Shown in pieces: positions 1 to 64,000 of a stretch of 64,000 nucleotides of DNA. Position numbers and translations under genes: made by a program. Below the pieces are notes generated by a model. It saw only the letters and a program-made list of their open reading frames with translations. It had not been told where the DNA came from and did not search any database. Numbering within the stretch: the first letter of the stretch is position 1; each line of letters opens with the position of its first letter. The stretch comes from Vespertiliibacter pulmonis (lineage in GTDB: Bacteria; Pseudomonadota; Gammaproteobacteria; Enterobacterales; Pasteurellaceae), in contig NZ_CP016615.1 in assembly GCF_013377275.1 (NCBI RefSeq), forward strand, positions 1,250,830-1,314,829, read 5' to 3'.

Positions 1-1110
1 GCCAAGTACGATTGTTTCTCCGTGTTTTGCAAATACTTGGGTTTTTAATTCTTGTTTATCTATGGTTGCTAAATCACTGGCGCCTTTTGAGTTAGCAGGA
101 GAATTTTGTGTCACAATAAGATCTAGTAAAATTTGGTTGTTTTCTGAAATATGGGGGGTAACTTCTAACCCAAGTACTGCATCTTTGAATTCAAGCTCGG
201 AAGTTTGAGATTTTTTATCATAAATGGCATAAGGAATTTCTGTTCCTTGCTTAATACTTGCACTTTTTTTATTGGTGGTGAGTAAGCGAGGACTAGCAAT
301 AATTTCAACGCTATTTTCTTGTTCTAAGGCGCTTAATTCTAAATCCAGTACTCGGCTGTTAATACTTGCAACTTGTAAGACCATTGATGCTGCATTATTT
401 ACTACAGGAAAATTAATATTTAGGTTATTAGTTATTAAATCATTGCCTTCTAAATTGCCACTAAAACGATAAGAATTTTTATTACGGCTAAACATTCCCC
501 ACCGAACCCCTAATTCTTTGAGATTTTCACTGCTGATCGTAACGATCCGAGCCTCAATAGCAATTTGTTCTATTGGTGTATCTAGCTGTTTAATTATTTG
601 AGTAAGATTTTTAATAGAACTAGGCGTATCTTTGATAATAATGCGGTTACTTCTATCATCAAAATGTAAATAACCATTTTCAGAGAGTAAATTGCCGTTT
701 CCTTTCGTAATAGATTCGATAATTTCTGATGCTTTAGCATAATTAAGTTGTATTGTTTTAGTAATGACTTTCGGGCTAATAATAGTTGATGATTCTAAAA
801 TAGCAGTATTTTGTGATGTACTTTTTTCCTCTTTATTTTTTGATTTTGTAACATAATAAATATTGTTATCTTTTTCAATATGAAAATTATGAATGTGGGA
901 AAGACTTTGTATGATTTTATCAAAATTACTTTTTTTTATTTGTAGTGTAGAAACAGTATCAATATTTTCAGTTAATACAATATCTTTATCTGTTTCTTGT
1001 GCTAGATAAGAGATAATATCTTTGGTTGGCGCATCTTTTAGTACTATAGAAATAGTATTAGAAAATACAGAGAAACTTATAAAAATTAATCCTAAATAAA
1101 GCGTTCGCAT
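1..1110 (-). CDS. comE: ComE, PilQ/HofQ-type secretin (partial, cut by window edge)
   Basis: Outer-membrane secretin, the pore through which the competence pilus and incoming DNA pass. About 370 residues are visible from an ATG at 1110; the C-terminal part lies beyond position 1. The start encodes a signal peptide (MRTLYLGLIFISFSVFSN), followed by an N-terminal secretin domain, a KTIQLNYAKASEII segment typical of the N1 repeat, and the start of the secretin core with ASPRLLTTNKKSASIKQGTE followed by a VTPHIS-like strand. It is the last visible gene of a five-gene leftward operon, eight bases after comD, with an SD-like aggagag before the ATG. Family assignment is firm. The name follows the Haemophilus comA-E operon. 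No frameshift is seen in the visible part. Confidence 0.9.
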   Translation of the reverse strand, partial: MRTLYLGLIFISFSVFSNTISIVLKDAPTKDIISYLAQETDKDIVLTENIDTVSTLQIKKSNFDKIIQSLSHIHNFHIEKDNNIYYVTKSKNKEEKSTSQNTAILESSTIISPKVITKTIQLNYAKASEIIESITKGNGNLLSENGYLHFDDRSNRIIIKDTPSSIKNLTQIIKQLDTPIEQIAIEARIVTISSENLKELGVRWGMFSRNKNSYRFSGNLEGNDLITNNLNINFPVVNNAASMVLQVASINSRVLDLELSALEQENSVEIIASPRLLTTNKKSASIKQGTEIPYAIYDKKSQTSELEFKDAVLGLEVTPHISENNQILLDLIVTQNSPANSKGASDLATIDKQELKTQVFAKHGETIVLG

Positions 1111-1118
1111 AATCTCTC

Positions 1119-1502
1119 CTAAAGTTTGATCTGAATAATATTGGGTGCTTCACAAATTTCTGTATGATGCCAATCAATATAATTAAATGATTTTAAATCA
1201 ATATTTTCAATTTGTACTTCTGATAAACTCAGATAGTCATCTTTTTGAAGTACGATTAGCTGATTTTCTTTATTGACAAATAGTGCTTTATATTGATTAT
1301 TAACTTCAACCAACCCAACTAATTTTAATTGGCTAAAGCCGATAGGAAGATTAATTGTGTTTAGTTCTTTATTAGGTTTACAAGCGGAGAGTTTAGTTTG
1401 ATTTTCTGCATTTTTACTATTATTTTGCTGTATAGTTTCTTCATAAAAAGGATCAGCTTTACAATGTAAACTAAGAAATAGTAGCATTAAATACTTTTTC
1501 AT
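1119..1502 (-). CDS. comD: ComD, PilP/HofP-like competence protein
   Basis: Small exported protein of 127 residues lying between comC and the comE secretin, the position held by PilP or HofP in type IV pilus assembly operons, where it links the inner-membrane PilN/PilO complex to the secretin. The first 17 residues form a signal peptide (MKKYLMLLFLSLHCKA). The mature part is short and hydrophilic, with LPIGFSQLKLVGLVEVNNQYKALF resembling the beta-domain of PilP-type proteins. Sequence conservation is low in this family, so the call rests on order, size and the signal peptide. Spacing to its neighbours is 8-9 bases, which indicates one transcript. Confidence 0.75.
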   Translation of the reverse strand: MKKYLMLLFLSLHCKADPFYEETIQQNNSKNAENQTKLSACKPNKELNTINLPIGFSQLKLVGLVEVNNQYKALFVNKENQLIVLQKDDYLSLSEVQIENIDLKSFNYIDWHHTEICEAPNIIQIKL

Positions 1503-1511
1503 GTTATCTCC

Positions 1512-2030
1512 TTAATTTTTTAAGACAAATATTGCATTGATCTGAACCATCCTATCTTGATCTAATTTAGAGATTAAGATCTCTTTAGGATATAATTTTT
1601 CTAATGTATTTAATTCTGATAATATATGAAAGATATGGTTACTTTGCTGATTGAATGTAAGATATAACTTATGTTCATTATCTAAACTCCATTGTAAGTT
1701 TTCTATTTTTGCCTGCTGTTTGTTAAGAATGTTTTTTATCTTTTGGTTAATAATTGAAATATATTTATCTTGTAGGTTTTCTAATTTAGTGTGTTTGTTT
1801 AAACTTTCTTTTAATTTAATTGATGTGCTTAGTTTTATCTGTAAGTTTTCTTTTTCTTGATGTTGCTGTGTTAGTTTTGATTTATAAAATAAATAATTTA
1901 ATACGGGATAAGATAAAATAACGATTATAGTTATAATAATATAGATAATTAGATATCTATTTAAATGTGTTAAAAATTGGTATATATTACTATAAGGTTT
2001 AATATAGCTATATCGAATCAAATTATTCAT
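1512..2030 (-). CDS. comC: ComC, PilO/HofO-like inner-membrane competence protein
   Basis: Bitopic inner-membrane protein of 172 residues. A short cytoplasmic N-terminus is followed by one membrane span (about residues 27-50, YLIIYIIITIIVILSYPVL), then a coiled-coil-like stretch rich in K, E, Q and L (about 54-110) and a small periplasmic domain. This is the PilO architecture; PilN and PilO heterodimerise and align the pilus motor with the secretin. The ATG overlaps the stop of comB by one base, which suggests translational coupling. The gene is strongly AT-rich. Identity comes from order and topology more than from motif matches. Confidence 0.72.
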   Translation of the reverse strand: MNNLIRYSYIKPYSNIYQFLTHLNRYLIIYIIITIIVILSYPVLNYLFYKSKLTQQHQEKENLQIKLSTSIKLKESLNKHTKLENLQDKYISIINQKIKNILNKQQAKIENLQWSLDNEHKLYLTFNQQSNHIFHILSELNTLEKLYPKEILISKLDQDRMVQINAIFVLKN

Positions 2031-2554
2031 TATTGTGTCCCGTCTATTAGTTTAATATTTAAGCTAAATTCAATTTTGTTGTCTTCATTTGTTTGGAAGT
2101 TTTCTAGTTTATAGGAATAATTATTATTTTTTATTTGTTTAGTAATTTTTTCAAAAGAACTATCATTTGTAAGTTTTCCATTTATTTTTATTTTTACACC
2201 ATTTTCCTCGTAAAGTTGGCTAGTTTCTATTATTCCATTTACAGGGAAATCTGTTAAATAATCAATAAATTTTTTTAAGTCTTCTTTCTGTAAATAGTTT
2301 ATATTGATATTCTGTTGGTTATTTTTGAGTTGAGAAATAGCTAGTTCTTCTTTTCTTATTCTTTCTTTAATAATATTTAGTGTTTTTTTATTTTCTAAAG
2401 ATAGATTCCTTAATGGAATGGTTTCAATAATTATACCGATGGATAATGCAGATGAAATAACTATACTAGCAATCCATTCAATTAAATTTATATAGTTTTT
2501 CCTTAGCCATCGCTGTTCTCTAATTGAGGAGAGATCTATTCCTTTTATTTCCAT
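2030..2554 (-). CDS. comB: ComB, PilN/HofN-like inner-membrane competence protein
   Basis: PilN-type protein of 174 residues: a cytoplasmic N-terminal segment, one membrane span at about residues 26-48 (LIEWIASIVISSALSIGIII), then a helical linker and a ferredoxin-like periplasmic domain. In the PilMNOP system the N-terminal tail binds PilM; the tail here (MEIKGIDLSSIREQRWLRKN) has the usual position although the INLLPWR motif is degenerate. The gene overlaps comA by ten bases and comC by one. It probably acts with the other com genes in pulling DNA across the envelope. Confidence 0.74.
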   Translation of the reverse strand: MEIKGIDLSSIREQRWLRKNYINLIEWIASIVISSALSIGIIIETIPLRNLSLENKKTLNIIKERIRKEELAISQLKNNQQNININYLQKEDLKKFIDYLTDFPVNGIIETSQLYEENGVKIKINGKLTNDSSFEKITKQIKNNNYSYKLENFQTNEDNKIEFSLNIKLIDGTQ

Positions 2555-3207
2555 AAAGTTGAACCTAATGCTAATAAGTAGAGATATTTATTTATTGTGT
2601 TTTCAGGGAATAAAAAATTATCTAAATTTATTAGATTTTCTTGTGTGTTTTTATCTATAATTTGAATGTTTTCTGTATTGTTATTTACTATTAAATTATC
2701 AATGCTTTCTATTTTATAAATATATTCAGGATTTAAATATTTTATTCCTCTTAAGTAGCAAAATAATTCACTATCTAAAATGGTTGGGTAGAGAGTAACG
2801 TGTTGTTTTGCATAATTTTTCCTTAAACTATAAATCCGAATTAATTGAGATTTATTCACTAGGTCTGTTTCAGTGATGTAATCAAAATAAATATTTTCTA
2901 GCTCAATAGGTAGCTCATTTTTTAATATTTGAATAATTTGTTTGTAGCGTGCTTCTTGGTTTGTTTCGAGTGGCAAACGTAATGTTCTTTTCCAAATATA
3001 GTTATCAGGAATAGGACGAATAATGACAAATTTTGTTTGATATCCTACCGCTTGTAATAGATCTAATGGCTCTTTTTTATCTTGCCAATGTACGTTAATT
3101 TGTTGGTTTTCTTGCCAAATTAAACAGCGGTATTGCTCATCTTCACTCATTCCAATTTGGAGAGCACGAGCTTTATGAGATGATAAAAATCGGTTGAAAA
3201 TATGCAT
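2545..3207 (-). CDS. comA: ComA, PilM/HofM-like cytoplasmic competence protein
   Basis: First gene of the leftward com operon, 220 residues, without signal peptide or membrane span. It occupies the PilM/HofM position: an actin-like protein on the cytoplasmic side that recruits PilN. At 220 residues it is shorter than typical PilM (about 350), as expected of the reduced HofM/ComA type. It is divergent from mrcA, the arrangement known from H. influenzae (comA / ponA) and E. coli (hofM / mrcA). The start at 3207 lies about 75 bases downstream of a candidate CRP-S-like site. Function is inferred from synteny and size. Confidence 0.78.
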   Translation of the reverse strand: MHIFNRFLSSHKARALQIGMSEDEQYRCLIWQENQQINVHWQDKKEPLDLLQAVGYQTKFVIIRPIPDNYIWKRTLRLPLETNQEARYKQIIQILKNELPIELENIYFDYITETDLVNKSQLIRIYSLRKNYAKQHVTLYPTILDSELFCYLRGIKYLNPEYIYKIESIDNLIVNNNTENIQIIDKNTQENLINLDNFLFPENTINKYLYLLALGSTLWK

Positions 3208-3281
3208 ATTGATCCAATAAAAAAGGTTTTTTGTGAATTTTTAGCTTATAATCCACAACATTAATTCGTGAATTTCCGCCA

Positions 3282-3303
3282 TATTGGCGATAAATTTATC
3301 TTC
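3282..3303. promoter_or_regulatory. candidate CRP-S (Sxy-dependent CRP) site between comA and mrcA
   Basis: In Pasteurellaceae, competence operons are switched on by CRP plus Sxy at CRP-S sites with half-sites TGCGA and TCGCA separated by six bases. Here TTGGCGA, six bases, then TATC gives one good half (GCGA) and one weak half. Position relative to comA is plausible. The match is imperfect and chance is not excluded. Confidence 0.35.
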
Positions 3304-3330
3304 CGTCATTTCCTAAAAGAGAATTTTTCG

Positions 3331-5946
3331 ATGAAGATCGTAAAAATTATATTAAGTACTTTACTCAGCCTTATTATTGTGGCTGCTGTTGCATTAGGTG
3401 GTGGGTACTTTTATTTAAAGCAAGATTTACCAGATGTTGCTACATTGAAAGATGTAGATTTACAAAAGCCAATGCAGATTTTTACCTCTGATGGCAAATT
3501 GATCGGTGAGGTGGGTGAAGAACGCCGTATTCCTGTGAAATTAGCTGATGTCCCGCCACTATTGATTGATGCAATTCTGGCTACTGAAGATGCTCGTTTC
3601 TATGAACATAATGGGGTAGATTTAAAAGGGATCGTTCGTGCAGCATGGCGTTCTGCACAAGGCTCAACGCAAGGTGCTAGTACGATTACTCAACAATTAG
3701 CGCGAAACTTTTTCTTATCTCCAGAGCGAAAATTAGAACGTAAATTAAAAGAGGCTATTTTGGCTTTAGAAATTGAGAAGAAGTTGAATAAAGATGAAAT
3801 TTTAGAGCTTTATCTTAATAAAATTTACCTTGGCTATCGTTCTTATGGGATTGCTGCAGCTGCAAAAACATATTTTGGTAAGAAATTAGATGAATTAAAT
3901 TTATCTGAAATTGCTATTATTGCAGGTTTACCAAAAGCACCTTCGACAATGAACCCGATTTTTTCTGTAAAACGGGCAGAAAAGCGACGTAACGTCGTGC
4001 TTGGTCGAATGTTAGATGTTGGTAAAATTACTAAAGATCAGTACGAGCAAGCTAAAACAGAGCCAGTTATCTCAAAATTTCATGGGACTTCTATTGAATT
4101 TAGGGCCGACTATGTAACGGAGATGATTCGTCAAGAAATGGTTAAACGTTACGGTGAAGAGGCTGCTTATACAAAAGGTTTCCAAGTCTATGCAACGGTC
4201 GTTTCTAATGATCAAAAACAAGCACAAGAAGCCCTACGTAATAATTTAATTCAGTATGATCGTCGTCATGGGTGGCGTGGTGCAGATCTGCTTTGGAAAT
4301 CTGGTAGTGATCCGTGGGACGAAGAAAAAATTATTGAGCATTTGAGCAAATTACCTAATTCTGAACCCTTTATTGGAGCTGCTGTAATGCGGGTGTCAAA
4401 GGATAAAGCGACTATTTTACTTGCTGATGGAAACACAGCTGAACTGAAATTAGCAGGAATGAAATGGGCGAGAAAATTTATTAATGATTCTGCTCAAGGA
4501 AAATTACCTAGTTCTGTTAAAGATGTATTGAATGTGGGTGAACAGATATGGGTTCGCCAAGATAAAAAAGGTAATTGGGAATTAGGGCAAATTCCTGATG
4601 TAAATTCAGCCTTAGTCTCGTTAAATAGTGATAATGGTGCTATTGAAGCAATGGTTGGTGGTTTTAGTTTTGAACAAAGTCGTTTTAACCGAGCAACACA
4701 ATCGCTAGTTCAAGTAGGTTCATCAATTAAACCATTTATTTATACGGCAGCGTTGAATAAAGGTCTAAGTCTTGCAACTATTATTAGTGATGAAAAATTG
4801 ACGATTACGAAACGAGGGCAAAAGCCGTGGACACCAAAGAACTCACCTAATATTTATGAAGGTCCATTGCGTTTGCGTGTGGGATTAGGTAAATCTAAAA
4901 ATGTAATGATGGTTCGAGCTGTCCAAATGGCTGGTATTGATTATGTTGCTGAATATTTGCAACGTTTCGGATTTAACCGAGCTCAATATCAAGCTACAGA
5001 AGCCTTGGCTCTTGGGGCAGCATCTTTTACACCATTGGAAATGGCTCGGGGCTATGCCGTATTTGATAATGGTGGCTATTTGATTGAACCTTATCTGATT
5101 GATCGTATTTTAGACAGTAATGGCAATGAATTATTTAAAGCAAATCCTACTCAGGCTTGTTTGAAATGTGATGATATTCCCGTTATTTACCCAGAGCCGA
5201 AATATTTTGATTTTGTGAAGATCGATCCTACTGATTTTTTGAAAAAAGCACCTGCGCCGGCGGTTGAAACAGCTGATAAAGAGGAAGACGACAACGAAGT
5301 TATTCCTGAATTGGAAATTGGTAGTAAAAAAACAGAGGCACCAAGTTTAATGGCAACCTCTACGGAGCAAACACGAGAAGTACGTTATGCCCCAAGAGTA
5401 ATTAGTGGTGAATTAGCTTTCTTAATGCGTAGCGCATTAAATAGTGCTATTTATGGCGAACCAAACCAAGTTTGGCGAGGAACAAGTGCTAGAATTGCGA
5501 ATGAGATAAAACGCTCAGATATTGGTGGGAAAACAGGCACAACGAATAATGCTAAAATAACGTGGTATGCAGGATTTGGCGCAAATATTGTTACTACCGT
5601 TTATGTCGGATTTGATGATAATAAGCGAGATCTTGGTAGAGGGGAAGCCGGGGCACAAACTGCACTGCCTGCTTGGACCAACTATATGAAAAATGCATTA
5701 AAAGGCGTAGAAGAGCGTAAAAGCCATCGTCCACCTAATATTATTGAAGTTAAAATTGATGCAACAAGCGGTTTTTTAGGCAATAGTTTTAATGAATATT
5801 TCATAAAAGGTACAGAGCCAACTAAGAAATTTATTGTTGAAAGAGCTTATTCCGAGACATTAAATAAGCCGCACGAAGCCTTGCAGCAACGTATGGGATT
5901 ACCTCCACCGGGTGTAATTCAAATACAAGGTAAAGAATTATTCTAA
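3331..5946 (+). CDS. mrcA: Penicillin-binding protein 1A
   Basis: Bifunctional murein synthase that polymerises lipid II and cross-links the strands; inner membrane, with the catalytic domains in the periplasm. From the ATG at 3331 the product is 871 residues: one N-terminal membrane span (about 5-28), a GT51 glycosyltransferase domain with EDARFYEH near residue 86 carrying the catalytic Glu, then a transpeptidase with the SxxK Ser near residue 464 (GSSIKPF) and KTGTT near 734. An in-frame GTG at 3268 would add 21 residues, but ATG 3331 has an SD-like aagag upstream and begins directly before the membrane anchor. Its partner activator lpoA lies at 21761-23512. The long acidic insert near residue 640-690 is typical of the family. 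Confidence 0.95.
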   Translation: MKIVKIILSTLLSLIIVAAVALGGGYFYLKQDLPDVATLKDVDLQKPMQIFTSDGKLIGEVGEERRIPVKLADVPPLLIDAILATEDARFYEHNGVDLKGIVRAAWRSAQGSTQGASTITQQLARNFFLSPERKLERKLKEAILALEIEKKLNKDEILELYLNKIYLGYRSYGIAAAAKTYFGKKLDELNLSEIAIIAGLPKAPSTMNPIFSVKRAEKRRNVVLGRMLDVGKITKDQYEQAKTEPVISKFHGTSIEFRADYVTEMIRQEMVKRYGEEAAYTKGFQVYATVVSNDQKQAQEALRNNLIQYDRRHGWRGADLLWKSGSDPWDEEKIIEHLSKLPNSEPFIGAAVMRVSKDKATILLADGNTAELKLAGMKWARKFINDSAQGKLPSSVKDVLNVGEQIWVRQDKKGNWELGQIPDVNSALVSLNSDNGAIEAMVGGFSFEQSRFNRATQSLVQVGSSIKPFIYTAALNKGLSLATIISDEKLTITKRGQKPWTPKNSPNIYEGPLRLRVGLGKSKNVMMVRAVQMAGIDYVAEYLQRFGFNRAQYQATEALALGAASFTPLEMARGYAVFDNGGYLIEPYLIDRILDSNGNELFKANPTQACLKCDDIPVIYPEPKYFDFVKIDPTDFLKKAPAPAVETADKEEDDNEVIPELEIGSKKTEAPSLMATSTEQTREVRYAPRVISGELAFLMRSALNSAIYGEPNQVWRGTSARIANEIKRSDIGGKTGTTNNAKITWYAGFGANIVTTVYVGFDDNKRDLGRGEAGAQTALPAWTNYMKNALKGVEERKSHRPPNIIEVKIDATSGFLGNSFNEYFIKGTEPTKKFIVERAYSETLNKPHEALQQRMGLPPPGVIQIQGKELF

Positions 5947-5975
5947 AATCGTGTAAATTATATAGTTTAGGTTGA

Positions 5976-6020
5976 AAAGATAGGTAGTTTATTGAGATAA
6001 TAGTACCTATCTTTATTTTA
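5976..6020 (+). terminator. terminator-like hairpin after mrcA
   Basis: Perfect 11-bp stem AAAGATAGGTA (5976-5986) with TACCTATCTTT (6004-6014), 17-base loop, followed by a weak T-rich tail (ATTTTA). Confidence 0.65.
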
Positions 6021-6087
6021 GGGCGATTTGTGGTTCATTTTATAAGTGTGTTTTTATTCTCACTTTTTTGTAAATTTTCTCGCATAA

Positions 6088-6121
6088 CAGACCGCTTGTA
6101 TTCGCAAGCGGTCTGTTTTTT
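6088..6121 (+). terminator. terminator built from two inverted uptake signals
   Basis: CAGACCGCTTG (6088-6098) pairs perfectly with CAAGCGGTCTG (6105-6115) over a six-base loop, followed by TTTTTT. Each arm contains an uptake-signal core, a known way for USS to double as terminators in this family. It lies between mrcA and aroK, so it may end residual mrcA transcription. Confidence 0.8.
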
Positions 6122-6175
6122 CCAAACTTTTACCACAAATCAAATTATTACATTTCATTTATAGAAAAATAAACA

Positions 6176-6697
6176 ATGGCAGAAAAACGTAATATTTTTT
6201 TAATCGGCCCAATGGGGGCTGGCAAAAGTACAATTGGTCGCCAATTAGCACAAATGCTAAATATGGATTTTTTAGATTCCGATGCAGTTATTGAGGAACG
6301 TGCTGGTGCTGATATTGATTGGATTTTTGATCTTGAAGGTGAAGCAGGTTTCCGTAAACGTGAGGAGCGTGTTATCAATGAATTAACTCAATCGCAGGGG
6401 CTTGTGCTTTCGACAGGTGGTGGTTCTGTGGTATCAAAAGATAACCGTAATGCTTTATCTGCTCGAGGGATTGTTGTTTATTTAGAAACAGCAATTGATA
6501 AACAGTTTGAGCGTACTCAGCGTGATAAGAAACGTCCATTATTACAAACTGAAGATCCTTATCAAGTATTAGTTGAATTAGCGAAAGTTCGTAATCCGTT
6601 ATATGAAGAAATTGCAGATATTACGATTCAAACTAATGAGCAAACAGCTAAAGTAGTAGCAACTCAAATCATTGATATGATGGATAATTTACAATAA
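6176..6697 (+). CDS. aroK: Shikimate kinase I
   Basis: Cytosolic enzyme that phosphorylates shikimate at the 3-position with ATP, fifth step of the chorismate pathway. 173 residues, normal for the family. The P-loop GPMGAGKST is at residues 11-19, the shikimate-binding DSD of LDSDAVIEE follows near residue 34, and STGGGSV near 81 holds the substrate-binding glycines. A C-terminal lid RDKKRPLL is present near 118. It is followed after 14 bases by aroB, which catalyses an earlier step of the same pathway; aroK-aroB-dam is probably one operon. Confidence 0.96.
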
Positions 6698-6711
6698 TCA
6701 AGGAGTTGCAA

Positions 6712-7809
6712 ATGGTGCAAGTCAATGTGGAATTAAAAGAACGCCGTTATCCTATTTCTATTGGTTCAGGATTATTACAAGATCCCGCGAGCTATTTACC
6801 CTTAAAAATGGGTGATAAGGTAATGATTGTATCTAATCCTACTGTTGCTCAGCACTATTTAGCGATAGTTGAAGCGGCGTTAAAAATGCTAGGTTGCCAA
6901 GTTGATTCAGTATTAATTCCTGATGGAGAGCAGTATAAAACGTTAGATTCGTTGAATATGATCTTTACTGCATTATTGGAAAATAATCATAATCGTAACA
7001 GTACACTCATTGCTTTAGGCGGTGGTGTTATTGGCGATCTTGTTGGTTATGCGGCAGCATCTTATCAGCGTGGTATTCGTTTTATTCAAGTTCCAACTAC
7101 TTTATTAGCTCAAGTAGATTCTTCCGTTGGCGGCAAAACAGCTGTCAATCATCCTTTAGGGAAAAATATGATTGGAGCGTTTTATCAACCTGTCTCAGTG
7201 ATCATTGATACTGATACTTTAAAAACATTACCTAAACGTGAAATTAGCGCAGGTTTAGCGGAAGTAATTAAATATGGTGCAATTTTAGATATTGCTTTCT
7301 TTGAATGGCTTGAGCAACACATTGATAAATTAATAAAAGGCGAAGCAGAAACATTAAATTATTGTATTCAGCGTTGTTGTGAGCTTAAAGCCAATATAGT
7401 GGTAAATGATGAAACAGAGCAAGGCGAACGAGCGTTGTTGAATTTTGGGCATACTTTTGGGCACGCTATTGAGGCTCATTTGGGCTATGGAAGTTGGCTA
7501 CATGGCGAAGCGGTTGCTGTTGGAATGCTAGAAGCCGCAGAACTTTCAAAAATATTTGGAAATATATCAATACAAGATATGGCTCGATTAGAGAGATTGA
7601 TCGCTCGAGCAAATTTACCAACCATTTCCCCTGATGGAATGGAGCCTTCAGAATATCTACCTTATATGTGGCGAGATAAAAAAATTGTAAGCGGTCAGTT
7701 ACGTCTTATTTTGTTAAAAGCACTAGGGCAAGCGTACATCAGTGTATCAGCAACAGAACAACAAGTGCTTGATGCGATTGAGCGTTTTACTCAGCGATCA
7801 TTACAATGA
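6712..7809 (+). CDS. aroB: 3-dehydroquinate synthase
   Basis: NAD- and metal-dependent enzyme that converts DAHP to 3-dehydroquinate, second step of aromatic amino-acid synthesis. 365 residues from ATG 6712, which has a perfect AAGGAG six bases upstream; a TTG at 6706 overlaps that SD and is rejected. NAD-binding [11 protein letters not shown] is near residue 101, [12 protein letters not shown] near 140, and the metal-binding His residues are in [10 protein letters not shown] and the later [10 protein letters not shown]. The stop overlaps the dam start as ATGA, so the two are translationally coupled. Confidence 0.96.
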
Positions 7810-8630
7810 AAAGTAAGCAACGTCCGTTTTTGAAATGGGCGGGTGGAAAGTACCGCTTAATTGATGATATTTCTCGTTACCTGCCTAAAAAGACGTGTTT
7901 AGTTGAGCCTTTTGTTGGGGCCGGATCAGTTTTTCTAAATACAGATTTTGAGCGATATATTTTGGCGGATATCAATCCTGATCTGATCAATTTATTTAAC
8001 GTAGTAAAACACGATGTTGAATCTTATATTGAGGCCGTTCGTAAAATTTTTCTCCACCCACAGGCAAATACCGATTTCTTCTACTATGAACAACGCCTGA
8101 AGTTCAATCATAGTCAGGATCTTTTTCAACGCTCGGTGCTTTTTCTCTATTTAAACCGTTTTGGATTCAATGGATTATGTCGTTATAATCAAAAACGGGA
8201 ATATAATGTACCATTCGGTGAATATCGGACTCATTATTTTCCAGAAAAGGAGCTACGTTTTTTTGCAGAAAAGGCACAACGAGCCACTTTTATTTGCATG
8301 GATTTTGAACACGTATTTAAAATGCTTTTTTCAACGTCCGATGATTATGTGGTTTATTGTGATCCACCTTATGCGCCACTTGTACAAGAGAGTAATTTTA
8401 CTCAATATGCTGGGGGAGGATTTAGCTTAGAGCAACAAAGAGCTCTTGCAAAACAAGCAAAGAAAGCGGCAAGCGGTCAGATTCCGGTATTAATTTCTAA
8501 TCACGATACGCCCTTTACCCGTGAGATTTATAATGGTGCAAAAATTAAAACGTTCAAAGTTCAGCGTAATATTGGGCAACGTGCAGATTCTCGAGTCAAA
8601 GTAGATGAACTCTTTGCTCTTTTTTCTTAA
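7806..8630 (+). CDS. dam: DNA adenine methylase (GATC)
   Basis: S-adenosylmethionine-dependent N6-adenine methyltransferase acting on GATC, used for mismatch-repair strand choice and replication timing. 274 residues, close to E. coli Dam. SAM-binding motif [11 protein letters not shown] is at residues 8-18, and the catalytic DPPY is at 186-189. The start overlaps aroB by four bases. In E. coli damX separates aroB from dam; here damX is absent and dam follows directly, as in other Pasteurellaceae. Confidence 0.95.
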
Positions 8631-8654
8631 TATTTATCTAAATAGGAGCTTGTA

Positions 8655-10013
8655 ATGACAAATCAAATGGAGAAACGCCAATCGTGGTCAAGCCGATTGA
8701 CGTATATTATGACAGTTGCAGGTGCAACAGTTGGCTTTGGTGCAACTTGGCGTTTTCCCTATTTAGTTGGAGAGCATGGTGGTGGAGCTTATGTCGCATT
8801 ATTTTGTTTAGCGATGATTGTTATTGGTATTCCAATGATCTTAGTTGAAAATGTTATTGGGAGAAGAATGAGAGTTAATGCTATTGATGCTTTTTCGGGA
8901 AATGCGAATGGTAAAAAAATTCATTCAGGCTGGAAAATTCTAGGTTATATGGGGTTATTAGGCTCTTTTGGTATTCTAGCTTATTATATGGTGCTTGGTG
9001 GCTGGGTATTAAATTATATCGGTAGCTTTATTACCGGAGAATTAGATATTTCATCGCCTGTTACCGTTGAAACAACGGCCGCTTATTTCCAACAAAGTAT
9101 TTTCAATAATCCTATCGCAATTTTAGGTTATACCGCATTATTTGTCGTAGTCAATTACGTTATCTTAGTAAAAGGTATCGTTGATGGTATTGAACGTTCA
9201 GTCAAATATTTAATGCCATTGCTGTTTATTTTCTTAATCATTATGGTTGTCAGAAATGTAACTTTACCAGGGGCACTAGACGGGATTAAATTTTATTTAA
9301 TGCCAGATTTTTCTAAGATTACGCCTTCATTATTTGTTTTTGTTTTAGGGCAAGTCTTTTTTGCACTTAGCCTCGGTTTTGGCGTATTAATTACCCTTTC
9401 TAGCTATTTAGATAAAAATGAGAATTTAGTAAAAACAGCGGTTATTACTGGGGTATTAAATACGGTAATTGCATTATTGGCAGGGTTTATGATATTCCCA
9501 TCACTTTTTAGCTTTGGTATTGCCCCAAACTCTGGCCCAACATTAGTTTTCCAAAGTTTACCGATTGTATTTTCAAATATGTGGGCAGGCACGGCTTTTG
9601 CGATTATTTTCTTTAGTTTATTAATCGTGGCTGCATTAACAACTTCCCTCACGATCTGTGAAGTAATTATTACGGCATTACAAGAAAAAACAAAAATGGG
9701 GCGTAAAAAAGCGATTTTATTAACGTTGATTGCTATTTTTGTATTGGGCAATATACCATCAGTGCTTGGCGATAGTGTATGGAAGGATGTAACAATTATG
9801 GGTAAAAGCATTTTTGATGCCTTTGATTATATAAGCGGTAACATTCTATTTATTTTAACCGCACTAGGCTGTACTATTTTTGTTGGATTTGTATTAAAAG
9901 ATGATGCAAAAGCAGAATTAGGAGCGAGTAAAGGGTTAACAAATTTATGGTTTAACTATGTAAAATATGTAATTCCTGTCATTATTTTGATTGTGTTTTA
10001 TAACTCGCTTTAA
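8655..10013 (+). CDS. Sodium-dependent transporter, NSS/SNF family
   Basis: Inner-membrane Na+ symporter of the neurotransmitter:sodium symporter family, usually carrying amino acids; substrate not predictable here. 452 residues with about 11-12 hydrophobic spans. The family signature in the first helix is clear: GATVGFGATWRFPYLVGEHG (about residues 23-42), including the unwound Na+-binding region, and IPMILVENVIGRR follows helix 2. SD taggag lies before ATG 8655. It starts 24 bases after dam but has its own SD; a long non-coding stretch and separate signals follow. Bacterial members such as LeuT and Tyt1 carry Leu or Tyr, but I see nothing diagnostic for either. Confidence 0.9.
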   Translation: MTNQMEKRQSWSSRLTYIMTVAGATVGFGATWRFPYLVGEHGGGAYVALFCLAMIVIGIPMILVENVIGRRMRVNAIDAFSGNANGKKIHSGWKILGYMGLLGSFGILAYYMVLGGWVLNYIGSFITGELDISSPVTVETTAAYFQQSIFNNPIAILGYTALFVVVNYVILVKGIVDGIERSVKYLMPLLFIFLIIMVVRNVTLPGALDGIKFYLMPDFSKITPSLFVFVLGQVFFALSLGFGVLITLSSYLDKNENLVKTAVITGVLNTVIALLAGFMIFPSLFSFGIAPNSGPTLVFQSLPIVFSNMWAGTAFAIIFFSLLIVAALTTSLTICEVIITALQEKTKMGRKKAILLTLIAIFVLGNIPSVLGDSVWKDVTIMGKSIFDAFDYISGNILFILTALGCTIFVGFVLKDDAKAELGASKGLTNLWFNYVKYVIPVIILIVFYNSL

Positions 10014-10150
10014 AGAATATAGTGAATAGGATAGGACTTTCTTTGATTTTTATAATATTCTAAATAGATGTAAAAATTGATATTTTGCATAGATTTATCA
10101 ATGTTTACAGTATATAATTTCAACATTGTTATGAATATATGGAGCTTAAA

Positions 10151-10990
10151 ATGAAAAAAGTAACTAAATTTAGTCTTGCTATTTTATCTAGTTTAGTTTT
10201 AGCTGCTTGTAGTAGCGGTGGTGGTAGTGGCGATAATCATTCAAATAATGATGCTAAACAAAATACTAAACCAGCGGTAAAACCAGAATCAGCTAAACCA
10301 GCGGTAAAACCAGAATCAGCTAAACCAGCGGTAAAACCAACAAATACAGATAATAAACTTTCTATAAATAAAGAAGGAACTGGTGCCGTTTATATTATTT
10401 CTGATATGGATAATAATTCCAAAGTTACTCATAAAGTTCTTAATAATGCGGACAATCTTAACTTAATTGTAGTTGATGGGAAACCTATTCGTGTTTCATA
10501 TGAAGATATAGGTATTCGTGCAGGTTATTGGGCAAGAGTAAATGGTTCGGCAAGCTGTTGTGGGGTATTTAATAGTGTACGTTTTGGTGTAATTCCAAGT
10601 AATGGACCAGAAGAAAAAGATTATATTTTCTATAATGGTAAAGTTTCAAAAAATGTACCAACATCTGGTACGGCTTCTTACACTGGACAATTTGTTATTA
10701 CAGGTAACGCTAAGCAGTTTGATGATGAAGATTACTTATTTGGAGATGCTAAATTTAAAGCAGACTTTACTAATAAACAGTTAAAAGGTTCGTTAGAAGA
10801 AGCATCTTTGAAGCCAATCGCTGTTGAAGCAAAAATTGATGGTAATGCTTTCTCTGGTAGTGCAAGTTCTGCGGATTTTAGTACTAAAGCTAATGTAGAA
10901 GGTAAATTCTTCGGTGAAAATGCGAAAGAGCTTGGCGGTATTTTTGACGATGGTAAAAATTGGGGCGGTGCATTTGGCGCATCTAAATAA
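10151..10990 (+). CDS. Slam-type surface lipoprotein, TbpB-like barrel (A)
   Basis: Predicted outer-membrane surface lipoprotein of 279 residues. The signal peptide ends in a lipobox LAAC with Cys20, followed by SSGGGSGD, the glycine-rich tether common in Slam-exported lipoproteins. Then comes a linker with 2.7 copies of a nine-residue repeat (KPAVKPESA, about residues 40-63), and a C-terminal domain ending ELGGIFDDGKNWGGAFGASK, the ending seen in TbpB-like beta-barrels. An adjacent Cys pair is at 136-137. The start at 10151 has GGAG ten bases upstream; an ATG at 10139 would put four residues before the signal. The neighbour at 11206 is a paralogue. Ligand is unknown; family members bind transferrin, heme proteins or factor H. 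No slam gene is in the window. Confidence 0.8.
   Translation: MKKVTKFSLAILSSLVLAACSSGGGSGDNHSNNDAKQNTKPAVKPESAKPAVKPESAKPAVKPTNTDNKLSINKEGTGAVYIISDMDNNSKVTHKVLNNADNLNLIVVDGKPIRVSYEDIGIRAGYWARVNGSASCCGVFNSVRFGVIPSNGPEEKDYIFYNGKVSKNVPTSGTASYTGQFVITGNAKQFDDEDYLFGDAKFKADFTNKQLKGSLEEASLKPIAVEAKIDGNAFSGSASSADFSTKANVEGKFFGENAKELGGIFDDGKNWGGAFGASK
10268..10339 (+). repeat. 27-bp tandem repeat, 2.7 copies, in lipoprotein A
   Basis: Two identical 27-base units (10268-10294 and 10295-10321) and an 18-base partial copy encode KPAVKPESA. The length is a multiple of three, so copy-number changes keep the frame. Confidence 0.9.
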
Positions 10991-11006
10991 GCTCTAAATT
11001 TCTCTC

Positions 11007-11052
11007 AAGCGGTTATTTTGTAATTATTTTTAGGAAATAGCCGCTTTCTTAC
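11007..11052 (+). terminator. terminator after lipoprotein A
   Basis: AAGCGGTTATTT (11007-11018) pairs with AAATAGCCGCTT (11035-11046), 12 bp with one G-U pair, followed by a broken T tract (TCTTAC). One arm contains an uptake-signal core. Confidence 0.65.
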
Positions 11053-11205
11053 TTTTCATCTCTAACTATTCTTTTATTTCATTATTATTTTCTTAAATAG
11101 ATAGGATTAGTTCATATTGTATTTATAATATGGCTTATGATAGATTTTATGTAAATTATCACTTACACTATGTCCCTATTTTATTTTAATCTCATAGGAG
11201 AAAAT

Positions 11206-12489
11206 ATGATGAAGCCTACCAAATTTTGTTTGACTATTTTAGCTGGATTCGTGATTACTGCTTGTAATAGCGGTGGTTCAGATGATGGTAAATCTGCTAA
11301 AGCAAGAATAGAAACACTGAAAGTAGAAACACCGAAAGTAGAAACACCGAAAGTAGAAATACCGAAAGTGGAAGCCCCGAAAGTAGAAACACCGAAAGTA
11401 GAAACACCGAAAGTGGAAGCACCGAAAGTGGAAGCACCGAAAGTGGAAGCCCCGAAAGTGGAAGCCCCGAAAGTGGAAGCCTCGAAAGTGGAAGCCCCGA
11501 AGGTGGAAGCCCCGAAAGTGGAAGCCCCGAAAGTGGAAGCCCCGAAAGTGGAATCCCCGAAAGTGGAAGCCCCGAAAGTGGAAGCCCCGAAAGTGGAAGC
11601 ACCGAAAGCTGAAATGCCAAAAGTAGAAACACCGAAAGTAGAAGCCCCGAAAGTAGAAACACCGAAAGTGGAAGCACCGAAAGTGGAAGCACCGAAAGTG
11701 GAAGCACCGAAAGTGGAAGCACCGAAAGTAGAAGCTCCGAAAGTAGAAGCTCCGAAAGTGGAAGCACCGAAAGTGGAAGCACCGAAAGTAGAAACACCGA
11801 AAGTGGAAGCACCGAAAGTGGAAGCACCAAAAGTAGAAGAATCTGAATCTCTCAAAATAGAGGATACATCAGTTACTGGGGGAGCATATATTTCGAATGG
11901 CGTTAATTACATCAAAAAAGAGTTAAATAATGCGGATAATATTCATGCAATTATTATTGATGGTAAAACACTATTGGTAAGCGAGGAGAATTCTAATCGG
12001 CTAGGTAATTTTATTAGCTATGGCCCTCAGTCTAATGATTCACGAGTAAGCTCTACGTTAGTTAAAGATGAGGAAGGAAATCATATCTATGCTTATAATG
12101 GCCATCCAACCAAAGAGATGCCAGTTTCTGGTAATGCTGTTTATAAGGGGGAATTCTTTGCAAGAGGTCCATTTGAATTTCAACTAAATCCCGATAGCCG
12201 TGAAACTATGGGAAGTTCAGAGTTTAATGTAGACTTTACGAATAAGCAATTATTGGGTGAACTAAAATCTATAGGGGGAGAGGTTATTCCTTCAATTAAT
12301 GTTAATGCAAAATTAGAAGGTAACCGTTTTATGGGGGACGTTAGCTCAGAATTATTTAAAGAAAATGGTAGAATTGAAGGGCAATTCTACGGGAAAAATG
12401 CTGAAGAGATAGGTGGAATTTTTACTGATGATAAAACATTTATTGGCGTAGTTGGTGCTAAAAAAGAAACATTAGAACCTAATAAGTAA
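11206..12489 (+). CDS. Slam-type surface lipoprotein with (KVEAP)n stalk (B)
   Basis: Predicted surface lipoprotein of 427 residues, paralogous to the gene at 10151. Lipobox ITAC gives Cys20, then NSGGSDDG. Residues about 39-208 are 34 pentapeptide units, mostly KVEAP or KVETP, an alternating charged, Pro-punctuated stalk likely to be extended. The C-terminal barrel-like domain shares LNNADN, VDFTNKQL, EGQFYGKNAEEIGGIF and a GVVGAKK ending with lipoprotein A, but lacks its Cys pair. SD AGGAG (11196-11200) supports ATG 11206 or 11209, not the ATG at 11170. The stalk probably lifts the binding domain above capsule or LPS (inference). Long antisense ORFs across the repeat exist only because the repeat lacks stops. 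Confidence 0.8.
   Translation: MMKPTKFCLTILAGFVITACNSGGSDDGKSAKARIETLKVETPKVETPKVEIPKVEAPKVETPKVETPKVEAPKVEAPKVEAPKVEAPKVEASKVEAPKVEAPKVEAPKVEAPKVESPKVEAPKVEAPKVEAPKAEMPKVETPKVEAPKVETPKVEAPKVEAPKVEAPKVEAPKVEAPKVEAPKVEAPKVEAPKVETPKVEAPKVEAPKVEESESLKIEDTSVTGGAYISNGVNYIKKELNNADNIHAIIIDGKTLLVSEENSNRLGNFISYGPQSNDSRVSSTLVKDEEGNHIYAYNGHPTKEMPVSGNAVYKGEFFARGPFEFQLNPDSRETMGSSEFNVDFTNKQLLGELKSIGGEVIPSINVNAKLEGNRFMGDVSSELFKENGRIEGQFYGKNAEEIGGIFTDDKTFIGVVGAKKETLEPNK
11320..11829 (+). repeat. 15-bp VNTR, 34 units
   Basis: Thirty-four consecutive 15-base units, each encoding KV(E)xP-type pentapeptides; a degenerate 35th (KVEES) ends at 11844. Three codon variants dominate (aaagtggaagccccg, aaagtggaagcaccg, aaagtagaaacaccg) and cluster in blocks, which indicates expansion by duplication of neighbouring units. 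One unit reads KAEMP and one KVEAS. Confidence 0.95.
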
Positions 12490-12502
12490 GCATTAGAATT
12501 AT

Positions 12503-12529
12503 AAAGCACTCTAAATTGAGTGCTTTTTT
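12503..12529 (+). terminator. intrinsic terminator after lipoprotein B
   Basis: AAAGCACTC (12503-12511), loop TAAATT, GAGTGCTTT (12518-12526), then TTT. Confidence 0.85.
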
Positions 12530-12564
12530 ATATTCTGCTCAGTTTCAAGTAGAATACTTAATAT

Positions 12565-12594
12565 TTTTCATCGTTTTATTTTTATGCTTATAAT
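12565..12594 (+). promoter_or_regulatory. candidate promoter of ung
   Basis: Perfect -10 TATAAT at 12589-12594, with a weak -35 TTTTCA at 12565-12570 and an 18-base spacer. It lies 35 bases before the ung ATG, after the upstream terminator. Confidence 0.45.
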
Positions 12595-12629
12595 ATAGTT
12601 AATAAGTATAGTAAAAAGAAGGACGTATA

Positions 12630-13300
12630 ATGAAGACGTGGAAAGAGGCGATTGGTGAAGAGAAATCAAAAGCGTATTTTCAGCAAATTTTACAAAAAGT
12701 ACAGAGTGAGAGAGTGGCGGGTAAGGCAATTTATCCTCCACAGAATGAAGTATTTAGTGCTTTTAGTTTAACTGAATTTGCTCAGGTAAAAGTCGTTATT
12801 TTGGGACAAGATCCCTATCATGGTCCTAATCAAGCTCACGGGCTATCTTTTTCAGTTAAACCTCATATTGCCCCCCCCCATCATTGATGAATATGTATAA
12901 AGAGCTAGCGCAAGATGTTGGTTTTCAAATTCCATCACATGGTTATTTGATTGAGTGGGCAAAGCAGGGGGTGCTGATGCTAAATACTGTTTTAACCGTT
13001 GAGCAAGGAAAAGCACATTCTCATGCTCAAATTGGTTGGGAAGTCTTCACCGATAAAGTCATTGAACAGATTAATCAACATCGAAATAATGTGGTTTTCT
13101 TACTTTGGGGCAGCCATGCACAAAAAAAAGGGCAATTTATTGATAGATCTCGGCATTGTGTATTAACTGCGCCACATCCCTCTCCATTATCTGCTCATCG
13201 AGGCTTTTTTGGTTGTAAGCATTTTTCCCAGACGAATAGTTATTTAGTTGAGCATCATTTATCTGAAATTAAGTGGCAACTGCCGATGAGTTATGAATAA
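12630..13300 (+). pseudogene. ung: Uracil-DNA glycosylase, interrupted by one-base deficit in a C9 tract
   Basis: Family-1 uracil-DNA glycosylase that excises uracil from DNA in base-excision repair. The reading frame from ATG 12630 (SD aagga) encodes [18 protein letters not shown], with the catalytic Asp, then runs into nine Cs at 12871-12879 and stops at 12885-12887. The rest, from about 12880 to 13300, is intact in the -1 frame: [20 protein letters not shown] and the [10 protein letters not shown] loop with the catalytic His. Ten Cs would give IAPPPSLMN and a normal 223-residue enzyme. All catalytic motifs are preserved, so this is a single recent indel: phase-variable tract, transcriptional slippage site or homopolymer read error. 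Followed by a bidirectional terminator. Confidence 0.92.
12871..12879 (+). repeat. C9 homopolymer within ung
   Basis: Nine consecutive C residues after GATTG-type context (cctcatattg). The longest C or G run I noticed in the window. Ten would restore the frame. Confidence 0.95.
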
Positions 13301-13316
13301 TAGACTAGCAACTACG

Positions 13317-13342
13317 AAATGACCGCTTATAAGCGGTCATTT
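13317..13342. terminator. bidirectional terminator between ung and rluB
   Basis: Perfect 26-base palindrome: AAATGACCGCTTA (13317-13329) followed directly by its reverse complement TAAGCGGTCATTT (13330-13342). It contains two opposed AAGCGGT cores and serves the convergent genes ung and rluB. Confidence 0.75.
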
Positions 13343-13368
13343 ATTCATTATTTTTGATAATAGTAATA

Positions 13369-14388
13369 TTAATTTTTACGATATTTTGTGTGTTGTTTAA
13401 CGGCTTTACGGATTTGATGAGCATTCGTTCGGCGACGATTTTTAGTTACATCAATTTTTGTTTCAGTTTCAGCAGGTAAACCAACAAGTTCTCTTAAATA
13501 ATTGACTTGTTCTAATCCCATTTCTTCCCAACCTCCACGAGGTAGGCTTTTTTCTAACTTAATATTTCCGTAGCGAATACGAATAAGACGGCTTACTTGA
13601 ATGCCTTGTGATTCCCATAAACGACGGACTTCACGGTTTCGTCCTTCCGTTAGAGTTACGTCAAACCACTGGTTCAGCCCTGTTCCACCCACAACTTTTA
13701 TCTGTTTAAAATGAGCAGGGCCATCTTCTAATTGGACATTCTTTCGTAAACGTTGAAGCATCGCTTCATCAACTTCACCAAAGACACGAACGGAATATTC
13801 ACGTTCAACTTTACGGCTCGGGTGCATTAAGCGGTTGGCGAGCTCTCCGTCAGTAGTAAAAAGAAGTAATCCTGAAGTATTGATATCTAAACGCCCAACA
13901 GCAATCCAACGAGCCCCCGTTAATCTCGGTAAGCGGTCAAATACGGTTGCTCGCCCTTCAGGATCGGATCTGGTACAAAGTTCACCTTCAGGTTTATAAT
14001 ACATTAAGACACGGCAAATTTCTTTTTGTGTGGTTGTGAGATTGACTAAATGTCCATCAATTCGAATTTTAGTGCTAGAACTAACTAATACACGATCACC
14101 TAAGGTGGCAATTTTTCCATCAACACTGACTCTTCCTTGAGAAATAACAGCTTCTATTTCTCGGCGAGAGCCTTTTCCTGCACGGGCAAGAATTTTCTGT
14201 AATTTCTCGCCAATTATTTTTTCAGGCTTTTTATTATCTATTGTGTCAGTAGATAGTGGACGAGCGGTCGGTTTCTTGCTTTTTTTTGTTAATGCTGGAC
14301 GAATAGTTTTTTTGGCTTGTGGGCGTGATATGTTATTTTTCCCATTAGCAGACCGCTTGCGGTCGGTCGGTTTATGAAATGTATTCAT
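13369..14388 (-). CDS. rluB: 23S rRNA pseudouridine synthase RluB
   Basis: RsuA-family enzyme that makes a pseudouridine in the 23S rRNA peptidyl-transferase region (position 2605 in E. coli). 339 residues: a basic low-complexity N-terminus of about 65 residues, an S4 RNA-binding domain ([22 protein letters not shown], about 62-110 overall), then the catalytic domain with [14 protein letters not shown] carrying the catalytic Asp, and [13 protein letters not shown] near the C-terminus. The basic N-terminal tail and [10 protein letters not shown]-terminal tail are expected RNA-contact extensions. yciO lies 57 bases upstream on the same strand, the same pair as in E. coli. Confidence 0.93.
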
Positions 14389-14445
14389 TAAAGTTCCTTG
14401 TTTGTCGCTTTCACAAGCGTCTGTGTGGTTAGTAAGTAAATAATT

Positions 14446-15063
14446 TTAACTAAAAGGTGTCGGATCGGCTGAGCCAACTCGAATAATGTGGGGTACATCT
14501 TCACTCAGATCGACAACGGTTGTTGGTGATTGCCCTAAATATCCACCGTGAATAATTAAATCTACTCGATGTTCTAAAGTATCTCGAATAACATCGGGAT
14601 CGGATTGTGTATTTTCTTCATTTGGCAAGATTAATGAACAAGAGAGAATTGGTTCACCAAGTGTTTGTATCAATGCCAAAGCAATGGCATTATCGGGAAC
14701 ACGAATACCAATGGTTTTACGTTTAGTCAGTAAACGACGTGGTACTTCTTTTGTTGCCGAAAGAATAAAAGTATAGGGATTAGGTACGTTATTTTTAATT
14801 AAACGATAGGCTTGATTATTTACAAGAGCATAATTTGAAAGTTCAGATAAATCACTACATATTAAGGTAAAATTATGATTTTCAGGTAAACGGCGGATAG
14901 CAAGAATTTTATCCATTGCTTGTTTATCGCTTAATTGGCAACCAAGTGCATAGCCAGAATCTGTTGGATAGACGATGACTCCGCCCTGTTTTAGGATTTC
15001 AACAACTTGGTTGATTAGACGGGGCTGAGGATTATCGGGGTGAATATAGAAAAACTGGCTCAT
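14446..15063 (-). CDS. yciO: YciO, Sua5/YrdC-family protein
   Basis: 205-residue member of the Sua5/YrdC/YciO family. YrdC and Sua5 make threonylcarbamoyl-AMP for t6A tRNA modification; the role of the YciO branch is less certain. The family fold is recognisable: GGVIVYPTDSGYALGC near residue 28, KRPENHNF-like IRRLPENHNFTLIC near 57, TKRKTIGIRVPDN near 114 and the final TTVVDLSEDVPHIIRVGSADP. It sits upstream of rluB in the same orientation as in enterics, which favours YciO over YrdC. Confidence 0.88.
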   Translation of the reverse strand: MSQFFYIHPDNPQPRLINQVVEILKQGGVIVYPTDSGYALGCQLSDKQAMDKILAIRRLPENHNFTLICSDLSELSNYALVNNQAYRLIKNNVPNPYTFILSATKEVPRRLLTKRKTIGIRVPDNAIALALIQTLGEPILSCSLILPNEENTQSDPDVIRDTLEHRVDLIIHGGYLGQSPTTVVDLSEDVPHIIRVGSADPTPFS

Positions 15064-15114
15064 AAATGTCTTATTGATCTGAAAATTAGTAGGTAATTAT
15101 ACGCTGTTTGATTT

Positions 15115-15123
15115 ACAAGCGGT
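15115..15123 (+). repeat. uptake signal ACAAGCGGT (yciO / murA gap)
   Basis: Exact 9-mer in the non-coding gap upstream of yciO. Confidence 0.85.
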
Positions 15124-15198
15124 AGGATTATCCAATTATTTTGTAAAACAAGTATTCGGCGTTATATAAGAATAGATGAATGTTGATTATATTGACAA

Positions 15199-15222
15199 AA
15201 TAGGGCGGGATTCCGCCCTATT
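15199..15222 (-). terminator. terminator after murA
   Basis: AATAGGGCGG (15199-15208), loop GATT, CCGCCCTATT (15213-15222): perfect 10-bp GC-rich stem. On the minus strand it is followed by TTG and a weak T tract. It closes the mla-ibaG-murA run. Confidence 0.75.
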
Positions 15223-15230
15223 ATTTAGAA

Positions 15231-16550
<1,320 letters not shown>

Positions 16551-16569
16551 CTATTATTTGCAATAAACG

Positions 16570-16827
16570 TTAGGCTGGCATATTCAATAGACGTTCTTTT
16601 TTCCATTGTTCAGTGGTGAACGTTTTAATCGTTAAGGCGTGAATTGCATTGGTTGCAAAGAATTCAGTTAGCGGTGCATAGATCATCTGTTGCTGTTTTA
16701 CTTTAGAAAGTGTAGCAAAGCTATCGCTAACAGCAATAACACCATAATGAGAGTTTTCACCTTGTACATAAACTTCATCAAGATCTAAGCTATTTTTAAG
16801 TAGCTCTTCAATTTTTTTAGGTTCCAT
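16570..16827 (-). CDS. ibaG: IbaG, BolA-family protein
   Basis: 85-residue BolA-like protein. BolA-type proteins partner with monothiol glutaredoxins (such as GrxD, also in this window at 63592) and share iron-sulphur clusters. The BolA signature is visible in HYGVIAVSDSFATLSKVKQQQMIYAPL, with a conserved His at residue 27 and HALTIKTFTTEQWK at the end. It overlaps mlaB by 11 bases and precedes murA, matching the E. coli ibaG position. Confidence 0.9.
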   Translation of the reverse strand: MEPKKIEELLKNSLDLDEVYVQGENSHYGVIAVSDSFATLSKVKQQQMIYAPLTEFFATNAIHALTIKTFTTEQWKKERLLNMPA

Positions 16828-17167
16828 TATTTAAAGTTCTCGCAATATAAAAAGGAGTGAGCCATTCTTTTAAATCGAAAAGCTCAGCTAAGTTTTTAAT
16901 AGTATCTGGGATGTGGATTATACAGTTTGTATTCTGTTTTTGATAATGATTTAATATTTCTATGAGAAGGGCAAATCCTGCTGAATCAATTCGATGGAGA
17001 GCATGTAAATCCCAATAGATTTGCTGATTGGGTTTTGGAGATAATAACAAAGTACGTTGCTTCCAAAGAGGAAGCAACGTATTACGAGTTAAATCACCAT
17101 TTAGATGAATTATCACACTTTCACCGTTTTGTTGAATATGCCATTGTAACGGGATTGGCGTTTGCAT
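16817..17167 (-). CDS. mlaB: MlaB, STAS-domain subunit of the Mla lipid transporter
   Basis: Cytoplasmic STAS protein that binds the MlaF ATPase and stabilises the MlaFEDB complex. I take the ATG at 17167 (116 residues, MQTPIPLQWHIQQNGES), which begins two bases after the mlaC stop; a longer reading from 17260 would overlap mlaC and add unrelated residues. The STAS core is visible: INLNGDLT-like IIHLNGDLTRNTLL, then WDLHALHRIDSAGFALLIEIL with the conserved DSAG loop near residue 58. Confidence 0.85.
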   Translation of the reverse strand: MQTPIPLQWHIQQNGESVIIHLNGDLTRNTLLPLWKQRTLLLSPKPNQQIYWDLHALHRIDSAGFALLIEILNHYQKQNTNCIIHIPDTIKNLAELFDLKEWLTPFYIARTLNNGT

Positions 17168-17169
17168 TG

Positions 17170-17808
17170 TTATTTGCCTAGTGTAACGGGTTGTTTTGCA
17201 GATTGCGCAACTTGTGCAGTCAGTGCATCGATACCTTTTTGGCGTAAAATACCACTCCATTCATTTTGTTTAGTTGCAATCATACTAATACCTTCTGCAG
17301 CCATATCATAGGCTTGCCATTCACCTGTACGGCTATTTTTACGCCATTTGAAATCAAGTTTAATAGGTTGTGCATTATCAGAAGGTAATACGTTTACACG
17401 AATACTCACAATAGTTTTGTCACCTAAAGGCTTTTCATTTTCAATATCTACTTTTTGATTCGTATATTGTGTTAATACTTGAGCATAAGCTTGTTCAACA
17501 AACTGCCCAAATGCGTTAAAAAACGCTTCTTTTTGTGCATCAGTAGCAGATGTCAGATTTTTGCCAAGAACCAGTTGTCCTGCATATTTTACGTGGATAT
17601 GTGGCATTAAATCATTACGCACAATAGTGCGTAAATAATTCGGATCAGCTTTAATTTTACTTTGATTAGATTTAATATCGCCAAACAGTTTATCGGAGGT
17701 TTGTTGCATTAAAATGTAAGGGCTAGTTGCTGCAAATACATTCTGTGAAATTAAAGTAGAAAGAGCAATGGTTGCTACAATCATTATATGTTTAAGGGTT
17801 TTAACCAT
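17170..17808 (-). CDS. mlaC: MlaC, periplasmic phospholipid-binding protein
   Basis: Soluble shuttle carrying phospholipid between the outer-membrane MlaA complex and the inner-membrane MlaFEDB complex. 212 residues with an N-terminal signal peptide ending near residue 26 (LISQNVFA). The Tol-tol/MlaC domain follows, with YAGQLVLGKNLTSATDAQKEAFFNAFGQFVEQAYAQ-type helices and KLDFKWRKNSRTGEWQAYDM near residue 150. Located between mlaD and mlaB. Confidence 0.93.
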   Translation of the reverse strand: MVKTLKHIMIVATIALSTLISQNVFAATSPYILMQQTSDKLFGDIKSNQSKIKADPNYLRTIVRNDLMPHIHVKYAGQLVLGKNLTSATDAQKEAFFNAFGQFVEQAYAQVLTQYTNQKVDIENEKPLGDKTIVSIRVNVLPSDNAQPIKLDFKWRKNSRTGEWQAYDMAAEGISMIATKQNEWSGILRQKGIDALTAQVAQSAKQPVTLGK

Positions 17809-17848
17809 TTTTAAATCTCCAAGTAGAAAGTACTAATATTTGTTGTAT

Positions 17849-18358
17849 TTATTCCGCTTTTGGTTCAGCGGTTTCTGTTTCATCAGTTTTTTTCTTATCA
17901 CCATATAAAAACTGACCGATTAAATCTTCAAGTACCATTGCGGAATTGGTATCTGCAATCGTATCACCATCTTTTAACATTGCAGTTTCGCCTTCAAGGG
18001 TAAAGCCGATATTTAATGCAATATATTGTTCTCCAAGTAAGCCTGCTGTTTTGATAGAAAGAGAACTACTATCTGGAATTTGGTTAAACTGTTCATTAAC
18101 CGCTAAGCTGACTTTAGGGCTATAAGTTTTTGGATCAAGCTCAATGTTTGAAACTCGTCCAATGACAACTCCGCCCACTTTAATTGGAGCACGAGTTTTT
18201 AGTCCGCCGATATTATCGAAAGTTGCGTAAAGAGTGTAAGTTTTTTCAGATGAAAACCCTTGTACATTGGCGACTCGCAAGCTAAGGAATGCTAATGCAC
18301 CTAAGCCTAATAATACAAATAATCCGACCCAAAATTCAAATTTAAGTGATTGACGCAT
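17849..18358 (-). CDS. mlaD: MlaD, MCE-domain lipid-binding subunit
   Basis: Inner-membrane anchored MCE protein whose hexamer forms a hydrophobic lipid channel above MlaE. 169 residues: a membrane anchor (about 8-27, FWVGLFVLLGLGALAFLSLR), then one MCE domain starting YTLYATFDNIGGLKTRAPIKV, with GGVVIGRVSNIELDP and KTAGLLGEQYIALNIG. The acidic C-terminal tail (DKKKTDETETAEPKAE) is of the usual kind. Confidence 0.94.
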   Translation of the reverse strand: MRQSLKFEFWVGLFVLLGLGALAFLSLRVANVQGFSSEKTYTLYATFDNIGGLKTRAPIKVGGVVIGRVSNIELDPKTYSPKVSLAVNEQFNQIPDSSSLSIKTAGLLGEQYIALNIGFTLEGETAMLKDGDTIADTNSAMVLEDLIGQFLYGDKKKTDETETAEPKAE

Positions 18359-18386
18359 AATTTTTCCTTACAAAATTAAAATGCTT

Positions 18387-18395
18387 ACAAGCGGT
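18387..18395 (+). repeat. uptake signal ACAAGCGGT (mlaD / mlaE gap)
   Basis: Exact 9-mer in the 73-base gap between mlaE and mlaD, followed by TTAGATT and, 16 bases on, TTTTTTGC. Confidence 0.85.
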
Positions 18396-18431
18396 TAGAT
18401 TGCGTTAATTTTTTGCTAACCGAATGGGTAG

Positions 18432-19208
18432 TTAGCCACCAAACATTATAGCGGTTAAAATAAAATCTAGACCAAGTACAACTAGTGAGGCATGTACAAC
18501 AGTGCGCGTTGTAGCTTGGCTAATTCCTTCAGAAGTTGGTATTGCATCATAGCCATTAAATAGGGATATCCAAACAACTGCTAAGGCAAAGACTAAACTT
18601 TTAATAAAGCCATTGGCTAAATCGCTAATTGTTACGGTATTTTGCATGACAGACCAAAAGCTCCCTGAATCTACACCTTTCCAATCTACACCGACTAGTG
18701 AGCCTCCCCAAATACCAATGGCAGTGAAAATAACCGCTAAAATAGGCATGGCAATAACACCAGCCCAAAAACGGGGAGCAATAACTCTTCTTAATGGATC
18801 GATTGCCATCATTTCAAGACTTGATAGCTGTTCGGTTGCTTTCATTAATCCGATTTCAGCAGTTAGTGCTGATCCTGCTCGTCCAGCAAAAAGAAGGGCT
18901 GTGACCACAGGACCTAGTTCCCGCAATAATGATAGGGATACAAGTTGTCCTAAACTGGTTTCTGCGGAAAAATCGACTAATACTACATAGCCTTGTAAGC
19001 CTAATACCATTCCGATAAATAGCCCAGATAGCATAATAATAAGTAGGGATTGTACACCTAGCACATAAAGCTGTTTAATTAAAAGAGGCGTGTGTTTACG
19101 AAATTCGGGTTTATCGACTAAAGCCCCCCATAACATAAATGTTGCTCGTCCAAATGTTTGAATAAATTGGATCGTTGAAGCCCCGATAGATGAGATAAAA
19201 TTCATCAC
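18432..19208 (-). CDS. mlaE: MlaE, permease of the Mla lipid transporter
   Basis: Multi-span inner-membrane permease, 258 residues, of the MlaE/Ttg2B family. Conserved blocks are [37 protein letters not shown] (the family signature, near residue 92) and [17 protein letters not shown]. About five hydrophobic spans. The start overlaps the mlaF stop by four bases, indicating coupling. Confidence 0.95.
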
Positions 19209-20005
19209 TGAAATAGCTCCTTAGTATAATCTTGTGCAGGATAGTGAAAACGCACTGGGCCATCAGCCTTACCAGATAAAAATTGAATAACTTGAGGATC
19301 TTGACTGGCAAGCAATTCTGTTGGCGTACCTTTAGCGATAATGCGTTTATCTGCCACAATATAGGCATAATCAGCAATACTTAGTACTTCATTTACATCG
19401 TGTGAAACAACAATAGAAGTTAGATTGAGCGCTTCATTAAGTTTTTTAATTAGAGAAACAATAACGCCCATACTGATTGGGTCTTGTCCTGTAAAGGGCT
19501 CATCATACATAATGAGATCAGGATCGAGTGCGATTGCTCGAGCAAGAGCGGCACGGCGAGCCATACCACCAGAAAGTTCTGATGGCATCAAATGAGCTGC
19601 TCCCCGTAATCCAACGGCTTCAAGCTTCATTAACACTAATTTACGAATAAGCTCTTCAGGTAAACGAGTATGCTCTCTAATAGGAAAAGCAACGTTATCG
19701 AAAGTGGATATGTCGGTAAACAATGCACCTGACTGAAATAGCATTCCCATTCGTTGTCGAATTTGGTATAGCGTTTTATTTGATGCAGTGCAAACGTTTT
19801 GATTATCAAATAAAATTTCGCCTGAATTTGGGAGAATTTGTCCACCGATTAGGCGTAATAGGGTTGTTTTACCAATCCCTGATGGACCCATAATCGCTGT
19901 AATTTTCCCTTCTTGCACTTGCAAATTTAGATTATCATAAATAACGCGTTCACCTCGTTTAAAGGTAAGATTTTTTACTTCAACCAAGTTTTTTATATGA
20001 CGCAT
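19205..20005 (-). CDS. mlaF: MlaF, ATPase of the Mla lipid transporter
   Basis: ABC ATPase that powers phospholipid transport to maintain outer-membrane asymmetry. 266 residues with Walker [10 protein letters not shown] near residue 40, signature [27 protein letters not shown] including Walker B, and the switch His in VVSHDV. The AEDE-like C-terminal tail binds MlaB. First gene of mlaFEDCB-ibaG-murA. Its upstream region holds an inverted repeat at 20053-20074. Confidence 0.95.
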
Positions 20006-20052
20006 TTGGTTTTTCTCAATAAAAGGGGAGGCAAATGATCTATGAAGGAAGA

Positions 20053-20074
20053 ATTAAAGTCAATCGACTTTAAT
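20053..20074. promoter_or_regulatory. inverted repeat upstream of the mla operon
   Basis: ATTAAAGTC (20053-20061), spacer AATC, GACTTTAAT (20066-20074): perfect 9-bp dyad about 50 bases before the mlaF start. It has no T run, so it may be an operator or a 5' UTR hairpin. Nothing identifies a binding protein. Confidence 0.4.
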
Positions 20075-20152
20075 CAATTTGACAAAGTTCTAAAATTGGC
20101 AGAATACGTATGACAAATTCAATCAGATATTTGCAAAAATAAAGAAGAAATG

Positions 20153-20187
20153 ACCGCTTATTGAGCTTTATATAAACAACAAGCGGT
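20153..20187 (-). terminator. terminator-like USS pair after dolP
   Basis: ACCGCTT (20153-20159) and AAGCGGT (20181-20187) are opposed and followed on the minus strand by CATTTCTTCTTT. The stem is only about 7-8 bp. Confidence 0.5.
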
Positions 20188-20201
20188 GAGTTTAGTTATA
20201 A

Positions 20202-20792
20202 TTATTGAATGTAATGAATAACTTTAATAACTTTATTTACGCCATTTACTTTACTAGCTACGTTGGCAGCAGCGTTGGCTTGGCTATCAGATAAATTTCC
20301 CATTAAGAAAGCCTCCCCATTTTCAGTAATAACTTTGACATCAGTCGTTTTAACTTCGGCATTGATAAGGAGTTGAGATTTAATTTTGGTAGTAATCCAA
20401 CTATCTTTACCAACTTGGGCGACACCAATTTTCTCGCCAATACGGATTTCGTTATAAATATTTTTTACTCCCTCAACGCCAGCCGCAATACTTTGAGCAG
20501 TTCCTTTGGCAGCTTCATTTGGAACTTGTCCTACTAATAAAACTTGGCCGCTATAAGCGATCACATTGATACGTGCTTCTTCTTGTAATTGGGCATCTTT
20601 ATTTAGATGGTAGGCAACTTTTTCTTCTAGGGTTTCATCATCTAATTGACGACCAGCGGTGCGAGGATCTGTTGCCACTTTAGTTGCAACAGCGGCCGTG
20701 CCAACAACTGCCGTTGTGATACAACCTTGTAAACTAAATAATATGAATGAAAAAAGGCTTAGTAGTGTAAATTTTTTAATCAGATTTTGCAT
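20202..20792 (-). CDS. dolP: DolP (YraP), BON-domain outer-membrane lipoprotein
   Basis: Lipoprotein of 196 residues with lipobox LQGC (Cys24) and two BON domains (about 52-115 and 125-192). In E. coli DolP sits in the outer membrane, binds anionic phospholipids at the division site and supports envelope integrity and the BAM complex. The first BON domain begins DETLEEKVAYHLNKDAQL and the second DSWITTKIKSQLLINAEVK. Last gene of lpoA-yraN-diaA-dolP, the same order as E. coli yraMN-diaA-yraP. Confidence 0.93.
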   Translation of the reverse strand: MQNLIKKFTLLSLFSFILFSLQGCITTAVVGTAAVATKVATDPRTAGRQLDDETLEEKVAYHLNKDAQLQEEARINVIAYSGQVLLVGQVPNEAAKGTAQSIAAGVEGVKNIYNEIRIGEKIGVAQVGKDSWITTKIKSQLLINAEVKTTDVKVITENGEAFLMGNLSDSQANAAANVASKVNGVNKVIKVIHYIQ

Positions 20793-20822
20793 AGCAGCTC
20801 CTGTATGGTTTATACCAATAGT

Positions 20823-21413
20823 TCATAAGGTTGTTGGATTAAACAGCAGATTATCGATCAATTCGCAGAGTAGATTAACACAGAATTGGTGTCCTTCAAT
20901 AATTCGCATTTCGTTATTTGATGGAATAGAAATTTCGTAATCCCGATCGCTCAGTAAACCGTGAATATGATCGTTTAGATTACTGGCTAAAGCAATAATA
21001 GTTAAATCTTGAGTATTAGCAGCGTGAACCGCATTTAACACTGCAGTTTCATTCCCTGTAGGTAAAAAGGCAATAAGAATATCTTGGGGATTTGCAATGA
21101 TTTGGAGTTGTTTGCGGTACAGCTCACTTAGGTTCATTTCTTGCTCTAAATAGCTTGCAAACATACCTTCAAAATGTAACAGATGAGCAGCTAAACTTGG
21201 GCGAGCAAGATCGTATCGGTGTAGTAAATTACTAACGAGTAACTGCGCATTCCCGTAAGAACGCCCGTGTCCACATACGATAATTTTATTGCCATTGAGT
21301 AAGCATTCCACCATTTTATTGGCAATATTTTGTAATATAGAAGGTAGAAGATCAGCAGCTGCAATTTGGATCTGAATACTTTCTGAAAAACGATCTTGAA
21401 TTTTTTGTAACAT
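20823..21413 (-). CDS. diaA: DiaA, SIS-domain DnaA-associated protein
   Basis: Phosphosugar-isomerase-like SIS protein, 196 residues. In E. coli DiaA tetramers bind DnaA and promote timely initiation at oriC. ICGHGRSYGNAQLLVSNLLHR near residue 44 is the SIS loop region, and IIEGHQFCVNLLCELIDNLLF closes the protein. It is close to GmhA in sequence, but position between yraN and dolP and the length favour DiaA. Confidence 0.9.
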   Translation of the reverse strand: MLQKIQDRFSESIQIQIAAADLLPSILQNIANKMVECLLNGNKIIVCGHGRSYGNAQLLVSNLLHRYDLARPSLAAHLLHFEGMFASYLEQEMNLSELYRKQLQIIANPQDILIAFLPTGNETAVLNAVHAANTQDLTIIALASNLNDHIHGLLSDRDYEISIPSNNEMRIIEGHQFCVNLLCELIDNLLFNPTTL

Positions 21414-21414
21414 A

Positions 21415-21786
21415 TTAACCTAAAAAATTTTTAATCCATAAAGGAGGTGAATTACCTTCAAACACAACAACATCAAAACGACAGTCAGCGGTATCAAGAC
21501 TTTGATTTTGGCGAGTGAGCCACGCATTCGCCGCATTGAGCCATTTTTGTTGTTTAACTCGATTGATGCTCTCAAGGGCTGTGCCGTATTGTGCATTTTT
21601 ACGGTGACGAACTTCAATAAATACAAGTGTTTTACACTCTTGCATAATTAAATCGAGTTCGCCACATTTAAAGGCTTGATTTTGTGCTAAGAATTTGAGC
21701 CCTTGTTTTTCCAAAAAATATCGTGCTTTGTGCTCAAATATCGCCCCTTTGGCTCGTTGGTTAGTTTGCAGGAACGATAGAACCAT
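21415..21786 (-). CDS. yraN: YraN, UPF0102 nuclease-fold protein
   Basis: 123-residue UPF0102 protein with the PD-(D/E)XK-like core: GAIFEHKARYFLEKQGLK, then CGELDLIMQECKTLVFIEVRHR, where GELDLI and FIEVR hold the catalytic-type Asp, Glu and charged residues. Function in the cell is not well established; a role with the division or DNA-processing machinery has been proposed for relatives. It overlaps the end of lpoA by 26 bases and ends one base before diaA begins. Confidence 0.9.
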   Translation of the reverse strand: MVLSFLQTNQRAKGAIFEHKARYFLEKQGLKFLAQNQAFKCGELDLIMQECKTLVFIEVRHRKNAQYGTALESINRVKQQKWLNAANAWLTRQNQSLDTADCRFDVVVFEGNSPPLWIKNFLG

Positions 21787-23512
21787 TTTGATATTGTAAC
21801 CAAGTCATATCACGTTCAATGTTGCAATGTGTTCCTGCTTTAAGAATTCCCGTTAAACCCGATACTTTATAGCCTGGAATTTGGCGGATTTCATTAAATT
21901 TATTGGCAATGGACCAAGAGTCAGATCCCATTGCATATAAACGCATCATTGAAAAATCACTTTCAGCTAAATTTTCTGCTTTTTTATAAAGGTCTGAATT
22001 TGGATCAGAAAGCAGTGGAATTTCACTAAATTTGACACCTTCCATCGTTAAGCGGAAATCAGGACCATTATTTGGCGAATTACTGCGTGAAGATGTGTAA
22101 AGTGGAAATTTACCTGCAAGCGGTGAGTTATCTAAATTTTGTTTCATTTCAGAAAGTTGTTCTGCCGTGCCTAATAGATAAATTCCACTATTTGCAGGAA
22201 TTCCTGTATTTTTAAGAGATTCAATACTATCAGCAGGTTGATGATAGTAGCGAATATCGGTATCAAGGTTAGTAAGCTGACGCCAACGTTGTGCGAAAGC
22301 ATCAGATGAACGCTGACCAAAATCATCTTGCGGAGCAATGACTACCGCAGAAGTAATACCGTCTCGGTGAAGTTTTTCGGCAGCTGAACGAGCCTCTGCT
22401 TCAGGTGATAAGCCATAGTAGCAAACCTTACTTATTGCTTTTGCGTTTGGTGTAGCATTTAGTGTAAGGACATTGAGATCTCGAATACCAGGATTTTTTA
22501 TCATCTCTGCCACACGAGTTTTGAGCAATGGGCCGATAATGGTTTGAGCCCCTTGCTGTTTTGCTTGACCGACTAGTTCAGCAATACCTGTACTGTCAGT
22601 GTCATATACTTGCACGGCTGTTGTATCATCACCTTTAGCATCATCAAATCCCTTTTTGATAATATCGCCAAGAATTTTCGCTTCACCACTTAGAGGCAGT
22701 AGCAAGGCAACGGTGTTAAGTTGAGTTTGTTGGAAATTGGTAAGATTATGCAATTCTGTTGGCATAATTTGTGCTGCACTGTGGTTAGGATACCGCTGTT
22801 TCCAGTTTTCAATTGCTCTAGGTAATTCTGTTGGATTATTTATATTTTGGTTATAAGTCACAGCTAAAGCTAGCCAGCCATCTAAGCCAATTTCACCTGC
22901 ATTAGCGTTAGCTTTTTCTAACATTCCACGGTTAGCATTACGTAAAATTTCCCAAATTTTATCGTTATTCTCCTGACGGCTACGGTTATCACTTAAATAG
23001 CTATCCATTTGAGAACGAGCACGCACAATGGCTATTGTATCTTTCTGATTTTCTGCGAGTTGCACTTGGGTACGATAAACTCGTAATAGTTGTGAATGAC
23101 TTAATGGCTGATTAGTTAATTGTCGTAATAAACTGACCGCTTGTGAGTTATTATTTTGCATTGCAAACAGTTGTGCAGAAAGGAGTTGATACTCAATTTT
23201 TTGTGGATCATTAAGTTCTGTTAAATTGAGCTGAGCTATTGTATTTTCAGCCTCAACAATTTTATTTTCATCAATTAGTTTGCGAATGGCTAACAAGCGG
23301 TAGCTTTGTTGTGTTTCTTTGTTCGTTTGCTCTGCTTTGTTAATATAGAATTCAGAGCTTGAATATGCCTCATTTTTTAGGGATTCGGTAACATCATTTT
23401 TAAAAAAATTTGAGCCTGTACAAGCAGATAAAAATAGGGCTAAGGTACTTGGTATAAAGGCTTTTTGCATTTTTTTGCGAAAGGTTTGGGTTTGTACTAG
23501 AATAGACGACAT
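21761..23512 (-). CDS. lpoA: LpoA (YraM), outer-membrane activator of PBP1A
   Basis: Outer-membrane lipoprotein that reaches through the murein to activate PBP1A (mrcA, 3331). 583 residues. Signal peptide with lipobox LSAC, Cys31; the start at 23512 is chosen because GGAG lies seven bases upstream, whereas the internal Met15 has no SD. N-terminal TPR-like helical domain (about 40-250), then a periplasmic-binding-protein-like C-terminal domain starting near TVALLLPLSGEAKILGDIIKKGF. Essential in H. influenzae in published work on YraM. Confidence 0.94.
   Translation of the reverse strand: MSSILVQTQTFRKKMQKAFIPSTLALFLSACTGSNFFKNDVTESLKNEAYSSSEFYINKAEQTNKETQQSYRLLAIRKLIDENKIVEAENTIAQLNLTELNDPQKIEYQLLSAQLFAMQNNNSQAVSLLRQLTNQPLSHSQLLRVYRTQVQLAENQKDTIAIVRARSQMDSYLSDNRSRQENNDKIWEILRNANRGMLEKANANAGEIGLDGWLALAVTYNQNINNPTELPRAIENWKQRYPNHSAAQIMPTELHNLTNFQQTQLNTVALLLPLSGEAKILGDIIKKGFDDAKGDDTTAVQVYDTDSTGIAELVGQAKQQGAQTIIGPLLKTRVAEMIKNPGIRDLNVLTLNATPNAKAISKVCYYGLSPEAEARSAAEKLHRDGITSAVVIAPQDDFGQRSSDAFAQRWRQLTNLDTDIRYYHQPADSIESLKNTGIPANSGIYLLGTAEQLSEMKQNLDNSPLAGKFPLYTSSRSNSPNNGPDFRLTMEGVKFSEIPLLSDPNSDLYKKAENLAESDFSMMRLYAMGSDSWSIANKFNEIRQIPGYKVSGLTGILKAGTHCNIERDMTWLQYQNGSIVPAN
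23136..23144 (-). repeat. uptake signal within lpoA (1)
   Basis: ACCGCTTGT on the plus strand inside the TPR-like region of lpoA. Confidence 0.85.
23293..23301 (+). repeat. uptake signal within lpoA (2)
   Basis: Second exact copy in lpoA, opposite orientation, 149 bases from the first. Confidence 0.85.
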
Positions 23513-23604
23513 TTTATTGCTCCAACAGTGAGTAATTTGATATGAGGCTTTGAATAAGCCACCAAATAATTGTAAATCTTACTTATCAAATAAGCGAAAA
23601 TCAA

Positions 23605-24462
23605 ATGAAAAACGGATCTCAAGGCAATCAAACAGGTATTTTATATATTGTAGCGACTCCCATTGGTAATTTACAAGATATTACACAACGTGCCTTGAAT
23701 ACCTTTGAAATGGTTGATTTAATTGCTGCGGAAGATACGCGCCATAGTGGAATTTTGTTAAGCCATTATGGCATTAAAAAACCATTTTTTGCATTACATG
23801 ATCATAATGAACAGCAAAAAGCGAATATTTTAGTTGAGAAGTTATTGCATGGGCAGCATATTGCCTTGATCTCTGATGCAGGAACGCCATTGATAAGTGA
23901 TCCGGGGTTTCATCTAGTGCGTGATTGCCGTCAAGCAGGTATTCAAATAGTTCCTATACCTGGGGCTTGCGCAGCAATTACCGCGTTATGTAGTTCAGGT
24001 ATTGCTTCGAATCGTTTTTGTTTTGAAGGTTTTTTGCCAGCAAAAAGTAAAGGTCGGTGCGATAAATTAGCCGAGCTGGTTGATGAACCCCGAACTTTAA
24101 TCTTTTATGAATCTACGCACCGTATTTTGGATACATTAGCAGATATTCAGTCCGTATTTGGAGCAGATCGTTATGTTGTAATGGCTCGTGAATTAACGAA
24201 AACGTGGGAAACGATTGTTGGAGCGAATATTGCAGAATTGTTAGAGTGGGTGAAGCAAGATAGCCATCGAATTAAAGGTGAAATTGTACTGATTATTGAA
24301 GGAAAGCCTATTCAGCTAGAAAATGAGATCTCCGCACAAGCGGTTAAATTATTGCAATTATTAGTCAATGATCTTCCGTTAAAGAAAGCAGCTGGAATTG
24401 TTGCTGAAATGTTTGGGTATAAGAAGAATGCCTTGTATCAATATGGTTTAGACCATTTTTAA
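23605..24462 (+). CDS. rsmI: 16S rRNA 2'-O-ribose C1402 methyltransferase
   Basis: RsmI methylates the ribose of C1402 in the 16S rRNA P-site. 285 residues of the tetrapyrrole-methylase fold: [15 protein letters not shown] near residue 13, [16 protein letters not shown] near 43, [13 protein letters not shown] near 90 (SAM site) and the C-terminal [22 protein letters not shown]. Divergent from lpoA with 92 bases between, the same arrangement as E. coli rsmI / lpoA. Confidence 0.95.
24336..24344 (+). repeat. uptake signal within rsmI
   Basis: Exact copy in the 3' third of rsmI. Confidence 0.85.
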
Positions 24463-24488
24463 TTATTTTATATTTTAGGAGAGTATGT

Positions 24489-26291
24489 ATGGCAGCCGAA
24501 GGTGCACATCAGCTAGTGAGTGTCGTAACCCTGCTTGGGGCGGCAGTGATTGCTGTGCCATTATTTAAGAAGTTAGGTTTAGGCTCAATTTTGGGCTATC
24601 TTGCAGCAGGATTAGCGATTGGTCCATTTGGGTTTGGTTTTTTTGATGATGCTGAAAGTATCATACACCTTGCTGAACTCGGTGTGGTGATGTTCTTATT
24701 TATTATTGGTTTGGAAATGAAGCCCTCGCATATTTGGGGATTACGAAATTATATTTTTGGCTTAGGTTCATTACAAATATTTACGGCAATTATTGGTTTA
24801 ACGGCAGTAGCACTTCTTTATGGGTTTTCTTTAGAGATTTCTTTCGTATCAGCTGCTGGATTTGTATTAACTTCAACAGCTATTGTAATGAGAGAACTTA
24901 GTGAACGTGGTGATATTGCATCTCCAAGTGGTCAGAAAATAGTTTCTATTTTGTTGTTTGAAGATCTTTTAATCGTACCATTATTAGCCTTTGTTACGTT
25001 TCTTTCTCCTAATTACTCTGGCGATGGTTCATTGTGGAAAAGTATTGGTATTGCAGGTGTTTCTATTGCAGCATTGGTTGTTGCAGGGATTTGGTTATTA
25101 AACCCATTATTTAAAATTTTAGCAAAAACTAAAACTCGAGAAGTTATGACTGCTGCTGCTTTGTTAGTGGTATTAGGCTCGGCATTACTTATGGAAATGG
25201 GTGGACTATCGATGGCAATGGGGGCATTTGTTGCGGGTGTATTATTATCCGAATCAAGTTTCCGTCATCAATTAGAAGCAGATATTGAACCATTCCGTGG
25301 GTTATTACTTGGATTATTCTTTGTTGGCGTGGGAATGTCGCTAAACCTTTCTGTGGTTTTTGAAAATTTAGGGCTGATTGTTTCGGGCGTAATTGCCTTT
25401 ATGTTTGTTAAGGGGCTATGTATCTATCTTATTGCCCGTATAACTAAAAAAAGCAATGCGAAAGCGCTAGATCGTGCAATTTTAATGGCACAAGGTGGAG
25501 AGTTTGCTTTCGTATTATATGCAGCAGCAGCGGCTCAAAATGTTATTGATAAGCAGATTCAAGCGAATATGACAGCCATTGTAGTGCTTTCTATGGTTTT
25601 AACCCCATTGCTAATTATTTTATATAAACGTGTAATTGTACCACGTTTAGATCCTGCTGAAATGGAGCCAGAAGCTGATCATATTGATACACAGCATCCA
25701 ACAATTATTATTGGACTTGGACGCTATGGGCAAATTGTAAATCATCTTTTAATGATGACGGGCTATCACCCAACCGTAATTGATAAAGATGCGACATTAA
25801 TTGCAGGAATGAAAAAACGAGGCATTAAGAGTTATTATGGTGATGCGAGTCGCCCAGAATTATTGCACGCGGCAGGTATTGAAACAGCAGAATTATTAGT
25901 TGTAGCGATCGATGATAAAGCACAAGCAACACATATTGTAGAAACAGCTAGAAAAATGAACCCAACTATTAAAATTATTTCTCGGGCTTATGACCGTTTA
26001 CATGTATTTGATTTATTCAAAGCTGGGGCGGATATTCAGGTACGTGAAACTTTTGATTCGGCATTGCGTACAGGCAAAAAAGTATTACTTGAAATGGGAA
26101 TGGATAAAGAAACAGTTGATGAGATTGGTGAGGTCTATTTTTATCGGGATCGCCATAGTGTTAAATTGATGGCGGAAGTTTATGACCCTGCTATTGGTCG
26201 ATTTAATAATAATGAAATGTTGAAATTAGCGTTAGAAAACGATCAAGAAACAATGCTAGAGATTCAAAAAATTATCCATAAAGATGATTAA
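24489..26291 (+). CDS. Kef-type K+/H+ antiporter with TrkA-N domain
   Basis: Monovalent cation:proton antiporter-2 family protein of 600 residues, close in layout to KefB/KefC: about 12-13 spans in the first 390 residues, with HLAELGVVMFLFIIGLEMKP near 60 and LLFEDLLIVPLLA near 155, then a RCK/TrkA-N domain starting IIIGLGRYGQIVNHLL near 406 with the Rossmann GxGxxG. In E. coli such proteins are gated by glutathione adducts and release K+ to acidify the cytosol under electrophile stress. No KefF or KefG partner lies next to it, so I leave the symbol open. Confidence 0.88.
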   Translation: MAAEGAHQLVSVVTLLGAAVIAVPLFKKLGLGSILGYLAAGLAIGPFGFGFFDDAESIIHLAELGVVMFLFIIGLEMKPSHIWGLRNYIFGLGSLQIFTAIIGLTAVALLYGFSLEISFVSAAGFVLTSTAIVMRELSERGDIASPSGQKIVSILLFEDLLIVPLLAFVTFLSPNYSGDGSLWKSIGIAGVSIAALVVAGIWLLNPLFKILAKTKTREVMTAAALLVVLGSALLMEMGGLSMAMGAFVAGVLLSESSFRHQLEADIEPFRGLLLGLFFVGVGMSLNLSVVFENLGLIVSGVIAFMFVKGLCIYLIARITKKSNAKALDRAILMAQGGEFAFVLYAAAAAQNVIDKQIQANMTAIVVLSMVLTPLLIILYKRVIVPRLDPAEMEPEADHIDTQHPTIIIGLGRYGQIVNHLLMMTGYHPTVIDKDATLIAGMKKRGIKSYYGDASRPELLHAAGIETAELLVVAIDDKAQATHIVETARKMNPTIKIISRAYDRLHVFDLFKAGADIQVRETFDSALRTGKKVLLEMGMDKETVDEIGEVYFYRDRHSVKLMAEVYDPAIGRFNNNEMLKLALENDQETMLEIQKIIHKDD

Positions 26292-26310
26292 GTTATTCAA
26301 TAATAAGATA

Positions 26311-26340
26311 AAAAGAGAGGAGGTGTGTCCTTTCTTTTTT
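26311..26340 (+). terminator. terminator after the Kef-type antiporter
   Basis: AAAAGAGAGG (26311-26320) pairs with CCTTTCTTTT (26329-26338), one G-U pair, followed by more T. Confidence 0.6.
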
Positions 26341-26507
26341 ATTATACAAAAGAGAATAACTCTCATTTGATAGTTAATGCAAATCAATATTATTTATTTA
26401 ATAGTCTGCACCTATCAAAAGAATAAATTTTATCCATTTTACAGATGGTAGATTTTTCCCTATACTGAGAAAAAATTAAGTTAATCTTTATATAGGAGAA
26501 AATTAAG

Positions 26508-26993
26508 ATGACTAACTCAATTGGTTTAAATTCAGTATCATCAGAGCAATTAGCAAAAGAACTTAATAAATTATTAGCAAGCTACCAAGTTTTTTATACT
26601 AACGTGCGTGGTTATCATTGGAATATTCGTGGTGTAAGCTTTTTTGAATTGCATGCTAAATTTGAAGAAACTTATGACGATTTAATTGTAAAAGTAGATG
26701 AAATTGCAGAGCGTATTCTAACTTTAGGACATGTTCCTGCAAATGGTTTTAGCCAATATTTAGAAGATTCTTTAATTAAAGAAGATATTGGTGTTAGCTC
26801 AGCACAAAGCTGTTTAAATGGAACGGTTGATGGTTTTAAAGTATTATTAAAACAACAACGTGAAATTTTAGCTTTAGCTGGTAGTGCAGAAGATGAAGGT
26901 ACTGCATCACAAATGAGTGATTATATTAAAGAGCAAGAAAAATTAGTATGGATGTTCACTGCAGCAGCAACTTGTGGTGTGTGCCAACAATAA
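26508..26993 (+). CDS. dps: Dps, DNA-binding ferritin-like protein
   Basis: Dodecameric miniferritin that oxidises and stores iron and protects DNA under starvation or peroxide stress. 161 residues with the Dps ferroxidase signature YHWNIRGVSFFELHAKFEETYDDL near residue 39, where His and the later Asp and Glu form the inter-subunit iron site. The N-terminus lacks the Lys-rich tail of E. coli Dps, so DNA binding may be weaker. The C-terminus ends in CGVCQQ. SD taggag before ATG 26508. Confidence 0.94.
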   Translation: MTNSIGLNSVSSEQLAKELNKLLASYQVFYTNVRGYHWNIRGVSFFELHAKFEETYDDLIVKVDEIAERILTLGHVPANGFSQYLEDSLIKEDIGVSSAQSCLNGTVDGFKVLLKQQREILALAGSAEDEGTASQMSDYIKEQEKLVWMFTAAATCGVCQQ

Positions 26994-27016
26994 TTTAATT
27001 ATCTAACTATCAATAT

Positions 27017-27049
27017 AAAAAGGACGTAAATTAGTTTACGTCCTTTTTT
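27017..27049. terminator. bidirectional terminator between dps and parE
   Basis: Perfect 14-bp stem: AAAAAGGACGTAAA (27017-27030), loop TTAG, TTTACGTCCTTTTT (27035-27048), with A and T tracts suited to both convergent genes. Confidence 0.92.
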
Positions 27050-27055
27050 AATAAG

Positions 27056-28975
27056 CTATACAGTTATATCTGCCTCATCTCCGTGGTCTTGCAACCATTT
27101 TTTCCTATCTTCTGATCGCTTTTTAGCGAGTAGCATATCCATTAATTCAAATGTGTTAATACTATTCTCAATTTGCTCATATAATGTTGTTTCATCATCA
27201 TAGGTCAGTTGAACTAAACGGCGAGTATTAGGATCCATTGTCGTTTCTCTTAGCTGATTTGGATTCATCTCTCCTAAACCTTTAAAGCGTTGTACATTTG
27301 GTGTCCCTTTTTTATGAGTAAAACGAGCTAAAATTGCTTCTTTTTCTGCTTCATCTAAGGCGTAATAGACTTCATTTTTACCAATATCAATCCGAAAAAG
27401 AGGTGGCATTGCAACATAAACATGCCCATTACGTACTAAACTTGGAAAGTGGCGTAAAAATAATGCACATAGTAAAGTTGCAATATGAAGTCCATCAGAG
27501 TCTGCATCGGCAAGAATACAAATTTTTCCATAACGCAGTTGGCTTAGATCATCATTATTTGGATCAATTCCCATTGCAACGGCTATATCGTGAACTTCCG
27601 TTGAGGCTAAAACTTGGTTTGATGAAACTTCCCAAGTATTCAGAATTTTTCCTCTTAAAGGAAGTATTGCCTGAAACTCTTTATCTCTAGCTTGCTTAGC
27701 AGATCCTCCTGCTGAGTCACCTTCTACGAGAAATAGCTCTGTATGTTTTAGATTTTGCGAAATACAATCTGCTAATTTTCCTGGTAATGCAGGACCGCTA
27801 ACTAATTTTTTACGAATAACTTTTTTTTCTATTTGTAACCGCTTTTGAGCAGAGTTTATTGCCATTTCAGCTAATTGTTTACCTACTTGAATATTTTCAT
27901 TAAGCCATAAATTAAAGTGGTCTTTGATTGTATTTTCAATATAGCTTGAGGCTTGACGAGAAGATAAACGTTCTTTAGTTTGCCCGGCAAATTGTGGCTC
28001 TTGCATTTTTAGGGAGAGTACGTAGGCACATCTGTGCCATACATCATCGGCAGTAAGTTTTATACCCCTTGGTAATAATTTATGCTGTTCGCAGAATTGA
28101 TCCATTGCTTTAAATAAGCCTTGGCGCAGACCATTAACATGCGTTCCCCCTAGTGCAGTTGGAATTAAATTAACATAACTCTCTGTTAATAATTCTCCGT
28201 CAGGTAGCCAAGTTAATGCCCAAGCTACTGCTTCAGTTTCATTAGTTACTTCACCGATAAAAGCAGGATCTGGTAGTGTTTCTCTACCTTGTAGAGCCTC
28301 GGCTAAATAATCTGCCAGTCCATCTTCATAATACCAAGTTTCTTGTTGGTGATTGATATGATCGGTGAAATTTATCGTTAATTTTGGACAAAGTACCGCT
28401 TTAGCACGCAATAAATGACGTAAACGACTAACAGAAAATTTAGGAGAGTCAAAATATTGTTCATTAGGAAAAAAATGTACGCTTGTGCCTGTTTGACGTT
28501 TAGGGCAGCTACCAATTACCTTTAATTCTTCGACTTTAGCTCCGTTTTCAAAGGCGATAGTATAAATTTCGCCGCCTCGTTTAATTTTGATATTAACCCG
28601 TTTCGAGAGCGCATTTACAACAGAAATTCCCACCCCATGTAATCCGCCCGAAAAAGTATAATTTTTATTTGAAAATTTCCCCCCTGCGTGCAGTTTAGTT
28701 AAGATCAGTTCGACACCTGAAATATTCTCAGTGGAGTGAATATCAACGGGCATTCCACGTCCATTATCAATCACTTCTAGTGAGTTATCTGAGTGTAAAA
28801 TAATATCAATTTGACTGGCGAAGCCTGATAATGCTTCATCGACACTATTATCAATGACTTCTTGTCCTAGATGGTTTGGACGAGTGGTATCGGTGTACAT
28901 TCCTGGACGTAATTGTACGGGTTCTAAGTCTTTTAGAACGGTAATTTCGTCTGCTCCGTAGCGTTTATCTGACAT
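27056..28975 (-). CDS. parE: DNA topoisomerase IV subunit B
   Basis: ATPase subunit of topoisomerase IV, which decatenates daughter chromosomes. 639 residues. GHKL ATPase domain with EVIDNSVDEALSG near residue 38, DNGRGMPVD near 71 and GGLHGVGISVVNALS near 110; TOPRIM domain with EGDSAGGSAKQARD near 414 and DADSDGLHI near 490; C-terminal RFKGLGEMNPNQLRETTMDP. Length and DPNTRR block distinguish ParE from the longer GyrB. parC is not adjacent. Confidence 0.95.
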   Translation of the reverse strand: MSDKRYGADEITVLKDLEPVQLRPGMYTDTTRPNHLGQEVIDNSVDEALSGFASQIDIILHSDNSLEVIDNGRGMPVDIHSTENISGVELILTKLHAGGKFSNKNYTFSGGLHGVGISVVNALSKRVNIKIKRGGEIYTIAFENGAKVEELKVIGSCPKRQTGTSVHFFPNEQYFDSPKFSVSRLRHLLRAKAVLCPKLTINFTDHINHQQETWYYEDGLADYLAEALQGRETLPDPAFIGEVTNETEAVAWALTWLPDGELLTESYVNLIPTALGGTHVNGLRQGLFKAMDQFCEQHKLLPRGIKLTADDVWHRCAYVLSLKMQEPQFAGQTKERLSSRQASSYIENTIKDHFNLWLNENIQVGKQLAEMAINSAQKRLQIEKKVIRKKLVSGPALPGKLADCISQNLKHTELFLVEGDSAGGSAKQARDKEFQAILPLRGKILNTWEVSSNQVLASTEVHDIAVAMGIDPNNDDLSQLRYGKICILADADSDGLHIATLLCALFLRHFPSLVRNGHVYVAMPPLFRIDIGKNEVYYALDEAEKEAILARFTHKKGTPNVQRFKGLGEMNPNQLRETTMDPNTRRLVQLTYDDETTLYEQIENSINTFELMDMLLAKKRSEDRKKWLQDHGDEADITV

Positions 28976-29115
28976 TGTTTTGCTCGTTATTTAGATGAGG
29001 TGGAAATAAATACAGGGAAAGATTTTACTCAATTTACCTAAACAGCTCAACCTAAATTCTGCTAGAAAATATTTAAGCCTAATCAAATTGATATATTATT
29101 CTATGCAAAAAATTA

Positions 29116-29523
29116 TCAGGAAAGCACCGCTTGTCCTTTTTGAACTAACCCATTTAGGATTGGGCAGTTAGGGTTGTCATCGCCACAACAATCACGGTTC
29201 CATTGCTGTAATAATTGCACCATTTTTTCTAAATCAGCAATTTTTTGTTTGAGTGTTTGTAGATGTTGTTCGGTTATCTGCTTGACTTCTCGGCTAGATC
29301 GTTGTGCGTTATCATTGAGTTTGAGTAATTCAGCAATTTGTTTGAGTGAGAAATTTACTTTGCGTGCATTACTAATAAAATGTAAACGTTCAAGATCCTG
29401 TAGAGCATATTGACGATAGCCCGCAGCATTTCGTATTGGTGGGGTGAGTAGCCCCATTTTTTCATAATCACGGATCTGTTTAGCAGAAAGTCCGCTGAGT
29501 TTGGCAATTTGGCTAATATTCAT
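29116..29523 (-). CDS. cueR: CueR, copper-responsive MerR-family regulator
   Basis: Cu(I) sensor of 135 residues that activates efflux genes by DNA distortion. N-terminal MerR helix-turn-helix (ISQIAKLSGLSAKQIRDYEKMGLL), a dimerisation helix (about 78-108) and the metal loop with Cys112 and Cys120 in DCCGDDNPNCP, the same spacing as the Cu-binding Cys pair of E. coli CueR. Divergent from copZ-copA with a recognisable operator between. An uptake-signal core (29126-29134) lies in its last codons. Confidence 0.94.
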   Translation of the reverse strand: MNISQIAKLSGLSAKQIRDYEKMGLLTPPIRNAAGYRQYALQDLERLHFISNARKVNFSLKQIAELLKLNDNAQRSSREVKQITEQHLQTLKQKIADLEKMVQLLQQWNRDCCGDDNPNCPILNGLVQKGQAVLS

Positions 29524-29526
29524 TGC

Positions 29527-29557
29527 TTGACCTTAACCTAGGGTAAAGGTTTAACAT
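29527..29557 (+). promoter_or_regulatory. CueR-type promoter and operator of copZA
   Basis: -35 TTGACC (29527-29532) and -10 TAACAT (29552-29557) are separated by 19 bases, the overlong spacer used by MerR-type activators. The spacer region 29530-29550 is a near-perfect dyad starting ACCTTAACC and ending GGTAAAGGT, like CueR operators. It lies 34 bases before the copZ ATG. Confidence 0.85.
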
Positions 29558-29590
29558 AGCATAGATTTCATTTTTGATATAGGAGTTACT

Positions 29591-29791
29591 ATGAAAATTA
29601 CATTACAACTTGCGGGCCTACATTGTGGACATTGTGTAAAAAGCGTTGAAAATGCTTTAAATAATTTACCAAATGTTTCAAGTGTTCAGCTTGATTTAGC
29701 TACTCAAATTGCCGTAGTTGAGGGGACTGAACTACCGAATACATTAATTGAAACGATTGAAGGCTTGGGTTTTGATGCGGCGATTAAGTAA
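29591..29791 (+). CDS. copZ: CopZ-like copper chaperone
   Basis: 66-residue soluble HMA domain that carries Cu(I) to the CopA pump. The metal motif GLHCGHCVKSVENAL holds Cys12 and Cys15. The rest has the beta-alpha-beta pattern with a closing ETIEGLGFDAAIK. SD taggag before ATG. The copA ATG follows 25 bases after the stop. Confidence 0.93.
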   Translation: MKITLQLAGLHCGHCVKSVENALNNLPNVSSVQLDLATQIAVVEGTELPNTLIETIEGLGFDAAIK

Positions 29792-29815
29792 TCCTTGAAA
29801 TGTGTAGAGGGTAAA

Positions 29816-31972
29816 ATGTCTCAAGAATATCAGTTTTTATTAAGCGGCTTACATTGTGCCGCTTGTGTACATCGTGTTGAAAAAATGGTCGGAAAATTAC
29901 CGAATGTCGAACTTATTTCAGTTAATCTTGCCGATCAAACAGCTTTTGTTCAGGGTAATATTGTGCCAGATGAGGTGATTCAAACTATCTCGAAATTAGG
30001 TTTCGGAGCGGAGTTGCTCGAAAGTGAGCAAACTCGCCGAGAAAAACAGCAATATCAAATGCAAAAAGCATTAAAGTATAAAAAATGGGCGTTTATTTCA
30101 GCACTTGTTGTAGGCTTGTCATTGATGTTGTATGGATTCTTTTGGGGAATGAGGCTCTCAGAAACGAATCAGTGGCAGTGGTTGGCTTGGGCAGGGATCA
30201 CGCTTTCAACAATGTGGTTTAGTGGACGACACTTTTTCCAAGGTGCGTGGACAAGTTTAAAAAATTATTCTACTAACATGGATAGTCTTGTTGCACTAAG
30301 TACCGGTGTGGCTTGGCTTTACTCTTTTTACCTCACGATTAGTAATCAGCTAGGTGCAGAGTTATATTATGAAGCCAGTGTGATGATTATTGGCTTTATC
30401 AATTTAGGTAAATACTTAGAGTTAAAGGCAAAACAACGTTCGTCGTCAGCATTAGAAAAATTACTTGCTATTGCACCGCAGCAAGCGGTAATTTTTGAAG
30501 GTGATGTGACAAAAACGATTCCTGTTAAAGCAATTAAACAACATATGCGTATACAGGCATTAACAGGAGATCGTTTAGTCGTAGATGGTGTGCTTGAAAG
30601 CGGTATACTTTGGGTTGATGAATCAATGCTGACAGGGGAAGCGTTACCGGTACAAAAACAAGCAGGAGATCAAGTTAAAGCAGGAACGTTCATTCAAGAT
30701 GGCTCGGGAATTTATCGAGCTGAACAAGTTGGCTCACAAACGGCATTAGCTCGTATTGTTAATGCAGTACGTCACGCGCAATCAAGTAAGCCTCCTTTGG
30801 CAAAAACAGTCGATAAAATTTCTTCTATTTTTGTACCTGTTGTGGTGAGTATTGCTTTAGTCAGTAGCTTGATATGGCTTGCTTTGGGTAAAGATCTTGA
30901 TTTTGCACTTTCTGTTTTTACTTCGGTTGTGATCATTTCTTGCCCTTGCGCATTAGGATTGGCGATTCCTCTTTCTACAATTGCTGGTGTCGCACGGTCA
31001 GCAGAATTTGGCGTATTAGTGCGTAATATTGATGCACTGCAGGCGAGCAGTGAAATTGACACATTAGTGTTTGATAAGACTGGTACGTTAACAACGGGTA
31101 TTATGCAAGTTACTGACGTGAAAACTTTTGGAGAATTTGAACAAAATGTGATGCTACGTTTAGTCAAAGGGCTTGAATTACAAGCTTCTCATCCGATTTC
31201 ACAAGCAATTGTAAATTATTGTGCAGATCTGACCGCTTGTGAGTTTTCACATATTCAAGTGATGAGAGGACTTGGCATAGCGGGCGAGTGGCAAGGCAAA
31301 GAGGTGCGAGTTGGTAATGCACAATTTGCTGATCTAGGAGGTGTGCAAATAGATCTAGCAGATGATATGGGAACACGAGTCTTTGTCTCTGTAGATGATC
31401 AGACCGTGGGAATGATCACCTTACAGGATCAATTACGTGAAGAAACTCTCCCATTAATTAAGCAGTTTCAACAGCAAGGTTATAAATGCGTAATGCTAAC
31501 GGGGGATCGTCAGGAAACTGCAGATTATTATGCGCGTCAGCTGGGGCTAGATAGTGTTATTGCTAATGTTTTACCTGAAGAAAAAGCGATACAAATTGTA
31601 AAATTACAAGATTCAGGTCATAAAGTGGCAATGGTTGGTGATGGTATTAATGATTCACCTGCATTGGCACAGGCTGAAGTTGGGGTTGCTATGTTTAATG
31701 GCAGTGATATTGCTGTAGAGACGGCAGATTTATCTTTAATGCATAAAGGATTAATGCCGTTAGCTGCGATTTTACAGTTTTCTAAGCAAGTTCAACGCAA
31801 TATGAAGCAAAGTTTAATGGGAGCATTTATTTATAATGTGGTGAGTATCCCAATTGCGGCAGGTATATTATATCCTTACACTGGTTGGTTATTAAACCCA
31901 ATGGTTTCAGCCGCCGCAATGGCATTGTCTTCTATTACTGTGGTGTTAAATAGCCAAAGGTTATTGCGTTAA
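29816..31972 (+). CDS. copA: CopA, Cu(I)-exporting P1B-type ATPase
   Basis: Inner-membrane pump exporting Cu(I) to the periplasm. 718 residues from ATG 29816, preceded by gaggg; an in-frame TTG at 29795 is less likely. One N-terminal HMA domain (Cys14, Cys17 in GLHCAACVHRVE), then membrane spans, the A-domain with MLTGEALPV, the CPC metal site at 376-378 (SCPCALGLAIP), the phosphorylated Asp420 in DKTGTLTTG, and GDGINDSPALAQAEVG. E. coli CopA has two N-terminal HMA domains; here the second function is covered by separate CopZ. The 3' end overlaps the 3' end of the convergent LysR gene by 12 bases. Confidence 0.95.
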   Translation: MSQEYQFLLSGLHCAACVHRVEKMVGKLPNVELISVNLADQTAFVQGNIVPDEVIQTISKLGFGAELLESEQTRREKQQYQMQKALKYKKWAFISALVVGLSLMLYGFFWGMRLSETNQWQWLAWAGITLSTMWFSGRHFFQGAWTSLKNYSTNMDSLVALSTGVAWLYSFYLTISNQLGAELYYEASVMIIGFINLGKYLELKAKQRSSSALEKLLAIAPQQAVIFEGDVTKTIPVKAIKQHMRIQALTGDRLVVDGVLESGILWVDESMLTGEALPVQKQAGDQVKAGTFIQDGSGIYRAEQVGSQTALARIVNAVRHAQSSKPPLAKTVDKISSIFVPVVVSIALVSSLIWLALGKDLDFALSVFTSVVIISCPCALGLAIPLSTIAGVARSAEFGVLVRNIDALQASSEIDTLVFDKTGTLTTGIMQVTDVKTFGEFEQNVMLRLVKGLELQASHPISQAIVNYCADLTACEFSHIQVMRGLGIAGEWQGKEVRVGNAQFADLGGVQIDLADDMGTRVFVSVDDQTVGMITLQDQLREETLPLIKQFQQQGYKCVMLTGDRQETADYYARQLGLDSVIANVLPEEKAIQIVKLQDSGHKVAMVGDGINDSPALAQAEVGVAMFNGSDIAVETADLSLMHKGLMPLAAILQFSKQVQRNMKQSLMGAFIYNVVSIPIAAGILYPYTGWLLNPMVSAAAMALSSITVVLNSQRLLR
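31232..31240 (-). repeat. uptake signal within copA
   Basis: ACCGCTTGT on the plus strand, in the nucleotide-binding domain coding region. Confidence 0.85.
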
Positions 31973-32884
31973 TGCAAGTTGTTCAAAATATTGAATAATA
32001 AGCTCACTAGCTAGGCGAACTTTTTCAGATTGTATGCGTTGAAGTTTAACTAAATATAGGGGAACTGTAGGTAATTGCCATTCTGGAAAAAGTTGAATTA
32101 ACTCACCGCTTGCTAGCATTGGTTGTACGTCATTAGTTGGTTGAATTGAAATGCCCAAGCCACTCAACGTTAAGCTGCGACTTGCGTAGAGTGAATTGCA
32201 TTGAATGCGATAATTGGGCATTATTTCTATTTGTTCTTGATGAGATTGCTGCTGATTTTGTAAGGTGAGTTTTGTAAAATTAGCATTAGAAAATCCGATC
32301 CAATCCCATTCAACTAAATTTTCAATCGCTTGTGGCTCACCATAATCTTTAATTTTCTCTTCAATATAAGTACTATGTGCCACGATTGACCAAGTGAAAT
32401 CATAAATATGTCGAGCTATCATATTATCAGAGAGTGTGCCTTTTCCCGCTCTTAATGCAAGATCGACTCGGTTTTCTTGAAGATCAAGTAACTGATCATC
32501 AAATAACAGTTTTAAGCGAAATTCAGCATGTTGGTTTAAGACCGATTTAAACATATTTACAAATAAGCTATCGGTTAGCCCTGTTACGCAAGCGATAGTG
32601 AGTTCACCAATAGGTGAAGAATGGAGTTGCTCTACACTATGGATTGCATTTTCTGCGTGATATTGCATTTGTGAAGCATGCTGATAAAACAGTTCTCCCG
32701 CTTCTGTTAAAGATAACCGTCGAGTAGTACGGTTGAGTAGTTTCATCCCGAGCTGTAGCTCCAACTTTTGAATAGCTTGTGTGATCGCAGAAGGTGTAAT
32801 ATTGAGTTTTTCTGCCGCTGCTTGCATTGATCCTTGTTCAACAACCGTTGCAAAGGTGCTAATTGATTTGTAATCGTGAAACAT
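31961..32884 (-). CDS. LysR-family transcriptional regulator
   Basis: LTTR of about 307 residues. N-terminal winged HTH: FATVVEQGSMQAAAEKLNITPSAITQAIQKLE, followed by LNRTTRRLSLTEAGELFYQHA; C-terminal substrate-binding fold (about 90-300). An ATG at 32899 would add five residues but has no properly spaced SD; both are possible. Divergent from the DoxX-like gene at 33024, its likely target by analogy with many LysR/DoxX pairs. Effector unknown. Confidence 0.88.
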   Translation of the reverse strand: MFHDYKSISTFATVVEQGSMQAAAEKLNITPSAITQAIQKLELQLGMKLLNRTTRRLSLTEAGELFYQHASQMQYHAENAIHSVEQLHSSPIGELTIACVTGLTDSLFVNMFKSVLNQHAEFRLKLLFDDQLLDLQENRVDLALRAGKGTLSDNMIARHIYDFTWSIVAHSTYIEEKIKDYGEPQAIENLVEWDWIGFSNANFTKLTLQNQQQSHQEQIEIMPNYRIQCNSLYASRSLTLSGLGISIQPTNDVQPMLASGELIQLFPEWQLPTVPLYLVKLQRIQSEKVRLASELIIQYFEQLALTQ

Positions 32885-33023
32885 TGTATGAATTCTCATT
32901 CTTAAAAATGATTAAACAGTGTATTAAGTAAAGAGGTAATTATCAATCTGTTTAATTTATTTATAATCACCTTTTACAAGTTACCTAGAGATTCAATAGG
33001 TACGTTTAGTTTAAGGAAAGAAT

Positions 33024-33434
33024 ATGACTCAAATGTTAGAAAAATTAAATCCAATTGCTTTATTACTTGTTCGTGTAATTGCTGGTTATCTGTTTTTACT
33101 TCATGGAACCGCTAAATTTTTTGAATTTCCACTTTCAATGACAGAGGGAAATGGTAGTGTGCCACTATTTTCTCTATTTGGTCTTGCGGCAATTATTGAA
33201 ATCTCAGGGGGCATATTGCTGATATTAGGTCTTGCAACACGTTTGAGTGCGTTAGTATTATCAGGACAAATGGCTTATGCTTATTTCTTTATTCATGCAA
33301 CAGCAGAAACATTTTTATTCCCAATGTTAAATCAAGGTGAATTGGCAGTATTATATTCAGTCTTATTTTTAATGTTTGTATTTACTGGAGCGGGTAAATT
33401 CTCATTAGATTATAAAATAATGAATAAACACTAA
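33024..33434 (+). CDS. DoxX-family membrane protein
   Basis: Small inner-membrane protein, 136 residues, four hydrophobic spans (about 11-30, 48-70, 73-93, 106-128). Family features include LLVRVIAGYLFLLHGTAKFFEFP and GGILLILGLATRLSALVLSGQMAYAYFF. DoxX-type proteins are linked to redox and quinone or thiol stress, but no exact reaction can be read from sequence. SD aagga before ATG. Divergent LysR gene next door is a probable regulator. Confidence 0.88.
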   Translation: MTQMLEKLNPIALLLVRVIAGYLFLLHGTAKFFEFPLSMTEGNGSVPLFSLFGLAAIIEISGGILLILGLATRLSALVLSGQMAYAYFFIHATAETFLFPMLNQGELAVLYSVLFLMFVFTGAGKFSLDYKIMNKH

Positions 33435-33454
33435 TTTGAATAGAAATGTTGATA

Positions 33455-33486
33455 GATAAAAACGGTAAATAGGTTATCGTTTTTAT
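33455..33486. terminator. terminator between doxX and the unassigned gene
   Basis: AAAAACGGTAA (33455-33465), loop ATAGG, TTATCGTTTTT (33471-33481) with one G-U pair, then TTT. It sits at the junction of two convergent genes. Confidence 0.75.
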
Positions 33487-34118
33487 TTATGACATTGATT
33501 ATAAAGCGGTAATAACTCAAAAATGGTTTGATAGATAAACTCAACAGGATCAATTTGTGAGAGGTCTTTTTTTTCAATGTTTTTACCAATACAATAAAAA
33601 TCTTGTTGATTGTTAAGTATAAGATCAGTCGGTGATAATTCTTTTAATGTGCGGAAATTAGCGTATTCACTTTCATCATTCCGCCAAATATCAAAATTAG
33701 CATATTTTTGTCGATTGAGTTTATCCAACCACTGATTATATTGATGTAACGAGACTAGCGAGCGATTGGCTCGGTAACTATGCCAATCAAGTCTGACAGA
33801 TAATCGGCGGCGATTTAATATAACTGATAAGATAACAGCGGAGTATTGATTAAGTTCGAGCTTGTAGTAAGCAAAGAAATGAGCTCTGACTTGCCAGCCG
33901 TTACACCATTTTTCAATATGAGGTTTGGCAAATAGTGCACCTAATTGTGAATGAACCGCTAAGTGAATTTTTTTCCAATTTTCCCATTCTGCTTTATAAC
34001 GGGCTTTAATAAGCGGGATATCTTCTGGGCAGTATTTTTTAAGCTGACTAAATTGAAAAAAAGGAATGTCGAAAAGCTCGCAACTTTGTGCCGTTAATTG
34101 CATTTTGGATCTTGTCAT
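33483..34118 (-). CDS. Unassigned protein, possibly HI_0552-type
   Basis: 211-residue cytosolic protein without signal peptide or membrane span, rich in Trp, Tyr, Asn and Lys. I do not recognise a catalytic motif. The composition and phrases such as SCELFDIPFFQFSQLKKYCPEDIPLIKARYKAEWENWKKIH suggest a conserved Pasteurellaceae hypothetical, perhaps the HI_0552 family, once labelled glucose-6-phosphate dehydrogenase in databases; that label has no support here. The central part, with RRRLSVRLDWHSYRANRS, is basic and could bind nucleic acid (inference). It sits 91 bases downstream of rpoH on the same strand, so it may be cotranscribed with sigma-32. Confidence 0.6.
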   Translation of the reverse strand: MTRSKMQLTAQSCELFDIPFFQFSQLKKYCPEDIPLIKARYKAEWENWKKIHLAVHSQLGALFAKPHIEKWCNGWQVRAHFFAYYKLELNQYSAVILSVILNRRRLSVRLDWHSYRANRSLVSLHQYNQWLDKLNRQKYANFDIWRNDESEYANFRTLKELSPTDLILNNQQDFYCIGKNIEKKDLSQIDPVEFIYQTIFELLPLYNQCHK

Positions 34119-34209
34119 ATTGAATAAATTATTTTAGATGATAAGCGATCAATTCAGTTCAATTTACAAAAAAATTGCAAAACTAACCGCTTGCAAAATA
34201 AGTTGTGAT

Positions 34210-35163
34210 TTATGAGCTTTCACTCGTGATCGTTTCTTTAATTTTTTTCAATGCTTGTGCTTCAAGTTGTCGAACACGTTCTGCAGAGATATTATATTTA
34301 GCTGCAAGTTCGTGAAGCGTTGCCTTATTATCGTCTAACCAACGTGTTTTGATAATATCTTGGCTACGTTCATCTAATTTTGCTAAAGCATAGGCAAGCT
34401 GTACGGTGGCCTGTCCGTTATGTTGTTCATCTTCCAGATCGTCTGCAAAGTTAGATTGCTCATCTTCAATGTACATTGATGGGACATAGGCCTCATCGCT
34501 ATCATCACCAACAGGAAGGTCAAATCCCATATCCTGCCCAGTCATGCGAGATTCCATCTCCTTCACATCAGTGGTTGAAACGCCAAGTTCATCTGCAACT
34601 CGTTGAATTTCTGCTTCATTAAACCATTCTAACCGTTTTTTATTTTTACGAAGGTTAAAAAAGAGTTTGCGTTGTGCTTTTGTGGTTGCAACTTTTACAA
34701 TACGCCAGTTACGTAAAACATATTCATGAATTTCTGCTTTAACCCAATGTACCGCAAAAGAGACAAGACGTACGCCTACCTCGGGATTAAAGCGTTTTAC
34801 CGCTTTCATCAAGCCAATATTGCCTTCTTGAATTAAATCAGCAAGGGGTAAACCATATCCCATATAACCTCGAGCAATATGCACCACAAAACGTAGATGA
34901 GATAAAATTAGTTTTTTAGCAGCTTCTAAATCTTCATCATAGTAATACTGCTCAGCAAGTTCTTTTTCTTGAGCTGCGGTGAGTATTGGATATTGGTTTG
35001 CCATACGAATATAGCTATCAAGATTACCTTGTGGAACAAGCATGGTATTGGATAACGCTTTATGAACAATTTCATCATTGGTACTTGAATCATCAAGCAG
35101 TTCTATTTCAGATTCAATAAGTTCATCATTATCTAATAATTCAAGCTCTTTGGAATCTTTCAT
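34210..35163 (-). CDS. rpoH: RNA polymerase sigma-32 (heat-shock)
   Basis: Heat-shock sigma factor, 317 residues against 284 in E. coli. Region 2 contains [37 protein letters not shown]; the RpoH-specific box QRKLFFNLR is at 164-172; region 4 has [24 protein letters not shown]. The extra length is an acidic N-terminal tail of about 32 residues (13 Asp or Glu in the first 31) before the conserved GNLDSYIR. The long start is supported by AAGGAC upstream of ATG 35163, while the internal Met41, nearest to the usual start, has no SD. Downstream unassigned gene at 33483 is on the same strand. Confidence 0.94.
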
Positions 35164-35236
35164 TCAATAAATGTCCTTAGATTTACAAAAAATTATAGCA
35201 ATCTTACCGCTTTCTGATAGAATAGCCAAACTTTTT

Positions 35237-35602
35237 GGGGCTGATTTTGGATTCGACGGGATTAGCGAAGCCCAAGGTGCACGTCGAGGTGCGGTAGGCC
35301 TCGTAAACAAACCGCAAAAAAATAGTCGCAAACGACGAACAATACGCTTTAGCAGCTTAATAACCTGCTCATAGCCTTCGCTCCCTAGCTTTCGCTCGTA
35401 AGACGGGGATCAAGCGGAGTCAAACCCAAACGAGATCGTGTGGAAGCCGCAGCTTTAGGATCGAAACACTAAATTGAATAAAGCTAGTTTATTGATGGCG
35501 TGTCTGTCCGCAGTCAATTTACGAATTTAAAGACTGACTAAACGTGTAGTGCTAAAGGTAGAGTAATTTCGGACGGGGGTTCAAATCCCCCCAGCTCCAC
35601 CA
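35237..35602 (+). ncRNA. ssrA: tmRNA (10Sa RNA)
   Basis: Rescues stalled ribosomes by trans-translation. The 5' end is GGGGCTGATTTTGGATTCGA and the 3' end closes an alanyl acceptor arm with GGGTTCAAATCCCCCCAGC and CCA at 35600-35602, giving 366 nt. The internal tag frame is at 35328-35360 in the canonical context TAGTCGCAAACGAC. A likely -10 TAGAAT at 35218-35223 precedes it. A downstream hairpin with T7 is at 35628-35661. The apparent ORF reading through the 5' part is a shadow. Confidence 0.97.
35328..35360 (+). CDS. tmRNA proteolysis tag ANDEQYALAA
   Basis: Resume codon GCA at 35328, ten codons and TAA. The tag is ANDEQYALAA, against ANDENYALAA in E. coli; the ALAA end required by ClpXP and SspB-type recognition is unchanged. 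Confidence 0.93.
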   Translation, partial: ANDEQYALAA

Positions 35603-35627
35603 AATTAAAAGCTAAAAGAGATTAAAG

Positions 35628-35661
35628 AAGCCTTGAATTACAACAGTTCAGGGCTTTTTTT
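35628..35661 (+). terminator. terminator of ssrA
   Basis: AAGCCTTGAA (35628-35637) pairs with TTCAGGGCTT (35647-35656) with one G-U pair, followed by a run of T to 35661. Confidence 0.85.
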
Positions 35662-35713
35662 GTACCAGAACTATTTAATATATTTATTATTGAACTGTAA
35701 GAGAATTTGATTT

Positions 35714-36751
35714 TTGAGTAAACGTCGATTAACACAGAACCAACAACGTAGAATTCATTCTAATCATCATAAAAAAATTAGTAAGAAAGAATTTGAGTGG
35801 CAAAATGAAATGCTAGGGGAGGTTCAGCAAGGCATTGTAGTCACTCGTCATGCAAAACATGCCGATGTGGAAACAGAGCAAGGAAAAATTTTTCGTTGTA
35901 ATTTACGCCGTACATTGAAAAATGTTGTGGTCGGTGATCACGTTTCTTGGCGGTTAGGTAGCGAGCAGTTACAAGGTATTAGTGGAGTTATTGAAGCAAT
36001 ATATCCTCGTAAAAATGAATTAAGCCGTCCTGATTATTATGATGGTATTAAGGTAATGGCGGCAAATATTGATCAAATTATTATTGTTTCGGCGGTATTA
36101 CCTCAGCTATCGTTAAATATTATTGATCGTTATTTAGTTATTTGTGAAATGGCAAATATTCCTGCATTGATTGTGCTAAATAAAATTGATTTGCTTGATA
36201 AATCTCAACGACAAGAGATTGATCAACAGTTACAGTTATATGAAAAAATTGGCTATAAAACACTCTGTTTATCGGCAGATACAGGGGAAAATATGGCAGA
36301 ATTAGACCGTTATTTATCAAGTGGAACGTCTATTTTTGTTGGGCAATCAGGGGTTGGGAAATCAAGTTTGATCAATCGCTTATTGCCTGATGTGGGCGCA
36401 CAAGTTGGTTCGGTGAGTGAAACTTCAGGGTTAGGGCAACATACAACAACAGCCTCTCATTTATATCATTTAAAGCAGGGAGGGAATTTAATTGACTCCC
36501 CAGGTATTCGTGAATTTGGTTTATGGCATTTAGCACCTTCTGACATTACTCAAGGTTATCGGGAATTTCAGCAAGTGCTAGGAACTTGTAAATTTAGAGA
36601 TTGTAAACATAAAGACGATCCTGGTTGTGCGATAAGACAAGCGGTCGAATGTGGAAAAATTAGTGCAATTCGTTTTGAGAATTATCACCGTTTAGTTGAA
36701 AGCCGTGAAGAGATGAAGAGCCAACGGCATTTTCGCCAAGAAGAAAAATAA
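35714..36751 (+). CDS. rsgA: RsgA, ribosome small-subunit GTPase
   Basis: Circularly permuted GTPase in late 30S maturation. 345 residues. The N-terminal OB fold follows a basic tail ([20 protein letters not shown]); NKIDLLD is the permuted G4, P-loop [10 protein letters not shown] and G3 DSPG follow, then the zinc motif [14 protein letters not shown]. The start is a TTG at 35714, with taagaga upstream and homology to the usual AKRKLTQNQ start; no ATG fits. It follows the ssrA terminator. Confidence 0.94.
36637..36645 (+). repeat. uptake signal within rsgA
   Basis: Exact copy just after the zinc-motif codons. Confidence 0.85.
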
Positions 36752-36759
36752 CATGGTAT

Positions 36760-36774
36760 TGAGAATTATTATTA
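36760..36774. promoter_or_regulatory. Fur-like box upstream of the sit/yfe operon
   Basis: TGAGAAT-T-ATTATTA, 12 of 14 matches to the 7-1-7 Fur consensus TGATAAT-N-ATTATCA. It ends one base before the -35 element. Confidence 0.7.
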
Positions 36775-36775
36775 T

Positions 36776-36803
36776 TTGACAAGTGTGGCGATTTGTGTAG
36801 AAT
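36776..36803 (+). promoter_or_regulatory. promoter of the sit/yfe operon
   Basis: -35 TTGACA (36776-36781), 16-base spacer, -10 TAGAAT (36798-36803). The metal-repressor box lies directly upstream, so repressor binding would block polymerase. Confidence 0.75.
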
Positions 36804-36844
36804 CACCAGTGCGAAAGACCGTAAAAATTTTAAGGAGATTAAAT

Positions 36845-37723
36845 ATGAAAAAAGTTGTCGCGCTATTAACAACACTTGTTGCTGTAAGTTTTCCAGTAAT
36901 GGCAAAGCCATTTAAAGTCGTTACTACGTTTACTGTTATTCAAGATATTGCTCAAAATGTGGCTGGCGATAAAGCCGTTGTAGAGTCTATTACTAAGCCT
37001 GGCGCAGAAATTCACGATTACCAACCTACGCCAAAAGATATTGTTAAGGCACAATCGGCAGATTTGGTATTGTGGAATGGAATGAATTTAGAGCGTTGGT
37101 TTGAGCGTTTCTTTACTCAAGTGAAAGATAAACCAGCCGTTGTTGTAACCGAAGGCATTACCCCAATTTCTATTTATGAAGGACCTTATAAAGGTAGTCC
37201 AAATCCTCATGCGTGGATGTCGCCTAAAAATGGTTTAATTTATATTGAAAATATCCGTAAAGCATTGGTACAGTATGATCCTGAAAATGCGGAAAGTTAT
37301 AATGCAAATGCAAAGGCATACGCTGATAAAATTATGGCGTTAGATGAACCACTTCGTGCTCGTCTGGCTAATGTGCCAGAAGCACAACGTTGGTTAGTGA
37401 CTAGTGAAGGTGCTTTTAGTTACTTAGCAAATGATTATGGTTTCAAAGAACTTTATTTATGGCCAATCAATGCAGATTCACAAGGTACGCCAAAACAGAT
37501 TCGTAATGTAATCAACCAAGTGCGTAAACATAATATCCCAGTGGTATTTAGCGAAAGTACTATTTCTGATAAGCCTGCAAAACAAGTAGCTAAAGAAACG
37601 AAAGCACAATATGGTGGCGTGCTTTATGTTGATTCTCTTTCAACTAAAGATGGCCCTGTTCCTACTTATATTGATTTATTGAATACGACTGTATCTACTA
37701 TTGTAAAAGGATTTAAACAATAA
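36845..37723 (+). CDS. sitA: SitA/YfeA-type Mn/Fe-binding protein
   Basis: Periplasmic receptor of a manganese/iron ABC transporter, cluster A-1. 292 residues from ATG 36845 (SD aaggag); the longer frame from 36776 would overlap the promoter. Signal peptide of about 20 residues ending SFPVMAKP. Metal-ligand contexts typical of the family are EIHDYQPTPKD, GSPNPHAWMSPKN, SEGAFSYLANDYGF and YVDSL. First of four genes (binding protein, ATPase, two permeases). Regulation by Fur or a related metal regulator is suggested by the box at 36760. Named after Sit; yfeA is an equal alternative. Confidence 0.9.
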   Translation: MKKVVALLTTLVAVSFPVMAKPFKVVTTFTVIQDIAQNVAGDKAVVESITKPGAEIHDYQPTPKDIVKAQSADLVLWNGMNLERWFERFFTQVKDKPAVVVTEGITPISIYEGPYKGSPNPHAWMSPKNGLIYIENIRKALVQYDPENAESYNANAKAYADKIMALDEPLRARLANVPEAQRWLVTSEGAFSYLANDYGFKELYLWPINADSQGTPKQIRNVINQVRKHNIPVVFSESTISDKPAKQVAKETKAQYGGVLYVDSLSTKDGPVPTYIDLLNTTVSTIVKGFKQ

Positions 37724-37733
37724 GGTTTAACTA

Positions 37734-38510
37734 ATGATAAAGACTCACACAAGTTCCCTCTCAGTTAAAAATGTGTCTGTGCGATATAATAATGGGCATA
37801 TTGCACTTAACGATGTTAATTTTTCATTGAAAGGAGGCACTATATGTGCCTTATTAGGGGTGAATGGTAGTGGCAAATCGACTTTATTTAAAAGTATTAT
37901 GGGGCTGATTAAGCCTCAAGGAACTATTCAAATTGCAGGAATGCCTGTAAATAAGGCATTAAAATGTAATTTGATTGCTTATGTTCCTCAAAGCGAAGAA
38001 GTAGACTGGCAGTTTCCTGTATCTGTTTATGATGTTGTGATGATGGGGCGTTATGGTTATATGAATTTTTTGCGTATTCCAACTGCCGTAGATAAGCAAA
38101 AAGTACGAGATGCGATGGAACGTGTGGGTGTTGCTCATTTAAGCGGGCGACAAATTGGTGAACTTTCTGGCGGGCAGAAAAAACGTGTTTTTCTTGCCCG
38201 TGCTTTAGCACAAGAAAGCCAAATTATTTTGCTTGATGAACCTTTTACTGGGGTTGATGTTAGTACAGAAAATACGATTATAGCTTTGTTAAAACAGCTA
38301 CGAGATGAAGGTCATTTAATTTTAGTTTCGACTCATAATTTAGGGACTGTACCAACTTTCTGTGATCAAGCTGTGATGATCAATCGTACAGTACTGGCTT
38401 TTGGCTCAATAGAAACTACCTTTACTCAAGAAAATTTAGAGCGTGTTTTTGGCGGTGTTTTACGTCACCAATATCAACTTGATAAAAAGGAGCAAGGGCA
38501 TAATGCTTGA
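37734..38510 (+). CDS. sitB: SitB/YfeB-type ATPase
   Basis: ABC ATPase of the Mn/Fe importer, 258 residues. Walker [10 protein letters not shown] near residue 42, signature [28 protein letters not shown] including Walker B, and switch His in VSTHNL. ATG follows sitA by ten bases. The 3' end overlaps sitC by eight bases. Cytosolic, paired with SitC/SitD. Confidence 0.93.
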
Positions 38511-39390
38511 AATTTTGCTTGAACCCTTCTCATATGATTATATGGTTAAAGCCATTGTTGCAAGCGGTGCGATTGGTGCCGTTTGTGCTTTTCTTTCTGC
38601 GTATTTAATGTTGAAAGGGTGGTCATTGATCGGTGATGCACTTTCTCATGCTGTTGTACCAGGTGTAGCGTTAGCCTATGCCTTTTCGTTACCTTATGCA
38701 TTAGGGGCTTTTTTTTCAGGGTTATTTGCGACTATTGCAATTTTAGCTGTGAAATCACTCTCGAAATTAAAAGAAGATGCCGTAATTGGCTTTATTTTTA
38801 CAACTTTTTTTGCATTGGGGTTACTAATTATTTCCATCAACCCAACATCGGTTGATGTGCAATCCATTATTTTAGGTAATATTTTAGGTATTGCTGATGA
38901 AGATATGGTGCAAGTCGCCATTATTTTAGGTATTTCATTACTTTTACTACTTATTTATTGGAAAGATCTCTTATTAGTTTTTTTCGATGAAATTCAGGCA
39001 AAATCTGTAGGTATTTCCCCTCTTAAATTTAAAATTCTCTTTTTTACTTTATTAAGTGCTTGTGTTGTAACTGCATTACAGAGTGTCGGTGCAATTTTGG
39101 TAATAGCCATGGTAATAACACCTGGAGCAACCGCTTATTTATTAACCGATCGTTTCGGAGTTCTACTGGTAATTTCTATTGCGTTAGGCAGTATTACTGG
39201 AGCAGTAGGGGCATACCTAAGCTATTTTGCTGATGGAGCTACGGGTGGTTTTATCGTGTCATTGCAAACAGTTATTTTTCTGCTCGCATTTTTCTTTGCA
39301 CCAAAATATGGTGTTATACCACGCAAATTGGCAGTAGCAAAATTATCTGTAAGTCAAACCGCTTGTAAGCAGGAGCCAGAGAATGATTGA
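38503..39390 (+). CDS. sitC: SitC/YfeC-type permease
   Basis: Inner-membrane permease, 295 residues, about eight spans. The start at 38503 ([14 protein letters not shown]) has AAGGAGC upstream; the longer reading from 38443 overlaps sitB by 68 bases and is rejected. [24 protein letters not shown] near residue 40 is the conserved block of cluster A-1 permeases. The stop overlaps sitD by eight bases. An uptake-signal core lies in the 3' end at 39358. Confidence 0.92.
39358..39366 (-). repeat. uptake signal at the 3' end of sitC
   Basis: ACCGCTTGT encoding part of the C-terminal QTACKQE tail. Confidence 0.85.
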
Positions 39391-40210
39391 TTCTGTATTA
39401 GCGTGGTTTACTGAACCATTTATTTACCCTTTTATGCAACAAGCATTGATTATTGCTCCGATTGTTGCCATTGTTTGTGCGACATTATCCTGTTATTTAG
39501 TATTGAAAGGTTGGTCCTTAATGGGGGATGCAATTTCCCACGCCGTATTACCTGGTATTGTCATTGCTCATCTGTTAGCTATACCTCTTGCTATTGGTGC
39601 TTTTGTTTCAGGTATTTTCTGTACCATTGCGGTTGGGTATTTGAAAGACAATAGTCGGATTAAAGAAGATACAGTAATGGGGATCGTTTTTTCAGGAATG
39701 TTTGCGTTCGGTTTGGTCCTTTTTACTAAAGTTGAAACGGATCAGCATTTAATGCATATTCTTTTTGGTGATATTTTAGGTATTACACAGCAAGAATTTT
39801 ATCAAACATTGTGGATCTCATTATTTGCTTTTGGGCTAATTTTATTAAAGCGAAAAGATTTTTTACTCTATTGTTTTGATCCAATCCATACACGTACCGT
39901 TGGGTTAAATATAAAATTATTACATTATGGTTTGTTGGTCATTTTGGCATTAGTCATTATTAGTGCGATGCAGGTTGTTGGTGTAATTTTAGTTGTAGCA
40001 ATGTTGATTAGTCCTGGTATTACAGGCTATATGTTAGCAAAACGTTTTGACAGAATGTTGCTTATTGCCATTATAACTTCGGTGAGTAGTGCTATTTTGG
40101 GGGTATTATTTAGTTTTCACTTTAATGTGGCAACAGGACCTTGTATTGTGCTTTTACAAGCGGTCTTTTTTCTTACGAGTTTTGCAATAAGTAAATTTAA
40201 AACACGATAA
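39383..40210 (+). CDS. sitD: SitD/YfeD-type permease
   Basis: Second permease of the transporter, 275 residues, homologous to SitC (VLKGWSLMGDAISHAVLPGIVIAH near residue 41). Two permeases suggest a heterodimer, as in Sit and Yfe. Overlaps sitC by eight bases. An uptake signal lies near the 3' end. No strong terminator was seen in the 127 bases to the convergent hmu ATPase. Confidence 0.92.
   Translation: MIDSVLAWFTEPFIYPFMQQALIIAPIVAIVCATLSCYLVLKGWSLMGDAISHAVLPGIVIAHLLAIPLAIGAFVSGIFCTIAVGYLKDNSRIKEDTVMGIVFSGMFAFGLVLFTKVETDQHLMHILFGDILGITQQEFYQTLWISLFAFGLILLKRKDFLLYCFDPIHTRTVGLNIKLLHYGLLVILALVIISAMQVVGVILVVAMLISPGITGYMLAKRFDRMLLIAIITSVSSAILGVLFSFHFNVATGPCIVLLQAVFFLTSFAISKFKTR
40156..40164 (+). 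repeat. uptake signal within sitD
   Basis: Exact copy encoding part of LLQAVFFLT near the C-terminus. Confidence 0.85.
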
Positions 40211-40337
40211 AGATAGCACTATATTTTAAATTTTCCCTTTATGAATTATTAACGGTTTATCTTTTGCTCCATTTTAGAAGAAATATTTCATATAAAGGGG
40301 ATAAAAATTGTAAGTTTATACACTAAATGCGTGGAGA

Positions 40338-41138
40338 TTACCGTTTAAAAATAATTTGTGGTGTTTGTGTTAGGGCGTGCGATTGAATTTCAATATCAGC
40401 GTTATACCAACGACAAATTATTTCTTTAGTTAAAATGTCTTTTGCACGTCCTTGAGCTTGCAGTTGCTGATCTGCTAACAGCACAATGTGATCGCCATAA
40501 AGCGAGGCTAAATTAAGATCGTGTAGAACACAGCAAACAGTAAGTCCACGTTGTTCGCAAAGTTGATGAATTAAGCGTAGACACTGTTGTTGGTGGCGTA
40601 AGTCAAAGGCAGAAGTTGGTTCATCTAAAAAGAGTAATTTACCATTCATATCTTCCCCCCATAGTTGGAGCAGAGAACGAGCTAGCTGAACTCTTTGTTG
40701 TTCGCCGCCCGAGAGCTGGCGATAAGTTTTATCTTTTAATGGTTCACAGTCAGTGAGAGCGATTACTTCAGGTAAGTATTTCTCAATTTCTTGAGAACGG
40801 CGATGATATCCCCCCATTCTAATGACTTCTTCTACTGAAAAAGGGAAATTGAGCTGGCTATGTTGTCGCATTACAGCCCGTTGTTTAGCAAGCTCTTTGG
40901 CTTCATAGTGTGTAATAGGTTTACCATGAAAATGGCATTCTCCGCCTGTTTGTTTTAAATAGCCCGATAGAATGCGTAATAATGTGGATTTTCCCGCTCC
41001 ATTTGGGCCAATCAGCATAGTAATTTTACCTTGAGGTAACGTTAGGCTGATATCATTAAGCAACGTTTTACCTTGCCGTTGAAAATGTAATTGATGTGAG
41101 TGTAATAGAGGAATTGTTTGTTCCATTATGTTATCCAT
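40338..41138 (-). CDS. hmuV: HmuV-type hemin ABC ATPase
   Basis: ATPase of a heme importer, 266 residues. Walker A GPNGAGKST near residue 38, signature LSGGEQQRVQLARSLLQL followed by LLFLDEPTSAFD, switch His in VLHDLNLASLYGD. The insert with LWGEDMNG between signature and Walker B is typical of HmuV. Six bases separate it from hmuU. The start is ATG 41138; a later Met5 is possible. Confidence 0.88.
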   Translation of the reverse strand: MDNIMEQTIPLLHSHQLHFQRQGKTLLNDISLTLPQGKITMLIGPNGAGKSTLLRILSGYLKQTGGECHFHGKPITHYEAKELAKQRAVMRQHSQLNFPFSVEEVIRMGGYHRRSQEIEKYLPEVIALTDCEPLKDKTYRQLSGGEQQRVQLARSLLQLWGEDMNGKLLFLDEPTSAFDLRHQQQCLRLIHQLCEQRGLTVCCVLHDLNLASLYGDHIVLLADQQLQAQGRAKDILTKEIICRWYNADIEIQSHALTQTPQIIFKR

Positions 41139-41144
41139 TTGTAG

Positions 41145-42131
41145 TTATTTCTCACCATCACGATAGCGAATGACAAGCCATAAAAAGTAAGGTGCACCAA
41201 TAAAACTAGTAATCATACCAACAGGGAGTTCAGCTGGAGATACTGCTGTTCTCGCAATAGTATCTGCGACTAAAAGCAAAATTGCACCACAAAGTGCTGA
41301 AGCAGGTAAAACCCAGCGATGATCTGCTCCAAATTTAAAGCGAACTAAATGGGGAATGACGAGCCCAATAAATCCGATAGCACCACTGACTGCTACTGCT
41401 GAACCTACCAATAATGCACCGAGTAGAATAAGTTGTTTTTTTAATCGAATGACATTGACACCGAGATAATGTGCTTCTTCATCACCAAGTTGCAGTAGAT
41501 TAAGTTTGTTCACTAAAGTCAATGAATAGCCTGCAGTGAAGAGAATAACGACACTGGCAATCAATACAGCTTGCCATTGTGCTTGCCCTAAGCTCCCCAT
41601 AGACCAAAGACTAAATTGGCGGAGCTGTTGATCGCTACTAATATAGGTGAGAATACCTACTGCAGAAAAGCAGATTGCATTCACCGCAATTCCTGCAAGT
41701 AATAGTTTATTGACCGAAGCTTGGGAGCGGTAGCTTAAAAAATAAATTAAGCTAGAAACGATAACGCTACCAATAAAAGCCGCAATCATTGTACTGTAAA
41801 GTGCAAATTCCACAGGAAGAATATTTGGCAATATTATTGAAATACCAACAGCGAGTGCAGCACCACTATTGACCCCAATTAATGCGGGATCAGCCATTGG
41901 ATTGTGAAATAGACCCTGGAATAATGTGCCAGACATCGCTAATGCTAAGCCAACGATAACAGCGAGTAAAATTCGTGGTAAGCGTATATTGAGCCAAATT
42001 TGCCATTGATTATTATCAATAGATGTTTGCCATAGATCTTGCCAAGTTAAAGATAACGCCCCAATATTTGAGGCAATTAACATCGTAATGATTAACAGCA
42101 GTAAAAGCCCGATGAGCCAGCGTGATTTCAT
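41145..42131 (-). CDS. hmuU: HmuU-type hemin permease (FecCD family)
   Basis: FecCD-family permease, 328 residues, about ten spans. Diagnostic blocks are WLNIRLPRILLAVIVGLALAMSGTLFQGLFHNPMADPALIGVNSGAAL and IGFIGLVIPHLVRFKFGADHRWVLPASAL. The start shares a base with the hmuT stop (42131), so they are coupled. Heme rather than siderophore is inferred from the type of binding protein upstream. Confidence 0.88.
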   Translation of the reverse strand: MKSRWLIGLLLLLIITMLIASNIGALSLTWQDLWQTSIDNNQWQIWLNIRLPRILLAVIVGLALAMSGTLFQGLFHNPMADPALIGVNSGAALAVGISIILPNILPVEFALYSTMIAAFIGSVIVSSLIYFLSYRSQASVNKLLLAGIAVNAICFSAVGILTYISSDQQLRQFSLWSMGSLGQAQWQAVLIASVVILFTAGYSLTLVNKLNLLQLGDEEAHYLGVNVIRLKKQLILLGALLVGSAVAVSGAIGFIGLVIPHLVRFKFGADHRWVLPASALCGAILLLVADTIARTAVSPAELPVGMITSFIGAPYFLWLVIRYRDGEK

Positions 42132-42970
42132 TATAGTTGGCTCGCTTTTTCAACGGCTTGACGCATTTTTTGTAATTCAGCAGGGATTGTTAATCCGAAA
42201 GCTAAAAATGCAATATCATCAACGACGACAGCTTGTTTTTTCTTCCCAGCATTTGTATACGCAATGCCGGGGAGTTCCCATAATTTATCAATAGAGCCTA
42301 AATCTTTAATACTTAGAGAGCTAATGACAATTAAATCTGGGTTGGCAGCGATTATGCCTTCTTGTGAGATAGGGACATAGCGAACTGAGCTACTCATTGC
42401 ATTTTTTGCGCCAACTAATTTAATCGCTGTATCAGGTGCTGTATTACTACCTGCCACCATTTGGCTTGTGCCTGAACGACTTAAAATAAAGAGAACTTTT
42501 ACATCTTTAGGCGAATTATCAATAGCATTGATTTCGTTGACAAATTTATCCGCTAAAGTGACCGCTTGTTGTTCTTTTCCAACTAATTTACCGACAGTTT
42601 TAATTTTCTCTACCACGCTTTCAACGGTGTATTGTAATGGAACGTGATCAACGTTAACACCAGCGGCTTTTACTTGTTCTAACACTACGGTTGGTTGAGC
42701 TGCTTGTGTTGCAATAATACGAGTAGGTTTAAGGGCTAAAATTCCTTCCGTGTTGAGATTACGCATATAGCCAACATCGGGTAATTTTTTAGCTTGTTCA
42801 GGAATAATGCTCGTACTGTCCCGACCAATGAGATCTTTTTCAGCGTTAAGTGCATAAATAATTTCGGTAACATCACCACCGATACTTAAAATACGTTCTT
42901 GTGCCATTAACGATCCACTTGTAAATAGTAGGCAAGTGGAAAGATATTTAAACATATGGGTTAATTTCAT
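42131..42970 (-). CDS. hmuT: HmuT-type periplasmic hemin-binding protein
   Basis: Receptor of the importer, 279 residues, signal peptide ending SGSLMA near residue 23. RILSIGGDVTEIIYAL, GRDSTSIIPEQAKKLPDVGYMRNLNTEGILALKPTRIIAT and SRSGTSQMVAGSNTAPDTAI are characteristic of the ShuT/HmuT clade. No TonB-dependent heme receptor is beside it, so it would draw on a receptor elsewhere. Promoter with a perfect Fur box lies at 43012-43039. Confidence 0.88.
   Translation of the reverse strand: MKLTHMFKYLSTCLLFTSGSLMAQERILSIGGDVTEIIYALNAEKDLIGRDSTSIIPEQAKKLPDVGYMRNLNTEGILALKPTRIIATQAAQPTVVLEQVKAAGVNVDHVPLQYTVESVVEKIKTVGKLVGKEQQAVTLADKFVNEINAIDNSPKDVKVLFILSRSGTSQMVAGSNTAPDTAIKLVGAKNAMSSSVRYVPISQEGIIAANPDLIVISSLSIKDLGSIDKLWELPGIAYTNAGKKKQAVVVDDIAFLAFGLTIPAELQKMRQAVEKASQL
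42561..42569 (-). repeat. uptake signal within hmuT
   Basis: ACCGCTTGT on the plus strand, mid-gene. Confidence 0.85.
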
Positions 42971-43011
42971 TCGGTTTTCCTTTTTATTACCTGAACTTAA
43001 AATTAGCGATT

Positions 43012-43039
43012 ATTCTACATATATGATAATAATTATCAA
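43012..43039 (-). promoter_or_regulatory. hmuTUV promoter with perfect Fur box
   Basis: On the minus strand -35 TTGATA (43034-43039), 16-base spacer and -10 TAGAAT (43012-43017). The 15-base dyad TGATAAT-A-ATTATCA at 43024-43038 matches all 14 positions of the 7-1-7 Fur consensus and covers the -35 and part of the spacer, the arrangement for iron repression. Confidence 0.85.
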
Positions 43040-43160
43040 TAACTTATACGCATTATTTTAAAGGGAGGAAGAATAAGATTATTTTGTCTCATGAATTGCT
43101 ATTTCAGCGGAAATCGCTAGAATTGAAAGGTCTTCTCATGAAAGAAATTAGGAAATTTGA

Positions 43161-43913
43161 ATGTCGAAACAGAACAAATATCGCCATTTTAGCTTTTTAG
43201 GCGTTTGGTTGGCGATTGGTTTAATTTTATCCGCTTTTATTCTTGGCTATCAATTTAAAAACTTTCAGCAAACTGGCGTAATTACTGTAAAAGGGTTAGC
43301 AGAAGCTGAGTATAAAGCTACATTGGGTACTTGGCAGGTAACGATTAGTGCTAGAGGGCAAACTTATAATGAGGCAATGCAGAATAATCAGCAAAATCTC
43401 AATATCGCCATGGATTTCTTGAATAAACAAGGTTTTGCAACGGAAGATTATCAAATTGCTAATTTATCTGTAGATGAATATCGTGAGTATTATGTTGATG
43501 AACATGGTAAAGACCGCTCTCGTCAAAATGGTTTTAGCGCTACTCGTTCTATCAATATATCCAGTAAAAATTTAACCAAACTTCAAAATGCGTTAGTGGC
43601 TATTCAGCTATTGCGAGCAGAAAATCAAAATATTGATTTTGATCGCCCAAATTATTATTTGGAAAATTTAGAAAAAATTAAACGTGAATTGATCGCTAAA
43701 GCAACTCAAGATGCTTATATTCGTGCAGAAGAGTTTGCTAAAACAAGCAACGTAAAGGTTGGGGTATTAAAATCGGCGTCACAAGGTTCGTTCGATATTC
43801 AATCAAGTACGCCAAGCAGCGAAGATAATAGTGATTATGGTGGTAGCTATGATACATCGACGATTGATAAAAAAGTACGTTTAGTGGTTACAATTCAATA
43901 TACGATAAATTAA
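43161..43913 (+). CDS. SIMPL-domain (DUF541) envelope protein
   Basis: 250-residue protein with an N-terminal signal anchor (about 10-32, FLGVWLAIGLILSAFILGY) and a SIMPL/DUF541 domain: GVITVKGLAEAEYKATLGTWQVTISARG near residue 40 and ATQDAYIRAEEFAKTSNVKVGVLKSA near 182. Probably periplasmic and anchored. Family function is poorly defined (oxidative stress or membrane roles reported for relatives). The acidic Ser-rich loop PSSEDNSDYGGSYDTS is near the end. Separate from pheA by 51 bases. Confidence 0.85.
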   Translation: MSKQNKYRHFSFLGVWLAIGLILSAFILGYQFKNFQQTGVITVKGLAEAEYKATLGTWQVTISARGQTYNEAMQNNQQNLNIAMDFLNKQGFATEDYQIANLSVDEYREYYVDEHGKDRSRQNGFSATRSINISSKNLTKLQNALVAIQLLRAENQNIDFDRPNYYLENLEKIKRELIAKATQDAYIRAEEFAKTSNVKVGVLKSASQGSFDIQSSTPSSEDNSDYGGSYDTSTIDKKVRLVVTIQYTIN

Positions 43914-43964
43914 ACGGGATTTTGCCTAAGATAAGGCAGTATAAATGAAAATAAGGAAGCGGTA

Positions 43965-45119
43965 ATGTCTTTAGATCTTTCAGAAATTCGCCAACAAATT
44001 ACACAAATTGATCGCCATTTATTGAAACTGTTGTCGCAACGACATAATCTCGCATTTGATGTAGTACGTAGCAAAGAAATTAACCAGAAACCTTTGCGTG
44101 ATATTGATCGTGAAAAGGCATTATTATTAGAGTTAGTCAATTTTGCAGAAGCTGAAAATTATCAGCTTGACCCCCAATATATTACCCAAATTTTCCAACG
44201 TATTATTGAAGATTCTGTATTAACACAGCAGGCTTATTTACAAAATAAGTTAAATACAGTGAAGCCACAAATTTCAGTAGCTTTTTTAGGAATGAGAGGG
44301 TCTTATTCACATTTAGCCTCTCGGCAATTTACAAAAAAACAAGCGAACGGTTTTCGTGAGTTGAGTTGCTGTTCATTTAATGAGGTCTTTGAAAAAGTAC
44401 AGAATGGTGAGGCGGATTATGGCGTATTGCCATTAGAAAATACGACATCAGGATCAATCAATGAGGTGTATGATTTATTGCAACATACGGATCTTACGTT
44501 AGTTGGAGAATTAGCTTATCCCATTAAGCATTGCCTACTTGGCACACAGAGTATCAAACTTGATGAGATTGATACTATTTATACACATTCTCAACCCGCC
44601 CAACAGTGTAACCAATTTCTGAATTCATTGGATAAAGTGCATATTAAGTATTGTGAGAGTAGTTCCCACGCAATGGAAATGGTTTCTCGTTTAAATGAAC
44701 CGAATATAGTGGCTTTAGGAAACGAAGAGGGCGGAAAATTATATGGGCTAAATGTTTTGCAAAGTGATATTGCTAATCAGCAACACAATCTTACTCGTTT
44801 TATTGTTGTGGCCAAAGAATCTGTGCAAGTTTCACCTCAAGTTCAAACGAAAACATTATTGTTAATGACGACAAGTCAGCAGGCTGGGGCATTGGTTGAT
44901 GCGTTAATTGTGTTTAAACAGTTTGGTATCAGAATGATAAAATTAGAATCTCGCCCCATTTATGGTAAACCCTGGGAAGAGATGTTCTATGTTGAATTAG
45001 AGGCAAATATTCATCAGGAAAGTACTCAAAAAGCTTTAGTCAATTTAGAACAAGTAGCCAGTTATCTCAAAGTGTTGGGCTGTTATCCAAGTGAGATTAT
45101 TGAACCTGTAAAATTGTAG
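43965..45119 (+). CDS. pheA: Chorismate mutase / prephenate dehydratase
   Basis: Bifunctional P-protein for phenylalanine synthesis, 384 residues. Chorismate mutase domain (about 1-90, starting [32 protein letters not shown]), prephenate dehydratase (about 103-285, with [16 protein letters not shown]), and ACT regulatory domain (about 298-380) with [10 protein letters not shown] and [17 protein letters not shown], the Phe-binding motifs. No leader peptide with Phe codons was visible upstream, unlike E. coli pheA. Confidence 0.95.
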
Positions 45120-45163
45120 AGATTTGCAATAAATTGAGAGATCAAACCGCTTGAGTATTTTAA

Positions 45164-45835
45164 ATGAAATTTAAACCTTTTTCTCGTGAGACTGCGAAGC
45201 CTAGAACACAAAGAGTATCAAAACCTAAACAGAAATTAACGTTGGCAGAAACAATTATTGTACTATTTAATAAGCCCTACAATGTTTTGACTCAATTTAC
45301 TGATGAACATAATCGCCAAACGTTAAAAATGTTCATACCGATACCAAATATTTATCCTGTTGGGCGATTAGATCGAGATAGTGAAGGTCTGCTATTACTC
45401 ACAAATAATGGTGAAATTCAACATCGTTTAGCAACCCCTAAATTTGAAAAAGAGAAAACCTATTGGGTGCAAGTTGAGGGCGATCCACAGCCAGAAGATC
45501 TGGAAAAATTAGCTAAAGGTGTTGAGCTTAAAGATGGGCTAACTAAGCCTGCTAAAGTGAAAAAAATCGCTACACCTAATTTTTTATGGGCAACTGCCCC
45601 GAAAATCCGAGAAAGAAAAACCATACCGACTTCTTGGATAGAGTTGAAAATTAGCGAGGGGAAAAATCGTCAGGTGCGTAGAATGACCGCCCATATTGGT
45701 TTTCCAACACTACGGCTTATCCGTGTTGGTATTGGTGATGTTAAATTGGAAAATTTAGCACCGGGTGAATACCGAGTCTTATCAGATATGGAAAAAACAT
45801 CGTTTTTTAACATTCAGAGAGATAACAAGCGGTAA
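45164..45835 (+). CDS. rluE: 23S rRNA pseudouridine synthase RluE
   Basis: RsuA-family synthase without S4 domain, 223 residues, as for RluE (position 2457 of E. coli 23S rRNA). The start has a basic tail, then [16 protein letters not shown] near residue 34, catalytic [17 protein letters not shown] near 66, and [24 protein letters not shown]. Weak SD; no other ATG fits. An uptake signal covers the last codons at 45825. Confidence 0.9.
45825..45833 (+). repeat. extended uptake signal after rluE
   Basis: ACAAGCGGT followed by AAGATTTT and then ATTTTTGCAAATT, the full core-plus-tract form. Confidence 0.9.
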
Positions 45836-45921
45836 GATTTTGAGAATTTTTGCAAATTCGTCAGGCTTTTATAAGTGAAAAAAGGTAAAATGAATATAAT
45901 TTTGATGATGGAGATTTTATT

Positions 45922-46941
45922 ATGGCAATTTTAGTAACTGGTGGGGCTGGTTATATTGGTTCTCATACGGTATTAGAACTATTAAATAAAAATGATCAGA
46001 TTGTCGTATTAGATAACCTTTCTAATTCTTCAATAACATCTCTTGAACGTGTACAAAAAATGACAGGTAAGAGTGTTGCTTTTTATCAAGGCGATATTTT
46101 AGATCGTTCAATCTTACGCCAAATTTTTGCTGAGCATAACATTGAATCAGTTATCCATTTTGCGGGGTTAAAAGCTGTTGGTGAAAGTGTACAGAAGCCA
46201 CTTCACTATTATCAAAACAACGTAACAGGTTCTATCGTATTGGTTGAAGAAATGCTAAAAGCAAATGTTAATACGATTGTGTTTAGCTCATCTGCAACAG
46301 TTTATGGCGATCCTAAAATTACGCCAATTACTGAAGAGAGTGAGGTAGGGGGAACAACGAACCCTTATGGTACTTCAAAATATATGGTGGAGAGAATTTT
46401 AGAAGATACCGTAAAAGCATATCCTCATTTTTCTGCGATCATACTTCGTTATTTTAATCCTGTTGGTGCTCATGAAAGTGGTCTATTAGGGGAAGATCCA
46501 AACGGTATTCCGAATAATTTACTCCCTTATATTAGCCAAGTTGCTGTTGGGAAGTTGAAGCAATTATCAATTTTTGGTAACGATTATGATACACCTGATG
46601 GTACAGGTGTGCGTGATTATATCCACGTTGTTGATTTAGCCATTGGGCATTTGAAAGCGTTAGATAAACATTATAATGATGCAGGACTTCATATCTATAA
46701 TTTAGGGACTGGAGTTGGGTACTCTGTATTAGATATGGTGAATGCTTTCCAAGAAGTGAATAAAATTGAAGTACCTTATACATTTAGTCCTCGCCGTGGT
46801 GGTGATATCGCTGTATGTTATTCTAATCCTCAAAAAGCGTTAGAAAAACTAGGGTGGAAAACGGAACGTGATTTGAACAAAATGATGAGTGATACGTGGA
46901 ATTGGCAAAAAAATAACCCGAATGGGTATAAGGGGAACTAA
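45922..46941 (+). CDS. galE: UDP-glucose 4-epimerase
   Basis: Interconverts UDP-glucose and UDP-galactose for LPS, capsule and galactose use. 339 residues, standard length. NAD-binding [10 protein letters not shown] at 6-15; catalytic Ser and Tyr in SSATVYGDP (near 124) and [11 protein letters not shown] (Tyr near 149). ampG follows with no gap. Other gal genes are not adjacent, which is common in Pasteurellaceae. Confidence 0.96.
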
Positions 46942-48228
46942 ATGCAAAAAGCTGAAATAGGAACACCTACTATTTGGCAGCAGATTTTTACCAAAAATAT
47001 GTTGCTTTGTATTTTCACTGGGTTTAGCTCTGGCTTACCGTTGTATGTGCTATTTCAGCTTGTCCCTGCTTGGCTTTCTTCTTCGGCAGTTGATGTAAAA
47101 ACGATTGGTTTTTTTACCATTATTGGCTTTCCATATACCTGGAAATTTTTGATTTCTCCATTGCTTGACCGTTATTATCCTCATTTTTTAGGGCGGCGAC
47201 GGAGCTGGATGTTTATTACCCAGATAAGTTTGCTCGGGCTACTTATTTTACTTGGGCAATTTAATCCCGTTGAAAGTATTAAGACCGTAGCGATAATTTC
47301 GACATTGGTTGCGTTTTTCTCGGCAGTACAAGATATTGTTATTGATGCCTATCGCCGAGAAATTTTAACTGATTCTGAGTTAGGATTAGGTAACTCTATT
47401 CACGTGAATGCGTATCGGATTGCGAGTTTAATTCCTGGAGGATTATCGTTAATTTTGTCAGATTATCTTCCTTGGAATACCGTGTTTATTTTTACTGCAT
47501 TGTTTATGCTTCCAGGGCTGATCTTATCGCTATTTCTGAGTAAAGAGCCTAAAGTTGAATATGTTGATCGTAGTTTACCGTTTTATACTGCTTTTACATT
47601 ACCGTTTAAAGAATTTTTTAATCGTAAAGGACTTTATGCAGGTTTAGGGCTGATTTTATTTATCTTTTTATATAAATTCGGTGATTCCCTTGCAACCTCA
47701 CTACAAACAAAATTTATTTTAGATATGGGATTTAGCCGAACAGATATTGGTACTGTGGTTAAATTAAATTCTCTTTGGGCATCGATTATTTCCAGTATGA
47801 TTGGTGGTATTTTGATGATCCGATTAGGGATCAACCGCTCACTTTGGCTTTTTGGTATTGTTCAACTGATTACTATTTTAGGTTTTGCATGGATGGCAAG
47901 TTATGACAAATTTAGCATAATTGGCGGATATGAACGTTTTATGCTTACTGTTGTAATTGTGGGAGAATATGTAGGGGTTGGTTTAGGTACAGCCGCTTTT
48001 GTAGCATTTATGGCACGGGAAACAAATCCCCTTTATACCGCAACACAATTAGCTATTTTTACCAGTTTATCAGCCATACCGAGTAAAATTTTTGGTGCAT
48101 TTTCAGGGGTATTAGTGGCAAATTACGGTTATTTTACTTTTTTCTGGATCTGCTTTTTTATTGGTATTCCAGGAATGTTGATGTTGTTTAAAGTTGCGCC
48201 TTGGCAAGTAAAAGATAAAGTAGAATAA
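46942..48228 (+). CDS. ampG: AmpG, muropeptide permease
   Basis: Inner-membrane MFS importer of anhydro-muropeptides for cell-wall recycling, 428 residues, about 12 spans (shorter than the E. coli 491-residue form with two extra C-terminal segments). GFSSGLPLYVLFQLVPAWL near residue 23, SPLLDRYYPHFLGRRRSWM near 72 and VAFFSAVQDIVIDAYRREIL near 122 are AmpG hallmarks. It starts directly after the galE stop. Confidence 0.92.
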   Translation: MQKAEIGTPTIWQQIFTKNMLLCIFTGFSSGLPLYVLFQLVPAWLSSSAVDVKTIGFFTIIGFPYTWKFLISPLLDRYYPHFLGRRRSWMFITQISLLGLLILLGQFNPVESIKTVAIISTLVAFFSAVQDIVIDAYRREILTDSELGLGNSIHVNAYRIASLIPGGLSLILSDYLPWNTVFIFTALFMLPGLILSLFLSKEPKVEYVDRSLPFYTAFTLPFKEFFNRKGLYAGLGLILFIFLYKFGDSLATSLQTKFILDMGFSRTDIGTVVKLNSLWASIISSMIGGILMIRLGINRSLWLFGIVQLITILGFAWMASYDKFSIIGGYERFMLTVVIVGEYVGVGLGTAAFVAFMARETNPLYTATQLAIFTSLSAIPSKIFGAFSGVLVANYGYFTFFWICFFIGIPGMLMLFKVAPWQVKDKVE

Positions 48229-48306
48229 GTGGTTAGTTTTTCAATAATTATGCCATTTACAGCGTTGATCAGTAGATGATGGCGATTGATTTTAATTAAG
48301 TGTTAA

Positions 48307-48963
<657 letters not shown>

Positions 48964-49104
48964 TTGCAAAAATAGCAGAAATCTGACCGCTTATAGCGGT
49001 GAGGTTTACATAAAATTTACAGCGATAGAGAAATTGTAAAATTTTATTTGCATTTTGGATTTCGCTAAGCTATATTCAAAATACCTATTTTGTTGGAATA
49101 AGTT

Positions 49105-49155
49105 ATGAAAAATATCATTATTATTAAACATCATCATTGTCATTTACCTGAATAA
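49105..49155 (+). CDS. histidine leader peptide (MKNIIIIKHHHCHLPE)
   Basis: Sixteen-codon ORF with four His codons in five (49129-49143). It begins with ATG after a weak SD (ttggaataag) and is followed by alternative hairpins and a terminator ahead of a YuiF-type transporter. This is the form of a his attenuator leader. The 323-base gap between adk and the transporter is occupied by this element. Confidence 0.85.
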   Translation: MKNIIIIKHHHCHLPE

Positions 49156-49175
49156 TCTTTCGGGCATTTGATGTG

Positions 49176-49260
49176 TTCGGAAGAAATTCCGAGCTGAGAT
49201 GTGATATATTCCAACACAATTGCTAACCCCTCGGAAAAAACTTCGAGGGGTTTTCTTTTT
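49176..49260 (+). promoter_or_regulatory. his-type transcription attenuator
   Basis: Pause-like hairpin CGGAA (49178-49182), GAAA loop, TTCCG (49187-49191). Antiterminator pairing TTCCGAG (49187-49193) with CTCGGAA (49230-49236), 7 bp. Terminator CCCCTCG (49227-49233) with CGAGGGG (49244-49250), then a ten-base tract TTTTCTTTTT. The antiterminator uses the terminator 5' arm, so the two exclude each other. How the ribosome at the His codons selects them was not computed. Confidence 0.82.
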
Positions 49261-49286
49261 ATATTTATAAATTTTAGGAGGATAAA

Positions 49287-50663
49287 GTGTTATTCACCAA
49301 TGAAGTCGTCATTTCAATCATTGTTTTGCTTGCATTAAGCCTAATGCGAATTAATGTAGTGATTGCATTGATTATTGCAGCGATTATTTGTGGCATTTTA
49401 GGGCATTATGCTGATGGAATGGCATTAACTGATGCGCTGGGGAAAACAATATCTAGCTTTACCAGTGGATTAGGTGGCGGTGCGGAAACGGCAATGAATT
49501 ATGCGGTACTTGGCGCATTTGCTGTTGCATTATCAAAATCAGGGGTAACGGATCTATTAGCTTATAAAGTTATTCGAGGATTTGGAAAACGCCCATCAGA
49601 TCGTTCTGTGCTTTGGTTTAAATATCTAATTTTATTTACGTTGGTTATTTTTTCAATGGCGTCACAAAATGTCATTCCGGTACATATTGCTTTTATTCCA
49701 ATCGTTGTGCCACCGCTATTAGGGGTTTTAAATAAATTACAAATTGACCGTAGAGCCATTGCTTGTGCAATTACATTTGGTTTAACCGCAACGTATATGC
49801 TGATTCCAGCTGGTTTTGGACAAATTTTTATTGAAAGTATTTTAGTGAAAAATATTAATAATGCAGGCCAGCCTTTCGGTTTAGTTGCGGATGTTACAGA
49901 AGTCACAAAAGCAATGGCAATTCCAGTGATAGGAATGATTTTAGGTTTATTTATTGCAATTTTTATTAGTTACCGTAAGCCTCGTATTTATGTAGAGCAG
50001 AATACCGTTGCCGTTGATGATGATATTGAACGTAGAGTTACCCAAGTAAAACCTATTAATATAGCTATTAGTATTACTGCAATTATTGCAACTTGTGCGG
50101 TACAACTTTCGACTAATTCTACAATTTTAGGAGGGGTAGTTGGGCTGATTATTTTTGCTTTAGGTGGAGTATTTAAATTAAAACAGAGTAATGATATTTT
50201 CCAAGATGGTTTGAGGCTTATGGCGATGATCGGTTTTGTGATGATTGCTGCCTCTGGTTATGCTAATGTTGTGAATTCAACGGGCGGTGTAGCGGAATTA
50301 GTGGAAAGTTTGAAGGGGACTATTGGTAGTAAGGAGATGGCAGCATTTTTGATGCTATTAGTGGGGTTATTGATTACGATGGGCATTGGTTCTTCATTTT
50401 CTACAGTACCGATCATCGCTACAATTTATGTGCCACTATGTATTTCTTTTGGTTTTTCACCACTTGCGACTATTTCTATTGTGGGGGTAGCAGCAGCACT
50501 AGGCGATGCGGGATCACCCGCATCAGACTCAACTTTAGGACCAACATCAGGGCTAAATGCAGATGGAAAACATGATCATATTTGGGATTCCGTTGTACCA
50601 ACATTCTTGCACTATAATGTTCCTTTATTGGCGTTTGGTTGGTTGGCAGCAATGGTCTTATAA
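49287..50663 (+). CDS. YuiF-type transporter, probable histidine permease
   Basis: 458-residue polytopic protein of the Na+/H+ antiporter-like (NhaC/YuiF) family. GTG start at 49287 with AGGAGG upstream. Spans throughout; SGLGGGAETAMNYAVLGAFAVALSKSG and the closing GDAGSPASDSTLGPTSGLN are family blocks. In Pasteurellaceae relatives (HI0325-type) comparative genomics predicted histidine transport because of his attenuators; the leader here supports that. Substrate is inferred from regulation, not structure. Confidence 0.85.
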   Translation: MLFTNEVVISIIVLLALSLMRINVVIALIIAAIICGILGHYADGMALTDALGKTISSFTSGLGGGAETAMNYAVLGAFAVALSKSGVTDLLAYKVIRGFGKRPSDRSVLWFKYLILFTLVIFSMASQNVIPVHIAFIPIVVPPLLGVLNKLQIDRRAIACAITFGLTATYMLIPAGFGQIFIESILVKNINNAGQPFGLVADVTEVTKAMAIPVIGMILGLFIAIFISYRKPRIYVEQNTVAVDDDIERRVTQVKPINIAISITAIIATCAVQLSTNSTILGGVVGLIIFALGGVFKLKQSNDIFQDGLRLMAMIGFVMIAASGYANVVNSTGGVAELVESLKGTIGSKEMAAFLMLLVGLLITMGIGSSFSTVPIIATIYVPLCISFGFSPLATISIVGVAAALGDAGSPASDSTLGPTSGLNADGKHDHIWDSVVPTFLHYNVPLLAFGWLAAMVL

Positions 50664-50730
50664 ATGGTTTTTAATTGTAAGTAAGCGGTAAGATTAGTTA
50701 AATAATTTGTCAATTTCATAAAAAAAAGTA

Positions 50731-50758
50731 TTGCAGTTCATAAAAAAACTTGTATATT
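50731..50758 (+). promoter_or_regulatory. candidate dppA promoter
   Basis: -35 TTGCAG (50731-50736), 16-base spacer, -10 TATATT (50753-50758), 51 bases before dppA. Confidence 0.5.
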
Positions 50759-50809
50759 CGGTTTTAACAAAATCAAAACATACTTATAACAATATATTTT
50801 GGAGTGAAA

Positions 50810-52405
50810 ATGAAAAAATTAACGCAACTTACCCTACTTGCAGCAGCTATAGTATCTAGTTCAGCAATGGCTAGCCCAAAAACATTTATTTACTGTCTTG
50901 AGTCTTCGCCCTCATTTCTTAGCCCACAACTGGGAACTGATGGTGCAACACTAGATGCAGCAAGCAGAACCATTTTCGATAAATTAACGACATTTGCCCC
51001 TGGTACTACCGAAGTGATTCCTGCATTAGCAGAAAAATGGGATATTTCAGAAGATGGTAAAACCTATACATTTTATCTGCGTAAAGGAGTGAAATTCCAA
51101 TCAAATAAAGAATTTAAACCAACCCGTGATTTCAATGCAGATGATGTTGTATTTTCTTTTGAACGCCAGCGTGATCAAAACCACCCATATCATAAAGTAT
51201 CAGGTGGTAATTACGAATATTTCATTGGAATGGATATGCAGAATATCATTGCGAATGTTGAAAAAGTTGATGATTACACGGTGAAAATAAATTTAAATGT
51301 GCCGAATGCTCCATTTTTAGCAAATTTAGCAATGGATTTTGCTTCAATTCTTTCAGCAGAATATGCGGATAAAATGTTAAAAGCAGGAACGCCAGAAAAA
51401 GTTGATAATTTACCAATTGGCACAGGGCCTTTTGAGTTTGTTTCATATCAGAAAGATTCTGCTGTTCGGTTTAAAGCCTTTGCTGATTATTGGCGTGGTA
51501 AATCGAAAATTGATCGTTTAGTTTTTTCTATTACACCAGATGCGTCTGTACGATATGCAAAATTGAAAAAAGGCGAATGTCACGCAATGCCGTATCCAAA
51601 CCCTGCAGATATTGAGAAATTAAAAAATGACTCAGATATTACACTACTCACTCGTCCAGGGTTAAATATTGGTTATTTGAATTTTAATGTACAAAAAGCA
51701 CCTTTTGATAATGTGAAGGTTCGTCAAGCATTGAGTTATGCTGTAAATAAAGATGCTATTATTGATGCGGTTTATCAAGGTGCGGGGCAGAAAGCAAAAA
51801 ATCCTATTCCGCCTACAATGTGGTCTTATAATGATGATATAAAAGACTACGATTATGATCCTGAAAAAGCAAAAGCATTGCTTAAAGAAGCAGGTTTTGA
51901 AAATGGCTTTGAGACAGATTTGTGGGCAATGCCAGTTTCTCGCCCCTATAACCCAAATGCACGCCGTATGGCAGAGTTAATTCAAGCAGATTGGGAAAAA
52001 GTGGGTGTTAAAACTAAAATTGTTAGCTATGAGTGGGGAGAATATCTCAAACGTATGCGGGCAGGTGAAGACAGTGCAGGAATGATGGGTTGGACTGGCG
52101 ATAATGGCGATCCAGATAATTTCTTAAATACCTTGTTAAGTTGTTCATCGCTTGAAGCAGGTTCAAACTATGCTAAATTTTGTTATAAGCCGTTTGATGA
52201 TTTAGTTAAACAAGCAGTACAAGAAACGGATATTGCTAAACGTACTGATCTTTATAAACAAGCTCAAGTTATTTTTAAAGAACAAGCGCCGTGGATTACG
52301 ATTGCACACTCAACCACTTATTTTCCTGTACGGAAAGAGGTAAAAGGTTATGTAGTTAGCCCATTTGGTCTTCACGATTTCTATTCGGTTGATTTAGAAA
52401 AATAA
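50810..52405 (+). CDS. dppA: DppA, dipeptide- (and possibly heme-) binding protein
   Basis: Periplasmic binding protein of a dipeptide ABC importer, 531 residues from ATG 50810; GTG 50804 overlaps the SD. Signal peptide ending SSAMA. Many DppA blocks are present: FIYCLESSP, TTEVIPALAEKWDISEDGKTYTFYLRKGVKF, PIGTGPFEF, SITPDASVRYAKL, MGWTGDNGDPDNF and VRKEVKGYVVSP. Pasteurellaceae relatives (HbpA) bind heme and glutathione, so peptide specificity is not certain. No lipobox is visible. A strong hairpin follows before dppB. Confidence 0.93.
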   Translation: MKKLTQLTLLAAAIVSSSAMASPKTFIYCLESSPSFLSPQLGTDGATLDAASRTIFDKLTTFAPGTTEVIPALAEKWDISEDGKTYTFYLRKGVKFQSNKEFKPTRDFNADDVVFSFERQRDQNHPYHKVSGGNYEYFIGMDMQNIIANVEKVDDYTVKINLNVPNAPFLANLAMDFASILSAEYADKMLKAGTPEKVDNLPIGTGPFEFVSYQKDSAVRFKAFADYWRGKSKIDRLVFSITPDASVRYAKLKKGECHAMPYPNPADIEKLKNDSDITLLTRPGLNIGYLNFNVQKAPFDNVKVRQALSYAVNKDAIIDAVYQGAGQKAKNPIPPTMWSYNDDIKDYDYDPEKAKALLKEAGFENGFETDLWAMPVSRPYNPNARRMAELIQADWEKVGVKTKIVSYEWGEYLKRMRAGEDSAGMMGWTGDNGDPDNFLNTLLSCSSLEAGSNYAKFCYKPFDDLVKQAVQETDIAKRTDLYKQAQVIFKEQAPWITIAHSTTYFPVRKEVKGYVVSPFGLHDFYSVDLEK

Positions 52406-52472
52406 CGAGGTAAGCGGTAAAATTTACTAAAATTTTTGCAAATTTCGAGTAGAATAGTCCCGCTTGTTATTG

Positions 52473-52496
52473 AGAAGGCGTAGAAATACGCCTTCT
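52473..52496 (+). terminator. intercistronic hairpin between dppA and dppB
   Basis: AGAAGGCGTA (52473-52482), GAAA tetraloop, TACGCCTTCT (52487-52496): perfect 10-bp stem with no T tract. It is more likely an mRNA-stabilising or processing hairpin that raises dppA over the permease genes than a full terminator. Confidence 0.6.
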
Positions 52497-52536
52497 ATAA
52501 TTTTAGAAACAATCCTTCCCAAAAAAGAGATTTTGA

Positions 52537-53541
52537 ATGTTTCAATTTATTTTTAAACGTATTTTAATGGTAATTCCAACATTTCTGGCAATTACTTTAA
52601 TTACTTTTGCTTTAGTGCATTTAATTCCTGGTGATCCAATTGAGATCCGAATGGGAGAACGTGGGCTTACACCTGAAATACACGCACAAATGATGCAACA
52701 GTTAGGCTTAGATCGCCCATTACCAGAGCAGTATTTTAGTTATATAAAAGGCGTATTACATGGTGATTTAGGTAATTCGTTCCGTAATAATGAACCAGTA
52801 TTAAAGGAGTTTTTTACTCTTTTTCCTGCAACGGTTGAACTTGCCTTTTTTGCCTTAGGATGGTCATTAATTTTTGGCGTTTTTCTAGGCGTTATTGCAG
52901 CGGTAAAGAAAAATTCTTGGATTTCTCATTTAGTTACGTCAATGTCTTTAACAGGATATTCAATGCCTATTTTTTGGTGGGGATTAATTCTAATTCTGTA
53001 TGTTTCAACTCCTCTTGGGCTACCTGCTTCAGGTAGGCTGCCATCTGAGTTTTGGATTGAAAGTAATACAGGGTTTATGCTGATTGATACTTGGAATTCT
53101 GATGAGCCAGGAGCATTTTGGGCGGCGATTAAGTCATTGATTTTACCCGCAATTGTTTTAGGAACAATTCCTCTAGCAATTATTACTCGTATGACTCGTT
53201 CATCAATGCTTGAAGTTTTAGGTGAAGATTATATCCGTACAGCAAAAGCAAAAGGATTAAGCACAACAAGAGTAGTTATTGTCCATGCTTTGCGTAATGC
53301 CTTAATTCCTGTGGTAACCGTAGTTGGATTAATTATTGGGCAATTATTATCGGGCGCAGTCTTAACTGAAAATATTTTTTCTTGGCCTGGTATTGGGAAA
53401 TGGGTAATTGATGCGATCAATTCTCGAGATTATCCTGTATTACAAGGTTCTGTTTTAATTATTTCTACGTTAATTATTTTAGTCAATTTGGCTGTTGATT
53501 TAGTGTATGGAGTTATCAATCCTCGGATTCGCCATACCTAA
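52537..53541 (+). CDS. dppB: DppB, dipeptide permease
   Basis: Inner-membrane permease, 334 residues, six spans with a large periplasmic loop after the first. FIFKRILMVIPTFLAITLITFALVHLIPGDP at the start and the EAA loop DYIRTAKAKGLSTTRVVIVHALRNALIPV near residue 230. Starts after the dppA hairpin and belongs to the same operon. Confidence 0.94.
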   Translation: MFQFIFKRILMVIPTFLAITLITFALVHLIPGDPIEIRMGERGLTPEIHAQMMQQLGLDRPLPEQYFSYIKGVLHGDLGNSFRNNEPVLKEFFTLFPATVELAFFALGWSLIFGVFLGVIAAVKKNSWISHLVTSMSLTGYSMPIFWWGLILILYVSTPLGLPASGRLPSEFWIESNTGFMLIDTWNSDEPGAFWAAIKSLILPAIVLGTIPLAIITRMTRSSMLEVLGEDYIRTAKAKGLSTTRVVIVHALRNALIPVVTVVGLIIGQLLSGAVLTENIFSWPGIGKWVIDAINSRDYPVLQGSVLIISTLIILVNLAVDLVYGVINPRIRHT

Positions 53542-53550
53542 AGTTATTTA

Positions 53551-53586
53551 ATCGTTCCTGTTTAACTAGGCAAGAACGATATTTTT
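53551..53586 (+). terminator. terminator-like hairpin between dppB and dppC
   Basis: ATCGTTCCTG (53551-53560) pairs with CAAGAACGAT (53571-53580) at nine of ten positions, then ATTTTT. Position inside an operon suggests partial attenuation. Confidence 0.5.
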
Positions 53587-53599
53587 GTTGGAGTTGTCA

Positions 53600-54490
53600 A
53601 TGTCTAGTATAGAAATAACTTCCCCTGTACCGAAAACACCATTACAAGAATTTTGGCATTATTTTAGTCAAAATCGAGGTGCAGTTATTGGTCTGGCTTT
53701 TATTGTATTAGTCTTCTTTAGTAGTGTTTTTGCTGGAATCATTTCACCTTTTGATCCAATTGAACAAAATCGCACAGCATTATTGCTTCCCCCTGCTTGG
53801 TTTGATGGCGGAAACTCTACCTATTTGTTAGGAACAGACGATATTGGGCGAGATATTCTTTCTCGTATTATCTACGGGGCTCGACTTTCTGTTTTTATTG
53901 GTTTTGTTATTGTTCTTCTTTCTTGTGTTTTTGGGGTAATTTTAGGTTTACTTGCAGGCTATTATGGTGGGACTGTTGATATCTTGATTATGCGTTTTGT
54001 TGATATAATGTTGGCAATTCCAAGTCTATTATTAACCATTGGTGTTGTTACTATTCTTGGTCCTTCCTTAATAAACGCAGCGATTGCAATTGCGGTAGTG
54101 TCTATTCCTGGCTATGTTCGTTTAACGCGTGCTTCTGTGATGAGTGAAAAAAATCGTGATTATGTTACCGCTTCTCGAGTGGCAGGCGCAAATGTTTGGC
54201 GTTTGATGTTTATTGTAATTTTACCTAATTGTTTAGCACCGCTTATTGTGCAGATGACAATGGGGATTTCTAACGCAATTTTAGAATTAGCTGCGCTTGG
54301 TTTTTTAGGCATTGGCGCTCAACCGCCAACCCCCGAACTTGGCACAATGTTAGCAGAATCTCGTGGTTTTATGCAATCAGCTAACTGGTTGGTTACGATC
54401 CCTGGTCTAGCTATTCTATCATTAGTACTTGCATTTAATTTAATGGGCGATGGGTTACGTGATGCCCTTGATCCAAAATTAAAACAATAG
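53600..54490 (+). CDS. dppC: DppC, dipeptide permease
   Basis: Second permease, 296 residues from ATG 53600 (SD ggag); TTG 53585 is rejected. FWHYFSQNRGAVIGLAFIVLVFF opens the membrane part; LGTDDIGRDILSRIIYGARLS near residue 76 and EAA loop YVTASRVAGANVWRLMFIVILPNCLAP near 190. The dppD start lies nine bases after the stop. Confidence 0.94.
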   Translation: MSSIEITSPVPKTPLQEFWHYFSQNRGAVIGLAFIVLVFFSSVFAGIISPFDPIEQNRTALLLPPAWFDGGNSTYLLGTDDIGRDILSRIIYGARLSVFIGFVIVLLSCVFGVILGLLAGYYGGTVDILIMRFVDIMLAIPSLLLTIGVVTILGPSLINAAIAIAVVSIPGYVRLTRASVMSEKNRDYVTASRVAGANVWRLMFIVILPNCLAPLIVQMTMGISNAILELAALGFLGIGAQPPTPELGTMLAESRGFMQSANWLVTIPGLAILSLVLAFNLMGDGLRDALDPKLKQ

Positions 54491-54499
54491 GAGCGGAAA

Positions 54500-55492
54500 A
54501 TGGCATTATTAGAAGTAAATGAACTTTCCGTACATTTTGGAGATCAAAACTCCCCATTTAAAGCGGTAGATCGAATTAGTTATAAAGTGAATAAAGGCGA
54601 AGTATTAGGCATTGTCGGTGAGTCTGGGTCGGGTAAATCAGTGAGTTCTTTAGCAATTATGGGGCTGATTGATTATCCAGGTAAAGTCTATGCAAAGGCA
54701 CTAGAATTTGATGGCAATAATTTATTAGAACTTAGCCCTAAAGAAAAACAGAAAATTGTTGGTGCTGATGTGTCAATGATTTTCCAAGATGCGATGACAA
54801 GCCTAAATCCAAGTTATACCGTTGGTTTTCAAATTATGGAGGCATTAAAAGTTCATCAAAGCGGCAATAAAAAATGGCGAAAAGAACGGGCAATTGAATT
54901 ACTTACTATGGTGGGTATTCCTGATCCACAATCTCGTCTTGACGTTTACCCTCATCAGCTTTCTGGTGGAATGAGCCAGCGAGTGATGATTGCGATGGCA
55001 ATTGCTTGTAATCCGAAATTATTAATTGCAGATGAACCAACGACAGCATTGGACGTTACCATTCAAGCGCAAATTATTGATTTACTGCTTGAATTACAAC
55101 GTAAAGAAAATATGGCGTTGATCCTAATTACTCACGATCTTGCGTTAGTGGCAGAATCTGCTCATCGGATTATTGTGATGTATGCAGGGCAAGTGGTAGA
55201 AGAAGGTAGTGCAGATAAAATTTTTAAATATCCGCTTCACCCTTATACTCAAGCGTTATTACGTGCTTTACCTGAGTTTTCAGAAGGAAAATCTCGTCTG
55301 CAATCATTACCTGGCGTTGTACCAGGTAAATATGATCGCCCGAATGGCTGTTTACTTAATCCACGTTGCCCTTATGCTACAGAGCTTTGTCGCACTAAAG
55401 AGCCTGAATTAAGCGTAATTGAAGGACGTCAAGTGAAATGTCATACGCCATTAAATAAAGAGGGTATACCAAGTAAGTTGAATTGGGTATGA
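54500..55492 (+). CDS. dppD: DppD, dipeptide ABC ATPase
   Basis: 330-residue ATPase. Walker [10 protein letters not shown] near residue 40, signature [32 protein letters not shown], switch His in LITHDLALV, and C-terminal oligopeptide domain with cluster-type Cys ([21 protein letters not shown]), known to hold an Fe-S cluster in relatives. 28 bases before dppF. Confidence 0.94.
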
Positions 55493-55520
55493 GAGCCGTC
55501 GCTAAATAAAGAATATAAAT

Positions 55521-56501
55521 ATGCAAAAAAATATTGAAAACCGACCGCTTCTTGATGCGGTTGATCTTAAAAAATATTATCCCGTCAAAAAAGGATTATT
55601 TACTAAACCTAAATTAGTTAAAGCGGTTGATGGTGTTTCTTTTCGTTTAGATAAAGGTAAAACATTAGCCATTGTTGGTGAGTCTGGTTGTGGAAAATCA
55701 ACGTTGGGGCGAATGCTTACGTTAATTGAACGCCCAACAGAGGGTGAGCTTTTTTACAATGGGCAGAATTTCCTTGTTAATGATCGAGAAACAGAACGAC
55801 TACGTCGCCAAAAAATTCAGATTGTTTTTCAAAACCCTTATGCTTCACTTAATCCTCGTAAAAAAGTGGGAACGATTTTAGAAGAACCATTGCTTATCAA
55901 TACTACGCTTTCAGCAAAAGAGCGGAAAGAAAAAGTACTCGAAATGATGGCAAAAGTTGGGCTGAAAACAGAGTTTTATGATCGTTATCCACATATGTTT
56001 TCAGGTGGACAACGTCAGCGAATCGCTATTGCTCGAGGGCTAATGCTTGAGCCAGATATTGTGGTGGCAGATGAACCCGTTTCTGCTCTTGATGTATCAG
56101 TTAGAGCACAAGTGCTTAATTTAATGATGGAATTACAAGAGGAGATGGGGCTTTCTTATGTCTTCATTTCTCACGATTTATCTGTGGTTGAACATATTGC
56201 TGATGAAGTAATGGTTATGTATTTAGGGCGTTGTGTTGAGCAAGGTGAAACAAAAGCAATCTTTAGCAATCCTCGACATCCTTATACTGAGGCGTTACTT
56301 TCTGCAACACCACGCTTAAATGTAGGCAATCATCGTGAGCGGATTAAATTAACAGGGGAATTACCGAGTCCATTAAATCCACCAAAAGGCTGTGCATTCC
56401 ACGCTCGTTGCCGTTTAGCGAATGAGCGTTGTAAACACGAGCGTCCAGAGTTAAGAACTTATTCAGATGGTACAAAAATTGCTTGTTTTATGGTTGAGTA
56501 G
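55521..56501 (+). CDS. dppF: DppF, dipeptide ABC ATPase
   Basis: Second ATPase, 326 residues. Walker A GESGCGKST near residue 51, signature FSGGQRQRIAIARGLMLEPDIVVADEPVSALD, switch VFISHDLSVVEH, and C-terminal KGCAFHARCRLANERCKHERPEL with four Cys. Acts as a heterodimer with DppD. Followed by a strong terminator shared with the convergent dsbD. Confidence 0.94.
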   Translation: MQKNIENRPLLDAVDLKKYYPVKKGLFTKPKLVKAVDGVSFRLDKGKTLAIVGESGCGKSTLGRMLTLIERPTEGELFYNGQNFLVNDRETERLRRQKIQIVFQNPYASLNPRKKVGTILEEPLLINTTLSAKERKEKVLEMMAKVGLKTEFYDRYPHMFSGGQRQRIAIARGLMLEPDIVVADEPVSALDVSVRAQVLNLMMELQEEMGLSYVFISHDLSVVEHIADEVMVMYLGRCVEQGETKAIFSNPRHPYTEALLSATPRLNVGNHRERIKLTGELPSPLNPPKGCAFHARCRLANERCKHERPELRTYSDGTKIACFMVE

Positions 56502-56519
56502 TATCAAACAACTGTATTA

Positions 56520-56556
56520 AAAAAGCGGTAAGATTTCAAAAATCTTACCGCTTTTT
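56520..56556. terminator. bidirectional terminator between dppF and dsbD
   Basis: Perfect 16-bp stem AAAAAGCGGTAAGATT (56520-56535) with AATCTTACCGCTTTTT (56541-56556), loop TCAAA. The arms contain opposed AAGCGGT uptake-signal cores. Confidence 0.93.
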
Positions 56557-56561
56557 ATTTT

Positions 56562-58271
56562 CTACTCTTTATTAAGAGTATCTAAATGAGCTAAGAATGG
56601 TTTTGCAGGCATAAACCCTGTTATTCTTGATTGACTCAGCTCATTGCCATTTTCATCAAAGAACAGAATTGTCGGTAACCCAAGAATATGGAAATGTTCC
56701 ATTATCGCTTTATTCTCTGTTGAGTTTTTTGTCATATCGACTTGCAATACAAGTAGGTTATTCAATTTATCTTTCACGTTTTGATCACTGAATGTTTGAT
56801 GTTCAAATTCTTTACAAGCGACACACCAATCAGCATAGAGATCTAGCATCACTTTCTGTCCTTTATGCGCTGAAAGCTGTTGTTCTAATTCGGTTAGTGT
56901 TGTTATTCGTTGGAATGTTTGTGTTTGGATTTGGTTTTTATCTGTTTGCCAGATAAAGTCTGTCCAAGGCTTTGTAGTTAATGCGAGTAGTATTAAGAGC
57001 AATATTTTAAGCCCTTTTTTCCACAACCTATTTGATTGGAATTGCTCATATAACCAAGCTAATACAGCGATGCCTAAAGCAGACCATAGTAGGGCTTCGT
57101 ATTGAGCAGGAAGTAGACGAGTGAGTAAGAAAATCGGTAAGGCCAACATTACAAAGCCGAATAAGATTTTAACTTTGAGTAACCAGTCCCCTGATTTTGG
57201 CAGAATGTTATTGCCGAAAATTGTGATTAAAAGAAGAGGTAATCCCATTCCTAATGCGAGTAAATATAGGGCTAACCCTCCTGTAAATAAGTCGCCACTT
57301 TGTGCTACATAGAGTAATGCTCCAGAAAGTGGGGCAGAGGTACAAGGTGAAGCGACAAGGCCTGCAATCATACCCATTACAAAGACGCTAGGGTAAGATC
57401 CGCCTTGTTGCTTTTGGCTAAAATTATTCAGCGCTTGTTGCCAACGATAAGGTAATTCAAGCGTAAATAATCCAAACATTGATAGAGCCAAAAGAGTAAA
57501 AATAATTGAAAGCCCGATAAGTACTGGTGGGCTTTGTAGAGCAACCTGAAAAGGTAATCCGATGGAAGCAACGAGCAAACCCAGTAAGGTATAAGTCAAT
57601 GCCATACCTTGCACATAAGTAAAACTCAGTGTAAAGGCGCGTATATTATTAGGACGTTGTCGGCTACCAATAACAATTGCAGAAAGTAGAGGCAACATTG
57701 GTAATACACAAGGTGTAAATGCCAGCCCAAGCCCTAGGATAAAGAACCAAAAGATAGAAAGATGGCTATCTGAAAGTGCAGTAGCTAATTTATTTTGCTC
57801 TGTTGGTGAAGAAGGTGAATTTTCAGCAGAAGAAGTCATTTTTTGATCGAAACTGACCGCTTGTATAGGTATTTTTACTGTTTCAGGTGGATAACAAAAG
57901 CCTTTTGTACAGCCCTGATAGTGAATTTCAATCTCGCTTGTTTGGGGCAAGTTTTCAATAGGAAGCTGTAAGGTTAGTTGATTACGAAAAATCTCAACAA
58001 GACCAAAAAAATCATCATTATGTGTTTCAGCATCAGGAAAATTAAGGGGAATCGGATCGCCCGTATTACTTTGTGCAGTAATTTCTTTTTTATATAAGTA
58101 ATAGCCGTCAGCAATTTGCCAATTGAGCTGTAACTGTTTACTAGCATATTGGTATGAAAAATCAAACGCTTGATCACTAGTAAGATATTTAGGCTGTGCG
58201 TCAAATAAATTTGCCGTACTTGAAAGTGGTAAAAATAGTAAGCTAAAAAAGGTAAAAAAACGTATAAACAT
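56562..58271 (-). CDS. dsbD: DsbD, thiol:disulfide interchange protein
   Basis: Transfers electrons from cytosolic thioredoxin to periplasmic DsbC, DsbG and CcmG. 569 residues: signal peptide, N-terminal DsbD-alpha with the Cys pair in CTKGFCYPPE near residue 118, eight-span beta domain with GLAFTPCVLPMLPLLSAIVIGS and VASPCTSAPLSGALLY (two catalytic Cys), and C-terminal thioredoxin domain with DWCVACKEFE near 480. All six redox Cys are present. Confidence 0.94.
   Translation of the reverse strand: MFIRFFTFFSLLFLPLSSTANLFDAQPKYLTSDQAFDFSYQYASKQLQLNWQIADGYYLYKKEITAQSNTGDPIPLNFPDAETHNDDFFGLVEIFRNQLTLQLPIENLPQTSEIEIHYQGCTKGFCYPPETVKIPIQAVSFDQKMTSSAENSPSSPTEQNKLATALSDSHLSIFWFFILGLGLAFTPCVLPMLPLLSAIVIGSRQRPNNIRAFTLSFTYVQGMALTYTLLGLLVASIGLPFQVALQSPPVLIGLSIIFTLLALSMFGLFTLELPYRWQQALNNFSQKQQGGSYPSVFVMGMIAGLVASPCTSAPLSGALLYVAQSGDLFTGGLALYLLALGMGLPLLLITIFGNNILPKSGDWLLKVKILFGFVMLALPIFLLTRLLPAQYEALLWSALGIAVLAWLYEQFQSNRLWKKGLKILLLILLALTTKPWTDFIWQTDKNQIQTQTFQRITTLTELEQQLSAHKGQKVMLDLYADWCVACKEFEHQTFSDQNVKDKLNNLLVLQVDMTKNSTENKAIMEHFHILGLPTILFFDENGNELSQSRITGFMPAKPFLAHLDTLNKE
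57856..57864 (-). repeat. uptake signal within dsbD
   Basis: ACCGCTTGT on the plus strand, between the N-terminal and membrane domains. Confidence 0.85.
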
Positions 58272-58422
58272 AGTAAATCCTTATTGGTAGAGAGTGATTG
58301 TAATACGTTGTCTATTTTTTACCAATAAAATAGTCATATTTAGAAAAAATCACTTGCATAATTATTCAATAAAAAATAATATCTATTCAAATTAGCGCGT
58401 TTAGATAGGATTTGAAGTTAAA

Positions 58423-59157
58423 ATGGCGATTCGTATTAGCAATGTCAATTTTTTTTATGGCAAAAATCAAGCCTTATTCGATATCAATTTACATATTGAA
58501 AAAGGAGATACGGTAGTACTTCTTGGGCCAAGTGGGGCAGGAAAAAGTACGTTGATTCGGACGTTGAATTTATTAGAAGTACCACAGTCTGGTGAACTAG
58601 ATATTGCAAATCACCATTTTGATTTAACAACTAAAGCGGATAGCAAGCAAATTGCTTTACTACGGCGTAATGTGGGAATGGTATTTCAGCAATACCACTT
58701 GTGGCCACATTTTACTGTAATGCAAAATTTGATCGAAGCTCCTATAAAAGTGTTAGGGCTTAGTAAAGAAAAAGCTATTGAGCGAGCAAAAGGATTATTA
58801 GTTCGGTTGAAATTGTCTGATTTTTCTGAGCGCTTTCCGTTACATTTATCTGGCGGGCAACAGCAACGTGTTGCTATTGCTAGGGCATTAATGATGCAAC
58901 CTGAAGTCTTATTATTTGATGAACCAACAGCTGCGTTAGATCCTGAAATTACTGCTCAAGTTGTTGATATTATTCAGGAACTAAAACAAACAGGAATAAC
59001 TCAAGTTATTGTTACACACGAAGTATCGGTTGCAAGAAAAGTCGCAACAAAAGTGGTTTATATGGAGAAAGGAAAGGTTATTGAGCAAGGCAATGCAACT
59101 TGTTTTGAACATCCTAAAACAGCCCAATTTGCAAACTATTTATCCCATTCACACTAA
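58423..59157 (+). CDS. artP: ArtP, arginine ABC ATPase
   Basis: ATPase of the arginine importer, 244 residues. Walker [10 protein letters not shown] near residue 36, [21 protein letters not shown] (Q loop, the LWPH variant typical of ArtP), [35 protein letters not shown] and VTHEVSVAR. First gene of artPIQM, in the E. coli order but without artJ. Confidence 0.93.
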
Positions 59158-59179
59158 AACTAAAAAAGAGGTAAACACA

Positions 59180-59905
59180 ATGAAAAAATTAATTTTAACT
59201 GCTTTATTAGCCGGATCAGCTTTTGCTAATGCACAAGAGATTACATTTGCGATGGAACCGAGCTATCCGCCTTTTGAATTTACGAATGAAAAAGGGGAAA
59301 TCATTGGTTTTGATGTTGATATTGCAAATGCAGTATGTAAAGAAATTAACGCCACTTGTCATTTTAAAAACCAGGCGTTTGATGCGTTGATTCCAAGCTT
59401 AATTAAAGGACGTGGCGGATTTAATGCGGCTATTTCTGCAATTGATATTACGGAAGCTCGGGCAAAGCAAGTTGCTTTCTCTGACTCTTATTATGAGAGT
59501 TCAGCAAGTTTTATTACAGTGAAAGATAAAATTGCAGATTTAACACAAGCTAAAAAAGTTGGTGTACAAAATGGTACAACTTATCAGCAATATATTAATG
59601 CGGAAGCAAAACAATTCGTAGCAAATTCTTATGCAAGTTTGCAAGATGCGGTATTAGATTTAAAAAATGGACGTATTGATATTATTTTCGGTGATACCGA
59701 TGTGCTAAGAGATATGCTTGCAAAAAATACGGAACTTGTTTCAATCGGTGAACGTATAACAGACAAACGTTATTTTAATAATGGCTTAGGTATCGCGGTC
59801 AAAAAATCGAATACAGAATTGGTTGAAAGTCTCAATAAAGGTATTCAGTTAATTAAACAAAATGGCGAGTATCAAAAAATTTATGATAAATGGATGAGCA
59901 AATAG
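59180..59905 (+). CDS. artI: ArtI, periplasmic arginine-binding protein
   Basis: Binding protein of 241 residues from ATG 59180 (SD agaggt); the longer ORF from 59009 overlaps artP and is a shadow. Signal peptide [18 protein letters not shown], then [36 protein letters not shown], the solute-binding family 3 signature, and [12 protein letters not shown]. The artQ ATG lies five bases downstream. Confidence 0.93.
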
Positions 59906-59910
59906 ATTCT

Positions 59911-60582
59911 ATGTTTGTTGAATATATCCCTTTAATTTTAAATGCCGCCCTAACAACGTTAGGGCTGGCACTTTGTGCCTTAGCGTTAGGACTGATTTTG
60001 GCGATTTTATTTGTTTCTTTAGAAACGAACCGATTGTTGATGATCAGTAAACCTGCATCAGTTTTAATTGCTTTATTACGTGGGCTGCCTGAAATTTTAG
60101 TTGTTTTTCTAATTTATTTTGGAACACCTGAAATTTTAGAACTTATAGTTGGCGATTATGTTGAGCTAGGAGCTTTTGGCTGTGGCGTTGTTGCTCTTTC
60201 GTTAATTTTTGCTGCTTATGCTTCGCAAACATTACGAGGGGCTATTCAAGCAATTCCTGCAGGGCAATGGGAGTCGGGAGCTGCGTTAGGATTAAGTCGT
60301 GTTTATACTTTTATTTATATTATTATGCCTCAGGTATGGCGGCACGCACTGCCAGGATTGAGTAACCAATGGCTTGTATTACTTAAAGATACTGCATTAG
60401 TTTCACTAATTGGGGTGCAGGATTTGATGAGACAAACAGAATTAGTTAATGCCAATACTCACCAACCTTTTACTTGGTATGGTGTCACTGCGTTGATTTA
60501 TTTGGTTATTACCTTGGTAAGCCAAGTGTTTATTCGTCGTTTAGAATGGCGTTTTACCCGATTTGAAAGGAGTGCTATCTAA
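59911..60582 (+). CDS. artQ: ArtQ, arginine permease
   Basis: Permease of 223 residues from ATG 59911 (MFVEYIPLILNAALTTL), aligned with the sister permease start MFVEYFFKIAQGIPTSL; an ATG at 59890 inside artI is less likely. EAA loop QAIPAGQWESGAALGLSRVYTFIYIIMPQVWRHALPGL near residue 113. Stop overlaps the artM ATG by one base. Confidence 0.92.
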   Translation: MFVEYIPLILNAALTTLGLALCALALGLILAILFVSLETNRLLMISKPASVLIALLRGLPEILVVFLIYFGTPEILELIVGDYVELGAFGCGVVALSLIFAAYASQTLRGAIQAIPAGQWESGAALGLSRVYTFIYIIMPQVWRHALPGLSNQWLVLLKDTALVSLIGVQDLMRQTELVNANTHQPFTWYGVTALIYLVITLVSQVFIRRLEWRFTRFERSAI

Positions 60583-61259
60583 TGTTTGTTGAATACTTTT
60601 TTAAGATTGCACAAGGAATTCCAACGAGCTTATTACTGACGTTTGTTGCATTATTGATTGCCTTTTTCCTTGCCATTTTGCTGACCTTCTTTCTTTCAAT
60701 GGAAAATAAATGGATTAAAGGGATCATTCAGGGATTTTTAACGCTTTTCACGGGGACACCATTATTAGTACAGTTTTTCCTTATTTATGCAGGACCTGGT
60801 CAATTTGATTGGATTGTAAATAGCCCTTTATGGTCATTATTTTCAAATGCTTGGTTCTGTGCAATGCTTGCACTAGCATTAAATAGTGCAGCGTATACAA
60901 CATTACTTTTTCACGGTGCGGTCAAGGCGATTCCAAAAGGACAATGGGAAACTTGTGAAGCGCTTGGATTAAATCGATTGCAAACATTAAAAATTTTAAT
61001 TCCCTATGCGTTAAAACGAGCATTACCTTCTTATAGTAATGAGGTTATTCTTGTGTTTAAAGGTACGTCTTTAGCTTCTATTATTACGATTATGGATATA
61101 ATGGGATATGCTCGTCAATTGTACGGAACAGAATATGACGCATTAACTATTTATGGAATTGCGGGCATTATTTATTTAGTGATTACTGGTATTATGACGC
61201 TTATTTTGCGCCAAATTGAGCGAAAAGCTTTAGTCTTTGAACGAGTGAATAATAGTTAA
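60582..61259 (+). CDS. artM: ArtM, arginine permease
   Basis: Second permease, 225 residues. EAA loop KAIPKGQWETCEALGLNRLQTLKILIPYALKRALPSYSNE near residue 112; FTGTPLLVQFFLIYAGPGQFDW near 64 is ArtM-like. Overlaps artQ, last of the operon, followed by a clear terminator. Confidence 0.93.
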   Translation: MFVEYFFKIAQGIPTSLLLTFVALLIAFFLAILLTFFLSMENKWIKGIIQGFLTLFTGTPLLVQFFLIYAGPGQFDWIVNSPLWSLFSNAWFCAMLALALNSAAYTTLLFHGAVKAIPKGQWETCEALGLNRLQTLKILIPYALKRALPSYSNEVILVFKGTSLASIITIMDIMGYARQLYGTEYDALTIYGIAGIIYLVITGIMTLILRQIERKALVFERVNNS

Positions 61260-61264
61260 AGCAT

Positions 61265-61292
61265 AAAAAAGCGTGTTAAATCACGCTTTTTT
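61265..61292 (+). terminator. terminator of artPIQM
   Basis: AAAAAAGCGTG (61265-61275), loop TTAAAT, CACGCTTTTTT (61282-61292): perfect 11-bp stem and T6. Confidence 0.93.
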
Positions 61293-61445
61293 ATGTTTGT
61301 ATGTTTGATATGAAACTGGGAGTAAAATCATGTTTGGTTTTATAAGCGGTCAGATGATAGCTATTTTTGCAAAGATGATTACGCTATATTTACACAAGGT
61401 TTTCAAGTAAAATATTAATGATTTTTCTTAAGAAGGAATGGAATA

Positions 61446-63116
61446 ATGTCTACACAATTTGTTTATACAATGCATCGTGTTGGTAAGGTAGTCCCGCCAA
61501 AACGACATATTTTGAAAGATATTTCATTGAGTTTTTTCCCTGGTGCAAAAATCGGTGTGCTTGGTTTAAATGGTGCGGGTAAATCAACTTTACTACGTAT
61601 TATGGCAGGTATTGATAAAGATATAGAGGGGGAAGCTCGCCCTCAACCAGGCATTAAGATTGGTTATCTTCCGCAAGAACCAAAACTCGACCCACAACAA
61701 ACTGTACGTGAAGCGATTGAAGAAGCAGTAAGTGAGGTTAAAACAGCGCTTACTCGTTTAGATGAAGTGTATGCTTTATATGCTGATCCTGATGCAGATT
61801 TTGATAAATTAGCAGCAGAACAAGCTAATTTAGAGGCGATTATTCAAGCACATGATGGACACAATTTAGATAACCAACTAGAACGTGCAGCAGATGCGTT
61901 ACGCTTACCTGATTGGGACGCTAAAATTGAGCATCTTTCAGGTGGGGAACGTCGCCGTGTTGCTCTTTGCCGTTTATTGCTTGAAAAACCAGATATGCTA
62001 TTACTTGATGAGCCGACAAACCATTTAGATGCAGAATCGGTAGCGTGGTTAGAACGCTTCTTGCACGATTATGAAGGTACTGTTGTTGCGATTACCCATG
62101 ACCGTTACTTCTTAGATAATGTAGCCGGCTGGATTTTAGAGCTTGACCGTGGTGAAGGTATTCCTTGGGAAGGAAATTATTCCTCTTGGTTAGAACAAAA
62201 AGAGAAACGGTTAGCTCAAGAGCAAGCGACAGAATCTGCTCGTCAAAAATCCATTGAAAAAGAGCTAGAGTGGGTTCGCCAAAATCCAAAAGGCCGTCAA
62301 GCGAAAAGCAAAGCCCGTATGGCCCGTTTTGAAGAGCTGAACAGTGGTGAATATCAAAAACGTAATGAAACGAATGAACTCTTTATTCCGCCAGGTCCAC
62401 GTCTTGGGGATAAAGTGATTGAAGTTGAGCATCTTACAAAATCTTACGGTGATCGTACGTTGATTGATGATCTCTCTTTTAGTCTTCCAAAAGGAGCGAT
62501 TGTTGGTATTATCGGAGCAAATGGTGCAGGTAAATCAACCTTATTCCGAATGTTATCAGGGCAAGAAAAACCAGACTCTGGCTCAATTACTTTAGGCGAA
62601 ACGGTCGTAATGGCATCAGTTGATCAGTTCCGTGATGCAATGGACGATAAGAAAACAGTTTGGGAAGAAGTGTCTGGTGGCTTAGATATTATGCGTATTG
62701 GCAACTTTGAAATCCCAAGCCGTGCTTATGTTGGGCGGTTTAATTTTAAAGGCGTTGATCAACAAAAACGGGTAGGTGAACTATCGGGGGGCGAACGTGG
62801 ACGTTTACATTTAGCGAAATTGCTTCAAGTAGGCGGAAATGTCTTATTACTCGATGAGCCAACCAATGATCTTGATGTTGAAACACTTCGAGCGTTGGAA
62901 AATGCGATTTTAGAATTCCCTGGTTGTGCCTTAGTTATTTCCCACGACCGTTGGTTCTTAGACCGTATTGCTACTCATATTTTAGATTATGGTGATGAAG
63001 GTAAAGTAACGTTCTATGAGGGGAACTTTACAGACTACGAAGAGTGGAAGAAGAAAACATTCGGCGCTGAGGCAGTTCAACCACATCGTATTAAATATAA
63101 ACGAATTGCAAAATAA
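61446..63116 (+). CDS. ettA: EttA, energy-dependent translational throttle
   Basis: ABC-F protein that binds the ribosomal E site and gates early elongation with cellular energy state. 556 residues, no membrane spans. Two ABC domains: GLNGAGKSTLLRIMAG near 39 with LSGGERRRVALCRLLLEKPDMLLLDEPTNHLD, and GANGAGKSTLFRMLSG near 358 with LSGGERGRLHLAKLLQVGGNVLLLDEPTNDLD. The arm-linker between them carries the EttA-type basic helix VRQNPKGRQAKSKARMARFEEL near 278. Own SD ggaatgg-like aagga. Confidence 0.95.
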   Translation: MSTQFVYTMHRVGKVVPPKRHILKDISLSFFPGAKIGVLGLNGAGKSTLLRIMAGIDKDIEGEARPQPGIKIGYLPQEPKLDPQQTVREAIEEAVSEVKTALTRLDEVYALYADPDADFDKLAAEQANLEAIIQAHDGHNLDNQLERAADALRLPDWDAKIEHLSGGERRRVALCRLLLEKPDMLLLDEPTNHLDAESVAWLERFLHDYEGTVVAITHDRYFLDNVAGWILELDRGEGIPWEGNYSSWLEQKEKRLAQEQATESARQKSIEKELEWVRQNPKGRQAKSKARMARFEELNSGEYQKRNETNELFIPPGPRLGDKVIEVEHLTKSYGDRTLIDDLSFSLPKGAIVGIIGANGAGKSTLFRMLSGQEKPDSGSITLGETVVMASVDQFRDAMDDKKTVWEEVSGGLDIMRIGNFEIPSRAYVGRFNFKGVDQQKRVGELSGGERGRLHLAKLLQVGGNVLLLDEPTNDLDVETLRALENAILEFPGCALVISHDRWFLDRIATHILDYGDEGKVTFYEGNFTDYEEWKKKTFGAEAVQPHRIKYKRIAK

Positions 63117-63120
63117 ACTT

Positions 63121-63150
63121 AAAATCCAACCGCTTGCGGTTGGATTTTTT
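63121..63150. terminator. terminator between ettA and the channel gene
   Basis: AAAATCCAACCG (63121-63132), loop CTTG-type, CGGTTGGATTTT (63137-63148), then TT. It contains an ACCGCTTG core. Suits the convergent pair. Confidence 0.9.
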
Positions 63151-63154
63151 TCAA

Positions 63155-63493
63155 TTATTTTTGCTCTTTATGAAGTGTGAGTGAATTGTATAAATGGCTA
63201 CCAAGATTTGCAGTTACGCTCACGAATAAACCCAATCCTACTAAGATATAGAAAATTGTGAAAATTTTACCTGCAACAGTATGGGGTGAAAAATCACCAT
63301 AGCCGACTGTTGAAATAGTAATAATTGAAAAATAGAAAGAATCTACCCAATTCCAACCTTCAATATGATGATAAAATGTGGCTGCGCCAGAAATTACGGC
63401 AAGCGTGAAGAGAAGTAAGCCATAAAGAATGATATCGGTTAAGACCGCCTTAGAAAAATGTTTTAGTCGTTTTTTTTGTTGTTCTAATTGCAT
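63155..63493 (-). CDS. Minimal two-span potassium channel
   Basis: 112-residue inner-membrane protein: two spans (about 20-42 and 75-98) flanking a pore helix and a K+ selectivity filter TVGYGD at 62-67. No RCK/TrkA-N or cyclic-nucleotide domain follows, so gating would differ from Kch. A basic N-terminal tail (MQLEQQKKRLKHFSK) precedes span one. Ion selectivity is supported by the filter; physiological role unknown. Confidence 0.88.
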   Translation of the reverse strand: MQLEQQKKRLKHFSKAVLTDIILYGLLLFTLAVISGAATFYHHIEGWNWVDSFYFSIITISTVGYGDFSPHTVAGKIFTIFYILVGLGLFVSVTANLGSHLYNSLTLHKEQK

Positions 63494-63591
63494 TATGATC
63501 CTTAAAAAAGTAAGCGTATGAAAATAGCGTGTTATTCTACCTAAAACACGGTAAAATAGTTAAGTTGAGTAATATTTTTAGGAGAAAAACA

Positions 63592-63918
63592 ATGGAAACA
63601 ATTGAAAGAATTCAAAAACAAATTAGTGAAAACCCAATTTTGTTATATATGAAAGGTTCGCCAAAATTCCCATCTTGTGGTTTTTCTGCTCGTGCAGTTG
63701 AAGCGGTGATTAATTGCCAAGTGCCTTTTGGTTATGTTGATATTTTAACAAATCCAGATATTCGTGCAGAATTACCAAAATATGCTAATTGGCCAACATT
63801 CCCACAATTATGGGTTGAAGGTGAATTGATAGGTGGCTGTGATATCATATTGGAAATGTTCCAAAAAGGTGAACTTCAAACATTACTTAAAGAAGTTGCT
63901 GAAAGACATCCAGCGTAA
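63592..63918 (+). CDS. grxD: GrxD, monothiol glutaredoxin
   Basis: Monothiol glutaredoxin of 108 residues from ATG 63592 (SD ggag). Active-site CGFS at 29-32, then the TNPDIRAELPKYANWPTFPQLWVEGELIGGCDII block that binds glutathione and a bridging [2Fe-2S] cluster. Its usual partner BolA type, ibaG, is in the window at 16570. The longer ORF from 63529 includes upstream non-coding sequence. Confidence 0.96.
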   Translation: METIERIQKQISENPILLYMKGSPKFPSCGFSARAVEAVINCQVPFGYVDILTNPDIRAELPKYANWPTFPQLWVEGELIGGCDIILEMFQKGELQTLLKEVAERHPA

Positions 63919-64000
63919 TTACATATAATTGAAATAAGCGGTTAGTTAAGCAAAATTTTTCGGTATTATGTAGCAGTTGCACAAAGCCCGAAACACATAC

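Follow-up and report, generated by a model that had tools for sequence, protein, structure and literature searches.

How did a run of near-identical pentapeptides come to lie within a single lipoprotein gene of Vespertiliibacter pulmonis, and what might such a run do for the protein that carries it? The gene (P0001) lies in a 64,000-nucleotide stretch of contig NZ_CP016615.1, here called the window, and its features described below are all on the + strand. We consider it probable that P0001 encodes a surface lipoprotein exported by Slam (type XI secretion), in which a TbpB C-lobe-type domain is carried on a long, disordered polyampholyte tether of 34 pentapeptides.

The lipoprotein gene and its array

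P0001 (11206-12489; 427 aa) is delimited by an open frame, an AGGAG ribosome-binding site (11196-11200) five bases before the ATG at 11206, and an intrinsic terminator found by terminator scan 3' of the stop (hairpin and T-run, 12503-12526). An alternative start at 11170 was rejected in favor of 11206, given the position of the AGGAG and a product beginning MMKPTKFCLTILAGFVITAC, which is a lipoprotein signal peptide. In translation, the signal peptide MMKPTKFCLTILAGFVITA (11206-11262) is directly followed by Cys20 (11263-11265), the residue predicted to be acylated, and the lipobox ITA/C at residues 17-20 aligns with that of the family, A19 and C20 being invariant in 13 aligned members. The linker starts at this cysteine (CNSGGSDDGKSAKA..., 11263-11319, delimited from the sequence and a Tandem Repeats Finder (TRF) start of 11311) and ends in a diverged unit, RIETL (11305-11319). 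Next come the array (11320-11829), a partial 35th unit KVEES (11830-11844) with the exit from the array (together 11830-11859, by unit count), and a folded domain (11860-12486). No Fur box was found near P0001 or its upstream paralogue, the sole match in the window lying elsewhere, at 43025, and promoter-scan matches near P0001 were overall no commoner than expected by chance.

The array consists of 34 complete 15-bp units in the reading frame, encoding 170 residues, as counted in this one genome; TRF on the 64-kb window reported 11311-11839 with period 15, 35.3 copies, 91% matches, and a score of 729. Both analyses bear out the 34-unit in-frame array described in the first-pass annotation. 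By type, the units are KVEAP (23), KVETP (7), and one each of KVEIP, KVEAS, KVESP, and KAEMP, such that lysine and glutamate are invariant (34/34 each), valine and proline nearly so (33/34 each), and variation concentrates at position 4, which is alanine, threonine, or rarely another residue. Chance origin is excluded, since period-15 identity over 495 bp was 0.91, whereas 20 sequences simulated from a first-order Markov model of the window never exceeded 0.36.

Codon variants had also been said to occur in blocks, indicating ongoing local duplication. The blocks are there, if modest: identical units are adjacent in 11 pairs versus 5.6 expected on shuffling (P about 0.009), a clustering consistent with local duplication, while no higher-order repeat was detected, in that no stretch of at least four units recurs elsewhere within the array. 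Between units, pN/pS was 0.19 over all units and 0.25 over distinct ones, so the KVEAP peptide appears to be under constraint, though this is suggestive only because the copies are related by duplication and homogenized.

The unit appears to be particular to this gene among the genomes surveyed. A three-unit KVEAP pattern had no match elsewhere in 140 Pasteurellaceae genomes, on which ground we rejected an array shared with another Pasteurellaceae protein family, and a literature text search for KVEAP returned eukaryotic or unrelated papers only.

Neighboring features of the window

Immediately upstream lies P0002 (10151-10990, + strand), a standard member of the same lipoprotein family (NF041636, 119.9 bits; PF01298, E 1.8e-26), whose domain is 39% identical to that of P0001. 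Its linker contains the only other TRF arrays in the window, including a 27-bp repeat in 2.7 copies (VKPESAKPA, 10266-10339, + strand, by TRF and translation) that is unrelated to KVEAP. Between the two genes, an inverted repeat read directly in the sequence, AAGCGGTTATTT / AAATAGCCGCTT (11007-11046, + strand), is likely the terminator of P0002; the terminator scan had a loop limit of 8 and therefore left it unscored. This inverted repeat also resembles a degenerate uptake-signal pair. Across the window, the uptake signal ACAAGCGGT occurs 17 times versus 0.4 expected and AAGTGCGGT 0 times, counts that fit the Actinobacillus-type uptake group of Pasteurellaceae.

Downstream of P0001, the reading frame of ung (uracil-DNA glycosylase, 12630-13300) is broken at a run of nine C (12871-12879). 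All 138 other genomes with a match in a 140-genome search have a longer open frame, and the C run at this site is at most five in 29/29 relatives inspected. The interruption may reflect phase variation, which would produce a mutator state, or else genuine loss of the gene or a sequencing error in the homopolymer.

The folded domain

The 209-residue domain, a single handle-barrel lobe of the TbpB C-lobe type with an 8-stranded barrel, was recognized by PF01298 (E 2.4e-24), by FHBP_C (also above its cut-off), and by the NCBIfam equivalog NF041636 slam_lipo, "Slam-dependent surface lipoprotein" (86 bits, cut-off 80). AlphaFold2 modeled it from a 20-row alignment with pLDDT 86.4 and pTM 0.86, and the best Foldseek matches of this model were TbpB structures (E 9e-12). 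Structural alignment with VIA-align gave Z about 22 over 196 residues against the TbpB C-lobe, with NHBA (6cuj) at 17, haemophilin/HphA at 16-17, and fHbp at 14. With the lipobox cysteine on its 5' side and this TbpB-like domain on its 3' side, the array does sit between a lipid anchor and a binding-type domain, as had been proposed from the sequence.

The domain is nonetheless divergent, standing only 6 bits above the NF041636 cut-off, and it has neither the Cys-Cys nor the GxW motif, both kept in the handle by most aligned relatives, P0002 included, such that its recognition as a substrate by Slam is not assured. The absence of these motifs suggests a changed ligand. Transferrin and haem were considered as ligands, and none was assigned because the TbpB-like fold is common to many cargo proteins with different ligands.

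Slam genes and export

Two Slam genes, both intact, occur in the genome (PF04575 at 299 and 258 bits against a cut-off of 22); neither adjoins P0001, the nearest being about 0.7 Mb off. One, at about 559 kb, adjoins a Pls-like lipoprotein of the same superfamily with EKAAA-type repeats. The other, at about 538 kb (537.8-539.2 kb; L046 3762-5219) and about 720 kb from P0001, is an orphan with no lipoprotein neighbor, and of the two it more closely resembles the Slams found beside homologues (mostly 41-51% identity); it likely works for lipoproteins from other loci, P0001 and P0002 perhaps among them. In Rodentibacter, Aggregatibacter, H. parainfluenzae, A. porcinus, and Conservatibacter, homologue and Slam are no more than about 3 kb apart and are often neighbors. 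Distance is no objection for P0001, however, as N. meningitidis TbpB and LbpB are likewise not adjacent to Slam1 (PMC5449769): adjacency is common among cargo of the type XI secretion system (T11SS) but does not define it, and P0001 lacks no defining trait on this account.

Elsewhere in the genome, two further lipoproteins of the superfamily have N-terminal tandem repeats of an Ala/Glu/Lys type (L047 8583-8674, L049 4789-5023). A separate 159-bp tandem repeat (L049 1-426; 2.3-2.7 copies, about 84-88% alike) lies at the edge of the stretch examined, with no lipoprotein linker identifiable around it.

Taken with the lipobox and family models above cut-off, the Slam genes give the predicted surface-lipoprotein architecture of the first-pass annotation a named route, T11SS, and P0001 is predicted to be surface exposed from its membership of a Slam-exported family in a genome with Slam genes. 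Periplasm-spanning proteins, on the other hand, can carry Pro/Lys/Glu-rich spacers, and P0001 might instead sit on the inner leaflet with its K/E/P-rich stretch running TonB-like across the periplasm or peptidoglycan. The repeat-bearing H.8 lipoprotein Laz, which was found not to be surface exposed in N. gonorrhoeae (PMC6277709), speaks for such a periplasmic spacer and warns that a repeat alone does not imply surface exposure. Yet the C-terminal domain falls in a barrel family exported by Slam, and the genome has Slam genes; we regard the periplasmic placement as quite improbable.

Predicted physical state of the tether

The array was expected to form a stalk that would stay extended. This was too strong: in the full-length AlphaFold2 model of P0001, the array has no secondary structure (pLDDT 36-57). 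In composition it is 40% charged with a net charge of zero and 19% proline, and Thr/Ser account for 9/170 residues. From general polymer reasoning, a well-mixed neutral polyampholyte of this kind should behave as a swollen, flexible chain rather than a rod, and simple scaling estimates put its contour length at about 53-60 nm and its root-mean-square span at about 8-11 nm. Charge balance and the unstructured prediction thus point to a flexible leash rather than an extended stalk, and a rigid proline-rich rod or helical stalk was rejected on the AlphaFold2 result together with the proline at every fifth residue.

The same composition bears on whether the array might do the binding itself, e.g., of host polyanions or polycations, or serve as a scaffold for glycosylation, with length setting avidity. 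There is a parallel in NHBA, which binds heparin via a disordered N-terminal arginine-rich region (PMC7857515), but the P0001 array alternates in charge to a net of zero and has few Thr/Ser residues, and the other arrays of the family share no common motif, which together make this very unlikely.

Linkers across relatives

Relatives were found with an alignment query; a single-sequence search with the P0001 domain returned none. The survey set comprised 68 distinct family members with a recognizable lipobox, selected by similarity to the P0001 domain and partly by open-frame length, in which the segment from the cysteine to the domain was measured. In-frame arrays scoring 100 or more in TRF, all with periods that are multiples of 3, were present in 22/68 linkers, a proportion that is no population frequency because the set is non-random, and 46/68 had no strong array. 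Linker length ranged from 12 to 201 aa (median 50), P0001 being the longest of the 68 at 201 aa. The array units are mostly unrelated to one another and include KVEAP, TSDNK, SGTTN, NPQAG, NQPKQD, SKPAEQ, VKPAES, PAQ, PQ, KQDQP, a 35-residue unit, and more. A literature search on tandem-repeat arrays in Slam-dependent lipoproteins of the Pasteurellaceae yielded nothing on the subject, only general Slam papers.

Within orthologue-like groups of the family, copy number moves faster than the domain. For TSDNK, four Rodentibacter species that share 80-94% identity in the domain have about 25, 17, 12, and 3 copies, the contrast of about 25 versus 12 being between homologues with 94% identical domains; for SKPAEQ, copies number about 19 versus 13, with domains 97% identical, in two genomes of a genus including an H. 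parainfluenzae strain. As some of the compared assemblies are drafts, these counts may be mis-sized. Length variation, which the first-pass annotation expected from slippage, is thereby found at the family level, in sister arrays of close relatives.

These comparisons admit two accounts. It is possible, if less likely than not, that Slam-dependent lipoproteins of the Pasteurellaceae have independently and repeatedly built unrelated repeat tethers at one site, with copy number outpacing the domain and length under selection, as a disordered counterpart of periscope proteins of which the KVEAP array would be the longest found. Alternatively, the linker may be little constrained, so that slippage arrays arise and drift with no selected role for length and the 34 copies are a long tail, an explanation we rate as possible rather than probable. 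Such neutral tolerance gains from the extreme heterogeneity of the linkers, from the many without a strong array, and from family members for which a 25-aa linker is evidently enough. Against it, the unit is conserved as protein (pN/pS 0.19-0.25, a test weakened by homogenization of the copies), and charge balance is kept in 46/50 linkers of at least 40 aa, highly charged ones included. Whether tether length is selected across the family or merely tolerated, the data fit both.

Proposed working and significance

Under our preferred reading of P0001 as a tethered, Slam-dependent surface lipoprotein, Sec and Lol would bring the acylated protein to the outer membrane, where one of the two Slam proteins would recognize the C-terminal barrel and move the protein outside. 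The KVEAP chain could then allow the domain to explore the space outside the lipopolysaccharide or capsule layer and so reach a host ligand or a partner receptor. Since the units are 15 bp and in frame, they could be gained or lost without frameshift, and tether length might change quickly while the domain stayed constant. Unrelated repeats at the same spot in relatives make the P0001 array look like an adjustable, floppy leash, whose reach function is putative and whose copy number may also change in this species. There is precedent for a functional role of the linker segment in TbpB, whose complex with TbpA and transferrin forms only if the anchor peptide is nearly intact (PMC4475390).

If exposed, the repeat tether might instead act as an antigenic decoy, diverting antibodies from the domain or varying antigenically. 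Immunodominance would be expected of a charged peptide repeated so often, and the Neisseria H.8 antigen offers an analogy; the array units are nearly uniform, however, so copy-number change would alter little antigenically, and we think a decoy role unlikely.

Slam-exported lipoproteins include the vaccine antigens TbpB, fHbp, and NHBA. Should the tethers of such proteins be variable-number arrays, a fast-changing portion of them may be sized wrongly or missed by short-read assembly and by antigen typing from sequence. Relatives also appear to offer natural variants in tether length whose domains are nearly identical (94-97%), making the role of tether length in capture by surface lipoproteins directly testable.

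Comparison with known systems

The closest described architectures are in a 2025 survey of T11SS cargo, which covers lipoproteins whose N-termini, ahead of a handle and barrel, are disordered, rich in proline, or made of helical repeats, e.g., "disordered N-terminus 1", Pls-like proteins, Psychrobacter PTD repeats, and Sphingomonas PT repeats (PMC12282271). P0001 shares with these, as they appear there, the lipid anchor, a repeat or disordered N-terminal segment, a handle, a C-terminal 8-stranded barrel, and a Slam in the genome, but has a single handle-barrel pair preceded by 170 residues of pentapeptide array, whose KVEAP unit is absent from the portion of the survey's text that was searched. 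The survey describes architectures, and copy-number variation is not a subject of that portion.

TbpB resembles P0001 in fold (Z about 22) and in its lipid-anchored linker, but has two handle-barrel lobes where P0001 has one, and P0001 has no partner receptor gene adjacent and a linker about four times the family median, unlike TbpB. NHBA, a surface lipoprotein, shares with P0001 a disordered N-terminal region and a comparable barrel (6cuj, Z 17), though the disordered part of NHBA has a heparin-binding Arg-rich stretch and the P0001 array is neutral and regular. The Neisseria H.8 lipoproteins Lip and Laz have AAEAP pentapeptide repeats, comparable to P0001 in a pentapeptide ending in EAP shortly after the lipidated cysteine. 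Laz differs in carrying azurin with no Slam-type barrel, and its surface exposure is disputed (PMC6277709). The P/E/V/K-rich PEVK region of titin, a disordered elastic chain, came up in the KVEAP text search and is a compositional look-alike of the array in a eukaryotic muscle protein, with no homology to it.

In periscope proteins (SasG, Rib, Sgo_0707), individually folding repeat domains form rods (PMC8201768, PMC9704523). The P0001 array possibly works in a similar way, with near-identical tandem repeats between anchor and functional domain, such that copy number would change projection distance, but its 5-residue unit is predicted to be unstructured (pLDDT 36-57) and so falls outside the folded repeats of that class. 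Set beside these systems, P0001 is ordinary in kind and long in degree, a long example of a known architecture with a new unit.
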